This document shows, piece after piece, positions 1-64,000 of a stretch of 64,000 nt of DNA. The notes beneath the pieces are model-generated. The model was not told the DNA's origin. It did no database searches and worked only from the letters and a program-made list of their open reading frames with translations. A program made the position numbers and the translations under genes. Positions within the stretch are counted from its first letter, which is position 1. Each line of letters starts with the position of its first letter. The stretch is from Sphingomonadales bacterium (GTDB lineage: Bacteria; Bacteroidota; Bacteroidia; Flavobacteriales_D; Crocinitomicaceae): contig VHBC01000001.1 of the NCBI GenBank assembly GCA_016872115.1, positions 62,001-126,000 on the forward strand. Direction: 5' to 3'.

Positions 1-998
1 ATCGCATAGCAGAATTACTCTCTACCGACAATAAGTCTTTTCAATTGGCAAATGACAAACATGGCGCACTCATTCCGTGTGCAAATGTCAAAATGGCCTT
101 GCCGGTTCAAATCGGAGACTACACTGACTTTTATTCCTCTAAAGAACACGCCACCAATATAGGTATCATGTTTAGAGATCCTACAAACGCACTTTTGCCC
201 AATTGGCTTTGGATTCCGGTAGGTTACCATGGGCGTGCATCATCGGTTATAGCATCGGATCATCCAGTGATTCGACCAAAAGGTCAAATTAAACCTGACG
301 ACAATGCTGATCCTATTTTTGCACCATCGCGCCAAGTCGATTTCGAACTAGAAATGGGCTTTATTACTTTCGATGGCAAAGCACTCGGTCAAAGTATCAG
401 TACTGCCGAGGCCGAAGATTACATTTTTGGACTTTGTTTGTTCAATGATTGGTCAGCCAGAGACATCCAAAAATGGGAATATGTTCCACTCGGACCTTTT
501 CTTGCGAAAAACTTTGCTTCTTCAATGTCTTGCTGGATTGTTACACTCGATGCGCTGCAGCCTTTTGCTTGTACAACCCCTGATCAAGATCCAGAAGTTC
601 TTTCGTACTTGAAATTTGAAGGGCTCAAGTCTTACGATATCAATCTAGAGGTGGCTATTGCTGCACCAAATTTCCCAGAACATACCGTCAGCAAATCCAA
701 TTTCAAATATATGTATTGGAACATGGCCCAACAATTAGCGCATCATACTGTAAATGGCTGTAATGTGCGTTGTGGTGACCTCATGGGTTCTGGTACCATT
801 TCAGGTCCAACATCAGATTCTTATGGTTCCATGCTAGAATTAGCTTGGAAAGGTACCAAACCAATCCAAATGCCCGATGGTACCGAACGACGTTTTATCC
901 AGGACCACGACACCGTGATTATGCGCGGCCACTGTGCAAAAAATGGCATTATTATTGGTTTTGGAGAAGTTAGAAGCAAATTACTTCCTGCCAACTAA
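1..998 (+). CDS. fahA: Fumarylacetoacetase (fumarylacetoacetate hydrolase), 5' end outside window
   Basis: Hydrolyses fumarylacetoacetate to fumarate and acetoacetate, the last step of tyrosine/homogentisate breakdown in the cytoplasm. The reading frame is open to base 3, so about 331 C-terminal residues are seen; the family is usually near 410-420, so the N-terminal SH3-like domain is mostly missing. Visible are the metal/substrate motifs of the family: DYTDFYSS, the catalytic-His motif PVGYHGRASSV, the acidic metal ligands in DFELEMG, and NDWSARDIQKWEYVPLGPF. A TTG at 45 could be misread as a start but lies inside the conserved domain. The stop overlaps the rel start (TAATG), so the two are probably co-translated. 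Identification is firm; only the start is unknown. Confidence 0.95.
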   Translation, partial: RIAELLSTDNKSFQLANDKHGALIPCANVKMALPVQIGDYTDFYSSKEHATNIGIMFRDPTNALLPNWLWIPVGYHGRASSVIASDHPVIRPKGQIKPDDNADPIFAPSRQVDFELEMGFITFDGKALGQSISTAEAEDYIFGLCLFNDWSARDIQKWEYVPLGPFLAKNFASSMSCWIVTLDALQPFACTTPDQDPEVLSYLKFEGLKSYDINLEVAIAAPNFPEHTVSKSNFKYMYWNMAQQLAHHTVNGCNVRCGDLMGSGTISGPTSDSYGSMLELAWKGTKPIQMPDGTERRFIQDHDTVIMRGHCAKNGIIIGFGEVRSKLLPAN

Positions 999-3241
999 TG
1001 TATTACGACGGTCAGACACCCATTGATTTAGAACAAGAACGCATTGAAATCCTCAATGCCTTTAAAGGTCTATTGCGTGCCACCAAAGACCGGTCCCGCG
1101 ACGAAACCAAACTCATACGCAAAGCTTTTGATATTGCATTAGATGCGCACAAAGACATGCGTCGCAAGTCTGGTGAGCCCTATATTTATCATCCCATTTC
1201 TGTTGCGCGCATTTGTGCCGAAGAAATGGGGCTCGAACCAACCGCGATTGTCTGCGCGCTGTTACATGATACCGTCGAAGACACGCACATGACATTACAA
1301 GATATCGAAGATATTTTTGGCGTGACCGTCAGAAAAATCATTGATGGATTAACAAAAATTCCTGAGGTATTCGACGAAAATACCTCCATTCAAGCGGAGA
1401 ACTTCCGTAAAATGATCCTGACCATCTCCGACGATTTCAGGGTGGTGTTGGTCAAGCTAGCTGACCGCTTGCACAACATGCGGACCCTTCAAAGCATGAA
1501 GCCAGAAAAACAGCTCAAAATTGCTTCGGAAACTAAATTTTTATACGCCCCATTGGCCCATCGTTTGGGTTTGTATCCAATTAAATCAGAGCTCGAAGAT
1601 CTTTCAATGAAGTACTGTGAGTCTGAAATATACAATCAAATAGAAGCCAAACTCAAGTCAACTGCCGATGTCCGAAATCGTTTTATCCGTCGTTTTTTGG
1701 CGCCGATTCGCGAAGAATTACAGGCTCAAGGTTATCACTTTGATATCAAAGCCAGGACCAAATCCATTTCTTCTATTTGGCGTAAAATGCAAACCAAGGA
1801 TGTGCCTTTTGAAGAGGTTTTTGATGTTTTTGCACTACGCATCATTCTAGACAGCGCTCCGGAACATGAAAAGTCAGATTGTTGGCGTGTGTATTCGGTA
1901 GTAACTGATTTTTATCAACCCAGTCCGGAACGTCTCCGCGATTGGGTATCGACACCACGTGCCAACGGCTATGAATCTTTACACACTACCGTTATGTCTC
2001 CGCAAGGTCGTTGGGTAGAAGTACAGATCAGAAGCCAGCGCATGGACGACATCGCCGAACACGGTTTAGCCGCCCATTACAAATACAAAGAAGCCCACGC
2101 TGACTCTAATAAATTTGATCGTTGGATTGCTGAGATCAGAGAACTCCTAGATAACCCGGATAGCAGCGCCCTGGATTTTGTCAATGATTTCAAGCTTAAT
2201 TTATTCAATGATGAAATTTACGTATTTACGCCAAAAGGCGAATTGCGTGTATTACCAACAGGTTCAACCATCTTAGATTTTGCTTATGACATACATACAC
2301 AAATTGGCAACAAATGTATAGGAGCAAAAGTCAATAACCGATTGGCACCACTTAGTTACCAATTACAAAACGGCGATCAATTAGAAATCCTGACCTCAAG
2401 TAAACAAAAACCCAATGATGAATGGTTGCGTTTTGTGGTGTCTGCAAAAGCCAAGCAGCGCATCAAGCAGGCCCTCAATGAAGCCTACAAATTAGTAGCT
2501 TCCGATGGTAAAGAAATCCTTGAGCGCAAACTCAAACAATACAACATTCGATTTTCGCCAGAAAACCTGCGCACCCTTGAAAAGCATTTTCATGTAGATA
2601 CCACAACCAATTTATATTATAAAATTGCAAAAGGTAAAATTGACTTATCCCAACTAAGAGAGTTTAATGTCCAAGGTGGGAGCATTATTGTTGAGCGTAA
2701 AATCCGATCTAAAAAGATCAAAGGGTCCGAAGAGAACTTGCTCAATGAGGGCATCAACACAGATACCGATACAATTGTTATTGGTGAAGACTTTAAAGGT
2801 TTTGATTATACTTTAGCGCGCTGTTGTAGTCCTATTCCAGGCGATTCCATTTTTGGATTTATAACAATCTCCAGTGGAATCAAAATTCATCGTTTCAATT
2901 GCCCAAATGCCGTCCATTTATTGTCTAAGTTGGCATATCGTTGTATCAAGGCAAAATGGCAAACTAGTGCCTTAGTGGAGCGGGTAGCGGCTATTCGTAT
3001 CATCGGAATAGATCAAATTGGTTTGGTCAATCGTCTTACGGAAATCATTTCGAAGCAGAACAATATCAATATGAAAAGTATATCCTTCGAAACAAATGAT
3101 GGCGTTTTTGAGGGCCGAATTAAAGTGTTGGTTTACGATACCGCTCAGCTTGAGCAACTCACCAGAAAATTCGAACAAGTTGAAGGTGTAAAGAGCGTGA
3201 CGCGCTGGGATGCTGCTGTAGATTCTGAAGAATTAAGTTAG
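998..3241 (+). CDS. rel: Bifunctional (p)ppGpp synthetase/hydrolase, RelA/SpoT family
   Basis: Makes and degrades the stringent-response alarmone (p)ppGpp. The 747-residue protein has the full long-Rel layout: HD hydrolase domain with YHPISVA and the HD pair at residues 90-91 in LLHDTVEDT; synthetase domain around 270-345 (FDVFALRIIL, RDWVSTPRANGYESLHT); TGS domain from about 406 (IYVFTPKGE); a conserved-Cys/zinc-finger part (ARCCSPIPGD); and a C-terminal ACT domain (about 665-740). The intact HD motif supports hydrolase activity, and Bacteroidetes usually have one such bifunctional enzyme. The ATG shares its A with the stop of fahA. It converges on ostA with four bases between the stop codons. 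Confidence 0.96.
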   Translation: MYYDGQTPIDLEQERIEILNAFKGLLRATKDRSRDETKLIRKAFDIALDAHKDMRRKSGEPYIYHPISVARICAEEMGLEPTAIVCALLHDTVEDTHMTLQDIEDIFGVTVRKIIDGLTKIPEVFDENTSIQAENFRKMILTISDDFRVVLVKLADRLHNMRTLQSMKPEKQLKIASETKFLYAPLAHRLGLYPIKSELEDLSMKYCESEIYNQIEAKLKSTADVRNRFIRRFLAPIREELQAQGYHFDIKARTKSISSIWRKMQTKDVPFEEVFDVFALRIILDSAPEHEKSDCWRVYSVVTDFYQPSPERLRDWVSTPRANGYESLHTTVMSPQGRWVEVQIRSQRMDDIAEHGLAAHYKYKEAHADSNKFDRWIAEIRELLDNPDSSALDFVNDFKLNLFNDEIYVFTPKGELRVLPTGSTILDFAYDIHTQIGNKCIGAKVNNRLAPLSYQLQNGDQLEILTSSKQKPNDEWLRFVVSAKAKQRIKQALNEAYKLVASDGKEILERKLKQYNIRFSPENLRTLEKHFHVDTTTNLYYKIAKGKIDLSQLREFNVQGGSIIVERKIRSKKIKGSEENLLNEGINTDTDTIVIGEDFKGFDYTLARCCSPIPGDSIFGFITISSGIKIHRFNCPNAVHLLSKLAYRCIKAKWQTSALVERVAAIRIIGIDQIGLVNRLTEIISKQNNINMKSISFETNDGVFEGRIKVLVYDTAQLEQLTRKFEQVEGVKSVTRWDAAVDSEELS

Positions 3242-3245
3242 AAGC

Positions 3246-4799
3246 TTAATCCTTTGGATTTGTATGATCTTGTCTCAATAGTTGTGGCTGCATCGGCCGC
3301 AGCTTCGGATTCCAACTAAAACCTTTAATCCATCGCTCTTTTGGATCAATTTCCTTCATCGGAAAAAAAACACCATCTGGTTGGTCAAAATAGGTGATTT
3401 GGTGCAGTTCTCCATTCTTTAACTCAATGAGTAACTTTTCAGCAAAAAGCCGATTGAGTCCCTCGCGTTGAATTTGAAGCGTTGAATCGTTGTTCTGTTT
3501 TTTTGTTTCTGGATAAAAAATTGTCCAGGCTCGCCCAGTTGCATTTACCTTATTGACTGTACCGCTTGAATCAAAATAAGCCACAATTTGTTCAGAGGCC
3601 ATTTGATTGTAAAGACTGTCTTCTAATAATTCGAACAAAATGCTGGCATTATGATCTAATTCGATTTGTTCAAATAACGAATCTTTGAAAAAAACACGAG
3701 CCGACTCGCTCTTGAGTTCACCCCGTTGAGACCATAAAATGGGGTCTTTACCGATAACCAGAACTTGTTTAGTAAAATCAAATAGGGTGCTATCGCCGAT
3801 GCCCTGTAGTTTGGGATGTAAAAAACGGAAATCTCGATTGGCAATCAAAAATTGGGAATGATTGAGACTGTCTCTTTTTAATTGAAGTGTATCGGCATGA
3901 ACATACAATGTATCGTTTTGGTATTTCATTAGGCCTAAACTGTTGCCGGTCACAAAAGCAATGTGTTGTGTGTTGCTAAATACCGCTTTTTGACCTAATA
4001 GAGCGATTTGTTTGTCGACATCTTTGTAATAGACGGCGCCTCGGCCCTCGTAATCATTTGTTTTGGTGTTGATGTATAGCGTATCACCTTTTATGATCTG
4101 ATTGTTTTGGAAAATTTCAGCATGATTATAAAGTGCACCGCCTTCCTTTTGGACATCATACCAACCTTTGCGACAATAAATCTGCGTACTATCGTTGCGC
4201 ATTTGTGTCTGCCCCAAGAAATAAAGTTTTTGTTGTTCGTAAGCAAACTGAAGCGTATCGGTTTTGACATCCAGATCTTCTTTGGTGTAGTGCACCTTTC
4301 CACTAAAAAAGAAGGAACCATTACCAGGATAGAAATAACCGCGCTCACAGGTTATTTTCTCGTCGGTGGTTGTGGAAGAAATGGTTCCGGAACTCCTAAA
4401 AATTGCGCGTCCTCTTTTGGCGTCGTAGTCCATGGAGTCAGCACTCATTTTGTAGGCGTCGTCGCGAGCGCGTACATTGCCCCAGAGTTTGGCATATTTG
4501 AGCCGTTCGGCATAAAAAATGGAGTCGGCATAAAGGTTGATGCCATTTTTTTGAATGTGAACGTTGCCATATGCATAGACCTCCTTGGCTTTCTCGTTGT
4601 AATGAGCTGAATCACAATACATTGTGTTGCCTTGATAAAGAAAACTAACAGACCCAACCAAACGATGTACGCCATTTTGGATCGCATAAATTTTTTGGGT
4701 GCCAGGCAATAGGCTAAGCGTACCTTGCCCTAAGGCTTGCATCCAAAAAAAAGTTGCAATCAAAATAAATGCAAAATGTTTTTGGCGGCGCTTGGTCAT
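3246..4799 (-). CDS. OstA/LptA-like outer-membrane biogenesis protein
   Basis: A 517-residue exported protein; residues 1-25 form a signal peptide ending in QALGQ. From about residue 30 it has the beta-jellyroll OstA/LptA pattern in which short repeats alternate: a strand with NTMYCDSAHYN, then AYGNVHIQKNGINLYADS, then LWGNVRARD, and so on. LptA-like proteins bridge the periplasm and carry lipopolysaccharide to the outer membrane. The protein is longer than E. coli LptA, as is usual for the Bacteroidetes OstA-like family. It is last in the fur-STAS-purA-ostA run, two bases after purA. The export role is inferred from the family; a tie to LPS would fit the LptF/G-like gene at the far end of the window. 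Confidence 0.85.
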   Translation of the reverse strand: MTKRRQKHFAFILIATFFWMQALGQGTLSLLPGTQKIYAIQNGVHRLVGSVSFLYQGNTMYCDSAHYNEKAKEVYAYGNVHIQKNGINLYADSIFYAERLKYAKLWGNVRARDDAYKMSADSMDYDAKRGRAIFRSSGTISSTTTDEKITCERGYFYPGNGSFFFSGKVHYTKEDLDVKTDTLQFAYEQQKLYFLGQTQMRNDSTQIYCRKGWYDVQKEGGALYNHAEIFQNNQIIKGDTLYINTKTNDYEGRGAVYYKDVDKQIALLGQKAVFSNTQHIAFVTGNSLGLMKYQNDTLYVHADTLQLKRDSLNHSQFLIANRDFRFLHPKLQGIGDSTLFDFTKQVLVIGKDPILWSQRGELKSESARVFFKDSLFEQIELDHNASILFELLEDSLYNQMASEQIVAYFDSSGTVNKVNATGRAWTIFYPETKKQNNDSTLQIQREGLNRLFAEKLLIELKNGELHQITYFDQPDGVFFPMKEIDPKERWIKGFSWNPKLRPMQPQLLRQDHTNPKD

Positions 4800-4801
4800 T
4801 T

Positions 4802-6070
4802 TTAATTTTGGAGGGTCTGTTTGCGGTCTGGCCCAACAGAAATAACGCGAATAGGAATGTTTAATTGTGTTTCGAGGTAAGTGACGTAATTTTGAAGTGC
4901 TGCTGGAGCGCTCTGAAAGTTTTCGAGTTCCGTAAGGTCACAGTGCCAGCCTTCAAGTTTTTCATATACTGGTTCGATTGCCAAATCGGTAACATCATAA
5001 GGGAATTCACTTATCTTTTGCCCATCGATAAGATAATGAGTACAAACATTAATATGCTCAAAAATGCCTAAAACGTCGCTTTTCATCATGGCAAGTTCTG
5101 TAACACCGTTTACCATGATGGCATAACGAAGTTGAACGAGGTCTAGCCAGCCGCAGCGGCGCGGACGTCCGGTAGTGGCTCCAAATTCATTGCCTTCTTT
5201 GCGCATGAGTTCACCGGTTTCGTTGATTAGTTCAGTGGGGAAGGGGCCGCTTCCTACTCGGGTACAATAAGCTTTGAAAATGCCAATAACTGATCCGATT
5301 TTAGTCGGTGCAATTCCAAGACCAGTACAAGTTCCTGCGGTGACCGTATTGGACGAAGTGACGAAAGGATATGTTCCAAAATCGATGTCGAGCATGGTGC
5401 CTTGCGCTCCTTCGGCTAAAACTTTCTTGCCATTAGTTAGCGCGCTATTAAGGTAGTGTTCAGAATCTACGGCTTGGAGGGCTTTAAGTACTTCAATGGC
5501 TTCAAACCAAGGTTTTTCCAATACTGGTAAATCATAGGTGAAATCGGTGTGGTGTTCTAAAATACCGACATGTTTTTCAACGAGTGCTTGGTATTTCTCT
5601 TGAAAATTTTGGGAGAAAATATCGCCAACTCGCAAACCGTTTCTGCCGGTTTTGTCCATGTAAGTTGGGCCAATTCCTTTGAGTGTGGAGCCAATTTTAT
5701 TCTTTCCTTTTGCTAATTCCGATGCGGCATCTAATAATTTGTGCGTAGGTAAAATGAGATGCGCTTTTTTGGAGAGCAACAAGCGCTTATTGAAATCAAT
5801 TTGAAAAGGTTTGAGTTTATCAAGTTCTGCAGAGAAAACAACTGGGTCAATAACCACACCATTGCCAACTAAATTGATCACGTTTGGATGGAAAATTCCA
5901 GAAGGAATGGTGTGTAAGACGTGCTTGATGCCTTCAAATTCTAGTGTGTGCCCGGCGTTAGGCCCTCCTTGAAATCTGGCAATGATATCGTAAGATGGCG
6001 TCAAGACATCTACTATTTTTCCTTTGCCTTCATCGCCCCATTGTAGGCCTAATAATACGTCTACCTTCAT
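4802..6070 (-). CDS. purA: Adenylosuccinate synthetase
   Basis: Catalyses the GTP-dependent joining of IMP and aspartate to adenylosuccinate, the first committed step to AMP. The 422-residue length is normal. The N-terminal P-loop-like motif GLQWGDEGKGKIVD, the substrate loop FQGGPNAGHT, the motif LSKKAHLILPTHKLLD, GSTLKGIGPTYMDK, the dimer motif TTGRPRRCGWLDLV and the GTP-base end (VISVGPDRKQT) are all present. The start codon overlaps the stop of the STAS gene in an ATGA, showing translational coupling to the regulators upstream. Identification is certain. Confidence 0.98.
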   Translation of the reverse strand: MKVDVLLGLQWGDEGKGKIVDVLTPSYDIIARFQGGPNAGHTLEFEGIKHVLHTIPSGIFHPNVINLVGNGVVIDPVVFSAELDKLKPFQIDFNKRLLLSKKAHLILPTHKLLDAASELAKGKNKIGSTLKGIGPTYMDKTGRNGLRVGDIFSQNFQEKYQALVEKHVGILEHHTDFTYDLPVLEKPWFEAIEVLKALQAVDSEHYLNSALTNGKKVLAEGAQGTMLDIDFGTYPFVTSSNTVTAGTCTGLGIAPTKIGSVIGIFKAYCTRVGSGPFPTELINETGELMRKEGNEFGATTGRPRRCGWLDLVQLRYAIMVNGVTELAMMKSDVLGIFEHINVCTHYLIDGQKISEFPYDVTDLAIEPVYEKLEGWHCDLTELENFQSAPAALQNYVTYLETQLNIPIRVISVGPDRKQTLQN

Positions 6071-6405
6071 GTTGTCTGATCAAAAAACTTTTTTATTTGT
6101 TCGAAATCTTGAAAAATCCCAAAAATGTGTTCCATTCGGGTCAATTCAAATATTTTGTTGAGTTGTGTGTTTGGCTGATAGAGTACGGTGTCGCCGAGGT
6201 TGAGTCGAGAGCGGGTGAGGGTCTTGACTAAAAATGCAATACCCGTTGAGTTGATGTACTCTAATTCAGATAGATCAATCACGAGTTTCCAGTTATCGAT
6301 TTGATCAAGTTTTTCAATAGCGCTTTCTCGGTCGCTCTCGGTAAAAAAACGACCTTGGAGCTTGAGGATACTCAGCGGCCCGTTTTGTTGTAGCTGTACT
6401 TCCAT
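6067..6405 (-). CDS. STAS-domain protein (anti-sigma factor antagonist-like)
   Basis: A 112-residue protein that is a single STAS domain, the fold of SpoIIAA/RsbV. The typical centre is LVIDLSELEYINSTGIAFLVKTL (about residues 55-77 region), where the serine of NSTG aligns with the phosphorylated Ser of anti-anti-sigma factors. No kinase or phosphatase partner lies nearby, so its partner is unknown. It is tightly packed between fur (TAATG overlap) and purA (ATGA overlap). Function beyond a protein-protein switch cannot be read from the sequence. Confidence 0.85.
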   Translation of the reverse strand: MEVQLQQNGPLSILKLQGRFFTESDRESAIEKLDQIDNWKLVIDLSELEYINSTGIAFLVKTLTRSRLNLGDTVLYQPNTQLNKIFELTRMEHIFGIFQDFEQIKKFFDQTT

Positions 6406-6851
6406 TAGTCGATTGTTGTTTTTTTAACACCATAGAAATATAGAGAATGATGCTGTACATCAACGCCAAAAAGTTCTTCTATAGTTCCTTTAATTTGTTG
6501 GATGCGGGGGTCGCAAAATTCAATTACTTCTCCGGTGTCAGTAATAATGAGGTGGTCATGTTGTTTGGAGCCGTGCGCTTTTTCGAATTGGGCTAAATTC
6601 TTGCCGAATTGATGCTTACGGACTAAGTTACAAGCCAATAAAAGTTCGATGGTATTGTAGAGCGTGGCTCTGGAAACGCGGTAGTTATGGTTTTTCATTT
6701 TGATGTATAATGATTCAACATCAAAATGACCTTCGTAGACGTATATTTCTGCGAGTATGGCAAAGCGCTCCGGTGTTTTTCGGTGGCCATTTTGCTCAAG
6801 GTAGGCAGCAAAAATATCCTTTACGGTTGTTGAAATTTGATTTGTTCCCAT
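6405..6851 (-). CDS. Fur-family transcriptional regulator lacking the CxxC zinc site
   Basis: A 148-residue DNA-binding regulator of the ferric-uptake family. The winged-helix part contains [15 protein letters not shown] and the recognition helix region [14 protein letters not shown]. The metal-sensing histidines are present ([10 protein letters not shown] and [11 protein letters not shown]). The pair of cysteines that normally follows HDHLI in a CTDCG-type motif is replaced by ITDTG, and the usual second C-terminal pair is also absent; only a lone Cys in EFCDPRI remains. It heads the run fur-STAS-purA-ostA and is probably the first gene of that operon. Whether it senses iron, zinc, manganese or peroxide cannot be decided. 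Confidence 0.9.
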
Positions 6852-6895
6852 CTTTCAGGCTCTAAAGTTAAGTATAAAATCGAGAAGCCCGACAA

Positions 6896-6921
6896 TAAAA
6901 AAGGGGACCGAAGTCCCCTTT
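6896..6921 (-). terminator. Rho-independent terminator of rpsA
   Basis: A nine-base-pair stem (6900-6908 with 6913-6921), which reads on the minus strand AAAGGGGAC, loop TTCG, GTCCCCTTT and is followed by a run of Ts (6896-6902). The UUCG tetraloop is very stable. It lies 20 bases after the rpsA stop codon and upstream of fur, so it separates the two units. Confidence 0.9.
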
Positions 6922-6940
6922 GTATGAATTGGAAAATGGC

Positions 6941-8728
6941 TTATTCGCCACGCTCCATTTTTTCTTTCAAGTCAGCAAGTGCATCGAGGTCACCAAGTGT
7001 AGATTTTTCTGCACTTTGGTTGATTGCCTTCACTGCGTTGTCGGTAGAACTGGCAGCTGTTTTCTTGCCGCCTTTGCTTGGAGCTGTAGGTTTGTTTTCG
7101 CCTTCTTCAAACAAGCGTGTGTGGGAAAGAACGATTTTCTTTGCGTCTTTGTTGAATTCAATGACTTTGAAGTCAAGGGTTTCTTCAACTTTGGCATTAG
7201 AACCGTCTTCTTTGCGCAAGTGCTTAGATGGGCAGATGCCTTCAACACCATAAGGCAACGATACGATACCAGATTTGTCTTTCATATCGATGATTGTACC
7301 GCTATGTACGCTTCCTTCAGCGAATGTATTTACAAAGACATCCCAAGGATTTTCTTCAAGTTGTTTGTGACCTAAAGAAATTCTGCGGTTGTCGCGGTCG
7401 ATTTCAAGAACCAAAACTTCCATAGCGTCACCAACTTTGCAGAACTCTGATGGGTGCTTGATTTTTTTCTGCCAAGAAAGATCAGAGATGTGGATAAGTC
7501 CATCAACACCTTCTTCTAATTCAACAAAAACACCGAAGTTAGTGAAGTTGCGTACTTTGGCGCTGTGGCGTGTACCAACTGCATATTTGATTTCGATGTC
7601 GTTCCATGGATCAGGCATAAGTTGCTTGATGCCCAAAGACATTTTTCGCTCTTCGCGGTCAAGGGTAAGCACTATTGCTTCTACGCTGTCGCCAATTTTT
7701 AGGAAATCTTGTGCTGAACGAAGGTGTTGTGACCAGCTCATTTCTGAAACGTGAATCAAACCTTCAACACCTGCCGCGATTTCTATGAACGCGCCGTAGT
7801 CTGCCATGACAACTACCTTGCCGGTAATTTTGTCGCCAACTTGAAGATCAGTATTGAGTGAATCCCATGGATGTGGTTGTAATTGTTTTAAGCCAAGCGC
7901 TATGCGTTTTTTGTCGTCGTCGAAATCGAGGATAACCACATTGATTTTTTGATCGAGCTCGAGCATTTCTTCTGGATGTGTTACACGACCCCATGAAAGG
8001 TCTGTGATATGGATAAGACCGTCTACGCCACCTAGATCAATGAAGACGCCGTAGGAGGTAATGTTTTTAACCACACCCTCCAAGACTTGACCTTTTTCGA
8101 GGCCAGAAATGATTTGTTTCTTTTGTTCTTCGAGTTCCGCCTCGATGAGTGCTTTATGAGAAACAACAACGTTACGGAATTCTTCATTAATTTTAACTAC
8201 TTTAAATTCCATGTTTTTACCAACATAGACATCGTAGTCTCGGATTGGCTTGACATCGATTTGTGAACCTGGTAAAAATGCTTCGATTCCGAATACATCG
8301 ACAATTAGACCGCCTTTTGTTCTGCATTTCACATAGCCAGTAATGATTTCGCCTGTGCGGAGTACGTCGTTCACACGAATCCATGCGCTGTGCATACGTG
8401 CAGTGCGGTGAGAAACAATTAATTGACCTGTTTTATCTTCTAGGCAATCCACGTAGATGTCAACAGAATCGCCAACCTTTAAGTCTGCGTTGTAACGGAA
8501 TTCGTTGGCAGCCACGACACCTTCAGATTTGTAACCAATATTAATGATTACTTCTTTTTTGTTGATCATGACAACCGTACCCTGAATCACTTCTTTTTCG
8601 ATGATGGAAGTAAGGGTTTTTTCGTAGCGATCTCCAAGCTCAGAGCGTTCTACTTGATTGTAGCCGTCCAATTGGAGCGCTTCCCAATCAAAATCTGCAG
8701 TTCCCTGCGGTTCGATATTTTTAGCCAT
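6941..8728 (-). CDS. rpsA: 30S ribosomal protein S1
   Basis: A 595-residue protein with six S1/OB-fold RNA-binding repeats. The repeats carry the typical ends, for example YGVFIDLGGVDGLIHITDLS, YGAFIEIAAGVEGLIHVSEM and FGVFVELEEGVDGLIHISDL; the first and last copies are more diverged. The charged, low-complexity tail after about residue 525 is usual for Bacteroidetes S1. S1 brings mRNA to the 30S subunit; in Bacteroidetes, where Shine-Dalgarno sequences are rare, this function is of special interest. The gene stands alone with its own promoter, a leader of roughly 90 bases and a strong terminator. Confidence 0.97.
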   Translation of the reverse strand: MAKNIEPQGTADFDWEALQLDGYNQVERSELGDRYEKTLTSIIEKEVIQGTVVMINKKEVIINIGYKSEGVVAANEFRYNADLKVGDSVDIYVDCLEDKTGQLIVSHRTARMHSAWIRVNDVLRTGEIITGYVKCRTKGGLIVDVFGIEAFLPGSQIDVKPIRDYDVYVGKNMEFKVVKINEEFRNVVVSHKALIEAELEEQKKQIISGLEKGQVLEGVVKNITSYGVFIDLGGVDGLIHITDLSWGRVTHPEEMLELDQKINVVILDFDDDKKRIALGLKQLQPHPWDSLNTDLQVGDKITGKVVVMADYGAFIEIAAGVEGLIHVSEMSWSQHLRSAQDFLKIGDSVEAIVLTLDREERKMSLGIKQLMPDPWNDIEIKYAVGTRHSAKVRNFTNFGVFVELEEGVDGLIHISDLSWQKKIKHPSEFCKVGDAMEVLVLEIDRDNRRISLGHKQLEENPWDVFVNTFAEGSVHSGTIIDMKDKSGIVSLPYGVEGICPSKHLRKEDGSNAKVEETLDFKVIEFNKDAKKIVLSHTRLFEEGENKPTAPSKGGKKTAASSTDNAVKAINQSAEKSTLGDLDALADLKEKMERGE

Positions 8729-8755
8729 AAGGCATGTAAGTTTGTATTTCCAATA

Positions 8756-8803
8756 CCCTGATTATCAGAAAGTTGTTAAACAAATATAACCGTGCGATCA
8801 GGG
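8756..8803 (-). promoter_or_regulatory. rpsA 5' leader with two alternative hairpins
   Basis: Inside the rpsA leader, CCCTGAT (8756-8762) can pair with ATCAGGG (8797-8803) across about 34 bases. The same CTGA half can instead close a small local hairpin with TCAG at 8765-8768. The two pairings exclude each other. S1 is known to repress its own translation in Escherichia coli, so a structured leader would make sense; a regulatory role here is inference only. Confidence 0.4.
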
Positions 8804-8824
8804 AGCACTTCGATTAAAGAGGTG

Positions 8825-8854
8825 CAAAGGTAGTCATAAATTGTTGAATTCCAA
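8825..8854 (-). promoter_or_regulatory. Promoter of rpsA (Bacteroidetes type)
   Basis: On the minus strand TTG (8854-8852), a 19-base spacer, then TACCTTTG (8832-8825), a full match to the Bacteroidetes consensus TTG-N17-20-TAnnTTTG. Transcription would begin near 8820, giving a leader of about 90 bases before the rpsA ATG. A second TATATTTG (8788-8781) has no TTG at the right distance. Confidence 0.8.
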
Positions 8855-8867
8855 GGAAAACCGACTT

Positions 8868-9449
8868 TTAATTGTCGGATATATTGACAGGGAAATGTGC
8901 AAAAACAGCTAGCTCAGGACCTTGTCTAAGCATACAATTTTTCCATAGCAATGAAGGCGGGGTTTTCAGAAGTTTTTTTGCTTCGAGCGTTTCAGTACAA
9001 ATCCAAGCATGGTCGGCGATTTCATCAGAAAGCTGTTGGGGTCCCCAGCCAGCGTAACCCGCAAAAAAACGAAGTTGTGTTTGAGGCTCCTTGAGTACCA
9101 TTGCTTGCTCCAAAACTTGTTGCCATTCACCACCAAAATAGAGGTCTGAGGTGACTTGCAGCGCACCTTTGATATGGGCAAATCTATGTAAGTAAAAGAG
9201 TTGTTGAGGTGCAACGGGGCCGCCATTGAAGATAGGTATATCTAAATCAATGTGCTCAAAAAGATCTTTCAGTGTGATTTCAGATGGATGATTGAGTACG
9301 AGTCCAAAACTTTCTTGATCGTTGTGATCGACAAGCAAAATAGCCGCTCTCTGAAAAAAGGCTTCGTCGAGTAAGGGATCGGCCAACAATAGGCAACCTT
9401 GTTTTGGTGCGGTTTTACTTTGAAAAATATGTTGGTCTTTGATCTTCAT
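8868..9449 (-). CDS. YqgE/AlgH family protein (DUF179)
   Basis: A 193-residue protein of the YqgE/AlgH family: GCLLLADPLLDEAFFQRAAI, FGLVLNHPSE, FNGGPVAPQQLFYLH and FFAGYAGWGPQQLSDEI are all hallmark segments. A longer frame begins at 9491, but the ATG at 9449 starts right before the conserved MKIKDQHIF and is preferred. The biochemical function is unknown; AlgH was first noted in alginate regulation of Pseudomonas. The stop lies in a small hairpin (stem 8861-8865 with 8874-8878, then Ts on the minus strand) that could act as a weak terminator. Divergent from ppx. Confidence 0.88.
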   Translation of the reverse strand: MKIKDQHIFQSKTAPKQGCLLLADPLLDEAFFQRAAILLVDHNDQESFGLVLNHPSEITLKDLFEHIDLDIPIFNGGPVAPQQLFYLHRFAHIKGALQVTSDLYFGGEWQQVLEQAMVLKEPQTQLRFFAGYAGWGPQQLSDEIADHAWICTETLEAKKLLKTPPSLLWKNCMLRQGPELAVFAHFPVNISDN

Positions 9450-9502
9450 TTGGTAAGGAACAAATAAACACAAAAATTTGTGCGTTTGCAATAGGCATTG
9501 TT

Positions 9503-9510
9503 TAATTTTG
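9503..9510 (+). promoter_or_regulatory. -7 promoter box four bases before the ppx/gppA start
   Basis: TAATTTTG at 9503-9510, a perfect TAnnTTTG, is followed by four bases and the ATG at 9515. I see no TTG at the standard 17-20 base distance (nearest spacings are 14 and 22). If used, the transcript would start at or beside the ATG. Confidence 0.5.
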
Positions 9511-9514
9511 TCTG

Positions 9515-10393
9515 ATGAAATTTGGTGCTATTGATATTGGAACCAACGCGGCACGCTTGCTCATTGCAAGCGTAGATCGGATTGAAGGTGAACTCCAGCT
9601 TCGTAAGTTAGCTTATTACCGAGTTGCGCTTCGGCTTGGTGAAGATGTGTTTGACAAAGGTAAAATTAGTCCCAAAAAAGCGCAGCATTTTACCCAAACC
9701 ATACAAGCCTTTCAATTACTTGCCCAAACTCATGAAGTTGACTTTCTGCGAGCCGTAGCCACCTCGGCCATGCGCGAAGCAAGCAATGCCAAAAAAATGT
9801 GCAAGCAAATTTTAGCGCAAACTGGTATTCAGATAGATATTATTTCCGGAGACGAAGAAGCACAACTCATATTTAATTCTTTTGAGCTCCTTCAGCTACA
9901 CCAACAACAATTTGTGGTCGTTGATGTGGGGGGTGGAAGCACTGAAATTAGCGTGTTTGAAAATGGACAAAAAGTTGCAGCGCGCTCATTTGAGCTTGGA
10001 ACTTTGCGCATTTTGAAAGGAAAAACCAGTCTTTCGTGTTGGGACGAGTTCTCCTCCTGGATTCAAACACATGTTGCGCTCGAGGAAGCGCATCTCGTTT
10101 TTGGTACCGGCGGAAACATCAATCAGGCGCTCAAAATGAGTGGTTCAAATCAAATGAATATCTTATCTTTAAATGATTTGAAAGTATTAGAACAAAAGCT
10201 ATCGAAAGAAACCATTGAACAACGCTGCGCAAAATACCAACTAAAACCCGATCGTGCAGATGTAATTGTACCTGCACTTCAAATATATATCGCCGCGCTT
10301 CAAGCTCTGGGTCAACAGGAAATCATGGTTCCTAAAATTGGTTTATCCGATGGCGTTATTTATCAGCTTTACCTTCAAAATTCTTCTATCTAA
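9515..10393 (+). CDS. Ppx/GppA family phosphatase (exopolyphosphatase-like)
   Basis: A 292-residue member of the ASKHA-fold Ppx/GppA family, which cleaves polyphosphate or pppGpp. The N-terminal phosphate-binding motif GAIDIGTNAARLLI, VATSAMREA, GDEEAQLIF and the second phosphate loop VVDVGGGSTEIS are clear, with the third loop at FGTGGNINQ. It is the short form without the C-terminal HD domain of E. coli Ppx, as is common in Bacteroidetes. The stop is one base before the hisS ATG. Since rel lies in the same window, a role in pppGpp turnover is possible, but the two are not in one operon. Confidence 0.9.
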   Translation: MKFGAIDIGTNAARLLIASVDRIEGELQLRKLAYYRVALRLGEDVFDKGKISPKKAQHFTQTIQAFQLLAQTHEVDFLRAVATSAMREASNAKKMCKQILAQTGIQIDIISGDEEAQLIFNSFELLQLHQQQFVVVDVGGGSTEISVFENGQKVAARSFELGTLRILKGKTSLSCWDEFSSWIQTHVALEEAHLVFGTGGNINQALKMSGSNQMNILSLNDLKVLEQKLSKETIEQRCAKYQLKPDRADVIVPALQIYIAALQALGQQEIMVPKIGLSDGVIYQLYLQNSSI

Positions 10394-10394
10394 T

Positions 10395-11771
10395 ATGGCA
10401 CAAAAACCAGCTATTCCGAAAGGCACCCGCGATTTTCTTCCTTCAGAAGTGGCCAAGCGCAATTACTTATTTGAGACCATTAAATCTGTTTTCAGACGTT
10501 ATGGATACGCGCCAATAGAAACACCGAGTTTTGAGTTATCAACTACCCTAATGGGAAAATATGGCGATGAGGGTGATCGTCTTATTTTTCGCATTTTGAA
10601 TTCAGGAGAAAAAATGCGCAAAGCTGACCTTGATGCATTGGCCTCAGACAATCTGCCGCGTTTTGCCAATTCATTAGCTGAGAAAGCTTTGCGCTACGAC
10701 CTCACTGTACCGTTTGCGCGCTTCGTTGTACAGCACCAAAATGAGTTAACGTTTCCATTTAAACGCTATCAAATTCAGCCAGTGTGGCGTGCAGACAGAC
10801 CGCAACATGGCCGTTACCAGGAATTCACCCAGTGTGACGTCGATGTTGTTGGATCAGAGTCTTTGCTTTATGAGGTGGAACTTATTCAAATTTTTGACGA
10901 AGTTCTCTCTAAGTTAGGCTTGCCCGGATTTAGTATCCTGATCAACAACCGCAAAATCTTGAGCGGAATAGCTGAAGTATCCAATCAAGCTTCGCGCATT
11001 GTCGAGTTTACGGTTGCAATTGACAAGCTCGACAAAATAGGAGAGGAGGGCGTCGTCAAAGAACTTACTGAAAAAGGTTTTGGCGTTGAAGCTATTGAAA
11101 AAATCAGGCCGCTATTTGCATTTCAAGGTTCGAATTCGGATAAAATGGAGCTCATGCGCACGTACTTAGCACAAAGTGAAATTGGACAACAAGGACTTGA
11201 CGAGCTTCAAGAGGTGCTTGACCATATTGCTGAATTGGGGCTTTCGAAGGGTGAACTCATTTTTGACCTTACACTTGCACGCGGTTTGAACTATTACACT
11301 GGCGCCATTTTTGAAGTCAAGGCGCACGATGTCAAAATGGGCAGTATTTGCGGCGGTGGCCGTTACGACGACCTCACGGCTCTTTTTGGCTTAAAAGGAC
11401 TTTCAGGGGTCGGAATTTCATTTGGTGCTGACCGCATTTACGACGTCATGACCGAGTTGAATTTATTTCCGTCAACTCTAGATAAAACGCTTGATATCTT
11501 GTTTATAAATTTCGGCGATACAGAAGCCAGATATAGCCTGCAATTGTTAAAAGAGGTTCGCCAAATAGGACTTGCGGCTGAAATCTACCCGAGCGTAGCT
11601 AAACTTCAAAAACAACTCAAGTACGCCAATGACAGAAACGTGCCTTATGTTGTCATGATTGGCGCAGAGGAGGCCGCTTCAGGAATGTTGGGCTTTAAAG
11701 ATATGGTAAGCGGCCAGCAAGCGCAAATTTCGCGGGCCGATTTTCTTACCAAATGCGCGCAACTTTCTTGA
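10395..11771 (+). CDS. hisS: Histidyl-tRNA synthetase
   Basis: Charges tRNA-His. The ATG at 10395 is chosen because MAQKPAIPKGTRDFLPSE is the conserved N-terminus; an upstream in-frame extension to 10266 would lie inside ppx. The 458-residue protein has class II motif 1 (around GTRDF...), motif 2 (VWRADRPQHGRYQEFTQCD), the histidine-specific LARGLNYYTGAIFEV and GGGRYDDL, motif 3 (GVGISFGADRI), and a C-terminal anticodon-binding domain (about 370-458). It follows ppx after one base. The last 26 bases overlap the end of the convergent M13 peptidase gene. Confidence 0.97.
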   Translation: MAQKPAIPKGTRDFLPSEVAKRNYLFETIKSVFRRYGYAPIETPSFELSTTLMGKYGDEGDRLIFRILNSGEKMRKADLDALASDNLPRFANSLAEKALRYDLTVPFARFVVQHQNELTFPFKRYQIQPVWRADRPQHGRYQEFTQCDVDVVGSESLLYEVELIQIFDEVLSKLGLPGFSILINNRKILSGIAEVSNQASRIVEFTVAIDKLDKIGEEGVVKELTEKGFGVEAIEKIRPLFAFQGSNSDKMELMRTYLAQSEIGQQGLDELQEVLDHIAELGLSKGELIFDLTLARGLNYYTGAIFEVKAHDVKMGSICGGGRYDDLTALFGLKGLSGVGISFGADRIYDVMTELNLFPSTLDKTLDILFINFGDTEARYSLQLLKEVRQIGLAAEIYPSVAKLQKQLKYANDRNVPYVVMIGAEEAASGMLGFKDMVSGQQAQISRADFLTKCAQLS

Positions 11772-13782
11772 CGTCATTTCGCATTTCGCGGCCTTCTGGA
11801 ATTTCAAATGCTTCAAAAAATTCAGGGCAATTTTTGAGTGGCCCGTTGACTCTATACATTCCTGGTGAGTGAGGATCGGTAGCCAAGCGTTTTTTCATTT
11901 CTGCATCGGTGTATTTAATTTTCCAAAGTTGCGCATAGGCTATAAAAAAGCGTTGTGCTGGCGTATAACCATTGACTATTTCTCCAGACTTAAATTCCGC
12001 AGTACTTGCGTACGCATGATATGCCATTGTGAGCCCACCTAGATCGGCAATATTTTCACCCATGGTAAGTTCAGGATTCACACAATGGTTCTCCATAGGG
12101 CAGAAACCGGAGAAGGTAGTCCCAAGCAATTTGGTTTTTTCTTCAAATAACATGCGGTCTTCCTCGGTCCACCAATTGGTAAAAGAGCCGTCGGCTGCAA
12201 ATTTGCTACCCATATCGTCGAAACCGTGCGTGAATTCATGGCCGATAACCATTCCAATTCTACCGTAGTTCACAGCATCTTCATAATTTTCATCAAAGAA
12301 CGGTGCTTGCATGATTCCTGCTGGGAAGGCAATTTCATTGAGCAGCGGATGGTAATACGCATTGACCATATGCGCAGGCATGCTCCATTTTGCTTTATCG
12401 ACAGGTTGACCATATTCGGCTAGATTTTTTACAACGCTATAACGCATGATTTCTCGGTAGTTCCAGAAATAACGATCGGCCCGCATGCGCAAACTACTGA
12501 AATCTTCCCATTTATATGGAAATCCTAATTTGCGACCAATGGCATCAAGTTTACCAATAGCCTCTTTTTTGGTGGCGTCAGACATCCAGTCTAGCTGCTG
12601 AAGGCGCTCTCGGTAAACAAATAAGAGGTTATCAACCATTTCATTGACTCTATTTTGAGCAGCTTTTGAAAAGTGTGCGTCAACAAAGGTCTTGCCAAGT
12701 AATTCTCCGATTGGTAGATCGGTGAGTTCGTCAATACATCGTTTTTCTATACTCGATTGTGCTTGTTTGCCTGAAAGGACGCCTCCGTAAAAAGAAAAAT
12801 TCAATACATCGAGTTCCTCGTTCAAATGACTGGCATAATGGTTGATCAAAGACCAAGTGAAATAAGCTATGATTTGCGCCAAAGAACTATTTTGAATCAG
12901 GGAATTTATATTTTCAAAATAGCTTGGGTTGCCCACAATAAGTGTGTCTGGAATGCGCGCACCGAGCAAAGCAAGGTATTGTTCCATATCAAAATGCGGC
13001 TGCATACTTCTTTTAAAAGCACTGAAAGATTGTGGGTTATAGGTTTTTTCTGGCTGACGCTGTTCAGCTGGTTTGTACATTTTATTTGCCAAGGCGAGTT
13101 CAAAATCCATCAATTCCGAAGCCATTTGCTCGGCATTTTCTATTTGGCAAATTTGCAAGGCTTTGGATATAAAAGAGATATACGCCGTGCGTATTTCCTG
13201 CTTATTCGCTTCGTAATAGTAGTCGCGATTCGGCAAACCCAACGAGGCTTGACCGATATAAGCCACATTGTTATCGACATTTTTCAAGTCTTGTCCGATC
13301 CCGAAAGAAAATAGGACAGAAATCCCGTCTCGGTGCAGGTTAGCCACCAATTCTTCTAAAGCTTCTTTGCTCGTCAAAGACTGGATTTTAGCCAAATCTT
13401 CTTGTAGCGGGCTGGTGCCAAGACTGTTGCGCAATTCCATGTTGGTGAAAGACGTGTAGTAAGCACCTAGAATTTGATTTTGCGATCCAGTTGGACCTTG
13501 ATTATCGGCTGCATTTTTGAGAATGTCAGTGAGTTTGTCATTGTTTTGTTTTTCCAGTTCATTGAAACTGCCCCAACGCGATTCACTTGCCGGGATTTCT
13601 GTGTTCGCAATCCAAATTCCATTTGCAAACAAAAAGAAGTCGTCAGCAGGCTGAATAGTAGTGTCTAAGGCTTTGAGGTCAATGCTTTGCAGCGCCTGCG
13701 TTTTGCTAGAATTCATTTTGGTTTGCTTACAGCTTACAAAAGCTGTGCTAATAGCAAGAGCGTAAATAATTTTGTTTTTCAT
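11746..13782 (-). CDS. M13 family metallopeptidase (neprilysin/PepO-like), lipoprotein
   Basis: A 678-residue zinc endopeptidase. The N-terminus is a lipoprotein signal with the lipobox AFVSC near residue 18, so it is likely anchored in the envelope. The N-terminal M13 domain (PADDFFLFANGIWI, AYYTSF) precedes the catalytic part with VNAYYHPLLNEIAFPAGIMQ, the zinc motif VIGHEFTHGFDDMG and the second zinc ligand GENIADLGGL. The C-terminus ends in ARIW, the reduced form of the family's CxxW end. It probably degrades peptides outside the inner membrane. Its stop overlaps hisS convergently by 26 bases; upstream it follows elaA by four bases. Confidence 0.95.
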   Translation of the reverse strand: MKNKIIYALAISTAFVSCKQTKMNSSKTQALQSIDLKALDTTIQPADDFFLFANGIWIANTEIPASESRWGSFNELEKQNNDKLTDILKNAADNQGPTGSQNQILGAYYTSFTNMELRNSLGTSPLQEDLAKIQSLTSKEALEELVANLHRDGISVLFSFGIGQDLKNVDNNVAYIGQASLGLPNRDYYYEANKQEIRTAYISFISKALQICQIENAEQMASELMDFELALANKMYKPAEQRQPEKTYNPQSFSAFKRSMQPHFDMEQYLALLGARIPDTLIVGNPSYFENINSLIQNSSLAQIIAYFTWSLINHYASHLNEELDVLNFSFYGGVLSGKQAQSSIEKRCIDELTDLPIGELLGKTFVDAHFSKAAQNRVNEMVDNLLFVYRERLQQLDWMSDATKKEAIGKLDAIGRKLGFPYKWEDFSSLRMRADRYFWNYREIMRYSVVKNLAEYGQPVDKAKWSMPAHMVNAYYHPLLNEIAFPAGIMQAPFFDENYEDAVNYGRIGMVIGHEFTHGFDDMGSKFAADGSFTNWWTEEDRMLFEEKTKLLGTTFSGFCPMENHCVNPELTMGENIADLGGLTMAYHAYASTAEFKSGEIVNGYTPAQRFFIAYAQLWKIKYTDAEMKKRLATDPHSPGMYRVNGPLKNCPEFFEAFEIPEGREMRNDVKKVARIW

Positions 13783-13786
13783 GTAT

Positions 13787-14233
13787 TTATTGTTTGATCA
13801 TATGGATGTGAGGAATGCCGTCTTCAAGATAGATTGCTCCGTCGGGTGCGAAGTTGTGTTTTTTATAAAAATCTTGCAAGTGGGCTTGCGCAGATAATAC
13901 GATGGGTTGAGGTCCGTAGTGTTTTTCAATTTGCGCAATGCAATAGCGCAGGAGTTCATGGCCAAGCTTTTGTTTGCGATAGGCTTCGGCAACGATCACT
14001 CTTCCTATTGAAATTTCAGCGTAAGCAAGACCAACGGGTACGATGCGTGCACAGGCTACTAATTGATCAAGATCATACACCAAAACATGGAAAGAAACCT
14101 GGTCTTTATTGTCTAGGTCTTGGTAAACACAATTTTGCTCGACAACAAAAACTTCGCTGCGCAAATTTAAATAAGCGTATAGCTCGTTAAGTGTTAATTG
14201 CTCAAACGATTTAAATACAAACTTTAAATCCAT
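13787..14233 (-). CDS. GNAT N-acetyltransferase, ElaA family
   Basis: A 148-residue GNAT-fold protein. The N-terminal LYAYLNLRSEVFVVEQNCVYQDLD segment (residues about 19-42) is the ElaA signature, followed by HVLVYD, the acetyl-CoA loop region (ISIGRVIVAEAYRKQKLGHELL) and a C-terminal GAIYLEDGIPHIHM. The substrate is unknown. It lies between the vWA protein gene (12 bases upstream) and the M13 peptidase (4 bases downstream) and is probably co-transcribed with them. Confidence 0.88.
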   Translation of the reverse strand: MDLKFVFKSFEQLTLNELYAYLNLRSEVFVVEQNCVYQDLDNKDQVSFHVLVYDLDQLVACARIVPVGLAYAEISIGRVIVAEAYRKQKLGHELLRYCIAQIEKHYGPQPIVLSAQAHLQDFYKKHNFAPDGAIYLEDGIPHIHMIKQ

Positions 14234-14245
14234 AAATACCGAATT

Positions 14246-16327
14246 TTAATAGGAACCGTGATATCTCCTTAAAAACCATTCCGTCAATAGCATACCAACG
14301 AGAATAAGAAGCAAAGAAAGTAAATCGAGTAGGGGGTCAAAATGATGTGTCTCGGAACGCAATGCGACCAACTCTTTTTGCTGCAGAATGCTTTGAAGTA
14401 ATTTCTTGTAAGCACGCAAAGTAAACACTTTTCCATTGCTTTGCTCGGCAAGTTGATACAATGTGGTGTGTCTAGCCGCTGATTCGAGTTGTTCTAATTG
14501 AATATCATCGACAACAAAAGCACCTGATTTTTGATATTTTTTTTGATTGTGGGTGGTGTAGGCGCGCCAGTAATAACGACCTGCCTTTAGTTGCCCAAGT
14601 TGCTGTTGGTAATAGGCGCCTTTTTTTGAGAAGGTACCCTTTCTCAATTTGTTTTGAGCGTCTTTGAGTTCCCAATAGACAACCGGACTGGTAATTGGTT
14701 TCAAGGCTTCGTTATAAAAGGAGGCGTTGAGCACGCAGCGCTCGAAGGTACTGCGCTTTTTAGGTGCTTGGACCCGCAAGCCGCTACCTTCTTTTTTCAC
14801 CATTAAATAACTTGCTATTTCTGAAGCAAACTGGTCAAATGCTTCGTGACTTTGTTTTTTGAGGTGGGAAATGAGTCGCCAGCGCCAAATACCTTCGCCA
14901 ATAAGGTAGGCTTCACGCTGCTGGTTTTGCTGGTAAAAGCCAATTAGCGGTTGTTCTTTTTGGATATTTCCAACTCTTTGTTTTAGAAGTACTTGCGTGC
15001 CTGATTTTGCCTTAATTTCTCCGAATTTCTTGGTTAATGGCGCAAAAGAAGGGAGCAATTCAAGCCATGCTGTATTTGGCTCATAAATAGAGAATCCGGC
15101 ATTGAAACTGGCTTGAATTTCTTCTTGTTGCTGCCTGAGGTCAACTAGTAAGCCTTTGGCAAGTTTTGCAGCAATTTGCTGTTCGGTTTGGGTGCCAAAG
15201 ATATACCAAACTGGAAGCGCAAATTTTTGAATGGAAGTATACAAATCGTTATTGAACATTTTTCCTGGGTCGTGCCAAACAATGAGGTCGTAGCCAGCTA
15301 ACGTTGTTGCGTCGAGTTGCGCTCCCTGCTTGACGACAACTTCATTGAGTTGATTGCCACTTAAGGCTTGTTGCAAGGCTGAAATGTCTGGGTGTGGGGC
15401 GTAGCTATACAATAAAATTTTACTGCGGTTATCCAATACTTCGATGTAAACCGTTCTTTGGTTATTTTGAAAAGAAAATTCGTCTTTTAGTGGCGAAATT
15501 CGAATCTGATATTCATGAATTCCGGGTTTGAGCGCTTTGTGCTCGAATGTGATTGTATTTCGACTGCTTCTTGAATTTGGTATTTGCAGGGTTTTGCTGT
15601 CTATTTTTTTACCGTCTTCGTATAGCGCTGCCGTAATGGATTTACCTGCAAATCGCTGTGCTTCGATGTCTATTTCTATCGGAAAGGTATTGTTTAGAAA
15701 AGTAAGATCGTTGTAAGCTACATTACTTAAAATGAGGTCTTTTTTGAGTGTGGTGTCACCAACAGCAAGACCGTAAATAGTACAGAGTGGTAGGTGTTCG
15801 GCTGCATACATGGGGTGTTGTCCTGTGTTGTAATTGCCATCAGAAATTAAAATAATGGCACCAAGGTTGGCATTTAGGTATTGATTTGCGGCCGCATCGA
15901 AGGCTACTTGCATATTGGTTTGTTGGGCGCTGAAACCTTTTTTCGGAAAATGTAGTTGTTGGCCAAAGTGCCACGTTTCTAGTTGACATTCTTGACCTAG
16001 TGTGGCCTCAATATTTTTTTGATATGCTGTCAAAGTGCGCTCCAAAAGAGGGCTTTCTTTGTAATTTTTCATAGACGCTGAACGGTCAATGAGGGTCAGG
16101 ATAATCGGTTTTTCGGTTTCAAAATGCGTTTGTTCTAAAAGCAAGCCAAACAGCAAAATTGAAATTAAACCAATACTTAATGTTCTTAGTGTTATTAAAC
16201 TGTATTTAAGACTTTTAGATTTGCTTTTTATCCAATTTTCTTGTCGGTAAAAAAGCCAGCTTATGACCGCTGCAACAGCCAAAATAGGGAGAATCCACCA
16301 CAGTGAAAAAGAAGATAGCAAATGCAT
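14246..16327 (-). CDS. Membrane protein with von Willebrand factor A domain
   Basis: A 693-residue membrane protein. Two N-terminal transmembrane segments (about 9-27 and 43-64) precede a vWA domain whose metal-site motif DRSAS sits at residues 81-85 and continues with GAIILISDGNYNTG. A C-terminal hydrophobic segment (about 668-690) ends the protein. Between lies a long extracytoplasmic region with an Ig-like part and a Rossmann-like piece (LIVWHDPGKMF) reminiscent of class I amidotransferase folds seen in BatA-like proteins. It resembles orphan vWA proteins of Bacteroidetes rather than a complete Bat operon: no MoxR ATPase or BatB/C/D lies beside it. Function is unknown. It is the first gene of the vWA-elaA-M13 run. 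Confidence 0.8.
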   Translation of the reverse strand: MHLLSSFSLWWILPILAVAAVISWLFYRQENWIKSKSKSLKYSLITLRTLSIGLISILLFGLLLEQTHFETEKPIILTLIDRSASMKNYKESPLLERTLTAYQKNIEATLGQECQLETWHFGQQLHFPKKGFSAQQTNMQVAFDAAANQYLNANLGAIILISDGNYNTGQHPMYAAEHLPLCTIYGLAVGDTTLKKDLILSNVAYNDLTFLNNTFPIEIDIEAQRFAGKSITAALYEDGKKIDSKTLQIPNSRSSRNTITFEHKALKPGIHEYQIRISPLKDEFSFQNNQRTVYIEVLDNRSKILLYSYAPHPDISALQQALSGNQLNEVVVKQGAQLDATTLAGYDLIVWHDPGKMFNNDLYTSIQKFALPVWYIFGTQTEQQIAAKLAKGLLVDLRQQQEEIQASFNAGFSIYEPNTAWLELLPSFAPLTKKFGEIKAKSGTQVLLKQRVGNIQKEQPLIGFYQQNQQREAYLIGEGIWRWRLISHLKKQSHEAFDQFASEIASYLMVKKEGSGLRVQAPKKRSTFERCVLNASFYNEALKPITSPVVYWELKDAQNKLRKGTFSKKGAYYQQQLGQLKAGRYYWRAYTTHNQKKYQKSGAFVVDDIQLEQLESAARHTTLYQLAEQSNGKVFTLRAYKKLLQSILQQKELVALRSETHHFDPLLDLLSLLLILVGMLLTEWFLRRYHGSY

Positions 16328-16331
16328 AGCT

Positions 16332-16339
16332 CAAAAGTA
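16332..16339 (-). promoter_or_regulatory. -7 promoter box four bases before the vWA gene start
   Basis: On the minus strand TACTTTTG (16339-16332) is followed by four bases and the ATG at 16327. No TTG at the expected upstream distance is visible. Same geometry as at ppx, the TonB receptor, menD and the men-operon thioesterase. Confidence 0.5.
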
Positions 16340-16380
16340 CATACATTTTTACGTAAATTCGTGGCCAAAATACAATCAAC

Positions 16381-17559
16381 ATGTCAAAAACCGTTTATAT
16401 CGTCTCAGCCGTCCGCACACCTATTGGTTCTTTTATGGGTGCCTTTGCAGGAGTTTCAGCAACAGAATTAGGAGCAACTGCCATCCGTGGTGCATTGCAA
16501 AAAGCAAATATTGAACCTTCTGTTATTGAAGAAGTTTTTATGGGCAATGTCCTGCAAGCAGGTGTAGGTCAGGCGCCAGCCAGGCAAGCTGCTTTGGCTG
16601 CGGGTCTCGGTAAAAATGTTCCGTGCACAACCGTCAACAAAGTTTGTGCTTCCGGCATGAAATCAATTATGCTAGGTGCGCAAAGTATTCTAGCAGGCGA
16701 TAACCACGTTGTGGTGGTGGGCGGTATGGAGAACATGTCGCAAACCCCTCACTACCTCGATGCCCGCAACGGCACTAAATTTGGCAATATTGCTATGTTA
16801 GACGGCATCACCAAAGACGGCTTGCTCGATGTCTATAGCAAGGTGCCAATGGGCAACTGCGCAGAACTATGCGCCACCAAATACGAAATTACCCGAGAAC
16901 AACAAGATCAATTTGCCATTACTTCCTATCAGCGCGCTGCTGCAGCATGGCAAGCGGGGCGTTTTGCCGATGAAGTTGTTGGCGTGTCAGTACCTCAACG
17001 CAAAGGAGATCCGGTTATTATCAACGAAGACGAAGAATATAAAAATGTTTTCTTGGATAAAATTCCTGCACTGCGCCCAGCATTTGACAAAGAAGGAACC
17101 ATCACAGCGGCAAATGCCTCTACCTTAAATGACGGCGCTTCAGCACTCATTTTGGTTTCCGAGGAAGCCGTTCAAAAATACGGTTTAAAGCCAATTGCAA
17201 AAATCGTTTCTTATGCCGATGCAGCACAAGAGCCAGAGTGGTTCACAACCGCGCCTTCGCTTGCGATTCCAAAAGCTTTGGACAAAGCAGGTTTGACTAT
17301 CTCAGACATCGACTACTGGGAGCTCAATCAGGCCTTTTCTGTCGTAGGCTTGGCCAACATGAAAATTCTCGGTTTGGATCCAGAAAAAGTAGACGTCAAT
17401 GGTGGTGCAGTGGCACTCGGACATCCACTTGGAAACTCGGGTTCTCGCGTTATTGTTACCTTGCTCAATGTCTTGAAACAAAACGGGGGCAAACGCGGCG
17501 CAGCAGGAATTTGCAACGGAGGCGGTGGCGCTTCTGCCATGGTTTTAGAGTTGGTCTAA
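16381..17559 (+). CDS. Acetyl-CoA C-acetyltransferase (thiolase)
   Basis: Condenses two acetyl-CoA to acetoacetyl-CoA, or runs in reverse in beta-oxidation. The 392 residues align in length with PhaA-type biosynthetic thiolases; the acylated Cys is residue 89 (KVCASGMK), the catalytic His is 348 (ALGHPLGNSG) and the second Cys is 378 (AGICNGGGGA). Acetoacetate is also the product of the FahA enzyme coded at the window start. The TAA stop shares bases with the ATG of a GH92 mannosidase gene, an odd functional pairing. Confidence 0.95.
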   Translation: MSKTVYIVSAVRTPIGSFMGAFAGVSATELGATAIRGALQKANIEPSVIEEVFMGNVLQAGVGQAPARQAALAAGLGKNVPCTTVNKVCASGMKSIMLGAQSILAGDNHVVVVGGMENMSQTPHYLDARNGTKFGNIAMLDGITKDGLLDVYSKVPMGNCAELCATKYEITREQQDQFAITSYQRAAAAWQAGRFADEVVGVSVPQRKGDPVIINEDEEYKNVFLDKIPALRPAFDKEGTITAANASTLNDGASALILVSEEAVQKYGLKPIAKIVSYADAAQEPEWFTTAPSLAIPKALDKAGLTISDIDYWELNQAFSVVGLANMKILGLDPEKVDVNGGAVALGHPLGNSGSRVIVTLLNVLKQNGGKRGAAGICNGGGGASAMVLELV

Positions 17560-19856
17560 TGCGCTTTTATTTCTGGATTTTTTGTTTTGTTTCGGCCTAT
17601 GGTCAATCTGGGCTAACAGAATGGGTTCGCCCACTTATAGGAACGCAAGATGCAGGACATACTTTTCCCGGTGCAACAGTACCTTTTGGAGCCATTCAAT
17701 TAAGTCCAGATACAGATACCATACCGTTTTCAGTAAATGGTAGTTATCAACCAAATGTCTACCGCTATTGTGCGGGCTATCAGTACGCAGATTCTACTAT
17801 TGTTGGTTTTTCTCACACGCATTTTTCTGGAACTGGTCATTCGGATCTTGGCGATATCCTATTGATGCCAAACATCGGTGCAATTCAATGGAATCCGGGC
17901 ACAGCCGCACAGCCGCAAAAGGGATACCGCTCTGTTTATCACCATAATGAAGTTGTGCAACCAGGATATTATGCTGTCTATCTTGATGAACCTAAAGTAC
18001 AAGCAGAACTCACTACCACCCAGCGTGTCGGTATTCATAAGTATCGCTTTGATTCTCAAGAACCAGCTCATTTCATTTTGGATTTAACGCACGGAATCTA
18101 CAACTACGAAGGTAAAAACGTTTGGTGTTACTTGCGCGTCGAAAACGACACACTGCTTACAGGATACAAACAAACCAATGGTTGGGGTCGAACCCGCACC
18201 GTGTACTTTGCTATTGCTTTATCTGTTCCGCTTAGCTCCTATCAAATCAAAGATTTTAAACCAAGTACGTATAAAGGATTCTGGCGCAAATTTGATACGG
18301 AAAACAATTTTCCCGAAGGAGCTGGAGCAGGTCTAAAGGCTGCTTTGTTTTTTGAAAATCAGAAAGAAGTGGAGTTCCGTGTAGCGTTGTCAGGCGTTTC
18401 AATAGACGGAGCGCTTTTGAATCTCCAAACTGAAGCACCTGTTGTCGGTTTTGAACAATATAAGCATGCTGCTCAATTGCAATGGCAACGCGCATTTTCA
18501 GTTGTGAAAGACATCGAATTTCTGCGACTTAATGATGCGTACAATTTCAGCACCGCTTGGTATCATACGCTCATTGGGTCTACTATCTATATGGATGTAG
18601 ATGGTCGTTACCGCGGTTTAGATCAGCGCATCCATATTGCCGAAGGCTTTACAAATTACACTACTTTTTCACTTTGGGACACCTACAGAGCCGAACAGCC
18701 TTTTTTGAATCTATTTTATCCTAAGGAAAATGCCGATATGATTGAGTCGATGCAGCAGCACTTCATGCAAAGCACACAGCACATGTTGCCAATTTGGTCG
18801 CATTACGCCAATGAAAATTGGTGCATGATTGGTTATCATGCCGTATCCGTTATGGCTGACGCAGTGGTCAAAGAAAATCCCTATTTGAAAGACCCCTCGC
18901 GCTTTTTGCGTGCTGCAAACAGTACAGCAAACCAACGTTTTTACGAAGGCCTAGGAGCATACATCGATTTAGGTTACGTACCAGAAGATCAAAGTGGAAG
19001 TTCTGTTTCCAAGACACTAGAATATGCTTACGACGATTGGTGTATTGCCCAAATGGCTTCTCATTTAAAAGCTGATAGTTTGGCACTTGAATACCAAAAG
19101 AGAGCGAAAAATTACCGCAATGTCTTTGATGCCTCAAGCGGTTTTATGCGGCCAAAATTGACTAACGGTACTTTTAAGAATGCGTTTGATCCATTAGATA
19201 CCCATGGTCAAGGATTTATAGAAGGCAACGCCTGGAATTATAGTTTTTATGTTCCTCATGACCCTAAAGGTCTTATTGAACTCATGGGAGGTGAAGCAAA
19301 ATTCATTGCCCACCTAGATTCTTTATTTGAAATGCAACTCCCTGATGCATATTTTGCCCAAACTGAGGATATCATGCGTGAGGGTATTATTGGCAATTAT
19401 GTACATGGGAATGAGCCCTCACATCACATACCATTTTTCTACAATTTTACAGCGCAACCCTGGAAAACGCAATCCTCCACCCGAATGATACTCGATAAGC
19501 AATACAAGTTAGAATCTGCTGGAATGGGAGGTAATGACGATTGCGGACAAATGAGTGCTTGGTACCTTTTTGCAGCGTTAGGCTTTTATCCATTTGCGCC
19601 AGGTTCCTCGCAATATTGTCTTACCGCACCTCTTGTGAAGAGTGCTATACTAGAATTTGACAACGGACAAGTATTGCGTATTCAAACAGTCAACAATTCA
19701 GACAAAAACATATACATCCAACAAGTTACTCTCAACGGGAGGCTGCTCAATCAACCATTCATTACCCACCGAGAATTGCTGGAGGGGGGTGAACTTTTAT
19801 TTAAAATGGGGCCTAAACCAGCAAAAAAAGCATTTGTTTCGGTCAAACAATTTTGA
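17559..19856 (+). CDS. Glycoside hydrolase family 92 alpha-mannosidase, secreted
   Basis: GH92 enzymes are calcium-dependent exo-alpha-mannosidases acting on N-glycan or mannan side chains. The protein of 765 residues starts at the ATG overlapping the thiolase stop; the first 16-18 residues are a signal peptide ending in AYGQ. An upstream in-frame extension lies inside the thiolase gene and is rejected. Family hallmarks: WVRPLIGTQDAGHTFPGAT near the start, GFSHTHFSGTGHSDLGD, the catalytic-domain GNEPSHHIPFFYNF, and GGNDDCGQMSAWYLFAALGF. It is not in a polysaccharide utilisation locus here: no SusC/D pair is adjacent. Confidence 0.95.
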   Translation: MRFYFWIFCFVSAYGQSGLTEWVRPLIGTQDAGHTFPGATVPFGAIQLSPDTDTIPFSVNGSYQPNVYRYCAGYQYADSTIVGFSHTHFSGTGHSDLGDILLMPNIGAIQWNPGTAAQPQKGYRSVYHHNEVVQPGYYAVYLDEPKVQAELTTTQRVGIHKYRFDSQEPAHFILDLTHGIYNYEGKNVWCYLRVENDTLLTGYKQTNGWGRTRTVYFAIALSVPLSSYQIKDFKPSTYKGFWRKFDTENNFPEGAGAGLKAALFFENQKEVEFRVALSGVSIDGALLNLQTEAPVVGFEQYKHAAQLQWQRAFSVVKDIEFLRLNDAYNFSTAWYHTLIGSTIYMDVDGRYRGLDQRIHIAEGFTNYTTFSLWDTYRAEQPFLNLFYPKENADMIESMQQHFMQSTQHMLPIWSHYANENWCMIGYHAVSVMADAVVKENPYLKDPSRFLRAANSTANQRFYEGLGAYIDLGYVPEDQSGSSVSKTLEYAYDDWCIAQMASHLKADSLALEYQKRAKNYRNVFDASSGFMRPKLTNGTFKNAFDPLDTHGQGFIEGNAWNYSFYVPHDPKGLIELMGGEAKFIAHLDSLFEMQLPDAYFAQTEDIMREGIIGNYVHGNEPSHHIPFFYNFTAQPWKTQSSTRMILDKQYKLESAGMGGNDDCGQMSAWYLFAALGFYPFAPGSSQYCLTAPLVKSAILEFDNGQVLRIQTVNNSDKNIYIQQVTLNGRLLNQPFITHRELLEGGELLFKMGPKPAKKAFVSVKQF

Positions 19857-19876
19857 ATTATCCCTGTTCTAAGTGC

Positions 19877-20326
19877 ATGTACCAGCTTAAAAGAACCCAG
19901 TTTATCCCGACCGACTTGCAAACATGTTGGGACTACTTCTCATCACCGATGAACTTAAAAGAAATAACTCCCCCCTCCATGGGCTTTATTGTCAAGTCTG
20001 AGGTGCCTCAGAAAATGTACGAAGGCCTTATGATAGCTTACACGGTCAAACCATTGTCGGGCATTCCTATGAATTGGGTAACAGAAATCAAAACGGTCAA
20101 AGACTTGGCTTTTTTTGTCGATGAACAAAGGATAGGTCCATACAAAGTTTGGCACCACGAACACCATTTTAAAGTCGTCGATGGTGGTGTGGAAATGACG
20201 GATATTGTCACTTATGTATTGCCTTTTGGTCTGCTCGGTCGTTTGGTACATCCTTGGCTTGTGCGACCCAAATTAGAACAAATTTTTGCCTATCGCTTCG
20301 AGAAAGTAGCCAATCTTTTTAAATGA
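19877..20326 (+). CDS. SRPBCC-fold protein (START/Bet v1-like)
   Basis: A 149-residue protein beginning YQLKRTQFIPTDLQTCWDYF and carrying SSPMNLKEITPPSMGF, GSP-like loops and GPYKVWHHEHHF, all typical of the cyclase/SRPBCC group annotated near SulA-like or ligand-binding proteins. An in-frame TTG at 19853 would add eight residues; the ATG at 19877 is preferred since the conserved domain starts just after it. It follows the GH92 gene by about 20 bases. The ligand is unknown. Confidence 0.75.
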   Translation: MYQLKRTQFIPTDLQTCWDYFSSPMNLKEITPPSMGFIVKSEVPQKMYEGLMIAYTVKPLSGIPMNWVTEIKTVKDLAFFVDEQRIGPYKVWHHEHHFKVVDGGVEMTDIVTYVLPFGLLGRLVHPWLVRPKLEQIFAYRFEKVANLFK

Positions 20327-20368
20327 TGTTCATGTTTAGATGAATTGAATTACTTTTAATGCGCTCAA

Positions 20369-21289
20369 ATGGAACACCACCCAATCATCGAAGTAAAAGG
20401 GCTCCAAAAATATTTTGGAGCGTTTGAGGCCGTCAAAGACGTCAATTTTACAGTAAACAAAGGAGATGTATTTGGTTTTTTAGGTCCAAACGGAGCAGGT
20501 AAAAGCACCACCATGCGTTGCATGCTTTCCTTGATTAAACCTAACGCAGGTCAAATACGCCTTTTTGGAAAAGACTTGCAAACAGAGCGAAACACCATTT
20601 TAGCCCGGGTAGGTAGTATTGTTGAAAAACCCGATTTCTACAAATATTTATCAGCGCAAAAGAATTTAGAAATTTTTGCGCGAATTTCAGGTGCAAGCGT
20701 AGACAAGCGCTCAATTTTGGCCACCCTCGATTTCGTGGGACTTGCCGGTCGTGAAAAAGACAAAGTTGGCGGCTTCTCTCACGGTATGCGTCAAAGACTC
20801 GGCATTGCCCAAACGCTATTGCATCAGCCCGATTTAATTGTTTTGGACGAACCCACAACTGGATTAGATCCTCAGGGCATCATAGAAGTAAGAGACCTTA
20901 TTTTGCGCCTCAAAAATGAGCAGCTTAAAACCGTTATCCTTTCTTCCCATCAGTTGGCTGAAATTGAACTTGTTGCCAATCGAATGGTGATCATCAATCG
21001 AGGGCAAACGGTAATTGAAGGGACAGTGGCCGATTTAATGAACGCGCAGCAAACATTACTAAATATTGAGTTCTCTCAAGAATCTAGTGCAGCAGCTGCG
21101 CAGGTGATTGCACAACGGTTTCCTGGTTCGGAAGTTCAGGTAGTATCGCCCAAAACACTTCAGTTGCAATTAGAAAAACAACACATTGCTTCCCTTAATA
21201 GTCATTTGGTCAATGCAGGATTCGAAATCGTTGCCCTTGAGCCCAAACGCAAACTCGAAGATTTTTTCATTCAAATGACGCAATCCTAA
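20369..21289 (+). CDS. ABC transporter ATP-binding protein (ABC-2/BcrA type)
   Basis: A 306-residue ATPase. Walker A is GPNGAGKST (about residues 39-47), the Q-loop follows, the signature is FSHGMRQRLGIAQ (about 133), and Walker B is LIVLDEPTTGLDPQG (about 155), with the H-loop SSHQLAEIE. The C-terminal 80 residues form the extra domain common in BcrA/DrrA exporters. Together with the permease it should form a homodimeric or 2+2 exporter; the cargo is unknown. Its last A is the first base of the permease ATG (TAATG). Confidence 0.95.
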   Translation: MEHHPIIEVKGLQKYFGAFEAVKDVNFTVNKGDVFGFLGPNGAGKSTTMRCMLSLIKPNAGQIRLFGKDLQTERNTILARVGSIVEKPDFYKYLSAQKNLEIFARISGASVDKRSILATLDFVGLAGREKDKVGGFSHGMRQRLGIAQTLLHQPDLIVLDEPTTGLDPQGIIEVRDLILRLKNEQLKTVILSSHQLAEIELVANRMVIINRGQTVIEGTVADLMNAQQTLLNIEFSQESSAAAAQVIAQRFPGSEVQVVSPKTLQLQLEKQHIASLNSHLVNAGFEIVALEPKRKLEDFFIQMTQS

Positions 21290-22131
21290 TGCTCTGGAAA
21301 AACACTTACAACGAATTCATTAAAATTCTGGCCAAGCCGCGCAGTTATATCGGGCTAGCAGCCCTTACTTTACTGATTGTCATCATTTTGTTTGCAATGA
21401 AAGCCGATGGCAAAATGTACATCTCTTTTGTGACGGCATCTTTTGAACAAACTTTGTCTTTTAATGGCAATGTACTCAATGGCAACCTAATTGCATTTAT
21501 CATTTTGCAGATGCTCATTGTGCACATTCCTTTACTCGTTGCGTTGGTCACCGGAGATTTGCTCTCTGGTGAAGCCGCTATGGGCACGCTGCGCATGTTG
21601 CTCACCAAACCAATAAGCCGAACGCAGGTCGTGCTCTCCAAATTGATTGCAGCAGCAGTTTACACGCTTATTTTGGTTCTTTGGATGGGCTTTTTAGCGC
21701 TCTTGGTCGGTCGTTGGGTTTTTGGCACAGGTGACCTCATCGTTTTGAATTCTGACGGATTGGTCATTTTAAATTATACCGATGTCTTGTGGCGCTATGG
21801 CTTGGCTTTTTTGGTCGCTTACCTCGCTTTAATGACTATTTCGACGCTATCGCTCGCTTTTTCTGCTTTTGCCGATAACTCCATAGGTCCAATTGTATCA
21901 ACCATGGCAGTTATTATTCTATTTACCATCATCGGTTCTTTGGATGTAAGTGTTTTTGATACCATCAAGCCATGGTTGTTTACAACGCATATGGCCTCTT
22001 GGCGTTCTTTTTTCAATGATCCGGTTCCTTGGTCGGCCATTTATAAATCCATATGGATTTTATTGGCCCACATCATATTATTTGTATCTGTTGCAATTTT
22101 CAAATTTCAAAGAAAGGATATTACCTCATGA
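21289..22131 (+). CDS. ABC-2 type transporter permease
   Basis: A 280-residue integral membrane protein with about six hydrophobic helices, for example around residues 17-37, 64-87, 115-138, 161-190, 199-218 and 248-270. The segment GEAAMGTLRMLLTKPISRTQ is the usual cytoplasmic coupling motif of ABC-2 permeases. It overlaps the ATPase gene upstream (TAATG) and the LolA-like gene downstream (ATGA), so the three are one unit. Confidence 0.93.
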   Translation: MLWKNTYNEFIKILAKPRSYIGLAALTLLIVIILFAMKADGKMYISFVTASFEQTLSFNGNVLNGNLIAFIILQMLIVHIPLLVALVTGDLLSGEAAMGTLRMLLTKPISRTQVVLSKLIAAAVYTLILVLWMGFLALLVGRWVFGTGDLIVLNSDGLVILNYTDVLWRYGLAFLVAYLALMTISTLSLAFSAFADNSIGPIVSTMAVIILFTIIGSLDVSVFDTIKPWLFTTHMASWRSFFNDPVPWSAIYKSIWILLAHIILFVSVAIFKFQRKDITS

Positions 22132-22814
22132 AAATCACGCTATTATTTGCTTTTGTTTTTTCGTTTTTTACATTCTTAGCCCAGGATGCTAACCAGATCG
22201 TTAAAGCGGTTCGTTTGAAGCTAGAGCTTGTCAATGACTATACCGTTGATATTCATGTCAAGGCGCAGGTGCCAATGATTAAAATTGACGAAGTAGATGC
22301 CAAAATTTATTACAAGCAACCCAACCTCATGAAAGTTGAGTCTAAAGGCATCGCTATTCTTCCTAAACAGGGCATGGGAGAGCTCAATGCTTTTTTGACC
22401 AATGAAAAAGCATATACCTGCGCACTCAATGGAACCAAAATGATTGGAGACGTTAAAACAGCTGTGGTTTCGGTATTGCCCCTTACCGAAAATTCGGATG
22501 TAATTTTAGTAAAATTATGGATTGATACCCAGCGCGATTTAATCCTGAAGTCGCAAATCACAAGTAAAAGCAATGGAACGCTAGATGTCGATTATTTCTA
22601 TGGAGATCAGGCCAAATATGGTTTGCCTTACAAAATGGTCTTTACCATCGACGTAAAAAAATTCAAGCTTCCCAAAAGCGTGGCTGCCGACTTGCATCAG
22701 AATAAAAAGAAAAACAATGCCAAGGATGGTCCTCAGACAGGAACAATTGTCATGCAAATGCGCAATTACAAAGTCAACCAGGGGATTCCTAATTCGAAAT
22801 TTAAAAGCAATTAG
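22128..22814 (+). CDS. LolA-like outer-membrane lipoprotein carrier / sorting protein
   Basis: A 228-residue exported protein; the signal peptide ends near FLAQ (residue 18). It has the curved-sheet pattern of the LolA/LolB superfamily: a long first strand (VRLKLELVNDYTVDIHVKAQ), lipid-facing loops such as KIYYKQPNLMKVESKGIAIL, and SNGTLDVDYFYGDQAKYGLP. LolA-like proteins carry lipoproteins or other lipids across the periplasm. Fused in operon to an ABC-2 transporter, it may serve as that pump's periplasmic partner, which is inference. The ATG at 22128 is chosen for its overlap with the permease stop. Convergent with the next gene by four bases. Confidence 0.8.
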   Translation: MKITLLFAFVFSFFTFLAQDANQIVKAVRLKLELVNDYTVDIHVKAQVPMIKIDEVDAKIYYKQPNLMKVESKGIAILPKQGMGELNAFLTNEKAYTCALNGTKMIGDVKTAVVSVLPLTENSDVILVKLWIDTQRDLILKSQITSKSNGTLDVDYFYGDQAKYGLPYKMVFTIDVKKFKLPKSVAADLHQNKKKNNAKDGPQTGTIVMQMRNYKVNQGIPNSKFKSN

Positions 22815-23434
22815 TAAATAACCTCAATGAGGGTGGTGTCAAAGGCGGTAGTGTTGGTAGTCTTTAGGCCGCTGTTATTGGTATTCATTTCCCAATAATA
22901 GATAGAGTAGGTGGTGTTACCGTTGTTCACACAATAAAAAGTAGTATCGAGTGAGCCATAAAAGTTTTGGGTCGTCGACGGGCAACAGCTCAAGCAGGCA
23001 GCCAGGCCTTCTTGTTTGATGTATCTAAAATGATCCATTGGAACCGGATTGTTATTCTTAAAATGGATTTTTGCCCACGACATGGCTTTGGTTCCGAGGT
23101 CGCAAAGATTATCTTTCTCTATGCTGAGTTCCGAATAATACAAGTTTTTCTCAATTGGAAAGTACAGGGGTTTGTCTACGCGCAAGATGTAACGCTCCAT
23201 TTTTTCTCTGGGCACACTGAATTCATAAGTGCCATTTGCGGGTAAAGTTAGGCTTTCAACAAACAGCTCGTCAGAAGTGCCTATTGGCACTTTATAGATG
23301 GAAATAACCGCTCCTTCCAATCCTGTTTGAAAAGTTTGGTCGCTTATTTTGCCTTTAATAACGAAAGTACCCGTGCCTTTTTCGCAGGAGAAAAGCAAAC
23401 TTACAATACATATTAAGGTGATCAGGCGTTCCAT
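22811..23434 (-). CDS. Predicted lipoprotein of unknown function
   Basis: A 207-residue protein with a lipoprotein signal; the lipobox is LLFSC with Cys at residue 17. Residues about 24-75 look like a small carboxypeptidase-regulatory-like beta sandwich (GKISDQTFQTGLEGAVISIY...GTYEFSVPRE). The C-terminal part holds a CLSCC cysteine cluster and an asparagine/threonine-rich stretch. I recognise no named family. Its start overlaps the end of the FkbM gene by 13 bases, so the two are co-transcribed. Confidence 0.7.
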   Translation of the reverse strand: MERLITLICIVSLLFSCEKGTGTFVIKGKISDQTFQTGLEGAVISIYKVPIGTSDELFVESLTLPANGTYEFSVPREKMERYILRVDKPLYFPIEKNLYYSELSIEKDNLCDLGTKAMSWAKIHFKNNNPVPMDHFRYIKQEGLAACLSCCPSTTQNFYGSLDTTFYCVNNGNTTYSIYYWEMNTNNSGLKTTNTTAFDTTLIEVIY

Positions 23435-24171
23435 TTGTTGAGTAGTTCGATTTTTTCAGTTGGAATAAAGAGGAAGTCGCCTCCAAAATGTGTTGTTCTT
23501 TCTATCTTACATGCCAGTCCGTCTAGTCCGCAACGAACATAGTTCAGCTGCTCAAAAAACTCAAAAAGTACGGCATTGTTCTTGGGGTCAATTTCCAGCT
23601 GAACAATAGGTCTTTTGTTGGCCAACACGTCTTTTAAGCGCTCGAAAACCTCCCATTCATGCCCTTCGATGTCACATTTGATATAATCAATGCGCTCAAA
23701 AGTATGAAAGAAGTCAGCGGTATTAATCATTTGGACTTCTTGTGTCTTTTCTGTGGTGCTTTTTTCTTCAGGCCGCATGATGTGAGGCAAGCCTGTGCGC
23801 AACATGCCGTTTGTTTGCGGCAACACCATGGTAATACTGCCAGATTGCGCACCGAGCGCCACGTTGTGGAGTTCTACATTTTCTTTGTGGCCAATAAAAT
23901 GATCGAGGACGGCATAAAACTGAGGTAGCGGTTCTATGGCAATTACTTTTCCTCTGTGGGCTAAGCGTGAAAAATTTTTGGCAAAATAACCCAAGTTGGC
24001 GCCGATATCGATGACCATAAATTGCGGTTCAATGATGCGCTTGACGAAATAATGAAATTTGAATGCTTCTTTGTGCTTGAGCAAGCCAAGATCGTAAAGC
24101 AAGTAAAAGAACCGATGTAAGGTGCTTAGGTACGCCTTTTCAGGCAAAATAAGGTAGAGTAATTTCTTCAT
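23422..24171 (-). CDS. FkbM family methyltransferase
   Basis: A 249-residue SAM-dependent methyltransferase of the FkbM type. The SAM motif is VIDIGANLGYFAK (about residues 53-65), followed by KVIAIEPLPQFYAVL, and the FkbM-specific YIKCDIEGHEWEVF. Such enzymes usually O-methylate sugars or polyketides; the acceptor here is unknown. The ATG at 24171 gives the natural N-terminus; a longer frame to 24216 would run into the promoter region. Divergent from the S9 peptidase gene. Confidence 0.88.
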   Translation of the reverse strand: MKKLLYLILPEKAYLSTLHRFFYLLYDLGLLKHKEAFKFHYFVKRIIEPQFMVIDIGANLGYFAKNFSRLAHRGKVIAIEPLPQFYAVLDHFIGHKENVELHNVALGAQSGSITMVLPQTNGMLRTGLPHIMRPEEKSTTEKTQEVQMINTADFFHTFERIDYIKCDIEGHEWEVFERLKDVLANKRPIVQLEIDPKNNAVLFEFFEQLNYVRCGLDGLACKIERTTHFGGDFLFIPTEKIELLNKWNA

Positions 24172-24186
24172 TCGGTTACTTTGCCT

Positions 24187-24194
24187 CAAAAGTA
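24187..24194 (-). promoter_or_regulatory. -7 promoter box for the FkbM gene
   Basis: On the minus strand TACTTTTG (24194-24187), a perfect TAnnTTTG, 15 bases before the FkbM ATG at 24171. No TTG is seen at 17-20 bases upstream. Confidence 0.45.
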
Positions 24195-24204
24195 CAATTA
24201 TTTC

Positions 24205-24212
24205 TATTTTTA
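24205..24212 (+). promoter_or_regulatory. Near-consensus -7 box four bases before the S9 peptidase start
   Basis: TATTTTTA at 24205-24212 matches TAnnTTTG except for the last base, and is followed by four bases and the ATG at 24217. The geometry is that of the leaderless candidates, but the imperfect match makes it weaker evidence. Confidence 0.35.
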
Positions 24213-24216
24213 ACAC

Positions 24217-26466
24217 ATGAAATTCACGCTGCTCCTCGCATTCGTTTTTAGTGCCTTCTTATCGATAGAGGCACAATTGCAATTAGATCAAATTATGAAA
24301 GGTCCGGGTTTTGTTGGCGCCTTACCCGAAGCACCCGAGTGGTCCGTAGATGGAAGTACCATTTATTATTGGAAAAAGTTTCCAGACTCTTTGCAAAGAA
24401 CTTACTACAGCTACCATTTTGGGCAGAAAAAAACTACGATTCTGACCAAGCAAGAATGGCAAAATCGTTGGGTGTGGGCCTCATCTGCGGGCCCTTTCAA
24501 TTATTTACGCATTCAAGATGATATGCTTCAACGAAGAGATCCCAAGACCCAACAGGTTAAAACGTATCCTTTGTTATCTAATGCATTTTGGAATTTACAA
24601 TGTTTAAATGACCCTCAAAAAGTAATTTTTCAAGAGGGGCAAAGCTTATGGCAATACGATATGCAATACGGTTTGGCCAAACAATTGATCTCGTATCAAA
24701 AATCAAAAGCCCAGGCGCCTGCCTCAGACCATTTGTCAGCAGCTGAACGCGAATTTTTTGAAAGTATCCGCAAGCAAGAACTACAAAGTGTAAAATTTGA
24801 TATTCCGAAAGTGAAATTTATCGGATTCGAACCGTCAGGTGCCCTTCAAGTGGATCCTACGGCGCGCTATGTATTACTGAAGGATGAAAAACAACCCGAA
24901 GAAACGTCAACGGAAGTCCCACATTTTATTTCGGCGGACGCACATGTTTACAATGAAAAAGCACGTTCGAAGGTACTTAATGAAGAACCATCGCAACGCT
25001 TGTTTTTACATGATTTGCGTTCCGACTCTTTGGTCGAACTCGACTTTTCAGGTCTCAGCCAAATGAATGCTGCAGACCGCGCTTTGATTATACACCCGGC
25101 AATTTTTTCCCAAACCAAGCCCTTGGCTTTGTTTGATATTCGCAGTGCAGACAACAAAGACCGCTGGATTGTAACTTTGGATCTTCAAACGAGTCAAATT
25201 AATGAGCTACAGCACCAACATGATAGCGCATGGATTGGTGGCCCAGGAATATCTTCATGGAATTTTGAGACGGGTACTTTGGGCTGGTTGGTAGATGGTC
25301 AAACCATTTATTATCAATCGGAAGAAACGGGTTATTCACACCTGTATACCTTCGATCTACAAACCAAAATGAAGATGGCACTTACCAGCGGCAATTTTGA
25401 AGTGCATCAAGTGTTTTTAGCTCAAGATAGCAATGCATTTTACGTGACAACAAATATGTATCATCCCGGGACCCGCAGTTTTCATAAGTTGGATCCTAAA
25501 AAGCTAGAAATAATACCAATTCTTTTAGAACTTGGCGCCTACGAAGTACAACTTTCACCAGATGACAAGCAGCTTGCTTACCGTTTCAGTACGAGCACTC
25601 AACCATGGGAAATCTATACAAGTACTGTTAAAAACCCGAAGAGTCAATTTAAAATCACAACTTCAACCACAGAAGCATATCAATCTTACCAATGGCAAAA
25701 ACCAGAAGTAATATCGTTTGAGGCAACCGATGGGATTCCAGTTTACGCACGTTTGTACAAACCGAAAGAAGAAAATAAGAATGACGCTGCTGTTTTATTT
25801 GTACATGGTGCTGGTTATTTACAAAATGCACATTACTATTGGAGTCATTATCATAGAGAGTATATGTTTCATCAAATGCTTGTTGCGCAAGGTTATACTG
25901 TGCTCGATGTCGATTACCGCGCCAGTGAGGGCTACGGCCGCAACTACCGCACGGCAATTTACCGACACATGGGTGGCCGAGATTTACAAGACTTTGTGGA
26001 TGCCAAACAATTTTTAGTAGCGAATTACAAAATAGATTCCAACAGGGTAGGTATTTATGGCGGTTCTTATGGTGGTTTTATTACCCTGATGGCTTTGTTC
26101 ACGGAGCCAGGTACCTTTGCTTGTGGTGCAGCTTTGCGTTCAGTTACCGATTGGGCACATTACAACCACGAGTACACTACGAATATTCTGAATTTACCTG
26201 CCACTGACCCTGAGGCCTACCGTCAAAGTTCACCTATTTATTTTGCAGAAGGATTGCAAGATCCCTTACTTATTTTGCATGGCATGATTGACGACAACGT
26301 TCAGTTTCAGGATGTTGTTAGGCTCAATCAGCGTCTGATTGAACTCGGTAAAAAAGATTGGTGGATGGCACTTTACCCTGTTGAGCGCCATGCCTTTGAA
26401 TACACGAGTTCGTGGACCGACGAATACCGACGTATTTACGAATTATTTGAAACTTATTTAAAATAA
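24217..26466 (+). CDS. S9 family prolyl oligopeptidase / dipeptidyl peptidase, secreted
   Basis: A 749-residue serine peptidase with a signal peptide (residues 1-19, ending SIEAQ). The N-terminal two thirds form the beta-propeller (DPP-IV N-type repeats), the C-terminal third the alpha/beta hydrolase. Catalytic Ser is about 617 in YGGSYGGF, Asp is 692 or 693 in HGMIDDNV, and His is about 725 in VERHAFE, all with the expected spacing for the DPP IV subfamily. It probably removes dipeptides from peptides in the periplasm. It begins a short unit with the GNAT gene after six bases. Confidence 0.94.
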   Translation: MKFTLLLAFVFSAFLSIEAQLQLDQIMKGPGFVGALPEAPEWSVDGSTIYYWKKFPDSLQRTYYSYHFGQKKTTILTKQEWQNRWVWASSAGPFNYLRIQDDMLQRRDPKTQQVKTYPLLSNAFWNLQCLNDPQKVIFQEGQSLWQYDMQYGLAKQLISYQKSKAQAPASDHLSAAEREFFESIRKQELQSVKFDIPKVKFIGFEPSGALQVDPTARYVLLKDEKQPEETSTEVPHFISADAHVYNEKARSKVLNEEPSQRLFLHDLRSDSLVELDFSGLSQMNAADRALIIHPAIFSQTKPLALFDIRSADNKDRWIVTLDLQTSQINELQHQHDSAWIGGPGISSWNFETGTLGWLVDGQTIYYQSEETGYSHLYTFDLQTKMKMALTSGNFEVHQVFLAQDSNAFYVTTNMYHPGTRSFHKLDPKKLEIIPILLELGAYEVQLSPDDKQLAYRFSTSTQPWEIYTSTVKNPKSQFKITTSTTEAYQSYQWQKPEVISFEATDGIPVYARLYKPKEENKNDAAVLFVHGAGYLQNAHYYWSHYHREYMFHQMLVAQGYTVLDVDYRASEGYGRNYRTAIYRHMGGRDLQDFVDAKQFLVANYKIDSNRVGIYGGSYGGFITLMALFTEPGTFACGAALRSVTDWAHYNHEYTTNILNLPATDPEAYRQSSPIYFAEGLQDPLLILHGMIDDNVQFQDVVRLNQRLIELGKKDWWMALYPVERHAFEYTSSWTDEYRRIYELFETYLK

Positions 26467-26472
26467 CAGAGC

Positions 26473-26916
26473 ATGGCGTTGCGCACCGAAATTTTGAAAG
26501 ATAAACAAACGATGTTAAAATTCATCGCTATTTTACAAGAGCTTTACCCGAGTTTGACCATGGAGCAATATGCTACAGAGCTTGATCTCATGTTGCCGCA
26601 TAACTACAGCCAGCTTGCGGTTTTTGATCAAGACGAATGCATCGCCATTTGCGGTATCTGGATAGGCAATAAGTTATGGATTGGTAAATACCTCGAGCTC
26701 GATAATATTGTCGTTAAAGAAGCTTACCGCAGTAGGGGGGTTGGCGACTTGATTTTTAAAACTTTGGAGCAAAAAGGCAAAGATGAAAATTGCAATATGA
26801 TGGCCCTAGATTCTTACATAAGTAATTTCAAGGCACACAAGTTTTTTTACAACCAGGGCTTTGGCCCAAAAGGCTTTCATTTTGTTAAGTTGTTGAACGA
26901 AAAAGCGGTGCGCTAA
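26473..26916 (+). CDS. GNAT family N-acetyltransferase
   Basis: A 147-residue acetyltransferase; the acetyl-CoA-binding segment is LDNIVVKEAYRSRGVGDLIF with the Q/RxxGxG/A loop (RSRGVG), followed by ALDSYISNFKAHKFFYNQGF, typical of motif B. The substrate is not evident. It closely follows the S9 peptidase gene and ends two bases before the end of the convergent trxB. Confidence 0.88.
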   Translation: MALRTEILKDKQTMLKFIAILQELYPSLTMEQYATELDLMLPHNYSQLAVFDQDECIAICGIWIGNKLWIGKYLELDNIVVKEAYRSRGVGDLIFKTLEQKGKDENCNMMALDSYISNFKAHKFFYNQGFGPKGFHFVKLLNEKAVR

Positions 26917-26917
26917 T

Positions 26918-27868
26918 TTAGTGTCCTTTGGCTGCTAAGTAACGTTCTGCATCTAAAGCGGCCATACAGCCGGTGCCTGCCGCTGTAATGGCTTGACGGT
27001 ACGTTTTGTCGGCTGCATCGCCGGCAACAAATACACCTGCTACATTTGTCTTACTACTGCCTAGTTGCGCATATTGAATATAGCCTGTTTCGTCGAGGTT
27101 GATGTAATCCTTGAAAACTTCGGTGTTGGGTTGATGACCGATGGCCACAAAAAAACCAGTACAAGGAATCTCTGACTCTTGGTTTGAGCTGCGGTCGATG
27201 ACGCGCACACCCGTTACGAGTTGGCCATCGCCGAGTACTTCTAAAGTCTCGGTATTGAATCGGATGTCTATGTTTGGCGTATTTTTAACGCGGACAGCCA
27301 TAATTTTTGAGGCGCGGAATTCGTCGCGGCGCACGAGCATCGTTACTTTTGTACACAATTTGGATAGGTAATGTGCTTCTTCACAAGCCGAGTCTCCGGC
27401 GCCAACAATAACGACTTCTTGATTGCGGTAAAAGAAACCATCACAAACGGCACACGCCGAAACGCCCCCACCCATTTTAAGGTAATGTTGCTCGCTGTCC
27501 AAGCCCAAGTACTTTGCAGATGCGCCTGTGGAAATAATTACCGTATCTGTATGGATCTCGTGGCCGTCTTCGGTCCAGCATTTGTGAATAGGGCCACTGA
27601 AATCGACACGCGTAATAAAGCCGGTGCGTACATCAGTTTCAAATCTTTTGGCCTGGGCCTCTAATTGGACCATCATTTCGGGGCCGGTGACGCCATCAGG
27701 GTAGCCAGGAAAGTTTTCGACCTCATTGGTAGTAGTCAATTGACCGCCTGGTTGCAGGCCTTGATACATGACGGGTTTCATATCTGCTCGTGCTGCGTAA
27801 ATAGCAGCGGTATAGCCGGCAGGTCCGGATCCGATAATAAGACAAGAGATGCGTTCGATTTGACTCAT
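26918..27868 (-). CDS. trxB: Thioredoxin-disulfide reductase
   Basis: NADPH-dependent flavoenzyme that reduces thioredoxin. The start at 27868 gives 316 residues, the usual length; upstream in-frame codons to 27970 lie across the promoter. Visible are the FAD motif IIGSGPAGYTAAIYAAR, the redox centre C139-A-V-C142, the NADPH motif VIVGAGDSACEEA, and the C-terminal FAD motif GVFVAGDAADKTYRQAI. Divergent from the subtilase gene. Confidence 0.96.
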   Translation of the reverse strand: MSQIERISCLIIGSGPAGYTAAIYAARADMKPVMYQGLQPGGQLTTTNEVENFPGYPDGVTGPEMMVQLEAQAKRFETDVRTGFITRVDFSGPIHKCWTEDGHEIHTDTVIISTGASAKYLGLDSEQHYLKMGGGVSACAVCDGFFYRNQEVVIVGAGDSACEEAHYLSKLCTKVTMLVRRDEFRASKIMAVRVKNTPNIDIRFNTETLEVLGDGQLVTGVRVIDRSSNQESEIPCTGFFVAIGHQPNTEVFKDYINLDETGYIQYAQLGSSKTNVAGVFVAGDAADKTYRQAITAAGTGCMAALDAERYLAAKGH

Positions 27869-27885
27869 TTGATTTTTCTTTTTGG

Positions 27886-27913
27886 CAAAAATAACGCTTT
27901 GGTATGTATTCAA
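27886..27913 (-). promoter_or_regulatory. Promoter of trxB (Bacteroidetes type)
   Basis: On the minus strand TTG (27913-27911), a 17-base spacer, then TATTTTTG (27893-27886), a full consensus match. The box ends 17 bases before the ATG, giving a leader of roughly 12-14 bases. Confidence 0.75.
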
Positions 27914-28026
27914 TTGTAACTCTTTACACATTGTTTTGAACGTTTTCTTCACAACGCAACTTATCAACAAGTGTTTCGCCTACAAAAAATAAAATGTACT
28001 TTCGTTTTATTAAACTTCATTTACTC

Positions 28027-29610
28027 ATGACTAAACAACTTATTTTAATTTCCTTCTTTGGTCTTTCGATGTTTGCCTTTGCTCAAAAGTCAGAAACAGA
28101 AGGCCCTGAAAACCTCAATTGGTATCTCAAAGACCCCAAAAAAGATGGCGTTTACGGCACTGGAGCCACTAAAGCCTATGAAATGCTCAATGCCGCGGGC
28201 AAAAAATCAACGACCATAATTGTTGCCGTCATTGACTCTGGTGTAGAAACCGATCATCCGGACCTCAAAGATGTCATTTGGGTCAATGAAGATGAAATTC
28301 CTAATAATGGTATCGATGACGACAAAAATGGCTACGTAGATGATATTCATGGTTGGTCTTTTCTAGGAGGTGCCACTGAAGATATCGATAAAGAAGCCAT
28401 GGAACTTGCACGCATGTACCGCATTGAAAGCGCATACTTTAGCGACAAAAAAGCGCAAGATATTCCAAGCAACGAGTTGGCACGTTTTGCCACATATGAA
28501 AAAATAAAGATTGCTTTTGAAAAAGAAATAGCCGAAAAGCAACAGTCGCTCACCAATATCAAAGCGCTTTCAGATTATATGGGTCGCGTAGAAGCACAAA
28601 CAGGTGCTACTTTTTCTAAAGAAACGAACAATGCCTATGTGCCTGCGAGCGAAACTGATACCAAAATTCAGAAGCGCATGAACGCTATTTTATTGTTGCT
28701 TCCCGCCGAACAATTAAACACTGAAATTGCAAGTGCGCTTGAGTCAGTTGAAAGCGACCTTCGAATGGCAACTCAAAATGCAGACTCTATTCGTACGGCA
28801 ATTGTCGGCGACAATCCAAATGACCTTTCTAGTAAAATTTACGGTTGCAACCGTTACGAAGGCCCTGACGCCTTTCATGGTACGCACGTCTCTGGTATCA
28901 TTGCCGCTACACGCGGCAACGGAATGGGAATAGACGGTGTTGCTGATAACGTGCGCATTATGGTTGTTAGAGCGGTTCCAGATGGCGACGAGCGCGATAA
29001 AGACGTTGCTAATGCCATTATTTATGCTGTGGACAACGGCGCCAAAGTCATTAATATGTCGTTTGGTAAATACTGGACACCAAACAAAGAATACGTCGAC
29101 GCAGCAATTGAATACGCACGCAGCAAAGACGTTTTGCTTGTGCATGCAGCGGGCAATGACGCCAAAGACAAAGATGTTGAAGATTCTTACCCAACGCGCA
29201 GACTCAATAACAGAACCAATGCACCAAACTGGATCGAAGTTGGCGCTAGCAGCAGTGCAAAAAGCGGTAAAAAAATCATTGCTAATTTTTCCAATTACGG
29301 AGCAACCTCCGTCGATTTCTTTGCACCAGGCGTAGATATCTATTCAACCGTTCCTGACTACAACTATGGAAACGCAAGTGGTACTTCAATGGCTTGTCCA
29401 GCAACAGCAGGCGTAGCCGCTTTAATTAGAAGTTATTTTCCAGAACTCAGTGCAGCAGAAGTGCGCGAAGTCCTGATGGCTACAACTGCCACTTATAAGA
29501 AAACAGTAGTTGCGCCCAATGGCGAGAAAGCCAAAATGAAAGACCTTTGCATAACCGGAGGTTTTGTCAATGCAGCAAACGCGGTGGCTTATTTGTTAGA
29601 AAAAAAATAA
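28027..29610 (+). CDS. Secreted S8 (subtilisin-like) serine peptidase
   Basis: A 527-residue subtilase with a signal peptide ending FAFAQ (about residue 20). Catalytic residues are Asp70 (VAVIDSGVETDHPDLK), His284 (HGTHVSG) and Ser454 (GTSMACPATAG). The stretch of over 200 residues between Asp and His holds a charged helical insertion (about 115-250) seen in a Bacteroidetes subgroup of S8 peptidases. I see no C-terminal T9SS sorting domain, so it is probably periplasmic. The ATG at 28027 is preferred to one at 27994, as it starts a clean signal peptide. A strong terminator follows. Confidence 0.93.
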   Translation: MTKQLILISFFGLSMFAFAQKSETEGPENLNWYLKDPKKDGVYGTGATKAYEMLNAAGKKSTTIIVAVIDSGVETDHPDLKDVIWVNEDEIPNNGIDDDKNGYVDDIHGWSFLGGATEDIDKEAMELARMYRIESAYFSDKKAQDIPSNELARFATYEKIKIAFEKEIAEKQQSLTNIKALSDYMGRVEAQTGATFSKETNNAYVPASETDTKIQKRMNAILLLLPAEQLNTEIASALESVESDLRMATQNADSIRTAIVGDNPNDLSSKIYGCNRYEGPDAFHGTHVSGIIAATRGNGMGIDGVADNVRIMVVRAVPDGDERDKDVANAIIYAVDNGAKVINMSFGKYWTPNKEYVDAAIEYARSKDVLLVHAAGNDAKDKDVEDSYPTRRLNNRTNAPNWIEVGASSSAKSGKKIIANFSNYGATSVDFFAPGVDIYSTVPDYNYGNASGTSMACPATAGVAALIRSYFPELSAAEVREVLMATTATYKKTVVAPNGEKAKMKDLCITGGFVNAANAVAYLLEKK

Positions 29611-29633
29611 AATTTGCTTAGCCCGAATATAGT

Positions 29634-29665
29634 AAGCCACATGGATTCATGTGGCTTTCTTTTTA
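29634..29665 (+). terminator. Rho-independent terminator after the S8 peptidase
   Basis: A perfect ten-base-pair stem (29634-29643 with 29648-29657, AAGCCACATG and its complement) closes a GATT loop and is followed by TCTTTTTAT. The T-rich tail overlaps the -7 box of the next gene. Confidence 0.92.
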
Positions 29666-29671
29666 TCTTTG
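29664..29671 (+). promoter_or_regulatory. -7 promoter box for the TerC gene
   Basis: TATCTTTG, a perfect TAnnTTTG, lies 15 bases before the ATG at 29687 and within the T-tract end of the preceding terminator. A -33 TTG at the proper distance is missing; that position is inside the terminator hairpin. Confidence 0.45.
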
Positions 29672-29686
29672 TCAAAACAATTCTGA

Positions 29687-30706
29687 ATGACTTTTAATCC
29701 TTGGCTAATCGCCATTTTTGCGCTTGTTATTTTCACTATGCTTTTGATTGATTTAGGTGTGGTAAATAAAAAAGCACAGCAAATCACCAACAAAGAAGCG
29801 TTGCGCTGGACACTCGTCTGGATTGGTCTTTCTATGGGTTTCAGTGTTTTGGTTTGGTGGCAAATGGGCTTTGCTAAATTTGCCGAATACCAATCTGCCT
29901 ATTGGATAGAAGAAGCACTCTCCGTAGACAACATGTTTGTCTTTATCTTGGTTTTTAAGTTTTTTAAACTCGAAGGACTACTCCAACACCGCGTACTCTT
30001 TTGGGGCATCATTGGGGCACTTGTATTTAGAGGTATTTTTATTTTCTCCGGAATAGGTTTAATTAAACTTACTTACCTTCCTGAATTTGAACTCTTTGGA
30101 TACCATTTTAGTTTGGATCAAGGGGCACATTCAAAACCAGGATTTTTCTTTAGGCCCAATCTCATACTTACCCTATTTGGTGCTTTCTTGGTTTATGCCG
30201 GGATCAAGTCATTAGCTGATTCCGATGACGACGAACAAAAAGATTTCAATAAAAGTTTGGGAGCACGCCTTTTGCGTAAAGTTTTTCCGGTTACTAAAAA
30301 TTACCACGGCGAGGCGTTTTTTATCAAAAGGGGGCGAAAACGAATGGCAACAAAGCTCTTTTTAGTGCTCATGGTTATCGAAACCACCGATCTCATTTTT
30401 GCTATTGATTCCATTCCAGCCATTTTTGCGATTGCCCCCAACGACCCACTTATACTATATACCTCGAATATTTTTGCGGTACTTGGCCTCAGATCCATGT
30501 ATTTCTTGTTGGCCAACTCTATTCATATGCTTTCTAAACTCAAATACGGCCTGGCTTTCATCCTCAGTTTTATAGGTCTGAAAATGTTGTTAGCTCCTTT
30601 CATTCACATAGAAGCAGTTGTTTCTTTATCAATTGTGGTAGGTGCGCTCGTACTTTCTGTACTGGCCTCTGTAATTTGGAAAGAGGCGCAAACAGCATCA
30701 AATTAA
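29687..30706 (+). CDS. TerC/Alx family integral membrane protein
   Basis: A 339-residue protein with about nine hydrophobic helices. The TerC hallmarks are present: YWIEEALSVDNMFVFILVF with the acidic pair, FWGIIGALVFRGIFIF, and the second half repeat LFLVLMVIETTDLIFAIDSIPAIFAI, LRSMYFLLA. The charged cytoplasmic loop (about 175-225) and length match the Alx type, linked in other bacteria to manganese export and tellurium resistance. It stands alone, converging on edd with a five-base gap. A second, shorter TerC protein is coded at 53063-53815. Confidence 0.93.
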   Translation: MTFNPWLIAIFALVIFTMLLIDLGVVNKKAQQITNKEALRWTLVWIGLSMGFSVLVWWQMGFAKFAEYQSAYWIEEALSVDNMFVFILVFKFFKLEGLLQHRVLFWGIIGALVFRGIFIFSGIGLIKLTYLPEFELFGYHFSLDQGAHSKPGFFFRPNLILTLFGAFLVYAGIKSLADSDDDEQKDFNKSLGARLLRKVFPVTKNYHGEAFFIKRGRKRMATKLFLVLMVIETTDLIFAIDSIPAIFAIAPNDPLILYTSNIFAVLGLRSMYFLLANSIHMLSKLKYGLAFILSFIGLKMLLAPFIHIEAVVSLSIVVGALVLSVLASVIWKEAQTASN

Positions 30707-30711
30707 TTCAA

Positions 30712-32511
30712 CTAAACAATAAACGACGCGCCTTCTTCGCTTTGGCTTACGCCACTGCGCAGATTTGCAAATAGTTCGCGTCCGAATTTAAACTGATTAT
30801 TGTCTTTTTCAATAAGTGGGCGGGCTATTATACTTGCTTCGTTTAAAACCTCGATGCTGCCGTTTTGGCTGTCCAGACGAATGAGGTCACCAGTTTGGAT
30901 TTTGGAAATTAATCCACCATCGTGTGCCTCTGGCGTAAGGTGAATTGCTGCAGGAACTTTTCCCGATGCACCGGACATGCGGCCATCGGTCACTAGCCCG
31001 ACTTTAAATCCTTTTTTTTGTAGAACCGTTAATGTAGGTGTTAAGCTATGAAGTTCTGGCATGCCATTGAATTTTGGCCCTTGAAACGGCACAACCGCAA
31101 TAAAATTTTTATTGAGTTCACCGCGCTTAAACGCAGCAATAAGGTCGGCTTGTTCGTAAAAAACAATTGCTGGGGCCTCCACGATACGGTGTTCAGGTGC
31201 AACTGCCGCAGTTTTAATGACTGCTCTACCTAGGTTGCCTTTGAGCAGTTTGATGCCTCCATCTGGTGTAAATGGCTCATTGGCAGGACGAATGATATTC
31301 GTATTTAAAGAGCTAAAAGCGCCTTCTTCCCAAACTAACTCGCCATCTTTTATTTTAGGTTCTTTTGTATATTGACGAAGTCCCTTGCCAATGATTGTTT
31401 GTACGTCCTCATGTAGAAGACGGTTGTCAAGTAGCGTTCGGATTACGAAGCCCATGCCTCCTGCAGCATGGAAATGATTGACATCAGCAGCGCCGTTTGG
31501 ATACATGCGCGTGATCAGAGGAACTACCGCAGATAAATCAGACATGTCGTCCCAATTAATGATGATCCCAGCAGCTTTGGCTATTGCTATGAGGTGAATT
31601 GTATGGTTGGTAGATCCGCCGGTTGCAAGCAAGCCAATGATACCATTCACCACTGTTTTTTCATCGAATAAACTGGCTAAGCTGCGTTCTTTTCCGATTT
31701 TCACGTTTTCTACCGCAATTTTGACCGCTTCTCTATTGAGTAAATCTCGCAAAGGCGTATTTGGATTGACAAAACTTGAGCCAGGTAAGTGAAGTCCCAT
31801 GATTTCCATGAGCATTTGATTGCTATTTGCTGTGCCGTAAAAGGTGCAGGTTCCTGGAGAATGGTAAGAATCAGATTCGCCTTTGAGTAGTTCCTCGCGG
31901 CCAATTTTACCTTCTGCATAGGCCTGACGAATGGCTGATTTTTCTTCATTGCTGATGCCACTCGGCATTGGACCGCCAGGCATGAAGACAGCCGGAAGGT
32001 GACCAAAACGAAGGGCGCTCATCAGTAAACCGGGTACAATTTTGTCGCAGATCCCCAGATAAAGTGCAGCGTCAAACATATTGTGCGTGAGCCCGATTGC
32101 CGAGGATAGCGCAATGACATCGCGGCTGTAAAGCGAAAGCTCCATACCGGGCTGACCTTGTGTAACGCCGTCGCACATAGCGGGCACAGCTCCTGCAACT
32201 TGTGCAACAGCGCCAAAGGTATTGGCGTAATTTTTTATTGATTGGGGGTAATTTTCATAAACTTGATGCGCAGATAGCATATCGTTGTATGCTGTAATGA
32301 TGCCTAGGTTGGGGACGATATCCGCGGCAAGTGCCGCTTTGTCATGTTGGTTACAGGCCGCAAAACCATGTGCTAAATTACCGCAATTCAAAGTGCTGCG
32401 ATGAACACCCTGTTGAAATGCAGCCTCTATTTGCTCGAGGTAAATTTGGCGGGTTGTTTTGCTTCTTTCAATAATACGTTCTGTAATTTCGGCAATTCTT
32501 GGATGGATCAT
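30712..32511 (-). CDS. edd: 6-phosphogluconate dehydratase (Entner-Doudoroff)
   Basis: Dehydrates 6-phosphogluconate to KDPG; an iron-sulfur enzyme of the ILVD/EDD family. The 599-residue length and motifs such as GIITAYNDMLSAHQVYENYP, PAMCDGVTQGQPGMELSLYS, GTCTFYGTANSNQMLMEIMG and VTDGRMSGASGKVPAAIH fit Edd rather than dihydroxyacid dehydratase. The cluster cysteines lie in the MCDG and GTCTF motifs. Its ATG overlaps the stop of pgl (ATGA). The next pathway gene eda (KDPG aldolase) is not in this window. Confidence 0.93.
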   Translation of the reverse strand: MIHPRIAEITERIIERSKTTRQIYLEQIEAAFQQGVHRSTLNCGNLAHGFAACNQHDKAALAADIVPNLGIITAYNDMLSAHQVYENYPQSIKNYANTFGAVAQVAGAVPAMCDGVTQGQPGMELSLYSRDVIALSSAIGLTHNMFDAALYLGICDKIVPGLLMSALRFGHLPAVFMPGGPMPSGISNEEKSAIRQAYAEGKIGREELLKGESDSYHSPGTCTFYGTANSNQMLMEIMGLHLPGSSFVNPNTPLRDLLNREAVKIAVENVKIGKERSLASLFDEKTVVNGIIGLLATGGSTNHTIHLIAIAKAAGIIINWDDMSDLSAVVPLITRMYPNGAADVNHFHAAGGMGFVIRTLLDNRLLHEDVQTIIGKGLRQYTKEPKIKDGELVWEEGAFSSLNTNIIRPANEPFTPDGGIKLLKGNLGRAVIKTAAVAPEHRIVEAPAIVFYEQADLIAAFKRGELNKNFIAVVPFQGPKFNGMPELHSLTPTLTVLQKKGFKVGLVTDGRMSGASGKVPAAIHLTPEAHDGGLISKIQTGDLIRLDSQNGSIEVLNEASIIARPLIEKDNNQFKFGRELFANLRSGVSQSEEGASFIV

Positions 32512-33173
32512 GATGCAGAAGTAAAATAAGTTTCGGTTAGTGCATTCTTAAATGCAGCTATTGGTAAATGATGTTGTTCACTGGTTTCGAAAATCAATCT
32601 TTTTTGAGTACCAGTAATCATAAGGTACAAATTATTAGCACGGCGCAGTATAGGGCCGTTAATTGTGATGCGCTGTTTGGGATCCGATGGTGCTGTTGTA
32701 TTGGAAAGCAATTGTGCTTCATTGAAATTGGCTAAATCTGATGCCGTATCATTTGGAAAAATAGAAGCGGTGTGTCCGTCGGGTCCCATTCCAAGCAGTA
32801 CAACGTCTGGTTCCGTAAAAATACGGTATGTGTCTTCAACTTTTTCTAAATTTTTTTGATAATCTTCGGTTTCCAAAACCAGCGGATAAATAGGTGCATT
32901 TTGTGCAGCGTTTTGTCCAATGCTTTCTCTAAGTAACTTAAAGTTAGAAAACGGACTTTTTTCATCGACGAAGCGTTCATCTACTAAACCGACATGAACC
33001 TTCGTCCAGTCTATGCTTTCATTTGATAACAAGCGATATACGCCACTTGGCGTTGAGCCGCCAGAAAGCAGTAAAGTTGCTTGGTCAAATTGAGAAATAG
33101 CAAGAGAAAGATCTGCTGAAATTTGTTTGCAAAGCGCCTGTTCTAAGGCTAATTTAGAATCGAATTCAATCAT
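32508..33173 (-). CDS. pgl: 6-phosphogluconolactonase
   Basis: Hydrolyses 6-phosphogluconolactone to 6-phosphogluconate. The 221-residue protein starts at the ATG that overlaps the zwf stop (ATGA); an eight-residue longer frame lies within zwf. Family motifs include LLLSGGSTPSGVYRLL, VHVGLVDERFVDEKSPFSNF and VLLGMGPDGHTASIFP. The order zwf-pgl-edd follows the reaction order exactly. Confidence 0.95.
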   Translation of the reverse strand: MIEFDSKLALEQALCKQISADLSLAISQFDQATLLLSGGSTPSGVYRLLSNESIDWTKVHVGLVDERFVDEKSPFSNFKLLRESIGQNAAQNAPIYPLVLETEDYQKNLEKVEDTYRIFTEPDVVLLGMGPDGHTASIFPNDTASDLANFNEAQLLSNTTAPSDPKQRITINGPILRRANNLYLMITGTQKRLIFETSEQHHLPIAAFKNALTETYFTSAS

Positions 33174-34657
33174 TCTCCCCATGTTTTGGTAATCCAAGAT
33201 TCGCCCTCTTCTAGGATGTCGTCACCTGGCCCCCAGGTACCCGCTTCATAAAGTACGTTTTGCATGTTGGCGGCTTTCCAACTCGTCGTAATTGATTCTA
33301 TCCAAGTCCATGCGGCTTGTAATTCATCTTGGCGCATGAACAGCGTTTGGTTTCCACGGATAACATCGACAATGAGACGTTCATACGCATCAGGAAATCT
33401 TTCTTTGAATGAATCTGTGTAATCGAGTTTGAGTGCAATAGGTTTGTATCGGTATCCGCCTGGTCCTGGTATTTTGGTCATTTGAATCAGCTCAATACGC
33501 TCCTCAGGTTGCAAGCGAATAATGAGTTTGTTGTTGTTGAGTTTCTCCTTTGAAGGAAAAATATTGTGCTTGACCTCTCTGAAATTGATAACGATTTCAG
33601 AGTAACGCTTGATCATGCGCTTGCCGGTGCGTAACATAAAAGGCACGCCCTTCCAGCGCCAGTTATCAACGTATGTTTTAATGGCGACAAAAGTCTCGGT
33701 TTTGGAGTCGTATTTTTCGATATCCTCAAGGTAGCTTTTGACTTGAGCAGATTCGGAAAAACCTCGCGTATATTGCCCCTTGACGGTGTCTTTTAGAACG
33801 GATTTTTTGTTGAGTGGCCTGAGGGCCTTGAGTACTTTTAGTTTTTCGTTGCGAACTTCATCTGCCTCGAGTGCAACTGGTGGTTCCATTGCGACAAGAC
33901 AAAGTAGTTGAAGCAAGTGATTTTGTACCATATCGAGCAATGCACCCGATTGGTCGTAGTAAGAGGCACGCTTTTCAACTCCCAAACTTTCGGCCACTGT
34001 AATTTGCACGCTTTCAATATTTTCTGCATTCCAAGCGCGCTCAAAAAGGTTATTGGCGAAGCGCAAAACCATTAAGTTTTGAACGGTCTCTTTACCAAGA
34101 TAGTGGTCAATGCGGTAAATCTGGTGTTCTTCAAAAGCTTGTGTTATTTCAGCATTTATTTCATTCGAAGAGGCGAGCGAGTGTCCTAGGGGTTTTTCAA
34201 GTACCACCTTGCTATTTTGATTTACCAAGCCACAATCCTTCAACGTTTGGGTAATGGGGCCGAATGCAGAGGAAGGAGTAGAGAAGTAGTAGATGTTCTG
34301 ACGCTCTGGATATTGATTTAAAAAAGACTTGAGCTCCTGATAAGCCTGCACACTGGGGCTTTCAGCCTTTAAGAGCACTAATTTTTTAAGAAACTTCTCG
34401 ATCTCTTCTTGGCTGTATTTATGGTGATCACTCTCCTGTAAAAAAGGAATTAGTTTTTGATGGAAAGTTTTGATATTTGGTTCTTTACGGGAAATGGCTA
34501 TTACGTTGTTAGGAATATCGAGTTGTCCGTCGAGATCTCTATGAAAAATAGCTGGTAAAATTTTGCGGATTGATAGATCGCCGTCGCCACCAAAAACGAC
34601 AATATTGAATGATTTAAAACGTTCTTGGTTTGCGTTATTTTTCGCTTGGACTGTCAT
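33170..34657 (-). CDS. zwf: Glucose-6-phosphate 1-dehydrogenase
   Basis: Oxidises glucose-6-phosphate to the lactone with NADP+ or NAD+. The 495-residue protein has the N-terminal nucleotide motif VVFGGDGDLSIRKILPAI (the G-x-x-G-D-L form), the catalytic segment RIDHYLGKETVQNL with the Lys and His region, and WRWKGVPFMLRTGKRM in the C-terminal domain. It is the first gene of zwf-pgl-edd, with a clear promoter; it is the control point for both the pentose phosphate and Entner-Doudoroff branches. Confidence 0.97.
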   Translation of the reverse strand: MTVQAKNNANQERFKSFNIVVFGGDGDLSIRKILPAIFHRDLDGQLDIPNNVIAISRKEPNIKTFHQKLIPFLQESDHHKYSQEEIEKFLKKLVLLKAESPSVQAYQELKSFLNQYPERQNIYYFSTPSSAFGPITQTLKDCGLVNQNSKVVLEKPLGHSLASSNEINAEITQAFEEHQIYRIDHYLGKETVQNLMVLRFANNLFERAWNAENIESVQITVAESLGVEKRASYYDQSGALLDMVQNHLLQLLCLVAMEPPVALEADEVRNEKLKVLKALRPLNKKSVLKDTVKGQYTRGFSESAQVKSYLEDIEKYDSKTETFVAIKTYVDNWRWKGVPFMLRTGKRMIKRYSEIVINFREVKHNIFPSKEKLNNNKLIIRLQPEERIELIQMTKIPGPGGYRYKPIALKLDYTDSFKERFPDAYERLIVDVIRGNQTLFMRQDELQAAWTWIESITTSWKAANMQNVLYEAGTWGPGDDILEEGESWITKTWGE

Positions 34658-34679
34658 GCCAAAAGTATTTAGTTTGTGT

Positions 34680-34710
34680 CAAATGTACACTAAGTATGTT
34701 GAAAATGCAA
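34680..34710 (-). promoter_or_regulatory. Promoter of zwf-pgl-edd (Bacteroidetes type)
   Basis: On the minus strand TTG (34710-34708), a 20-base spacer, then TACATTTG (34687-34680), a full consensus match. The box ends 22 bases before the zwf ATG. Confidence 0.75.
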
Positions 34711-34734
34711 TTAAATTTATTAAATTTAGCAACC

Positions 34735-34742
34735 TATATTTG
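34735..34742 (+). promoter_or_regulatory. -7 promoter box for the first T9SS protein gene
   Basis: TATATTTG, a perfect TAnnTTTG, 20 bases before the ATG at 34763. The best upstream element is TTA (34711-34713) at a 21-base spacing, so the -33 part is weak. Confidence 0.5.
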
Positions 34743-34762
34743 TTTTTAACGTTTTGTAACCG

Positions 34763-37531
34763 ATGAGAGTGTATTTGTTTGTTATTCTTTTTTCTATCTT
34801 TTGCATTGCGAACAGTTTAAATGCCCAAACATATGTTTTTGGTCAACTAACTGGCTCCCCAAATATGATAACCACTGGTTGGAACCTCAACGGAAATGCC
34901 GCTATTGGCGATACACCAGGTGATATCGACAATTTTCCAAACGAGTTGATCCTCACCAATGCCAACAACAATCAGTCGGGTGGTATTTTTTACAATACCC
35001 CAATTAACTTATCTATCTGCCAGAAATGGACTGTCGAATTTGATTATCGAATATGGGGTGGAAGCGCTGCAGATGGTCTAGCCTTCTGTTTTTTGAGTGT
35101 CCCACCAGCTGGATTTGTTTCCGGAGGTGGTGTAGGCATTCCAGGCACAGCAAATGGTTTAAAAGTGGTTTTGGATACCTGGAATAATTGTGGAGGTCCA
35201 AACCCAGAGCTTCAAATATATAGTGGTGTAGGTTATGACGAATGCATTGCAGGAATTGTCAAATTAGAAAATACCACAGGTAATTTAAATTTTGTAAGAA
35301 GTAATTCCTATCAGCCAGTAAAAATCACTTACAATAACGGACTGATTGCTCTTTTTATAAATAATATTCAATACCTTACAGCAAATTTTACAATCGGTTT
35401 TACTGGTTATATGGGTTTCACGGCAAGCACCGGAGGTGCTACTGATCAGCACTCAATTCGCAATGTCATTATCTATACAGATCAGGCACAATCCAATGCA
35501 GGAGTCGATGTGACAACTTGCTCAAATGATCCAGTAAGTATCGGTGTAGCACCCAACGTGGCCAATAGTTATTCCTGGTCGCCCGCAACTGGGCTATCTT
35601 CGGCAAGCGTGGCTAACCCGATTGTAACCCTTCCAAATACCACTGGTGCCACTATTACCCAAACCTACACAGTGACTACATCCCTTGCCAATGCGCCAGG
35701 CTTGTGTCCAACCACGGATCAAGTAGTAGTGACCGTACATCCGGAATACAACATTTCGAGTAATATCACCTCTTGTTCTGGACAATACATCTTGAATGGT
35801 CAAATAATAACCCAATCGGGTACATATAACACGGCCCTCACTACGGTTTTTGGTTGTGATTCTCTGGTCAACCTGAACATAACGATTTTATCCGCACCAG
35901 TTGTAAATACTGGTCAAAATATAACCCTTTGTTCCGGTGAAATTGGTAATTTAGGTATGTCTCCACAGGTTGGCTATAGTTACAGTTGGTCTCCCAACAC
36001 AGGTTTAAGCGCAGCAAATGTAGCCAACCCTACTGTGCAACTATCGAATATGAATTCCAATGCCCCCATTGTCCAAACTTACACGCTTACTGTAACCGAC
36101 AACAATAGTTCAGCGGGCTGTTCAGCAAGCGCACAGGTAGGCGTCACTATTTTTCCTGAACACCAAAATATCATTCAAGATACTCTTTGTAATGGTGGGC
36201 CTTTTTATTACAATGGTCAAGCTTATGCTCAGAGTGGCATTTATATAGATTCTTCACAGACTTCCTCCGGATGTGATTCCATAACTACTATCCAAATAGC
36301 TATTTCACAAACTCCTGTTTTCAATATCGATGATACGCTCATTTGTATTGGCCAACAAATCATTGTTTTTCCACAAAGCACTTTCTCAAACATTACCTAC
36401 AGCTGGTTGGCTCAAAGTACAACAAATGCAGTTATTGCGCCAAGCCTTTCGCTAACACCAGCCCAGACTGTTAGTTATATGGTCTCGGCTATTGACTCAT
36501 TTTTGTGTTATTACACGGATAATTTTACTCTTACTGTAGCACCATTGCCGCTATTAAGTTTAAGCGCAAATCAGATTACTTTATGCGCCCACGATACACT
36601 TCAGTTGACGGCAAGCGGTGCCAATGCCTACACTTGGATCGGTCCGGTATCTTTCGCTAACAACAATCAGAATCAAAGTGTCATTCTTCCTGTAACGGGT
36701 GTTTATCAAGTAACTGGAATCACCCAAAATGGTTGTCAAGATAGTTTAGCAGTAAGTATTACAGTGAATCCAGTACCTCAATTGCAAATTACTCCTGACC
36801 AAGGAATTTGCCCAGGATTCTCTGCAAATATCAATGTGAGTGGGGCCGTAAATTATCTTTGGGACAACATTGCTATTTCGGGAGATGGAGGAACAGTTAC
36901 GCCGATTTCAACAACAACTTATCAGGTGATCGGACTCAACGTGTTTAATTGCCTTGATACAGCTAGTACAACCGTAAACGTGTATCCACAGCCTAGCGCG
37001 AGCTTTACTGCAAGCCCTTTGATTTTAACCAACGATGATCCTACGGTTTCATTTACATCCCTTGCACAAAATGCAGCCAACACTATTTGGGATTTCGGAG
37101 ATGGGTCCACTTTACAAAGTAATCAAAATCAATTTGACTACACGTATCCTTTTGTAGAGGACCAAACATATACCGTCACGCTCACTGTAGAAAGCGCAGA
37201 GGGTTGTATTGATCAGAGCCAAGTTCAAATTCAAATTAAAGGAGGCATCATCTATTATGTACCCAACACGTTTACTCCTGATGGCGATGCTTTCAACAAC
37301 CTTTTTACACCGATTTTTACTACTGGGTTTGATCCGGAGTCATTTCATATGACCATCTTAAACCGTTGGGGTGAAATCGTTTTTGAATCTTTTGATCCCA
37401 AAGGTGGTTGGGATGGCAAAATTGATATTTATGATGCTCAAGAGGGCACCTATACATATATTATCGCATTCAAAACGGTGAACAGTGACGAAATGAAAAG
37501 TGTCACTGGTCATGTTTTATTACTGCGTTAG
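34763..37531 (+). CDS. Secreted T9SS protein: L-type lectin-like domain, repeats, PKD-like domain, CHU_C sorting domain
   Basis: A 922-residue secreted protein. Signal peptide 1-22 ends NSLNAQ. Residues about 23-235 look like an L-type (legume/ERGIC-type) lectin sandwich: WTVEFDYRIWGG, DGLAFCFLSVPPAGF and VVLDTWNN. Then come two copies of a roughly 120-residue unit, each with SWSPxTGLS-x-A-x-x-ANP and each ending in a CxG-YxxNGQ...GCDS repeat, further Ig-like units, a PKD-like unit (about 745-825, TIWDFGDGS), and the CHU_C domain from about 830 (VPNTFTPDGDAFNNLFTPIF, ILNRWGEIVFES). This C-terminus targets type B cargo of the type IX system. Adhesion to surface sugars is a likely role by domain content. 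Its partner starts four bases downstream. Confidence 0.9.
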   Translation: MRVYLFVILFSIFCIANSLNAQTYVFGQLTGSPNMITTGWNLNGNAAIGDTPGDIDNFPNELILTNANNNQSGGIFYNTPINLSICQKWTVEFDYRIWGGSAADGLAFCFLSVPPAGFVSGGGVGIPGTANGLKVVLDTWNNCGGPNPELQIYSGVGYDECIAGIVKLENTTGNLNFVRSNSYQPVKITYNNGLIALFINNIQYLTANFTIGFTGYMGFTASTGGATDQHSIRNVIIYTDQAQSNAGVDVTTCSNDPVSIGVAPNVANSYSWSPATGLSSASVANPIVTLPNTTGATITQTYTVTTSLANAPGLCPTTDQVVVTVHPEYNISSNITSCSGQYILNGQIITQSGTYNTALTTVFGCDSLVNLNITILSAPVVNTGQNITLCSGEIGNLGMSPQVGYSYSWSPNTGLSAANVANPTVQLSNMNSNAPIVQTYTLTVTDNNSSAGCSASAQVGVTIFPEHQNIIQDTLCNGGPFYYNGQAYAQSGIYIDSSQTSSGCDSITTIQIAISQTPVFNIDDTLICIGQQIIVFPQSTFSNITYSWLAQSTTNAVIAPSLSLTPAQTVSYMVSAIDSFLCYYTDNFTLTVAPLPLLSLSANQITLCAHDTLQLTASGANAYTWIGPVSFANNNQNQSVILPVTGVYQVTGITQNGCQDSLAVSITVNPVPQLQITPDQGICPGFSANINVSGAVNYLWDNIAISGDGGTVTPISTTTYQVIGLNVFNCLDTASTTVNVYPQPSASFTASPLILTNDDPTVSFTSLAQNAANTIWDFGDGSTLQSNQNQFDYTYPFVEDQTYTVTLTVESAEGCIDQSQVQIQIKGGIIYYVPNTFTPDGDAFNNLFTPIFTTGFDPESFHMTILNRWGEIVFESFDPKGGWDGKIDIYDAQEGTYTYIIAFKTVNSDEMKSVTGHVLLLR

Positions 37532-37535
37532 GTTT

Positions 37536-40292
37536 ATGGTAAAAAGAATACTAAGTGGTTTACTTTTCATTGTCTTTTGGAGTGCTGCACATGCGCAGTC
37601 AATTGGCGGTATTGTCAATACCTATGTCGCCGTTACAAATATTACTCTCAATAGCGTAACGGTAACAAGTAGTAATGGTTTCGCTGTAGGTGACCGTGTA
37701 TTGCTCATCCAAATGAAAGGTGCTACTATCAACCAAACCAATACAGCAAGTTTTGGTCAGGTCACCGCAATTGGTTCAGCTGGGAATTTTGAGTTCACTA
37801 ACATTGCGAGTATTTCTGGAAATACCATTACTTTCATTACCAATCTATGTAAACCTTTTTCAGTAGCGGGCCAACTGCAACTTATTCGCATTCCAGTCTA
37901 CAATCAGGCAACCATTAACGCAGTGGTGACTTCCAGTCCATGGAATGGCTCCATTGGAGGTGTGGTAGCCATAGAAGCAACCACCAGCTTGACATTCAAC
38001 AACATTATTGATGTCAGTGGAAAAGGATTTATAGGTGGCGCAGTAACCTCTGGGGGTTTCGCGTGTAACGATCCGAACTTTGCTAGCGCCGGCACCAACG
38101 CGGGTAAAAAAGGTGAGGGAATTGCCATTGCACCACTCAATCTCGCTGGCAACCGTGCGCCTTTAGCTAATGGTGGCGGCGGCTCTAACTCTGGCAACCC
38201 TGGTGCGGGTGGTGGTGCAAATGGTGGTGTTGGTGGCAGGGGCGGCAATCAATTCTCGGGTTCTTGTCCAGTGAATACAGCTTACGGCATGGGCGCTTAC
38301 AGTCAAAGTTATGCCACTTACCGCGCATTTTTAGGTGGCGGTGGTGGCGGTGGTTACAAAGACAACGGGCTCAATGCGACCAACGGTTCTAACGGCGGCG
38401 GAATTGTCTTTATTATCACGCCAACAATCAGTGGCAACAACCAAAGTATCAATGCTAGTGGCGCGAACGTCATTGGCAATACCGATTCCGAAGGTGCTGG
38501 AGGAGGAGGTGCTGGTGGCTGTGTTTATTTGCTATCACAAACCGTGAATTCAAATCTGAATGTCAATGTAAGCGGTGGCAACGGCGGCAACATTTTTAGT
38601 ACTTTGTGGTCTTCTGCTTGCCACGGCCCAGGTGGCGGTGGAGGCGGTGGAGCTGTTGTTTTTCAACAAGCCGCACTACCTGCAAACGTAAGTCCAATTT
38701 TGACAGGCGGCAATCCGGGTTCTGTCTTGCATACTGGACCGGCTTGTGCCGGAACAAACTTTGGTGCCCAAGCAGGGGCGTCAGGTATTTTGGTCTACAA
38801 TTACATGCCTCCAAGCCCAGGTGCACCGCCCAATCTTGGATCCGATACACTCATTTGTGCGGGTACTTCCTTTACTTTGCAACCAGATTCAAGCTACGCA
38901 TCATACGCCTGGAGCAACGGTGCCACGACGCCATCTATTGTAGTCAATGGTCCGGGAACCTATTGGCTCGATGTACCAAGTGGCTGCGCTTTGGCCAGAG
39001 ATTCGATTGTTGTGAGTGTACAACAACCTATCTTAGATTTGGGTCCAGACCTTGCTCTTTGTGCCGGAGATTCCTCCTTGATTCAGCAAAATACGTCGTT
39101 TAGCAGCTATTTGTGGTCCACAGGTGCAACAAGTGCTGCAATTTACGCAAGTACTCCAGGAACATACTCATTAACCGTTACCGACAATTTGGGTTGTGTG
39201 GCCACCGATCAAATCAACGTCGTGGTTTTGCAACCCGACTCCTCTGCGAGTTCAATGAATTTATGCGTCGGCTCCTCATATGATTTTTATGGTCAAATAA
39301 TAACGAACGCCGGATTGTACACAGCTATACTCAGCAATCAGAATGGTTGTGATTCAATCGTTACGTTAAATGTCAACTTAGAATCGGATACAACACTGCT
39401 CTCGATTACCATTTGTGCGGATTCCATATTGAATTTTAATGGCCTAAGCATTAGTGCACCTGGCGTATATACGGTTCATTTGCTCAATCAAAATGGTTGT
39501 GATTCTACAATTATTTTATCGCTTAACGAGTGGGCGCTGCCAATTGTAAGTGTGCCCGATACATTTGTTTGTGCCAATACTTGTGTAGATATCTTCCCTT
39601 CTGGCGGCCTGACTTACACTTGGAGTGTGCCTCAAAATGCGAATGGTAGCATAACGGTTTGCCCTAGTCAAACAACAAGTTATCAGGTTATAGGTACGGA
39701 TCTAAACGGCTGTGAATCTTTACCTGTTCAAGCTACGGTTCAAATCGATCCTATTCCAGTTCCTAATTTTTATATCGACCCAGATCAAGTAGAAATCGAT
39801 GATCCGGTTATTACCATTTACAACGTGACACCTGGTAATTTGAATCACTTATGGAATGTGAACGGCGTCGTTTTTGAAAATTCGAATGGTAGTTTTAATT
39901 TTGAGTTGCCATTTACCGAAGGCACTTACAGCATACAACTGGTGAGTTCCACAGATTTGGGTTGTACAGATTCTTTAACATTAACTGCCACCGTCATGAA
40001 CAACATCGCGGTGTATGTTCCAAATGCCTTTACTCCTGATGGCAGCGAGTTCAACACGGTGTTTTTTCCTGTTTTTTCAACTGGATTTATTCCAAAAGGA
40101 TATCAATTTTCGATTTTTAATCGTTGGGGAGAAATTATTTTCTATAGTGCCAATCCCAATGCTTATTGGGATGGTGCAATGGCGAACGGTACGGATTGCC
40201 CGGATGGTGTTTATAATTATTTAATTGAATATCAACAGACGCAAAAAGGAGAGCCTATTCGCATCTTGGGCTTTGTCCATTTGTTGAGATAA
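37536..40292 (+). CDS. Secreted T9SS protein with glycine-rich region and CHU_C sorting domain
   Basis: A 918-residue secreted protein. The signal peptide ends SAAHAQ (about 21). Residues about 22-160 form a conserved beta domain (AVGDRVLLIQMKGATIN). Residues about 165-390 are glycine-rich with many GGGG runs, possibly a polyglycine-II-like fold. Ig-like units follow (SYASYAWSNGATTPSI, SSYLWSTGATSA), then two repeats ending NQNGCDSIVTLNV and NQNGCDSTIILSL that resemble those of the upstream protein, and a CHU_C domain (VPNAFTPDGSEFNTVFFPVF, IFNRWGEIIFYS). An in-frame ATG at 37500 lies inside the upstream gene and is rejected. The two genes are one transcription unit ending at the terminator at 40293. 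Confidence 0.9.
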   Translation: MVKRILSGLLFIVFWSAAHAQSIGGIVNTYVAVTNITLNSVTVTSSNGFAVGDRVLLIQMKGATINQTNTASFGQVTAIGSAGNFEFTNIASISGNTITFITNLCKPFSVAGQLQLIRIPVYNQATINAVVTSSPWNGSIGGVVAIEATTSLTFNNIIDVSGKGFIGGAVTSGGFACNDPNFASAGTNAGKKGEGIAIAPLNLAGNRAPLANGGGGSNSGNPGAGGGANGGVGGRGGNQFSGSCPVNTAYGMGAYSQSYATYRAFLGGGGGGGYKDNGLNATNGSNGGGIVFIITPTISGNNQSINASGANVIGNTDSEGAGGGGAGGCVYLLSQTVNSNLNVNVSGGNGGNIFSTLWSSACHGPGGGGGGGAVVFQQAALPANVSPILTGGNPGSVLHTGPACAGTNFGAQAGASGILVYNYMPPSPGAPPNLGSDTLICAGTSFTLQPDSSYASYAWSNGATTPSIVVNGPGTYWLDVPSGCALARDSIVVSVQQPILDLGPDLALCAGDSSLIQQNTSFSSYLWSTGATSAAIYASTPGTYSLTVTDNLGCVATDQINVVVLQPDSSASSMNLCVGSSYDFYGQIITNAGLYTAILSNQNGCDSIVTLNVNLESDTTLLSITICADSILNFNGLSISAPGVYTVHLLNQNGCDSTIILSLNEWALPIVSVPDTFVCANTCVDIFPSGGLTYTWSVPQNANGSITVCPSQTTSYQVIGTDLNGCESLPVQATVQIDPIPVPNFYIDPDQVEIDDPVITIYNVTPGNLNHLWNVNGVVFENSNGSFNFELPFTEGTYSIQLVSSTDLGCTDSLTLTATVMNNIAVYVPNAFTPDGSEFNTVFFPVFSTGFIPKGYQFSIFNRWGEIIFYSANPNAYWDGAMANGTDCPDGVYNYLIEYQQTQKGEPIRILGFVHLLR

Positions 40293-40318
40293 AAAAAAGC
40301 CCCGGATGAGGCTTTTTT
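40293..40318. terminator. Bidirectional terminator between the T9SS genes and DUF2795 gene
   Basis: AAAAAAGCC (40293-40301), an eight-base loop, and GGCTTTTTT (40310-40318). The A and T runs flank the stem, so it can end transcription in both directions; it lies just after the T9SS stop and just beyond the end of the convergent DUF2795 gene. Confidence 0.8.
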
Positions 40319-40327
40319 AAAGGTTTT

Positions 40328-40549
40328 TTAATATTCATCTTCGTTGAAGAGAAAGTCTTCTCTTGATGGATAATCTGGCCATATTTCTTCGATGCTTTCA
40401 TACATGTCCCCTTCGTCTTCAAGGTCTTGTAGGTTTTCTACGACTTCTAGTGGGGCGCCCGTACGAATGGCAAAATCAATGAGTTCTTCTTTAGTGGCAG
40501 GCCACGGTGCGTCTTCAAGATAGGAGGCAAGTTCCAGTGTCCAGTACAT
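40328..40549 (-). CDS. DUF2795 domain-containing protein
   Basis: A 73-residue acidic protein starting YWTLELASYLEDAPWPATK and with IRTGAPLEVVENLQDLED. This sequence is extremely conserved in Bacteroidetes and belongs to DUF2795, whose role is unknown. It has its own promoter and shares a terminator with the T9SS genes, so it is a single-gene unit. Confidence 0.88.
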   Translation of the reverse strand: MYWTLELASYLEDAPWPATKEELIDFAIRTGAPLEVVENLQDLEDEGDMYESIEEIWPDYPSREDFLFNEDEY

Positions 40550-40577
40550 GAGTCTTTATTTTAGGTTTAATTTTTGG

Positions 40578-40607
40578 CAAAAGTAATTTTTATTTCCAAA
40601 AATCCAA
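40578..40607 (-). promoter_or_regulatory. Promoter of the DUF2795 gene (Bacteroidetes type)
   Basis: On the minus strand TTG (40607-40605), a 19-base spacer, then TACTTTTG (40585-40578), a full consensus match 28 bases before the ATG. Confidence 0.75.
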
Positions 40608-40633
40608 GCCTTCGTCGTAAAAACAAGGAAAAA

Positions 40634-41182
40634 TTAATGTCTTGGCGTCCAAGTTTGTTCTGTTGAACCTGCGTCATGGTTGATTTTTCGAGCCAAAACA
40701 AAAAGATAGTCACTGAGTCGGTTCAAATAAGCAAGCACCAATTCTTGAACACCTTCAAGTTCATCTAGTGTGACCACCATGCGTTCGGCGCGCCTACAAA
40801 TACAACGCGCAACATGCGTATGTGCACTATTTATGTGTCCACCCGGTAAGATAAATGCAGTGAGCTCAGGCAAAGCTTCATCCATAATATCCATCCAGTG
40901 CTCTAATTTTTGAACATCAGATTCGTTTAAATCAGGAAGTTGCATTTTAGATTTTTCTGGATCTGCTGCTAAATGAGATCCGATCGTAAAAAGGCGATCT
41001 TGAATTTCTCGGAGTTGTTCAATATAACGCTTGTCTAGGTCTAGGGTGCTGATAAGCCCAATGTAAGAATTGAGTTCGTCGATGGTGCCATAAGCCTCTA
41101 TTCGGACATCTCCTTTAGAAACGCGTGTTCCGCCGATGAGTCCAGTGCTGCCTTGATCTCCTTTTTTGGTATAAATTTTCAT
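40634..41182 (-). CDS. Cob(I)yrinic acid a,c-diamide adenosyltransferase, PduO type
   Basis: Transfers the adenosyl group from ATP to cob(I)alamin. The 182-residue protein has the PduO N-terminal motif KIYTKKGDQGSTGLIGGTRV (ATP site), KGDVRIEAYGTIDELNSYIG, and FILPGGHINSAHTHVARCIC with RRAER. The start at 41182 overlaps the ispH stop (ATGA); a 17-residue longer frame lies in ispH. The enzyme implies use of adenosylcobalamin, for example by methylmalonyl-CoA mutase, though no B12 enzyme is in the window. Confidence 0.93.
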   Translation of the reverse strand: MKIYTKKGDQGSTGLIGGTRVSKGDVRIEAYGTIDELNSYIGLISTLDLDKRYIEQLREIQDRLFTIGSHLAADPEKSKMQLPDLNESDVQKLEHWMDIMDEALPELTAFILPGGHINSAHTHVARCICRRAERMVVTLDELEGVQELVLAYLNRLSDYLFVLARKINHDAGSTEQTWTPRH

Positions 41183-42399
41183 GCTTGATGGTTCAAGAGT
41201 AAAGTCGAAATTTGTGTGGCGTCGTAACGACAAGCTAATAAGCGTTCCATTACCGCCTCTAGAATGCTATCGGGGCAAGATGCACCTGAGGTCAAAACAA
41301 TGCGCAATTGCGTTTGCGTTGGTAAAAATGCTTCGGTTAGCTTTAAATGCTTTTGGTGGTAGTCAAAATGCTGAATGTATTCATTTTGAATTTCAGCGGC
41401 GTCTTTGATGTAATAGGTTTTGAATTTTTGTTCGAGCAGCTCTACTAAATGACTAGTGTTTGAACTGTTGTACCCGCCTACAACGATTGCTAGGTCAGCC
41501 TCTTGCTCTAATAAACTAAGTGTAGCCGATTGGTTGTCGTTGGTTGCATAACAGAGGGTATCTCGGGTATCTGCCATGTGTTCTTTGATAGCGTCATCGC
41601 CGTAGAGCGCAATGTATGTTTGTCTTAAGAAATCTGTGATTTCTTGGGTTTCTGAAGCCAACATGGTGGTTTGATTGACTACACCAATTTTGTTTAAATG
41701 TTGTTCGGGATCAAAGCCCGGCGTGTGTTTTCCTTTAAAAAAAGCATGGAATTCAGCACTAGTTTTGTTTTTGGTGATTACTTGTGCCAGGAAGTTTGCT
41801 TCTTGTTGGTTTTTAATGACCAATGCGTGTCCAGATGCCGCAGCATGAGAAAAGGTAGCACGCGTTTCTTCGTGGTCATGTTTGCCATGGATAATGATGG
41901 TGTGGGCTGTTTGTCCTAACTTTTCGGAACGGTTCCATACTTTTTCGACAAACGGACAAGTTGTGTTGTAGGTCTGAACATCGATTCCTAATTCTTTGAG
42001 TTGCTGCTCAATTTCAAGAGTAGTACCAAATGCGGGGATCAGAACGACGTCGTTGGGTGTGAGGCTTTCAAATGCAATGAGTTGTTTTCCGTGGGTATCT
42101 TGTAAGAACTGAATCCCGTTGGTTTGAAGGTCTTCGTTGACCGCTGGGTTGTGTATCATTTGCGAAAGCAAGAAAATTCGTTTTCCTGGGTTCTCGGCGA
42201 TAGCTTTGTAACTGCGTTCTATTGCGTTTTCTACACCATAACAGAATCCAAAGTGTCTGGCGAGTATAAAAGTAAAATTACCCAATTGAATTTCGGTTGG
42301 GCTGAAGTCTTTTTTGCGCGGATCAGCGGCTTTGCGCTGCGCCTTGACTTGACCTAAGATGCCAGAACGGTAAAACGCAGGTACTTCAAATTGTTTCAT
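41179..42399 (-). CDS. ispH: 4-hydroxy-3-methylbut-2-enyl diphosphate reductase
   Basis: Last enzyme of the MEP isoprenoid pathway, with a [4Fe-4S] cluster. The 406-residue protein is the long form, about 90 residues more than E. coli IspH, as in cyanobacteria and many Bacteroidetes. The three cluster cysteines are Cys53 (GFCYGVENAI), Cys148 (TTCPFVEKVW) and about Cys375 (SGASCPDSIL). The substrate motif TRDTLCYATNDNQSA is present in the family's normal place. It supplies the isoprenoid tail of menaquinone made by the men genes at 54-57 kb. Confidence 0.95.
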   Translation of the reverse strand: MKQFEVPAFYRSGILGQVKAQRKAADPRKKDFSPTEIQLGNFTFILARHFGFCYGVENAIERSYKAIAENPGKRIFLLSQMIHNPAVNEDLQTNGIQFLQDTHGKQLIAFESLTPNDVVLIPAFGTTLEIEQQLKELGIDVQTYNTTCPFVEKVWNRSEKLGQTAHTIIIHGKHDHEETRATFSHAAASGHALVIKNQQEANFLAQVITKNKTSAEFHAFFKGKHTPGFDPEQHLNKIGVVNQTTMLASETQEITDFLRQTYIALYGDDAIKEHMADTRDTLCYATNDNQSATLSLLEQEADLAIVVGGYNSSNTSHLVELLEQKFKTYYIKDAAEIQNEYIQHFDYHQKHLKLTEAFLPTQTQLRIVLTSGASCPDSILEAVMERLLACRYDATQISTLLLNHQA

Positions 42400-42434
42400 A
42401 TTTTAAAAACGCATGAGCGCAAATTTAGTTCAGC

Positions 42435-43634
42435 TTAATGTTGCGTACCAGGATATTGTTCAAGTGCAACGCGTAAGCATTCAACAGCAGCTTTCAGATG
42501 CGCTTGATCCAAAACGTAAGCAATTCTTGCTTCGTTGGTTCCAGCGCCTGGTGTGGCATAGAAGCCATCGGCTGGCGCCATCATTACAGTCTGACCGTTG
42601 TGTGAAAACTCCTCGAGCAACCATTGACAAAAATGTGCTGCATTGGAAACAGGGAATTTTGCAACACAATAAAATGCGCCGCTTGGTTTGGGGCAGTATA
42701 CACCCGGAATACTATTGAGGCCTTCTACCATAATGTTTCGTCGAGCAACGTATTCGGCAACGACCTCGTCGAAATAAGATTGAGGTGTTTCTAAAGCGGC
42801 TTCCGCTGCAATTTGGTCTACTGTTGGCGGCGACAAACGCGCTTGGCCAAACTTAAGTGCCGCTTGCATGAATTCATTGTTTTTGGAGATCAATACCCCA
42901 ATTCGCGCGCCACACATAGAGTAGCGCTTGGAGACGGAATCAATCATGACGACATTTTGTTCAAGGCCGCTTAAATTCATGGTTGAGAAGGGTACCGCTC
43001 CGTCGTAGCAAAATTCTCTATAGACTTCGTCGGCAAATAAGAAGAGGTCGTGTTTTTGAACGATATTACTCAGTTCTTCAAGTTCTTGTTGGGAGTATAG
43101 ATAACCAGTAGGGTTCCCAGGGTTGCAAATGATGATTGCTTTTGTTCTTTTAGTTATTTTTGCCTCGATTGCAGCCACAGGAGGTAAGGCAAAACCATTT
43201 TCAATGTGTGCGGTTACCGGAACAACCTTTAGACCCGCCATAACAGCAAAGCCATTGTAATTGGCGTAAAAAGGCTCAGGAATAATCACTTCATCGCCTG
43301 GATTGCAAGCGGTCATGAGTCCAAAAATAAGGGCTTCAGAGCCACCTGTTGTAACGATGATATCTGCGGAATTTACAGGAATACCTTGTTTTTGATAACT
43401 AAGTGCTAATTTTTGGCGATACGACTCAAAACCTGCAGAGTGGCTGTATTCGAGTACTTTGTGTTCCAAATGATGGATGGCGTCGAGTGCCACTTGCGGC
43501 GTTTCGATGTCAGGCTGACCAATATTGAGGTGGTAAACGGTTTTCCCGGCTTTTTTAGCGGCTTCCGCATAGGGCACCAATTTGCGAATGGGCGATGCGG
43601 GCATTTCAATTGCTTTTGCAGACAATAAAGGCAT
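42435..43634 (-). CDS. Aminotransferase class I/II, PLP-dependent
   Basis: A 399-residue fold-type I aminotransferase of the aspartate/tyrosine group. The motifs VYHLNIGQPDIETP, the PLP Tyr/Asn region ICNPGNPTGYLY, LFADEVYREF and the PLP-lysine segment IDSVSKRYSMCGARIG are visible. The start at 43634 (MPLLSAKAIEMPASPIRKLV) is preferred over a TTG at 43655 since the family begins this way. The precise substrate cannot be told. A -7 box TAATTTTG (43660-43653) lies 18 bases upstream. Confidence 0.93.
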   Translation of the reverse strand: MPLLSAKAIEMPASPIRKLVPYAEAAKKAGKTVYHLNIGQPDIETPQVALDAIHHLEHKVLEYSHSAGFESYRQKLALSYQKQGIPVNSADIIVTTGGSEALIFGLMTACNPGDEVIIPEPFYANYNGFAVMAGLKVVPVTAHIENGFALPPVAAIEAKITKRTKAIIICNPGNPTGYLYSQQELEELSNIVQKHDLFLFADEVYREFCYDGAVPFSTMNLSGLEQNVVMIDSVSKRYSMCGARIGVLISKNNEFMQAALKFGQARLSPPTVDQIAAEAALETPQSYFDEVVAEYVARRNIMVEGLNSIPGVYCPKPSGAFYCVAKFPVSNAAHFCQWLLEEFSHNGQTVMMAPADGFYATPGAGTNEARIAYVLDQAHLKAAVECLRVALEQYPGTQH

Positions 43635-43797
43635 GTACTTAAATTTAGTTTCCAAAATTAAGCAATCTTTTTTTTGTGGATTTTTTTATTGTTTTCAAAT
43701 TTTTTATATATTCGCCATATCTAATTTAAATCGCAACGCCTATAGATCAAATTTACCTTTAACCGCTGAAACCACTTTTCTGCACAAAGCGTAAACT

Positions 43798-44397
43798 ATG
43801 ATCTTATCTCAATTAAGCGATTCACAGCTCATCAAAGACTATGTATCTGGAAACGAAGAAGCCTTTGCTGTCTTGCTCAATAGGCATCAAGAAGCCATTT
43901 TTAAATTTATTTACAACAAAATAAAGGATACCGATTTAGCCAACGACCTCTTTCAAGAGACCTTCGTTAAAGTGATCCAAAAGTTAAAATTGGGTGCTTA
44001 TCAAGAAGAAGGTAAGTTCTTGCCTTGGGTGATGCGCATTGCACACAACTTAGTTATTGATCACTATCGCAAGCAAGCCAAACACCGCTTGATTTCAGAG
44101 CGTCATTCTTGGTCAGAAGACTACAATATTTTTCATCGAATTGCCAGCGAAGATGCCAATTACTTGCAACAAACTACGCTAGAAGAAGTTGCCGAACAAC
44201 TCCATGTACTCTTGGGTCACTTACCTGAAAGCCAGCGTGAAATGATTTATATGCGACTTTTTGAAGAACGTTCATTTAAAGAGATTTCCGAAACTGAAGG
44301 AGTTAGTATCAATACGGCTTTGGGTAGAATGCGCTATGCGCTTTTGAATTTGCGCAAAATGATCGATGAACATGCGCTTACAATGGTTCAATCCTAG
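43798..44397 (+). CDS. RNA polymerase sigma-70 factor, ECF subfamily
   Basis: A 199-residue ECF sigma factor. Region 2 spans about 15-85 (AFAVLLNRHQEAIFKFIYNK, DLFQETFVKVIQK, FLPWVMRIAHNLVIDHYRK), and region 4 lies at about 140-190 (LPESQREMIYMRLFEERSFK, ISETEGVSINTALGRMRYAL). No anti-sigma gene is adjacent: ffh follows 45 bases on. Such stand-alone factors are common in Bacteroidetes. What triggers it is unknown. Confidence 0.93.
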   Translation: MILSQLSDSQLIKDYVSGNEEAFAVLLNRHQEAIFKFIYNKIKDTDLANDLFQETFVKVIQKLKLGAYQEEGKFLPWVMRIAHNLVIDHYRKQAKHRLISERHSWSEDYNIFHRIASEDANYLQQTTLEEVAEQLHVLLGHLPESQREMIYMRLFEERSFKEISETEGVSINTALGRMRYALLNLRKMIDEHALTMVQS

Positions 44398-44417
44398 CCC
44401 AATTCAAATAAGCTGCT

Positions 44418-44425
44418 TATCTTTG
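44418..44425 (+). promoter_or_regulatory. -7 promoter box for ffh
   Basis: TATCTTTG, a perfect TAnnTTTG, 17 bases before the ffh ATG at 44443. No clear TTG at the standard distance. Confidence 0.45.
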
Positions 44426-44442
44426 TAGCTCACTTTTGAATT

Positions 44443-45789
44443 ATGTTTGAGAATCTAACCGATAAGTTTGAAAGAGCCTTTAAAGTCCTTAAAGGACAAG
44501 GTCAAATTACCGAAATCAATGTAGCTGAAACCTTAAAAGAGGTGCGCCGGGCTTTGCTCGATGCAGACGTCAGCTTCAATACGGCCAAGCAATTCACCAA
44601 TACCGTCAAGGAAAAGGCTTTAGGGCGCGACGTACTTAATGCTGTTTCGCCTGGTCAGCTCATGATCAAAATTTGTCATGAAGAATTGATCGAACTCATG
44701 GGCTGCAACGAGGTTGAAATCAACTTAAAAGGAGCGCCAGCCATTATTCTTATGTCAGGTTTGCAAGGTTCGGGTAAAACAACCTTTACCGGAAAACTTG
44801 GCGCTTATCTCCAAAATAAAAAAGGCAAAAAAGTTTTGTTGGTGGCTTGCGACGTCTACCGTCCTGCTGCCATTGATCAGCTTCATGTGCTCGGAGAACA
44901 ACTTTCCATTGACGTATTTTCTAACAAAGAAGAAAAAAATCCAATCGCTATTGCGAATGCTGCTGTAACGCACGCCAAAAGCAATGGTTTTAATGTTGTT
45001 TTGGTCGATACTGCTGGACGCTTGGCAGTCGATACCCAAATGATGGATGAAATTGCTGCGCTCAAACAAGCTTTGCAGCCATCTGAAACCTTATTTGTTG
45101 TCGATTCCATGACTGGTCAAGATGCCGTCAATACAGCTAAAGCTTTCAATGAACGCATTGATTTTGATGGCGTTGTGCTCACCAAACTCGATGGCGATAC
45201 CCGAGGTGGAGCCGCACTTTCGATCAAAGCAGTGGTCAACAAACCTATCAAGTTTGTGGGTACCGGCGAAAAAATGGATGCCCTCGATATCTTTTACCCA
45301 AAAAGAATGGCAGACCGCATCTTGGGTATGGGCGACGTCGTTTCGCTAGTAGAACGTGCTCAAGAACAATTTAACGAAGAAGAGGCGCGTCGCTTGCAAA
45401 AGAAAATCATGAAAGATCAATTCGATCTCAATGATTTTTTAGCGCAATTGCAGCAAATCAAAAAAATGGGCAATGTCAAAGACCTCATGGGCATGATTCC
45501 CGGAATGGGAAAAGCCATGAAAGACGTCGATATTCCAGACGATGCCTTCAAAGGAATAGAAGCCATTATTCTTTCGATGACGCCCAAAGAACGCGCCAAT
45601 CCTGGCCTACTTAATCCGTCACGTAAAAACCGCATTGCCAAAGGTAGTGGCACAAACATTCAAGAGATTAATAAGCTGCTTAAGCAATTTGAAGAAATGC
45701 GCAAAATGATGAAGCTTATGAGCAACCCGCGCAACATGATGGGCATGATGAGCAAACTCAAAGGAATGGGCGGTATGCCAGGCATGTAA
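44443..45789 (+). CDS. ffh: Signal recognition particle protein Ffh
   Basis: The GTPase of the signal recognition particle that targets membrane proteins to FtsY and Sec. The 448 residues show the N domain (1-90), the G domain with GLQGSGKTTFTGKLG (about 105-119), CDVYRPAAIDQL, VDTAGRLAVD and TKLDGDTRGGAA, and the Met-rich M domain (about 300-448) whose end is packed with methionine and glycine. The M domain binds 4.5S RNA and signal peptides. It is followed one base later by the M50 gene. Confidence 0.98.
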   Translation: MFENLTDKFERAFKVLKGQGQITEINVAETLKEVRRALLDADVSFNTAKQFTNTVKEKALGRDVLNAVSPGQLMIKICHEELIELMGCNEVEINLKGAPAIILMSGLQGSGKTTFTGKLGAYLQNKKGKKVLLVACDVYRPAAIDQLHVLGEQLSIDVFSNKEEKNPIAIANAAVTHAKSNGFNVVLVDTAGRLAVDTQMMDEIAALKQALQPSETLFVVDSMTGQDAVNTAKAFNERIDFDGVVLTKLDGDTRGGAALSIKAVVNKPIKFVGTGEKMDALDIFYPKRMADRILGMGDVVSLVERAQEQFNEEEARRLQKKIMKDQFDLNDFLAQLQQIKKMGNVKDLMGMIPGMGKAMKDVDIPDDAFKGIEAIILSMTPKERANPGLLNPSRKNRIAKGSGTNIQEINKLLKQFEEMRKMMKLMSNPRNMMGMMSKLKGMGGMPGM

Positions 45790-45790
45790 C

Positions 45791-46744
45791 ATGGAAAATC
45801 AAAATCCATCAGATTGGTATTCACCTAAGCCGGTTCTTGAAAAGGTAAAAGTCAAGAGCAATTGGGTGCTTACTTTATTTTCTGTTTTGGTTTTTGCACT
45901 AAGTTTTCTATCGATTTTTTCCGACGAACTCGATTTTGTTTTTTATTTGGTGGTCGTACTTTTTTTGCACGAACTCGGGCACTACCTCTTGATGAAATAC
46001 TTCCGTTACGAGGACCTACGCATGTTGTTTATTCCACTAATGGGTGCTTTTGTACAAGGCAGTAAAAAACAGTATTCTCAAAAAGAAAGTTTTATAGTGA
46101 TTGCTGCGGGACCGTTTCCGGGTGTTGTATTTGGTCTGATTTTATTATTTATTGCGCAAAGTTACCAGCAAAGCTGGCTATTAGAGCTCAGTTTTTTATT
46201 CTTATTTCTAAATGTAATCAATTTGCTCCCAATAGATCCGCTCGACGGTGGGCAGTTATTTAAGCTCTTTGTGCGCCAAAAACGAGATCTTTTTTTACTG
46301 GTATTTGCACTTTTGTCATCATTACTAATGATAACAGTAGGCTATTTCATCGAGAGTTGGATCCTACTTGCCTTCGGATTTTTAATGTCCTTTAAGGTGC
46401 GCAGTTTTCAGCGCAACCACCAATACAGACAACTCCTCGATGCACAAGGCATCGATTACGAGTGTAATTACGAAGCACTTACTGATCAAGATTACCACCT
46501 GATCAAACAACTTATTTTGGATGAAAATCCAAAATTGCGTGCATTCGATGCGCAGTATCCTGAGGAAGCAAAAGAGATGATCGCCAGCCATGTCAACGCG
46601 GTTTTGGCTGTTCCGGTCAGTCGCGACACTTCGTTGTTGTTTAGAAGCCTGCTCATTTGTTGTTGGTTACTTTTGATCATTTTGCCCGTATTGCTATTGG
46701 TCGGGCCATTTCTCGATTTCAACTGGTATTTTGGCGCGTTTTAA
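45791..46744 (+). CDS. M50 family (site-2 protease-like) metallopeptidase
   Basis: A 317-residue integral membrane protein with about six hydrophobic segments. The zinc motif LHELGHYLLMKYF (HExxH, about residues 58-62) lies in a membrane helix, and a second motif INLLPIDPLDGGQLFKLF supplies the Asp ligand. These mark an intramembrane metalloprotease. The C-terminal 100 residues are unlike named relatives, and a last transmembrane segment (about 285-310) follows. It has no PDZ domain. It is packed between ffh (one base) and the next gene, which overlaps its last 14 bases. Confidence 0.9.
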   Translation: MENQNPSDWYSPKPVLEKVKVKSNWVLTLFSVLVFALSFLSIFSDELDFVFYLVVVLFLHELGHYLLMKYFRYEDLRMLFIPLMGAFVQGSKKQYSQKESFIVIAAGPFPGVVFGLILLFIAQSYQQSWLLELSFLFLFLNVINLLPIDPLDGGQLFKLFVRQKRDLFLLVFALLSSLLMITVGYFIESWILLAFGFLMSFKVRSFQRNHQYRQLLDAQGIDYECNYEALTDQDYHLIKQLILDENPKLRAFDAQYPEEAKEMIASHVNAVLAVPVSRDTSLLFRSLLICCWLLLIILPVLLLVGPFLDFNWYFGAF

Positions 46745-47438
46745 GTTTTTTATAGGTTTGGTATGCTTTGCATGCTTCGGGGCAGAGGGGTTATACGCTC
46801 AGTGTCAGCAAGTGCTTGTGAGCGGTAAAATTATAGATACCGCGCGTTTGCAAAATTTCTACAACCTTATGGTGGTCAATAAAACGACAGGTAGAGGGGT
46901 GTTTGGGCAGCCAAATGGTCATTTTTCTGTTTATGCCAATTCAGGAGACCTCATTGCACTTTCGACAAAAGGATATCCCGTCTATCAATTTGTAGTGAAG
47001 CCAGACGAAAATTGTCAGACTAAAATCCTAGCCTATATTGAGCGCTTGCCTCAAGAAGTACCCGATGTAATTGTACGCCCACTCAAAACCTTAGAACAAA
47101 TCAAGGAAGAGCGCGAAAACCTCGCGATGCGCGAAACGCGATTGGTTACAGGTGTAAATGTGCTCGAAAGCCCAATAACTGCTTTGTATCAGGCGTTTTC
47201 CAAGAAAGAACAAAACAAACGTTGGATAGCTGAACAAGAATACAAAGACGACCAACGCCGCATTGTGCAAGAATTACTAAGGTTGTACGTTGCTTTCGAT
47301 ATCATCGAGCTATCTGAGCAAGAATTCGATGCATTCATTACCTTTTTGAATATCGATGAGCAATTCATCAAAACAGCCACTGAAATGGAACTCATTTTGT
47401 TTATCAAAGACAAATACGAGCATTTCAAACGTCTATAA
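46731..47438 (+). CDS. Secreted protein with carboxypeptidase-regulatory-like domain, TTG start
   Basis: A 235-residue exported protein of unknown function. Residues 1-24 form a signal peptide ending GLYAQ, then comes a short beta sandwich like CarboxypepD_reg (VSGKIIDTARLQNFYNLMVV...GHFSVYANSGDLIALS), and a C-terminal charged helical half (about 120-235). The only start that keeps the signal peptide is a TTG at 46731, inside the M50 gene, which implies translational coupling. Related proteins in Flavobacteriia are annotated as hypothetical. It converges on glmM with a 21-base gap. Confidence 0.7.
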   Translation: MARFKFFIGLVCFACFGAEGLYAQCQQVLVSGKIIDTARLQNFYNLMVVNKTTGRGVFGQPNGHFSVYANSGDLIALSTKGYPVYQFVVKPDENCQTKILAYIERLPQEVPDVIVRPLKTLEQIKEERENLAMRETRLVTGVNVLESPITALYQAFSKKEQNKRWIAEQEYKDDQRRIVQELLRLYVAFDIIELSEQEFDAFITFLNIDEQFIKTATEMELILFIKDKYEHFKRL

Positions 47439-47459
47439 TAAGGTGCGCTTGATCGCTTT

Positions 47460-48842
47460 TTATAAACTTTTGATTTCCTGCATGATGCGCGCTGCAAGGT
47501 CGTTTGCTTTGCCCTCTGAGGCTGATTCAGCATAGATTCGGATAATCGGTTCTGTATTGCTTTTGCGCAAATGCACCCATTCTTTATCAATATAAATCTT
47601 GACGCCATCAGTGGTGTCAACTTCATGGGCAGCATATAACTTTGCCATTTGTACTAGAATGTGATCGACATCTGTACCTGGGTCAAGATCAATTTTATTT
47701 TTGGAAATCACATAGTTAGGGTAACTGGCGCGCAAAGCCGTCATTGACAATTTCTTGTGAGCCAAGTGACTTAAAAATAAGGCGATGCCTACAAGAGCGT
47801 CACGGCCGTAGTGGAGTTCCGGATAAATGACACCACCATTACCTTCGCCACCTATTACTGCACCAATTGCTTTCATTTTGGCCACCACATTCACTTCGCC
47901 AACAGCGGCAGCTTCGTAGCGCAAATTGCGTTGTTCGGTGATGTCGCGCAGCGCTCGTGTCGATGATAAATTTGAGACTGTTGGGCCAGGGGTGTGGGTG
48001 AGTACGTAATCGGAAACGGCCACAAGGGTGTATTCTTCGCCAAACATGCTGCCGTCTTCGCAAACTAAGGCCAAGCGGTCTACATCGGGGTCAACGGTGA
48101 GACCAAGATGAGCTCTGCTCTGCACAACGCGCTGCGCTAGCTCGGTGAGGTGTTCTGGAAGGGGCTCAGGGTTGTGGGGGAAGTGCCCGGTTGGTTCGCA
48201 ATAAAGTTCTTCTATTTGCGCGACACCTAGGGCGCGCAATAATGCAGGTACAAAAATACCACCTGAAGAGTTGACGGCATCGACTACAACTTTAAATTGT
48301 GCTTTTTGAATGGCTGCTTTGTCAACGAGAGGTAGTGCTAAAATCGCTTTGATGTGCTTATCCAGGTAAGATGAATCAAATTCTACTGTACCCAGGTCAT
48401 CTACCTCTGCAAAATCAAATGTTTCATCTTGGGCAATTTGCATGAGCGCTTCGCCTTCTGCACCAGAAATAAATTCGCCTTTCGCATTTAGCAATTTGAG
48501 CGCATTCCATTGTTTTGGGTTATGACTTGCCGTCAATATAATGCCGCCGTGTGCGTTTTCCATTGGTACGGCAACCTCAACGGTTGGGGTGGTAGATAAG
48601 CCTAAATCGATAATGTCAATTCCTAATCCAACCAACGTCTGTTGTACCAATGCGGCAATCATAGGGCCTGATAAGCGCGCATCGCGGCCAATAACCACCT
48701 TCAATTTTTGTCCTGGATGCTGTTGTTGAAGCCAAGTGCCATAGGCGGCGGCAAATTTAACGGCATCAATAGGCGTAAGGCCTTGGTCAACACGGCCACC
48801 AATTGTGCCGCGAATACCCGAAATAGATTTAATAAGTGTCAT
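47460..48842 (-). CDS. glmM: Phosphoglucosamine mutase
   Basis: Interconverts glucosamine-6-phosphate and -1-phosphate for UDP-GlcNAc, hence peptidoglycan and LPS. The 460-residue protein has the phosphoserine loop TASHNPKQWNALK with Ser106, the metal loop TVDPDVDRLALVCEDG, the sugar loop GGEGNGGVIYPELHYGRD and the phosphate-binding C-terminal RKSNTEPIIRIYAES. In Bacteroidetes this group is assigned to GlmM, but a phosphomannomutase activity cannot be ruled out. Its ATG overlaps the ribH stop (ATGA). Confidence 0.9.
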   Translation of the reverse strand: MTLIKSISGIRGTIGGRVDQGLTPIDAVKFAAAYGTWLQQQHPGQKLKVVIGRDARLSGPMIAALVQQTLVGLGIDIIDLGLSTTPTVEVAVPMENAHGGIILTASHNPKQWNALKLLNAKGEFISGAEGEALMQIAQDETFDFAEVDDLGTVEFDSSYLDKHIKAILALPLVDKAAIQKAQFKVVVDAVNSSGGIFVPALLRALGVAQIEELYCEPTGHFPHNPEPLPEHLTELAQRVVQSRAHLGLTVDPDVDRLALVCEDGSMFGEEYTLVAVSDYVLTHTPGPTVSNLSSTRALRDITEQRNLRYEAAAVGEVNVVAKMKAIGAVIGGEGNGGVIYPELHYGRDALVGIALFLSHLAHKKLSMTALRASYPNYVISKNKIDLDPGTDVDHILVQMAKLYAAHEVDTTDGVKIYIDKEWVHLRKSNTEPIIRIYAESASEGKANDLAARIMQEIKSL

Positions 48843-49324
48843 TGGATTTTGTTCTGAAGCATTTGTAATACAGCGACCATTGCCTCGGTGCCTTTGTTTC
48901 CGTGAATGCCGCCAGCGCGGTCAATAGATTGCTTTTCGGTGTTATCGGTGAGTAAACAGAAACCAACTGGCTTGTTGTATTTAAGCATGACGTCCATGAG
49001 ACCTTGTGTTGCGCCACTGCATACGAAGTCAAAATGCCGTGTTTCACCTTGAATCACAACACCAATGGCTAAGACGCCATCAATGCTTTGGTCCTGGCAG
49101 AGTTGTTGTGCACCCAAAGGTAATTCAAAAGCGCCAGGAACACGAATAATGCGTCTAGAGGCTTGTTTATGCCCAATGGCATCTAAGACTTCTAGTGCGC
49201 CTATTAATAGTCTTTCTGTAATGTGCCCGTTCCAAGCAGAAACAACAATGCCGATTCGAAAATCGGCACAGTTGGTTAATGTGGTTGGATCAAAGGCCGA
49301 GAGGTTTTTACCTGCGGTAGCCAT
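48839..49324 (-). CDS. ribH: 6,7-dimethyl-8-ribityllumazine synthase
   Basis: Penultimate enzyme of riboflavin synthesis; it forms the lumazine from the pyrimidinedione and dihydroxybutanone phosphate. The 161-residue protein has the motifs VSAWNGHITERLLIGA, VPGAFELPLGAQ, and GVVIQGETRHFDFVCS with the catalytic His. It is in one operon with the TPR gene upstream (eight bases) and glmM downstream (overlap). Confidence 0.97.
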   Translation of the reverse strand: MATAGKNLSAFDPTTLTNCADFRIGIVVSAWNGHITERLLIGALEVLDAIGHKQASRRIIRVPGAFELPLGAQQLCQDQSIDGVLAIGVVIQGETRHFDFVCSGATQGLMDVMLKYNKPVGFCLLTDNTEKQSIDRAGGIHGNKGTEAMVAVLQMLQNKIQ

Positions 49325-49332
49325 GATGAATG

Positions 49333-49965
49333 TTATTTAGTTGCACAACGAGCGATATAGCGATCGATGGTTTTGGTGCTTGCGTAATTCGGATAATCGT
49401 CTTTGATGCGTTGGTAGTGCGCAGCGGCATCAGATTTTTTATTGAGTTCTTCACAAACCAAACCAGCCTTGAACAAGAACATTGGGCTTGTGAATTCGTT
49501 ATCTTCGCGGTCTGCTGCCTCTAAATACAACTCAAGTGCGTCGTTGTATTTCTTCATTTGGTTGTAGCAGTCACCTTGCAAACCAATACTAAGCGTAGAA
49601 ATGTAGGTGTCTTCGAGGTCTACACTTTTTAATTGATCGAGAGCAGCAGTGTATTTACCTTTTTTCATGTATTGTGTAGCTAAAAGGTACTGACCGATTT
49701 CGCCTCCGGTTTTGCCGTCGTTGTTTTTGACAAACGGGATCAATACACTGATAGCTTGGTCTGTGGAGTCTTTGGTGATGTAATTGAGCGCTACCCACCA
49801 ACCGTCGTTGGATTTTTCATTGGCTGGGCCCCATATGAACTGACGGTAGGCGAAATATAGCACAACGAGTGCAATAACACCGCTGACAATATATGTGCCT
49901 AATTTGAAATTCTTATTAGTGTTGAATTTGTTTTTAAGGTCTTCGAAGCTCAATTGCTCTATCAT
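49333..49965 (-). CDS. Membrane-anchored TPR protein
   Basis: A 210-residue protein with an N-terminal transmembrane helix (about 26-44, GTYIVSGVIALVVLYFAY) and three or so TPR-like repeats, for example about 90-175 (AISVLIPF, GKYTAALDQLKSVDL, KKYNDALELYLEAAD). It resembles the YfgM/YbgF-type TPR proteins that Bacteroidetes code beside recF or ribH. It may help proteins at the periplasmic side of the membrane. The ATG at 49965 is preferred to the start at 49998. Confidence 0.8.
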   Translation of the reverse strand: MIEQLSFEDLKNKFNTNKNFKLGTYIVSGVIALVVLYFAYRQFIWGPANEKSNDGWWVALNYITKDSTDQAISVLIPFVKNNDGKTGGEIGQYLLATQYMKKGKYTAALDQLKSVDLEDTYISTLSIGLQGDCYNQMKKYNDALELYLEAADREDNEFTSPMFLFKAGLVCEELNKKSDAAAHYQRIKDDYPNYASTKTIDRYIARCATK

Positions 49966-50016
49966 ATTCCAAAATTTTGAAACGCAAATATAAATCATTT
50001 TAGCAAATGAATTGTG

Positions 50017-50024
50017 TATTTTTG
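50017..50024 (+). promoter_or_regulatory. -7 promoter box four bases before the TonB receptor start
   Basis: TATTTTTG at 50017-50024 is followed by four bases and the ATG at 50029. No TTG at 17-20 bases upstream. A TATATTTG on the other strand (49992-49985) may serve the TPR gene 19 bases away. Confidence 0.5.
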
Positions 50025-50028
50025 CGCT

Positions 50029-52494
50029 ATGTTTACATACACAAGCGCTCCTTTTTCTCTTCTTGTCATCCTACTTCTTTTATTGAGCCCCACTTTTAAG
50101 GCGCAAAACACCATCAGTATTACAGGTAAAATATTATCCAGTGAGCGCAGCATTCCTTTGGAATATGTCTCTATAAAATTGTTTCTCTTACCCGACTCCA
50201 GCTTTCAAAAAGGAGTATTTTCCAATCTCGAAGGAAAATTTGAATTGATCGCAGCGCCAGGCAAATACTTTATTCAACTTAGTTTGGCACAATACGAGAC
50301 CCAGAATACCGAAAGCTTTGAACTCAAGGCGGGTCAAGTTAATTTTCATTTCGGAACCATTCGCTTGCACATGACCAAAACGCAGGATGTAAAAGACATC
50401 GTCGTGCAGGGTCAAAAAGACATCATGCAAGCAGGTATCGACAAAAAAGTGTACAATGTGGCCGAAGACCTCAATGTCAACGGGGGTACCGCCAACGATA
50501 TTCTCAATCGCTTGCCATCTGTAGAGGTAGATCAAGATGGCGGCGTTTTGCTTAGAGGGCAGGGGAGTGTCACTATTTTGATCGACGGCAGACCCAGCTC
50601 TTTGAGCGGAAGTACTGGCAAAACGCTCCTCGATGCCTTGCCTGCAAATTCTATTGAGCGCGTAGAGATCGTCACAAATCCTTCTGCTAAATACGACCCC
50701 GACGGCAGTTCAGGCATCATCAATATTGTTCTTAAAAAGAATAAACTACTCGGTTTTAACGGAATGGTTTCGACCAACCTGGCTTCCGGAGATCTTTCAG
50801 GCGGAAATGTCGGTGAGGGGACGGCTTCATTAAGCTACCGCAATGGCAATATCAATGTTTTCGGAACTTACACCGCCCGCTACCTCGACGGCTACCGCAA
50901 TAACTACAACGACATTCGTCAAGATTTAAGTTCTGGTACGTTTATTTTAGATCAAAACCGAACTGGAACCGATTTGGACGCGGGTCAAACTTTTCGTTTC
51001 GGAACAGATATCAACCTCAATCCGCGCAATACGATTGGTTTTGTTACAACAGGTTCTTTAACGCGACGCGACCGCACCGGTGACCTATGGAACGCTGAAC
51101 TCAACGAACTAGACGAAATCACAAACTTGTGGCAGCGCACCTCTTTAGACCCGACTAAACGCCGTAACCTGGACCTCAATATCAATTATAAACACGATTT
51201 CAAAGACGAACGCGGCAATTTAATCATCGATTTCAATCAATCTTTAGGTACAGAATGGATTGAAGGGTACTACAAAAATATTTACTATAACCCTGATAGT
51301 TCTTTATCAACTACGCCGATCTTGGATCAACAGCTTTTTAATACCGAAAAAAACAATATTACCACTGCACAAGCCGACCTCACTTACTTGTTTCCTGAAC
51401 TTGGTTTGCGCACTGAGACAGGTTTAAAAGTTATCTTGCGCGACCAACTCGTCGATACTTATTCTCAAACCCTGGATAATTTTTCAGGTGCTTATCAAGC
51501 CGACACCTTGGCTAATTTTCTTTACGGCTACAAAGAACAAATCTTTAGTGCCTATGGCGTGGTTGGAAAACAATTTAATCGCTTTAAAGCACAGGCTGGT
51601 TTGCGTCTAGAGAAAGCCTACCAAATCCCGAACCTGATTTCAGACAGTATCCGGATTGTCAATGACTACTTCAATTTCTTTCCTTCGGCACACCTGCGCT
51701 ACGAATTTAAGCCAAAATCAGAGCTCAGCCTCAGTTACTCTCGACGCATCAAGCGTGCTTCCGCCGGCGAACTCAATCCTTTCACTAATTTTTCGGATCC
51801 ATACAATTTACAGCGCGGAAATCCGTACCTCAACCCCGAATTCATTCATTCGTTTGACTTCGCTTATTCATTGGAAAAAAAGAAATTGACCGTTTCGAGC
51901 GCTTTATTTTACCGTAGTGCCAATGACGTCATATCCAGGTTCAAAGAATTCTATCCGAATAATACCAGTGCGGTTACCTACCTGAATATTTCTCAGACCA
52001 AATCTCTGGGAGCTGAGCTAATCCTTATGATGAAACCCATCAATGGATTGCGCACAACGGTTTCTTACAACGGCAATTATACTTGGTATTTCAGCAACGA
52101 CAGCCTCATTCCGGATCGCCAAGGATTTAACCATAATGTGAAATGGAACACCTCCTATGAATTCTGGAAAAAGACGGCAACAGTTCAGTTGAGTGTCAAT
52201 TACAATGGACCAAGGGTTACTGTTCAAGGTATTGCGCAACGCAAAGGCCCAATAGATCTTGCGTTTGAGAAGAAACTTGCCAACGGTAATTGGACGATAG
52301 GCACAAGGGTCACCGATATTGTCAACCGACAAGGTTTTTATTTTATCGTTGATCGCCCTGGTATATACCAGTCAGGTGAATTCAAATGGCTCACGCGCCG
52401 AGTCTATATTTCTGCTACTTACAAATTTGGAAAGCTGGAGATTTCGAACAAAGGCAAACAAATGAGTGCCGACGGCGGCGGCGGAGAACTCTAG
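50029..52494 (+). CDS. TonB-dependent outer-membrane receptor
   Basis: An 821-residue outer-membrane receptor. Signal peptide 1-26 ends TFKAQ. A CarboxypepD_reg-like domain (about 29-115, ISITGKILSSERSIPLEYVS) is followed by the plug (about 125-220, NGGTANDILNRLPSVEVDQD, RGQGSVTILIDGRPSSLSG, VEIVTNPSAKYDPDGSSGII) and a barrel of the OMP_b-brl_3 type. The C-terminal 30 residues include a Gly-rich, unusual end (SADGGGGEL) instead of the aromatic terminal strand, so the true terminal strand is probably RVYISATYKFG just before. It has no SusD partner here. The substrate is unknown. Confidence 0.93.
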   Translation: MFTYTSAPFSLLVILLLLLSPTFKAQNTISITGKILSSERSIPLEYVSIKLFLLPDSSFQKGVFSNLEGKFELIAAPGKYFIQLSLAQYETQNTESFELKAGQVNFHFGTIRLHMTKTQDVKDIVVQGQKDIMQAGIDKKVYNVAEDLNVNGGTANDILNRLPSVEVDQDGGVLLRGQGSVTILIDGRPSSLSGSTGKTLLDALPANSIERVEIVTNPSAKYDPDGSSGIINIVLKKNKLLGFNGMVSTNLASGDLSGGNVGEGTASLSYRNGNINVFGTYTARYLDGYRNNYNDIRQDLSSGTFILDQNRTGTDLDAGQTFRFGTDINLNPRNTIGFVTTGSLTRRDRTGDLWNAELNELDEITNLWQRTSLDPTKRRNLDLNINYKHDFKDERGNLIIDFNQSLGTEWIEGYYKNIYYNPDSSLSTTPILDQQLFNTEKNNITTAQADLTYLFPELGLRTETGLKVILRDQLVDTYSQTLDNFSGAYQADTLANFLYGYKEQIFSAYGVVGKQFNRFKAQAGLRLEKAYQIPNLISDSIRIVNDYFNFFPSAHLRYEFKPKSELSLSYSRRIKRASAGELNPFTNFSDPYNLQRGNPYLNPEFIHSFDFAYSLEKKKLTVSSALFYRSANDVISRFKEFYPNNTSAVTYLNISQTKSLGAELILMMKPINGLRTTVSYNGNYTWYFSNDSLIPDRQGFNHNVKWNTSYEFWKKTATVQLSVNYNGPRVTVQGIAQRKGPIDLAFEKKLANGNWTIGTRVTDIVNRQGFYFIVDRPGIYQSGEFKWLTRRVYISATYKFGKLEISNKGKQMSADGGGGEL

Positions 52495-53066
52495 CTGATT
52501 TTAGCCTGAAGTGCTTTGTTCCAGGAAATCCATTCTTTTAATGAAGGCGGTGTATTTTGCTCATTTAATTCGTTTAAATGGCATATTCCTTTTCGCTCTA
52601 AATCCTTTAACTCTGTTAAAATGGAGAGCGGGTCAAATTGTTGAGACAATTTTATCTCGCTAGATGCCACATTGGCCTCTGACCAAAAAGTCAATGATTT
52701 GCTTAAAATGAGTTGATAAGCTAATAGTATTTCCCATGCATTTTGCGGTGAGGAGCTATTGTAGAGCAGGTGAGCCGCCTTGATTTTTGCTTGTTGAAGC
52801 AGGTTGTATTGCGCAACAAGGGTTTGGCCGGCAGCAGAAGGAAGGTCGTTGAGTACCTTCAATTGTTCATATTTGAAAGGGAGCTTTAGTGTTTCTGCGG
52901 ATTTGGCTAAGTTTTTTAAAGCGCTAATGCATTTTGGAAACAACAAAATTTGATCGAGTTGTCGATAGATTTTTTGTTTGTGTTCGAAAAAAACAAATTC
53001 TAATTGCTCAGCGAGGTCCTTGTTTTCATCTAAATCCAAAAGAGCAAGGGCTTCGCTTTGTGTCAT
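52491..53066 (-). CDS. Hypothetical protein at the end of the menaquinone operon
   Basis: A 191-residue soluble, mostly helical protein rich in Leu, Gln and Lys. I recognise no family or catalytic motif. Several amphipathic helices can be seen, for example about 17-60 and 75-105. Its ATG overlaps the TerC stop (ATGA), so it is translated with TerC, and its stop overlaps the end of the convergent TonB receptor gene by four bases. Codon usage looks like its neighbours, so it is likely a real gene. Confidence 0.65.
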   Translation of the reverse strand: MTQSEALALLDLDENKDLAEQLEFVFFEHKQKIYRQLDQILLFPKCISALKNLAKSAETLKLPFKYEQLKVLNDLPSAAGQTLVAQYNLLQQAKIKAAHLLYNSSSPQNAWEILLAYQLILSKSLTFWSEANVASSEIKLSQQFDPLSILTELKDLERKGICHLNELNEQNTPPSLKEWISWNKALQAKIS

Positions 53067-53815
53067 TTTTGCTGGTTTTTGCGCATGCGTAAATTGAGCA
53101 GCTCTACAATGAGCGCATAGACCAAGGCAAAGTAGATGTAGCCTTTTTGTATATGTTCGCCAAAACCGTCAGCGATAAGCATAACGCCAATAGCAACCAA
53201 GAAAGAAAGCGCAAGCATCTTGATGGTTGGCCTTTCATTGATGAATTTACTAATTGGTCCAGAAAATAGCATCATGACAACCATTGAAATCAATACCGAA
53301 AGTACAATGATAATCAACGGGTTGCCGTGCGTTTCGTGCGCAATATCGTTGGTCATGCCTATAGCAGAAATAACCGAATCAAAACTGAAAATAAAATCAA
53401 CTATTACGATTTGGGTAACGGCCGCAGAAAAGGTAGCGCTAGCTTTTGAGCTGGTTTCGTGTGCGGTGCCTTTGACACTTGCGTGCATTTCGCCGACCGA
53501 TTTATAGATCAAAAACAAACCGCCGATGAGTAACACTAAGCTGTGTGCCGTAAATGAATAACCAGCTAACGAAAAAAGTGGTTCTCGATCGAGGGTCATG
53601 ATCCAGGAGACCAAACTAAGCATGATAATACGGATCAACAAAGCCAAGCTCAGGCCGATCATTCGAGCACTGCGTTGTTTGTTTTTGGGTAAGTTGTCAG
53701 TAATGATTGAAATAAAAATAATGTTATCGATACCCAAAACGATTTCCAGTAAGGTAAGGATAAACAAGTAAGTAAGACCAACAGAGGTGCCTAGAATGGC
53801 AAAGTAATCAATCAT
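53063..53815 (-). CDS. TerC family membrane protein (short form)
   Basis: A 250-residue integral membrane protein with seven hydrophobic helices. The TerC repeats are LTLLEIVLGIDNIIFISI (residues about 19-36) and VTQIVIVDFIFSFDSVISAI (about 135-154), each with the acidic pair expected to bind a metal ion. It is the short TerC form, without the long loop of Alx. It follows menD after five bases and overlaps the unknown gene downstream. The second TerC gene is at 29687-30706. Confidence 0.92.
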   Translation of the reverse strand: MIDYFAILGTSVGLTYLFILTLLEIVLGIDNIIFISIITDNLPKNKQRSARMIGLSLALLIRIIMLSLVSWIMTLDREPLFSLAGYSFTAHSLVLLIGGLFLIYKSVGEMHASVKGTAHETSSKASATFSAAVTQIVIVDFIFSFDSVISAIGMTNDIAHETHGNPLIIIVLSVLISMVVMMLFSGPISKFINERPTIKMLALSFLVAIGVMLIADGFGEHIQKGYIYFALVYALIVELLNLRMRKNQQK

Positions 53816-53820
53816 TGAAG

Positions 53821-55488
53821 TTATTTTTTGTTTTTTACGAAATTAAAAAAGTCTTGCAGAACAGCTGCGTTTTGTTCTTGATTGGTAGTTATTTCCAAAA
53901 TTTGTTGGATCGGGTTCATTAAAAAAGCGCTAAGGGTTTTAGACAAGCTCTCTTTTTGATCGAGATAAACCACTTCAAAACCAAATCCTTCTGCAATTTT
54001 ACCTGGAGATTTTTGATGCGTTGCCTCAAAATATTGACCGCGTAACGGTGAGGTAGCCGGACCTGGTATAATCTGAAAAATCCCCCCACCGTGGTTTTGA
54101 ATGATGACGATCTTCAAGTTTTTGGGAAACGGTTGGGTCCAGAGTGCGTTGCTGTCGTAAATAAAAGAGGTGTCGCCGCAAATGAGCAAGTGTGCACTTT
54201 TTGGAGCGCTGAGAGCGGCTCCTACTGCGGTAGATACAGAGCCGTCGATACCGCTAGTGCCGCGGTTGCTGTGATAAATTACACCTGAGATAGGGTCAAA
54301 AAGTTGTGCATAACGAACTACCGAGCTATTGGCTAGGTGAAGTGTGCAAGAACCTTGAATGTTGTCTTGAATGGCGGAAAAGACGTCGTAGTCATAAAGT
54401 TGCGCCGGATTGGTTTCAAATAAGGCTTGTTTATCTTTGGCTATATAGTCAATTGCCTTCCATTTGCCTTGGAAATTATTGTTTTGCAATGAAATGTCCG
54501 CATTCAAAATTGACTCAAAAAAGAAAACGGGATCAATTGGTAGGCATTGAGTGAGGGTCCCGTATGTGTTCATTTGTGGGAAGTCACTAGCCAGACGCCA
54601 ATGTACGGCCAAAGAAGTTTGACGCAAATAAGCCTTGATGCGCTTGGAGACAACAGCACCTCCAAGACTAATTAAAACATTGGGGTGAAAGCTGCTATCT
54701 GCCGGATCGAAACCATTAAGGCTGCGGTCAATACAGGAATTAAAGAGCTCAGACTGTAGATTGGAAGTATTCTCAACCAAAACCACCACATTGCTAAAGG
54801 CAGCAAATTGAGCGAGCACATTTTGAAGTTTGGTATTGGGATCCATTTGCCCCACAAGCACCATGATTTTTTGATCTTGGAGGATTGAAAAATCGGGGAG
54901 AGGAACTTCTTGAGTGCGCGTATTTCTGCGCTCAAATTTGAAACGTTGAATTGGCGCCAACCCGTAAAGCGGTTCGTTTAAACCGACATTCAGATGAATA
55001 GGACCTTTCCAAGGGGCATAGAGCACATCTAAGAAGGATTGAATTTGATAGGTGTTTTGCGCGTTATATTCAAAAGTATCTTCATCAAAACCAAGATATG
55101 CGTGGGCATGGTTTTTAAATACTTCGGCTTGTACAATCGTTTGGCCGTCGCCCTGATTGATCCATTTGGCAGGGCGGTCTGCAGTTAGCGCCAAAAGTGG
55201 AATATTTCGGTAATACGCCTCGGCAAGTGCTGGATAGTAATTGAGGCAGGCAGAGCCAGAAGTACAACAGATAGCCACTGGCGTTTGGCTTTCTTGTGCC
55301 CATCCAAGAGCAATAAATGCGGCTGCGCGCTCGTCGTGGACTACTAAAGTTTGTATTTCTGGATGCGCATCAAAAGCGATAGCAAAAGAGGCGTTCCGAG
55401 AACCTGGCGAAAGCACAACTTTTAGAATATTGTGCTCAGCCATTGCGGCTACCACAAATTGCACCAAAAGTTTATCTGAGCTTTGCAT
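53821..55488 (-). CDS. menD: 2-succinyl-5-enolpyruvyl-6-hydroxy-3-cyclohexene-1-carboxylate synthase
   Basis: ThDP enzyme that joins isochorismate and 2-oxoglutarate in menaquinone synthesis. The 555-residue protein has the N-terminal Glu-bearing PYR domain (KVVLSPGSRNASFAIAF, VVHDERAAAFIALGWAQES, CTSGSACLNYYPALAEAYY), and the ThDP-binding GDTSFIYDSNALW with the following NHGGGIFQIIPG. The -33 part of its own promoter lies inside the end of menF, and its ATG is four bases after the -7 box, so it may be made from a leaderless transcript as well as from the operon. Confidence 0.96.
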   Translation of the reverse strand: MQSSDKLLVQFVVAAMAEHNILKVVLSPGSRNASFAIAFDAHPEIQTLVVHDERAAAFIALGWAQESQTPVAICCTSGSACLNYYPALAEAYYRNIPLLALTADRPAKWINQGDGQTIVQAEVFKNHAHAYLGFDEDTFEYNAQNTYQIQSFLDVLYAPWKGPIHLNVGLNEPLYGLAPIQRFKFERRNTRTQEVPLPDFSILQDQKIMVLVGQMDPNTKLQNVLAQFAAFSNVVVLVENTSNLQSELFNSCIDRSLNGFDPADSSFHPNVLISLGGAVVSKRIKAYLRQTSLAVHWRLASDFPQMNTYGTLTQCLPIDPVFFFESILNADISLQNNNFQGKWKAIDYIAKDKQALFETNPAQLYDYDVFSAIQDNIQGSCTLHLANSSVVRYAQLFDPISGVIYHSNRGTSGIDGSVSTAVGAALSAPKSAHLLICGDTSFIYDSNALWTQPFPKNLKIVIIQNHGGGIFQIIPGPATSPLRGQYFEATHQKSPGKIAEGFGFEVVYLDQKESLSKTLSAFLMNPIQQILEITTNQEQNAAVLQDFFNFVKNKK

Positions 55489-55492
55489 GGCG

Positions 55493-55522
55493 CAAATTTA
55501 CGCCAAATCAGAGCAGGCGCAA
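55493..55522 (-). promoter_or_regulatory. Internal promoter of menD, -7 box four bases before the ATG
   Basis: On the minus strand TTG (55522-55520), a 19-base spacer, then TAAATTTG (55500-55493), a full consensus match. Four bases separate the box from the ATG at 55488. The TTG lies inside the menF coding region. The complete two-part promoter makes this the best of the leaderless candidates. Confidence 0.7.
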
Positions 55523-56440
55523 CAAGGTTTGGCTTTTATTTTCAGTTTCTTGCCATTCGTCTTGCGCCCCAGAATCTGGTGTAAAACCACCGCCTACGTA
55601 ACAATAAAGGAAATCCGAGATGAGCTGACCACAACGTAAATTCACGTATAGTTTTTCAGACCCAATCCGACTGCAACCAATAATACCCGTGTAAAGTTCG
55701 CGCTCATGACTTTCAATGGCACTTATGTACTGCTGAGCAACCTTTTTGGGTAAGCCTGCTACTGCAGGAGTAGGGTGTAGGTGCTTGAGTAACAAAGGCA
55801 ATACTTCGTCTGGCATTTGCCAGGTTAATTCTTGTAAAAGGTGTGTCACGGGGCCAGGGCTGTAAAATTGGATATCTGACACCTGTAATTGTGCACCTGG
55901 AATTTGCCGTAATTGCCCTTCGATAAATTCAGTGACCATGGCGTGCTCGTTATACTCTTTAAAACTGAAGTCGCGGTCGTCGCCGGCTGGCTTTGTGCCA
56001 GCTAAAGCCATTGTCCTGAAACGAGCGCCTGTTCTTTCCAGTAAAATTTCAGGACTTGCGCCAATCCAGGTTCCAATACTGGTATTGTCGAAGAAATACA
56101 CAAGTGCATTGGGGTAATGTTCCAAGAGTTTTTCAAAAAGTGCTTCGGGGTCGAGGAGTTCTTTATGTGCTTTCTTGATTCTTGACATCACAATTTTATC
56201 GGCAACGCCTCGGTTGAGGTCATTGATGAGTTGTTGCGCTTGCTTTAAGTAGGCCTCTTGATTGATACAAAAAGGCGCTGCTTTGGATACAGGACTTGGT
56301 GTAGCTGATGTGGACCAACGATACTTAATGCTTTGATCGAAGTTTGTGACAATAAAATTTTTATTATCAATGCTTGCTGTTGAAATAAAATCACCAGTTA
56401 AACAAACGACATCTTGACCTGGAAAGCGATAACGCAGCAT
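55508..56440 (-). CDS. menF: Isochorismate synthase (chorismate-binding enzyme)
   Basis: Converts chorismate to isochorismate, the first step of menaquinone synthesis. The 310-residue protein is shorter than E. coli MenF (about 430) because the N-terminal part is reduced, as in many Bacteroidetes. The conserved core is present: GASPEILLERTGARFRTMAL, AGTKPAGD, the HLHPTPAVAGLPKKVAQQYI segment, and ELYTGIIGC with the magnesium ligands. It starts one base after the thioesterase stop (TAG-x-ATG reading on the minus strand) and comes before menD. Confidence 0.92.
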   Translation of the reverse strand: MLRYRFPGQDVVCLTGDFISTASIDNKNFIVTNFDQSIKYRWSTSATPSPVSKAAPFCINQEAYLKQAQQLINDLNRGVADKIVMSRIKKAHKELLDPEALFEKLLEHYPNALVYFFDNTSIGTWIGASPEILLERTGARFRTMALAGTKPAGDDRDFSFKEYNEHAMVTEFIEGQLRQIPGAQLQVSDIQFYSPGPVTHLLQELTWQMPDEVLPLLLKHLHPTPAVAGLPKKVAQQYISAIESHERELYTGIIGCSRIGSEKLYVNLRCGQLISDFLYCYVGGGFTPDSGAQDEWQETENKSQTLLRLL

Positions 56441-56441
56441 G

Positions 56442-56867
56442 CTATTCGGCTTTAGGTAAAATCATGACGGTGTGTTTGCCATGGCAAATAAGACGTTGGC
56501 TGCTGGCTTCGCGCACTTCAATGCTCCAAAGATGGGTAGTCCTACCAGCATGGATCAAACGCGCAGTGGCATGTACTTCACCTTCTTTTACAGCACCGAC
56601 ATGATTGGCCGAGATATCTAATCCGACTGCGTTTTGCATTAGAGGATCAATGAGTAAAACAGATCCCAAAGAACCAACGGTCTCCATGAGTGCAGCGCTA
56701 GCACCACCGTGTAACAAGCCCATTGGCTGTCTGGTGCGCTCATTGACTGGCATACTGGCCTTCACAAACTGATCACCAATTTCAAGGTATTGAATACCTA
56801 AGGCCTCCATAAGCGTTCCTTGGTTAAGTGCATTGAGTTGATCGAGCGGAACTTGCTTTAATTTCAT
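56442..56867 (-). CDS. Hotdog-fold PaaI-type thioesterase, candidate DHNA-CoA thioesterase
   Basis: A 141-residue single-domain hotdog thioesterase with the catalytic loop TRQPMGLLHGGASAALMETV and NAVGLDISANHVGAVKEG, which is the pattern of the YbgC/PaaI group that includes the YdiI/MenI enzymes. Being first in the operon before menF and menD, it likely hydrolyses 1,4-dihydroxy-2-naphthoyl-CoA, the step whose gene was missing from many menaquinone pathways. This assignment is from gene context, not from residues unique to MenI. Confidence 0.82.
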   Translation of the reverse strand: MKLKQVPLDQLNALNQGTLMEALGIQYLEIGDQFVKASMPVNERTRQPMGLLHGGASAALMETVGSLGSVLLIDPLMQNAVGLDISANHVGAVKEGEVHATARLIHAGRTTHLWSIEVREASSQRLICHGKHTVMILPKAE

Positions 56868-56871
56868 GTTG

Positions 56872-56879
56872 CAAATATA
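56872..56879 (-). promoter_or_regulatory. -7 promoter box four bases before the men-operon thioesterase start
   Basis: On the minus strand TATATTTG (56879-56872) is followed by four bases and the ATG at 56867. No TTG at the usual upstream spacing. This would be the start of the thioesterase-menF-menD run. Confidence 0.5.
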
Positions 56880-56929
56880 CGCAAGTGCTTTGCTTGCGCG
56901 CTCGTAAATTGTAATTTTGATTCATAGGA

Positions 56930-57144
56930 ATGACAAAATCTATCGATGTTTTTTTAAGCGACGGTTGTGGTCGTTGTAGTAAATTTGGTACAGACGACTG
57001 CTCTGTGCGGATGTTTGCACAACAAATAATATGCGTCATTTTAATGAAGCCAAGCAAAGCGCAACCCGTACAGCGCGCATCGAAAAATACAAGCCTTTCA
57101 TTTTCAGAGGCATCGGTATGGACGAAGCCTGGAAGCTGAAGTAG
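56930..57144 (+). pseudogene. YdeI/OmdA (DUF1801-type) protein, internal deletion and frame change
   Basis: The first part, starting at the ATG 56930, reads DVFLSDGCGRCSKFGTDDC, the N-terminus of Bacteroidetes YdeI/OmdA-like proteins. From 57031, in a different frame, the sequence reads HFNEAKQSATRTARIEKY and ends with a stop at 57142-57144; this is the C-terminal motif of the same family. The two ends of a protein of about 195 residues are thus joined with roughly 120-140 residues missing in between and a frameshift. The gene cannot make the family's product. The family is annotated as an iron chaperone in Bacillus or as a bacteriocin-protection protein; the role in this organism is unknown. 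It lies next to tRNA-Ser. Confidence 0.8.
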
Positions 57145-57155
57145 AAATCAAAAAA

Positions 57156-57173
57156 AAACTTTAGCTAAAGTTT
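57156..57173. repeat. Perfect 18-base palindrome between the pseudogene and tRNA-Ser
   Basis: AAACTTTAGCTAAAGTTT is its own reverse complement. On the minus strand it is followed by a run of Ts, on the plus strand only by three. It could be a weak terminator for minus-strand transcription or a remnant; its role is not clear. Confidence 0.5.
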
Positions 57174-57182
57174 AAAAACCCC

Positions 57183-57212
57183 TTGCAGTAACCCGAAGTT
57201 TTAGTACTTTTG
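57183..57212 (+). promoter_or_regulatory. Promoter of tRNA-Ser
   Basis: TTG (57183-57185), a 19-base spacer, then TACTTTTG (57205-57212), a full consensus match. Four bases separate the box from the mature 5' end of the tRNA at 57217. Since the transcript must include base 57217, its start is at most five bases after the box. Confidence 0.8.
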
Positions 57213-57216
57213 CCTC

Positions 57217-57304
57217 GGAAAGTTGGCAGAGTGGTCGATTGCGGCGGTCTTGAAAACCGTTGAACCGAGAGGTTCCGGGGGTTCGAATCCCTCACTTTCC
57301 GCCA
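57217..57304 (+). tRNA. tRNA-Ser, anticodon UGA
   Basis: Class II tRNA of 88 bases including an encoded CCA (57302-57304). The seven-pair acceptor stem is GGAAAGT (57217-57223) with ACTTTCC (57294-57300). The anticodon loop 57249-57255 has TGA at 57251-57253. A long variable arm (GAACC-GAGA-GGTTC) identifies Ser, and the T loop is TTCGAAT. Own promoter upstream and terminator downstream. Confidence 0.96.
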
Positions 57305-57305
57305 A
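57286..57305 (+). repeat. First copy of a 20-base direct repeat (3' end of tRNA-Ser)
   Basis: AATCCCTCACTTTCCGCCAA, the 3' end of the T arm, acceptor stem and CCA, is repeated at 57414-57433 with one mismatch. A 3'-end repeat next to a tRNA is what an integrase attachment site looks like, but no integrase gene is nearby. Confidence 0.75.
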
Positions 57306-57307
57306 GT

Positions 57308-57338
57308 AAAAAAAGCAACCAATGGGTTGCTTTTTTTT
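57308..57338 (+). terminator. Terminator of tRNA-Ser
   Basis: A-run (57308-57314), stem GCAACC (57315-57320), loop AATG, GGTTGC (57325-57330), then eight Ts (57331-57338). Lies four bases after the CCA end. Confidence 0.88.
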
Positions 57339-57364
57339 GTATTGATCAATTGGGATGAGAACCC

Positions 57365-57433
57365 CCCTTCGGGTTCGACCCGACGATCGAAGGGAGGAGA
57401 GCACGCGTAGCGTAATTCCTCACTTTCCGCCAA
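57365..57433. repeat. Degenerate tRNA 3'-end copy with hairpins (non-coding)
   Basis: The stretch holds an inverted repeat CCCTTCG/CGAAGGG around an inner CGGGT-TCG-ACCCG hairpin, then a REP-like palindrome (ACGC-GTA-GCGT at 57403-57413), and ends in the second copy of the tRNA 3' end (57414-57433). All of this is non-coding; small frames seen here on the minus strand are artefacts of the tRNA sequence. Confidence 0.65.
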
Positions 57434-57440
57434 AGAATTA

Positions 57441-57469
57441 AAAAGCTAGCCATAAGGCTGGCTTTTTTT
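57441..57469 (+). terminator. Second terminator, after the duplicated tRNA 3' end
   Basis: AAAAGCTAGCC (57441-57451), loop ATAA, GGCTGGCTTTT (57456-57466, one G-T pair), then more Ts. Its position relative to the tRNA-end copy matches that of the first terminator to the true tRNA, which suggests the whole tRNA tail plus terminator was once duplicated. Confidence 0.8.
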
Positions 57470-57706
57470 GTTTTACAAGCGTCAAAAGCTTGCTTTTGTA
57501 AGCATTGTAAAGTAAAAAAGTCAAAGTTGCGCAGCAGCTTAGCATTTGAATTCTTTGAAGCCTCCACTCAATAAGGGTTCACGCGCAGCGTAATCCCGCA
57601 ACAAGGCTTCGTAAGATCGCGCTTGGGACATCAATTCTAAATTCATATTCCAAAGTGAGTTTCATTTGAGTGATTTGCTAAGATTTATGTATTTTCGGTT
57701 TCGCAA
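57470..57706. other. Non-coding spacer with a second REP-like hairpin
   Basis: No convincing gene. It contains CACGCGCAGCGTAATCCC (57580-57597), which matches 57402-57419 in 16 of 18 bases and forms the same ACGC/GCGT hairpin with a changed loop. An outer stem GAAGCC (57557-57562) with GGCTTC (57605-57610) encloses it. A hairpin CAAGC/GCTTG lies near 57476-57492. No clear promoter for the MBOAT gene was found; a TATTTTCG lies about nine to twenty bases before its ATG. Confidence 0.55.
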
Positions 57707-59131
57707 ATGGTTTTCAGTAGCATTCTTTTCTTATTGTACTTTTTGCCCGTATTCTTATTGGTTTACGTGCTCTTGCCGAAAAGCGCTAAAAACGGATGGG
57801 CTTTAATAGTCAGCATACTTTTCTATGCTTGGGGAGCTCCTAATTTTTTATATGTGGTATTGGGTACGAGTTTGCTCGATTTCTATCTTGTAAATGCCCT
57901 ATATAAAACTACGAATCAACGAAATAAGAAGATTTGGCTGAGTATATCACTTTCGCTCAATTTAGGTTTGTTAGCCTATTTCAAGTATGCCAATTTCTTT
58001 ATTGAAAACGTTAATTCGGTTTTGGCAAGTATTGGAATTAATCAACTTGCATGGACGCAAGTGGCCCTGCCTATAGGCATTTCTTTTTTTACTTTCCAGA
58101 CGCTGACCTACGCCATCGAGGTTTATCGCAATGAGCATCCGCCGTTTGACCGCCCCACACATTATTTGCTATACAAACTTATATTTCCGCACGCCATTGC
58201 CGGCCCAATCATTCGTTTTAAAAGTGTGGCTGCACAGGTTGTTGACCGTAAAGAAACCCCCGACGATCGGCTTTTGGGTTTGTTTCGCTTTGCCATCGGT
58301 TTGGCTAAAAAGGTGTTGATAGCCAATGTATTAGCCAAGCAAGCAGATTTATACATGGGCGGCGAGCTGAGTGCACTCAGCTTTGATGAGGCCTGGTTGG
58401 GTATCCTAGCTTACACTTTTCAAATCTACTTTGATTTTTCGGGTTATTCCGACATGGCAATTGGCCTTGCGCGCATGATGGGTTTTCGTTTTCCCGAAAA
58501 CTTCGATTCACCTTACACCGCTCAGAGTATAACTGAGTTTTGGCGTCGTTGGCACATCACGCTCGGTGCGTTCATGCGTGATTTTCTATACATTCCCTTG
58601 GGCGGCAACCGCGTGCGTCAAAAATGGCGCTTATATTTCAATTTGTGGTTGGTATTTTTAATTTCCGGGCTCTGGCATGGTGCCTCATGGAACTTTGTTT
58701 TGTGGGGTGCTTTCCACGGTATTTTTTTGATTCTAGACCGCTTGTTTTTATTGAAGCTATTAGAAAGAATAGGGAAGGTGCCAGCAGCGTTTTTTACCTT
58801 TTTTATTGTGGCCATGGCTTGGGTTCTCTTTCGGATTGAAAACTGGAATGACGCCCTTAATTTCTACAAACAACTAATTGATTATAAAGATTTTAAATTT
58901 ATAGAATCAAATAATAGCTTTATATTTATTTTTCTAATCGCAATTTTCTTTTCTCTTTTTGGTAGAAGCAAAATTGGCTCAAAAGCTGCAGCTTTTCTAA
59001 TAGCACAAAATCCTGTTGTTTCTCTTTCAAATGCTGTGCTCATCACGCTTAGCATTATTCTATTATTGTTCTTCAGTATTGTGTTTTTGTCGGCATCCGA
59101 CCTCAATCCGTTTATTTATTACCGATTCTAA
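57707..59131 (+). CDS. MBOAT family O-acyltransferase (AlgI/DltB-like)
   Basis: A 474-residue membrane O-acyltransferase with about ten hydrophobic helices. Core motifs are the MBOAT segments FSGYSDMAIGLARMMGFRFP, SITEFWRRWHITLGAFMRDF and the catalytic-His region SGLWHGASWNFVLWGAFHG. Such proteins pass an acyl, usually acetyl, group across the membrane to exported polysaccharides. Its stop overlaps the ATG of the AlgJ/X-like partner (TAATG), the usual pairing. The acceptor polymer is unknown, but nearby glycosyltransferases point to envelope sugar. Confidence 0.94.
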   Translation: MVFSSILFLLYFLPVFLLVYVLLPKSAKNGWALIVSILFYAWGAPNFLYVVLGTSLLDFYLVNALYKTTNQRNKKIWLSISLSLNLGLLAYFKYANFFIENVNSVLASIGINQLAWTQVALPIGISFFTFQTLTYAIEVYRNEHPPFDRPTHYLLYKLIFPHAIAGPIIRFKSVAAQVVDRKETPDDRLLGLFRFAIGLAKKVLIANVLAKQADLYMGGELSALSFDEAWLGILAYTFQIYFDFSGYSDMAIGLARMMGFRFPENFDSPYTAQSITEFWRRWHITLGAFMRDFLYIPLGGNRVRQKWRLYFNLWLVFLISGLWHGASWNFVLWGAFHGIFLILDRLFLLKLLERIGKVPAAFFTFFIVAMAWVLFRIENWNDALNFYKQLIDYKDFKFIESNNSFIFIFLIAIFFSLFGRSKIGSKAAAFLIAQNPVVSLSNAVLITLSIILLLFFSIVFLSASDLNPFIYYRF

Positions 59132-60270
59132 TGGAAGCCACCAGAAAAACCGCCATATTCAAAAACAGCTTGTTCGGACTTGTACTTGCTTTGTTGCTGC
59201 TGCCTTGGTTGGAGCAAAATGAACATCTTTTTCAGCCTAAACTCTTGGGCGGGGCGCAACCACAGACCGAAAATGTTCCATTTTCTATAGATAAATGGAA
59301 CTCAGCGGCTTTTCAAGAAGGACAAGAGGCTTACATCAAGGATCATTTTGGCCTGCGGCCATTTATGGTGCGTTTTTACAATGAGGTTTTTGATCGGCTC
59401 TTTGGGGAATTTCAAGCCAATGGCGTCGTGCAAGGTAAAGACGGCTATTTATTTGAAGAAAATTATTTGTTGGCGACTAGCGGCCAAGACTATCTTGGTG
59501 CGGATTCAATCAATGCGCTTGTTGGGCAACTCGCCTTGGTTCAACAAGATTTACAAAAGAAAGGCAAGCAGCTCATGGTTTGTTTGGCACCGGGTAAGGG
59601 CACCTTTTACGCAGACCAAATGCCCGCTGGCTATAAATGGAATGGAAGTACGGGTAGAAATCATCCGGATTTTGTTCGGGCACTACTGCTGGAGCAAATA
59701 CCGCTATTTGACGTGCAAACTTGGTTTATGCAAATGAAGCCAAATGCGCCTTACCCCTTGTTTCCAAAAACCGGAATTCACTGGAGTAGTTATGGTGAGT
59801 ATTTAGTGGCGGATTCGCTCATTAGGCACATTGCCAAATTAACGGCTAAACCCTTACCAACCCTTCAGCTTACATCCATAGAACTAGACGAGCAGCCCCG
59901 TGATCGCGACGACGATATCGAACTTGGAATGAACTTATTGCGCAACTTACCCGACTTTAAGATGGCTTATCCTCAATTTAAGATTATGCCTGTTCGCGAC
60001 GCAAAAAAACAGCCCAAAGTGTTGGTAATTGGGGATAGTTTTTTTTATGGAATGTACAACTGGGGCATGATGAATCATGTTTTTATAGGCGGTGAGTTTT
60101 GGTACTACAACCACGAGCGATTAGTGCCAAATAAACCCACTACTTACATTGAGGATATGAAGAATTATGCAGCCGAGCTACAGAAGTTTGATGTGGTGGT
60201 GCTGTTGCTCACCGAAGCGAATTTTCCTCGTTTTGGCTTTGAAATGATGTCGAGGTATTTGAAAAATTAA
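59131..60270 (+). CDS. AlgJ/AlgX-like SGNH-fold acetyltransferase partner
   Basis: A 379-residue protein with an N-terminal signal anchor (about 12-27, LFGLVLALLLLPWL) and a periplasmic SGNH-hydrolase-like domain of the ALGX/ALGJ type. The nucleophile block is VLVIGDSFFYGMYN (about 292-305), and a conserved PKTGIHWSSYGEYLVADSL (about 210-228) holds the Asp/His-like pair region. With the MBOAT protein it should complete O-acetylation of an exported polymer. Its last four bases overlap the end of the broken cold-shock gene on the other strand. Confidence 0.85.
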   Translation: MEATRKTAIFKNSLFGLVLALLLLPWLEQNEHLFQPKLLGGAQPQTENVPFSIDKWNSAAFQEGQEAYIKDHFGLRPFMVRFYNEVFDRLFGEFQANGVVQGKDGYLFEENYLLATSGQDYLGADSINALVGQLALVQQDLQKKGKQLMVCLAPGKGTFYADQMPAGYKWNGSTGRNHPDFVRALLLEQIPLFDVQTWFMQMKPNAPYPLFPKTGIHWSSYGEYLVADSLIRHIAKLTAKPLPTLQLTSIELDEQPRDRDDDIELGMNLLRNLPDFKMAYPQFKIMPVRDAKKQPKVLVIGDSFFYGMYNWGMMNHVFIGGEFWYYNHERLVPNKPTTYIEDMKNYAAELQKFDVVVLLLTEANFPRFGFEMMSRYLKN

Positions 60271-60725
60271 GCTTTGGGGATGATTTTGACATTTAGTGCT
60301 ACCCAGCCTTTTTGACCTTTACTTTTTTCAAAACTGACTTCGTCGCGTTCAGCAATAGGTACTGATAAGTTTGCTGCATGCACAAAGATGTTTTCACCAG
60401 ATGCTTTGTCTTTGATAAAGCCATAACCTTTTGAATCATTAAAGAAAATGACTGTTCAGGTGTCTGCGGCATCGTCTTCATCGGTTTCTTCGCGGCGTGG
60501 AATTCCGATTTCGATACTTTCAGCATCGATTTCTACTCTGGTCGATGGGTCGACAGGCGCGTCTAAAATGCGGCCAAATTCATCTACATAAGCCATCATG
60601 CTGTCTAGGCCTCCGCCTCCAGAATTGGCCTTGCGCTCTTCGGAACGCAATAATTTATCTTTTTTCTTTTTTGCTTTGAGTTTTTCTTTTTCCTTTTTTG
60701 AGAAGGTTTCTTTGGATTTGGCCAT
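60267..60725 (-). pseudogene. Cold-shock protein with in-frame TGA at the domain start
   Basis: The frame starting at ATG 60725 gives 89 residues of the lysine-rich N-terminal extension of Bacteroidetes cold-shock proteins (MAKSKETFSKKEKEKLKAKK, MMAYVDEFGRI) and then a TGA at 60458-60456. In the same frame, without any shift, the next 62 codons spell the cold-shock domain: TVIFFNDSKGYGFIKD with RNP1 and ENIFVHAANL with RNP2, to a stop at 60269-60267. Relatives have a Gly at the TGA (TGxVxFFND), so a GGA to TGA change is likely. The full frame would code 152 residues. UGA is clearly a stop in other genes of the window, so this is a nonsense mutation, a readthrough site or a sequence error. Confidence 0.85.
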
Positions 60726-60807
60726 TCTAGGGTTTTAATATGTAAGGATGCCGTTAGAAAGAGTAGGAAGTGTGGGCAACTTACAATTACGATGGCGAAA
60801 TAGGTTG

Positions 60808-60815
60808 CAAAGATA
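60808..60815 (-). promoter_or_regulatory. -7 promoter box of the cold-shock gene
   Basis: On the minus strand TATCTTTG (60815-60808), a perfect TAnnTTTG, 82 bases before the ATG at 60725, which would give a leader of about 75-80 bases. Long leaders are typical of cold-shock genes. No TTG at the normal distance. Confidence 0.45.
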
Positions 60816-60845
60816 CAAAAAACTTAGCGACCCTTCATGTTAAAC

Positions 60846-62009
60846 TTACTGATGGCGCTTGGTGGGTTGCCATACCGAGGAGCGAATACCACCAAAAAAC
60901 TTAAAAAGACCAACGAGCAATGCCACATTCATACTTATGAAATGTATCGGATAACGCAACCAAATGAGTTGCACATTTTGTTTACGGGCCAAATAATCAA
61001 CCGCAAAAGATATGGGAATCAGCAATAAGAAATAGTAGAGCAATTCATGCAACCAAGTTGCTTGGTTGTGACCAATGATGTGAAAAGACATTGGAAACAA
61101 AAAGACAGGTAAAATCCAGCGCAAAACTTTGTGCGAAAAAAAGGTAAATGAAACCCAATTGAATTTGAACAAAAGGCGCCAAAACCGTCGCAGGTTCTGG
61201 AAATTACCCGATGAAATACGAATTTTACGTCTGAATTCAATGAGCAAATCATTGGAAACATCTTCAAGTACAACAGCCTCTTTTTGCGTTATGCAACGAA
61301 ATCCTTTTTCAATACATGTCATATTGATGAAAAAATCATCTACTAAAAAATGTGCTGGAATGGGCTCAAAGCAGGCTTTACGAAATGCGAAACAACCACC
61401 GAAAGGTCCCATCATGGCACCCCAGAGTTTGCCTTCTGCCTCTTTTATTTCGACCTCGCCGGCAATGTAGCCCGACTCGGGCATAGAGATGCCAGTATTC
61501 TTGAGGCCATAATGTTGCATTCTTGTATCGACAAGTCCAATTTCAGGATCATTGAAAGGTGCTTGTAAATAAGTTAATGTTTCTTGCGTGAAAAGCACAT
61601 TAGCGTCTGTAAGTACAATGAGATCGTACTTAGCCTTTGGCACCAAGGCATTAACAATTTGTATTTTTCCTTGTCTTTGCTCGAACTCATATACAGTACA
61701 ACTTGAAAACTTGTGCTGGTATTCTTTTGCGATAATAGCACTGAAATCAGTGCTGTTGTCAATGCCAATCAGGAGTTCAATTTGTTGTTGCGGGTAAGTG
61801 CAATTAAGGATGGAATCTAGCTTTTCACGAAGCACCTTTTCTTCGTTGTGGGCTGCAATCACAATACTCAATGAAGGAACTACAGCAGTTGGTGGATAAC
61901 TGGTCAAATTGCGCTTTTTTTTCAACATTGCTTTTAAAAGCACAGGGTAGAGAACGTAGCTGTAAACTAAAAAAACGACCCCTACTTTAAAATAGAACGG
62001 AAAACCCAT
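60846..62009 (-). CDS. Glycosyltransferase family 2, membrane-bound
   Basis: A 387-residue GT2 enzyme. An N-terminal helix (about 4-24) precedes the GT-A domain: SIVIAAHNEEKVLREKLDSI, LLIGIDNSTDFSAIIA, LIVLTDANVLFT (in place of the DxD) and FGGCFAFRKACFEP, with DDFFINMTCIEKGFR and the EFRRKIRISSGNFQ motif where Q/RxxRW-like residues lie. Two or three C-terminal transmembrane helices follow. It resembles processive or cell-wall GT2 enzymes. It follows the next glycosyltransferase gene after nine bases. Confidence 0.9.
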   Translation of the reverse strand: MGFPFYFKVGVVFLVYSYVLYPVLLKAMLKKKRNLTSYPPTAVVPSLSIVIAAHNEEKVLREKLDSILNCTYPQQQIELLIGIDNSTDFSAIIAKEYQHKFSSCTVYEFEQRQGKIQIVNALVPKAKYDLIVLTDANVLFTQETLTYLQAPFNDPEIGLVDTRMQHYGLKNTGISMPESGYIAGEVEIKEAEGKLWGAMMGPFGGCFAFRKACFEPIPAHFLVDDFFINMTCIEKGFRCITQKEAVVLEDVSNDLLIEFRRKIRISSGNFQNLRRFWRLLFKFNWVSFTFFSHKVLRWILPVFLFPMSFHIIGHNQATWLHELLYYFLLLIPISFAVDYLARKQNVQLIWLRYPIHFISMNVALLVGLFKFFGGIRSSVWQPTKRHQ

Positions 62010-62018
62010 GCGGCAATA

Positions 62019-63215
62019 TTAGCGATTATTTTGGAGTTCATCGAGCACCGACTGTAGTTGTTTGCGTACTTGTATTGTTTCAAAATGGTTTTTAAAGTAC
62101 TGTTTGAAATAAGCCGAACGCGCTTCTAGGTGCTGAGGGTACTGAAGAAGTTGAAGTAGGTCTTGTTTAAAATAATTTTCATTGGTTTTAATCAGATCTG
62201 TATCTAATTGAGGTAAACCATCAGCAGATTTACGACTCAGCACTATAGGCGCCCCTACACTCATGGCTTCAAGTATTTTCATTTTGACACCAGAACCAGA
62301 TTGCAAACAACCTACAAAGATGCCATTTTCGGCGATGAATTTTTTGGCGTCAGGCACAAAGCCATGCACAAACACGCCAGGGCGCAACCAGTGCTTGAAT
62401 TGTTCTGCGTCTTTTCCGGCTATGTGAAATTCTAGTGTCGGATGTTTGGCTTGAAGTTCGGCGAATACGCGGTCCAAAAACCAGTTCACGGCCTCGATGT
62501 TCGGATACCAATTGAAAGCACCCAAAAAACACATTTTCATAGGTTTGCAATTGCTTTGGTTGGTGGTTTGGTCAATGGAGGCTGGTAAATACTTACACGC
62601 GGTAAGGGTTTGCGCCTCAATTTGATGTAAATCAGTATGAGAGATCGTGAGGATCAAATCTAAGGCGCCTTGGTCTTCGCTCCAAATGCTACGTTCTGCC
62701 CATTTGAGTGCATAAGCCAATTGGTGTAGGTACCATTTTTTAAGTAGATTTTTGGTATTGCTAGCGAGGTCTTTCCAAATTTGATGTTCGATATTGTGCG
62801 CCCTGTATATAAATTGCGCTTTTGAAAAATTGCGCAATGGCGCAGCGTAAACTGCAGCAAATAGACTTTCAAATAAAACAAAGTCATAAGTTGTAACGCT
62901 TAATTCTTTTTGGAGTGCAGCGAGCACTTTTGCGTCTTTAAAGCGCACCAAATTATAAGATTCCTGCCGAAGCAGGGCAAAAAGTGCTCCTGAAATTCGG
63001 ACCCGCGTATCAATTTGTTGCGCGCTGAGTTCTAGCTTGGGGTGTTTAGGAAAGGCTTCTTTTTGAAAAGGATGCTTGTACGTACTAAGTGTATGATAAG
63101 TGACTTGACTTACCTTTTCCAAAGCTAATAAATCTGTTAACAAGCGCGACATAGCTAAACAGCCTCCATCAGCAATTGGATAAGGTGGTTTGTGACTAAG
63201 TATGAGGATTTTCAA
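62019..63215 (-). CDS. Glycosyltransferase group 1 (GT4-like), TTG start
   Basis: A 398-residue GT-B enzyme. The Rossmann start is KILILSHKPPYPIADGG, the donor domain has MKMCFLGAFNWYPNIEAVNW and FVGCLQSGSGVKMKILEAMS with the E-x7-E-like nucleotide-sugar site, and GAPIVLSRKSADGL. The frame is open further upstream to a GTG at 63338, but that would lie over 100 bases inside the permease gene, and the first residues of the family fold begin at the TTG codon at 63215, ten bases after the permease stop. It likely transfers a sugar in envelope polysaccharide synthesis. Confidence 0.85.
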   Translation of the reverse strand: MKILILSHKPPYPIADGGCLAMSRLLTDLLALEKVSQVTYHTLSTYKHPFQKEAFPKHPKLELSAQQIDTRVRISGALFALLRQESYNLVRFKDAKVLAALQKELSVTTYDFVLFESLFAAVYAAPLRNFSKAQFIYRAHNIEHQIWKDLASNTKNLLKKWYLHQLAYALKWAERSIWSEDQGALDLILTISHTDLHQIEAQTLTACKYLPASIDQTTNQSNCKPMKMCFLGAFNWYPNIEAVNWFLDRVFAELQAKHPTLEFHIAGKDAEQFKHWLRPGVFVHGFVPDAKKFIAENGIFVGCLQSGSGVKMKILEAMSVGAPIVLSRKSADGLPQLDTDLIKTNENYFKQDLLQLLQYPQHLEARSAYFKQYFKNHFETIQVRKQLQSVLDELQNNR

Positions 63216-63225
63216 GCGGCTTAAT

Positions 63226-64000
63226 TTAAATTGATTGGGCTTTTTTGGTAAGATAGATGGCAACTGGGGTGAAAAGTAAGCCAGCCATCCACATCCCAAC
63301 AAAAGGTGTAATAGAGTTGGTATCTGCAAGGTTGTCACCTACAGAATTGACGATAAAATAGAGTAAGAAAATGATTGCTGCAATGACTACCGGTGCACCA
63401 AAGCCACCTTTTTTGATTAGCGCCCCCAATGGTGCACCGACAAAGAACAAAACGATGATCGCATAGGTCAAGGCAAATTTGCGGTGAAATTCAATCCAAT
63501 ATAAATCGGTTTCGCGTTCTAGCGTTTGTAGAAATTGTCCTTGATTTTCTAATTGTTGTTGATTGCGTCTAATTTTTGACAGGGCCAAATTGATGGCCAA
63601 CTGTTGATCAGCTGCTGAAAGCGCTCTGAATTCAATAGGGTTTGTGAGCGCCACTTCATTTTGCAAACCAGGATCATTTTCGATTCGTTTGGTTAGCGAG
63701 TCATTTAAGCTCAAAAAACCCAGTTTATTTTGTTGAACAAAGCGCGTGCTGAGTGTGTTTTTCTTGTTATCAATAGAATCAATGGCATCATTGATCTGAA
63801 AAACATTGAGCATTTCATATTTATCAGTAAATAGATCCTCTTTGGACCTATTTAAATCAAGTCCTCCAAGGTCAAGCTTGTAAACACCCTGATTAAAATG
63901 CGAAATCCGAGAAGGTCGATTAGAAGGGTTAGTCCATGTTTTATTCGGTAAATACATTGGGTTTTGGATATCCAATTCTTCGAGAATACTGCCGCTTTTG
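63226..64000 (-). CDS. LptF/LptG (YjgP/YjgQ) family permease, 5' end outside window
   Basis: The frame is open to the right edge, so only about the last 257 residues are seen; the family is usually near 480-550 in Bacteroidetes. The visible part includes a soluble beta-type region, then hydrophobic helices at RKFALTYAIIVLFFVGAPLG, the conserved ALIKKGGFGAPVVIAAI and the two last membrane helices. LptF/G are the membrane parts of the LPS export ABC transporter. It stands before the two glycosyltransferase genes, so the region is an envelope cluster. A TTG at 63975 is not a start. Confidence 0.88.
   Translation of the reverse strand, partial: KSGSILEELDIQNPMYLPNKTWTNPSNRPSRISHFNQGVYKLDLGGLDLNRSKEDLFTDKYEMLNVFQINDAIDSIDNKKNTLSTRFVQQNKLGFLSLNDSLTKRIENDPGLQNEVALTNPIEFRALSAADQQLAINLALSKIRRNQQQLENQGQFLQTLERETDLYWIEFHRKFALTYAIIVLFFVGAPLGALIKKGGFGAPVVIAAIIFLLYFIVNSVGDNLADTNSITPFVGMWMAGLLFTPVAIYLTKKAQSI

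Follow-up and report, generated by a model that had tools for sequence, protein, structure and literature searches.

The window analysed here, a 64,000-nt stretch of DNA, is part of a 2.22-Mb genome in 65 contigs. On its reverse strand lies menD (53821 to 55488; 555 amino acids, with thiamine pyrophosphate enzyme domains), whose start region (55486 to 55500) contains a perfect copy of TAnnTTTG, the -7 element of the Bacteroidota sigma-A promoter. The box, TAAATTTG, occupies 55500-55493 and is separated from the ATG at 55488-55486 by the 4-nt spacer CGCC. Because the TAA in this box is an in-frame stop, a menD start further upstream is impossible. A 4HBT-family thioesterase of 141 amino acids that adjoins the men genes (56442 to 56867, reverse strand) has the same layout at its start (56865 to 56879), with box TATATTTG at 56879-56872, spacer CAAC and ATG at 56867-56865.

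Three further genes begin in this way. A Ppx/GppA phosphatase of 292 amino acids (9515 to 10393, forward strand; start region 9503 to 9517) has box TAATTTTG at 9503-9510, spacer TCTG and ATG at 9515-9517. A TonB-dependent receptor on the forward strand, in which receptor domains were found, has box TATTTTTG at 50017-50024, spacer CGCT and ATG at 50029-50031 (start region 50017 to 50031). A 693-aa gene on the reverse strand (14246 to 16327; start region 16325 to 16339) has box TACTTTTG at 16339-16332 and spacer AGCT before the ATG that opens at 16327. The original prediction had named these five genes as having perfect boxes exactly four bases before the ATG, and both the coordinates and the spacing were correct in every case. 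Its description of the 693-aa gene as a vWA gene was not borne out: no vWA match was found in Pfam at E 0.001, and the sole Pfam match is to an Ig-like domain family, below the cut-off of that family. With two simple base models, finding at least 5 such boxes among the 49 genes of the window has a probability between 2e-11 and 2e-10, uncorrected for having chosen the distance. The genome-wide test below is the better one.

Two further features had been placed alongside the five. The S9 peptidase on the forward strand (start region 24205 to 24219; S9 domain found) has a variant box, TATTTTTA, at 24205-24212, followed by spacer ACAC and the ATG at 24217-24219; as predicted, it is a 7-of-8 match at distance 4, the mismatch being the final A. 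As a group, boxes with one mismatch show no peak at distance 4, so that a 7-of-8 match is no evidence unless the last G is replaced by A. The genome sample has 12 copies of TAnnTTTA at distance 4, whereas distances 6-12 average 2.1, which makes the S9 peptidase box a plausible variant. The second feature is the -7 box of tRNA-Ser(UGA) (57205 to 57212, forward strand), which lies 4 nt before the mature 5' end at 57217 as located by ARAGORN, in agreement with the predicted gap. The remaining boxed genes of the window have distances of 15, 15, 17, 18, 20, 20, 22, 28 and 52, and the suggestion of two classes is right; the gene with a box at 22 has a second box at 2. A typical member of the more distant class is found at 29664 to 29689 on the forward strand, where box TATCTTTG (29664-29671) precedes the ATG at 29687 by 15 nt.

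We measured the distance from box to start codon in 860 kb of the same genome (39%, window included), divided into two samples, A and B. Genes were called with a home-made program that relies on codon usage, is blind to upstream signals and accepts ATG starts only. Among 395 genes with an upstream gap of at least 20 nt, 34 have a box at distance 4 (18 of 200 in sample A and 16 of 195 in sample B). The adjacent distances are far less populated, with 5 boxes in A and 2 in B at distance 3, and 2 in A and 3 in B at distance 5. Distances 6-12 are scarce (5 boxes in A and 10 in B), and a second, broad peak follows at 13-21 (38 and 27 boxes, 65 together). Over distances 0-60 there are 86 boxes in A and 84 in B, and 46 of these 170 fall at 3-5. 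The genome-wide peak at four that had been foreseen is thus sharp and was reproduced in two separate samples. The interval between the peaks is not empty, however: 15 boxes lie at 6-12, and sample B alone has 4 at distance 7. This counts against a leaderless reading, as do the boxes at 5 in 4 of the 241 genes with a smaller upstream gap.

A count made without the gene caller agrees. Of 4,584 ATGs that open at least 100 codons, 42 are boxed at distance 4 and 16 at distance 5, whereas each distance from 6 to 12 has 4.7 on average (Poisson 1.4e-25 for the count at 4). For the whole genome there are 121 pattern matches at distance 4, 37 at distance 10 and 49 at distance 9. We dropped distance 9 as a genome-wide control because it falls in another codon phase and exceeds distance 4 in families such as f23, and adopted distance 10, which shares the codon phase of 4. 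In 12 genomes of the same genus, matches at distance 4 before ATG number 1,493, compared with 464 for a reversed-pattern control.

The signal at distance 4 belongs mainly to ATG. None of 4,768 TTG starts is boxed at this distance, and CTG, ATT, ATA, ATC and ACG have 0 or 1 boxed instances each in sample A. GTG is weakly raised, which counts against the reading: 6 of 2,476 GTG starts are boxed, compared with a mean of 1.0 at 6-12, and matches at 4 exceed the control by 36 to 14 in this genome and by 943 to 835 over 31 genomes of the genus. ATG is nevertheless preferred over both GTG and TTG. A preference for AUG is typical of leaderless mRNAs, although mycobacteria use GUG too.

Where RNA would begin can be judged from mapped and predicted starts in Flavobacterium. 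For F. johnsoniae, the start predicted from RNA-seq follows the box by 4 or 5 nt in 241 of 434 candidates, which places the box at -12 to -5 (PMC6847099), and mapped starts in F. psychrophilum give the same position, -12 to -5 (PMC9723704). Given these distances, a box 4 bases before an ATG should place the RNA start on or adjoining the A of the ATG. The tRNA-Ser promoter sets an upper bound of its own: since the RNA start cannot lie beyond the mature 5' end, it is at most 5 bases after the box. We infer that the RNA begins on the A of the ATG or one base to either side, which for menD means 55488 (+/-1). The boxed genes may additionally be read from upstream promoters; menD stands behind two genes on the same strand.

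We therefore favor, with a probability of roughly 0.86, a leaderless promoter class with the box at 3-5 and a peak at 4, beside a leadered class with the box at 13 or more. The leaderless reading advanced in the original prediction is supported by the peak at 4, the bias towards ATG, the conservation of the menD and thioesterase layouts and the Flavobacterium start sites; a promoter element at a fixed distance that would put +1 on the start codon is present in both samples. In the mechanism we propose, TAnnTTTG acts as the -7 element of the primary sigma factor of Bacteroidota, and polymerase carrying this factor would begin RNA about 4-5 nt after the box. A box ending 4 bases before an ATG would then make the A of the ATG, or its direct neighbor, the first base of the RNA. 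An mRNA without a 5' leader would be translated by direct recognition of its 5'-terminal AUG with initiator tRNA; in leaderless translation the 5' AUG is described as being recognised by ribosome-bound initiator tRNA with IF2 (PMC10783764). In the leadered layout, a box at 13 or more would yield a leader of about 9 nt or longer that is A-rich around -9 to -12, and leaders of about 2-8 nt would be scarce.

The alternative that survives best is that the promoters are real and the RNA starts 1-3 nt before the ATG, giving very short leaders that are not strictly leaderless. The starts in F. johnsoniae lie 4 or 5 nt after the box and not at a single value (PMC6847099), and distances 3 and 5 do occur (7 and 5 boxes in the 395 genes, respectively, and also at 5 in the caller-free count). 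On the other hand, the peak lies exactly at 4 and mainly before ATG, the pattern expected if a 5'-terminal AUG is selected for. A pyrimidine occupies -1 in 31 of 37 leaderless genes, which fits a start on the following A, although the point is weak because leadered genes favor a pyrimidine there too (71% of 48). We consider very short leaders unlikely.

Conservation of the layout was observed for three genes. Six public assemblies, titled Crocinitomicaceae, Cryomorphaceae or Flavobacteriales bacterium, have a menD with 69-74% identity to that of the window, and we accordingly regard the source as Crocinitomicaceae-like, within the Flavobacteriales. For both menD and the thioesterase the box and its spacing are kept in all six of these relatives while the spacer letters differ. 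In these conserved cases the spacing has been held while spacer letters and proteins diverged. The six are not all independent, since two of them (L051 and L052) share their menD upstream letters, and they probably overlap with the set of genomes from the same genus. In that set, menD is present in 27 of 31 genomes (own genome included); 15 of the 27 loci have the exact box at distance 4 and 19 have the relaxed form TAnnTT[TC][GA] there, with 4 of the remaining loci at distance 6, 1 at distance 3 and 3 without a box. The thioesterase gives nearly the same picture: of 23 loci whose start could be called, own genome among them, 15 have the exact box at 4 and 19 the relaxed box, while 4 loci have distance 10. 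One further locus has no callable start.

The phosphatase gene varies more. Over 30 same-genus loci in 29 genomes, own included, ppx has distance 4 in 9 (one of them before GTG), distance 5 in 10 and distance 6 in 2; there is one locus each at 7, 8, 9, 11, 13 and 15, and 3 have no box. This span, from 4 to 15 with a third of the loci at 5, counts against the leaderless reading and lends some weight to short leaders; distance 5 could correspond to leaders of 1 nt. The 693-aa gene has the exact box at 4 in the one other genome of the genus that was examined (G041). Other genera of the family contributed 27 loci, one of them a partial match, and none shows this layout. Family-wide, the exact box at 4 is found in only 2 of 26 ppx loci and 2 of 29 loci of the 693-aa gene, each time this genome and G041, which again counts against the reading. 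The layout is thus constrained among nearer relatives, while further out individual genes gain and lose it.

In several orthologues of the 693-aa gene from the family (L168-L184), TAnnTTCG replaces TAnnTTTG upstream, and in L175 it is at distance 4 from the ATG. As a leaderless box in the window's own genome this variant was rejected, because 11 of the 13 copies within 30 nt of starts in sample A lie at 14-27. Two other genomes, G372 and G115, have 3 copies each at distances 3-5. The orthologues and the 13 copies in sample A hint that C is a tolerated letter in the box.

A second alternative is that the box is a translation signal, a ribosome-binding element, and not a promoter. Its fixed distance from start codons is what one would expect of a ribosome site. 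However, the identical box also occurs at 13-30 nt and before tRNA-Ser, which is not translated, and it matches the sigma consensus of the phylum (PMC9723704, PMC6847099, PMC7366714). It is also rare in closely packed genes, which need translation signals equally: where the upstream gap is below 20 nt, only 3 of 241 genes have a box at distance 4, compared with the 34 of 395 with a larger gap (Fisher p 4e-5), and all 3 have a gap of 19 nt, room enough for the box. We rejected this alternative as very improbable.

The leadered class has an upstream feature of its own. In sample A, 48 of its genes are A-rich at -9 to -12, A reaching 69% at -11, and an A-rich stretch upstream of the ATG is known for the phylum. 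In the leaderless class the promoter box occupies the place of this stretch. The scarcity of distances 6-12 would follow if a leader must either hold the A-rich site or be absent. The 3' end of the 16S rRNA retains the anti-Shine-Dalgarno letters, CCTCCTTT. The first 40 nt have a mean predicted folding energy of -3.8 kcal/mol in 37 leaderless genes and -2.5 kcal/mol in 88 leadered genes; for an internal stretch of the leaderless genes the mean is -5.3 kcal/mol. The -33 TTTG element gave no clear signal in 20 leaderless or 48 leadered starts, and it is hardly evident in F. johnsoniae either (PMC6847099).

Another alternative accepts the promoter but puts the true start codon further downstream, behind a normal leader; in its favor, our home-made caller always takes an ATG. 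Yet an in-frame ATG at codons 4-7, which would restore a leader, is present in only 1 of the 37 genes with a box at distance 4. In 21 of the 37 the box begins with TAA or TAG, an in-frame stop 12 bases upstream, and in 7 an in-frame ATG, GTG or TTG occurs upstream before any stop is reached. The ATG after the box was found to be the true N terminus for riboflavin synthase, TrmD and MnmA (three of 37 genes outside the men locus) and for menD. Riboflavin synthase (L263, distance-4 ATG) aligns residue 1 to residue 1 with 7 of the 8 matched sequences of solved structures, 6 of them named riboflavin synthase and 1 lumazine protein; the eighth, which has another name, aligns at its own residue 185. 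For TrmD (L032), alignments begin at residue 1 in 9 of 27 matches and at residue 2 in 10, and for MnmA (L031) at residue 2 or 3 in 4 of 4. The menD protein aligns from residue 1 with all six named relatives, and most of the 19 matches to the ppx protein of the window begin at residue 1, 2 or 3. With the start codons of two well-known proteins, riboflavin synthase and TrmD, matching solved proteins from residue 1 or 2, downstream true starts were likewise rejected as very improbable.

Finally, chance combined with selective reading might be suspected, since AT-rich upstream DNA yields such matches and most boxes are indeed background (98 in the window against 70 expected from shuffles), but the histogram of distances in two samples contradicts it, and no comparable peak emerges when the letter arrangement, start codon, frame length or distance is varied as a control. 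It was rejected as the least probable explanation of all. Given these box numbers, a box by itself means little, and it is the fixed position before start codons that counts. Two of these controls remain to be given. In the first 461 kb, counted without the caller, 29 other arrangements of the box letters reach at most 4 instances at distance 4, compared with 23 for TAnnTTTG. Among ATGs that open fewer than 20 codons, 5 of 14,609 are boxed at this distance.

A leaderless layout is considered uncommon in Bacteroidota, which are usually treated as leadered and without use of Shine-Dalgarno sequences. Leaderless mRNAs make up 5.5% in F. psychrophilum (PMC9723704), and in B. thetaiotaomicron about 3.7% of 5' UTRs are shorter than 10 nt (PMC7366714). 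Both have, as here, the same -7 box and a minority of mRNAs that start at or close to the ATG. Their percentages refer to mapped ends and are not directly comparable with our count of boxes (46 of the 170 that lie within 60 nt of a start); by the same measure as ours, a genome of the same class (G154) has 3 of 41, so the leaderless share appears to be larger here. What we see is best read as an enriched instance of a familiar type, leaderless mRNAs with TAnnTTTG having already been described as a minority in the phylum.

Other systems resemble this one in part. In Actinobacteria and Deinococcus-Thermus, many genes have a promoter element roughly one turn upstream of their start codon (PMC3160421), as here; unlike in those groups, the box here is that of another sigma consensus, TAnnTTTG, GTG is weakly used, and the phylum makes little use of Shine-Dalgarno sequences. 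The survey of 953 bacterial genomes that described them reported leaderless genes in 1 of 37 Bacteroidetes/Chlorobi genomes, using a Pribnow-like matrix, and its authors concede that it would miss non-Pribnow promoters (PMC3160421). The non-Shine-Dalgarno initiation of F. johnsoniae shares with the leadered class here the A-rich stretch upstream of the ATG, and with this genome the retained anti-Shine-Dalgarno letters of the 16S rRNA, but F. johnsoniae is described as mostly leadered, with a leader of more than 10 nt in 87% of predicted transcripts (PMC6847099). A survey of 260 genomes noted base-composition hints in Bacteroidetes that might reflect leaderless mRNA or protein S1 (PMC5397173), and the FCB group has been described by AT-rich ribosome sites in gene-start prediction (PMC9581028). 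Leaderless mRNA is mentioned for some Flavobacteriia without the CCUCC letters (PMC10783764); the genome studied here, unlike those, keeps them. We found no paper in the open-licence literature on leaderless mRNA in Crocinitomicaceae, Fluviicola or Cryomorphaceae.

A wider interpretation, to which we give even odds, is that two start systems exist side by side in one lineage of Bacteroidota. One would be leaderless, with sigma-A boxes placed exactly on the ATG in about a quarter of box-driven genes; the other would be leadered and A-rich, and leaders of 2-8 nt would be selected against. Gain and loss between genera would then represent a fast-evolving switch, possibly one by which chosen genes are translated differently under stress. 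If about a quarter of recognisable promoters are indeed placed on start codons, a leaderless branch would be needed in gene-start prediction, in expression design and in thinking about how these ribosomes initiate. The distance from box to ATG would in that case offer a cheap readout, from sequence only, for uncultured Bacteroidota.

Pattern counts were made in 296 genomes of the phylum and in 120 of the order. We tabulated the counts at 4 and 10 for 133 of the 296, comprising every genome of the same class, two large groups, f23 and f16, and family f24, which was selected for being high. The counts at 4 and 10 are 121 and 37 in this genome and 128 and 34 in G041, and 72 of 73 genomes of the same class have more matches at 4 than at 10. 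Family ratios within the class range from 1.0 for f11 (2 genomes), through 1.6 for f6 (29 genomes), up to 3.5 for the window's own family (2 genomes). There is little excess at 4 in f23 (ratio 1.2, 35 genomes) or f16 (1.1, 16 genomes). The highest tabulated ratio, 4.6, belongs to f24, a family of another class (360 against 79 over 9 genomes, namely G144, G113, G136, G232 and five others), and the leaderless class may be prominent there too.

Eight other genomes were profiled for distance over 163-200 kb each. The numbers of boxes at 3-5 and 13-60, respectively, are 7 and 11 in G372, 6 and 8 in G144, 8 and 18 in G115, 3 and 12 in both G338 and G178, 3 and 38 in G154, 1 and 11 in G041, and 1 and 13 in G023. 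The commonest distance among 0-12 is 4 in the first six of these, although the numbers are small. The 163-kb stretch of G041 (L097-L105, contig C1) counts against the reading, with distance 4 in 1 of 69 genes that have a free upstream gap; it contains 6 pattern matches, which is low compared with 128 genome-wide.

The tRNA-Ser gene, found in 21 of 40 genomes of the family, deserves separate mention. The tRNA-Ser(UGA) of another genus (L131 of G338) has an equal four-base gap between box and mature 5' end. Among eight tRNAs in three genomes, two are boxed at 4, both of them tRNA-Ser, three have a box at 14-35 and three have no box within 70 nt. In two genera, then, tRNA-Ser(UGA) is apparently transcribed from at or adjoining its own mature 5' end (57205-57217 in the window), and RNase P may find little or nothing to trim from the 5' end of its precursor.
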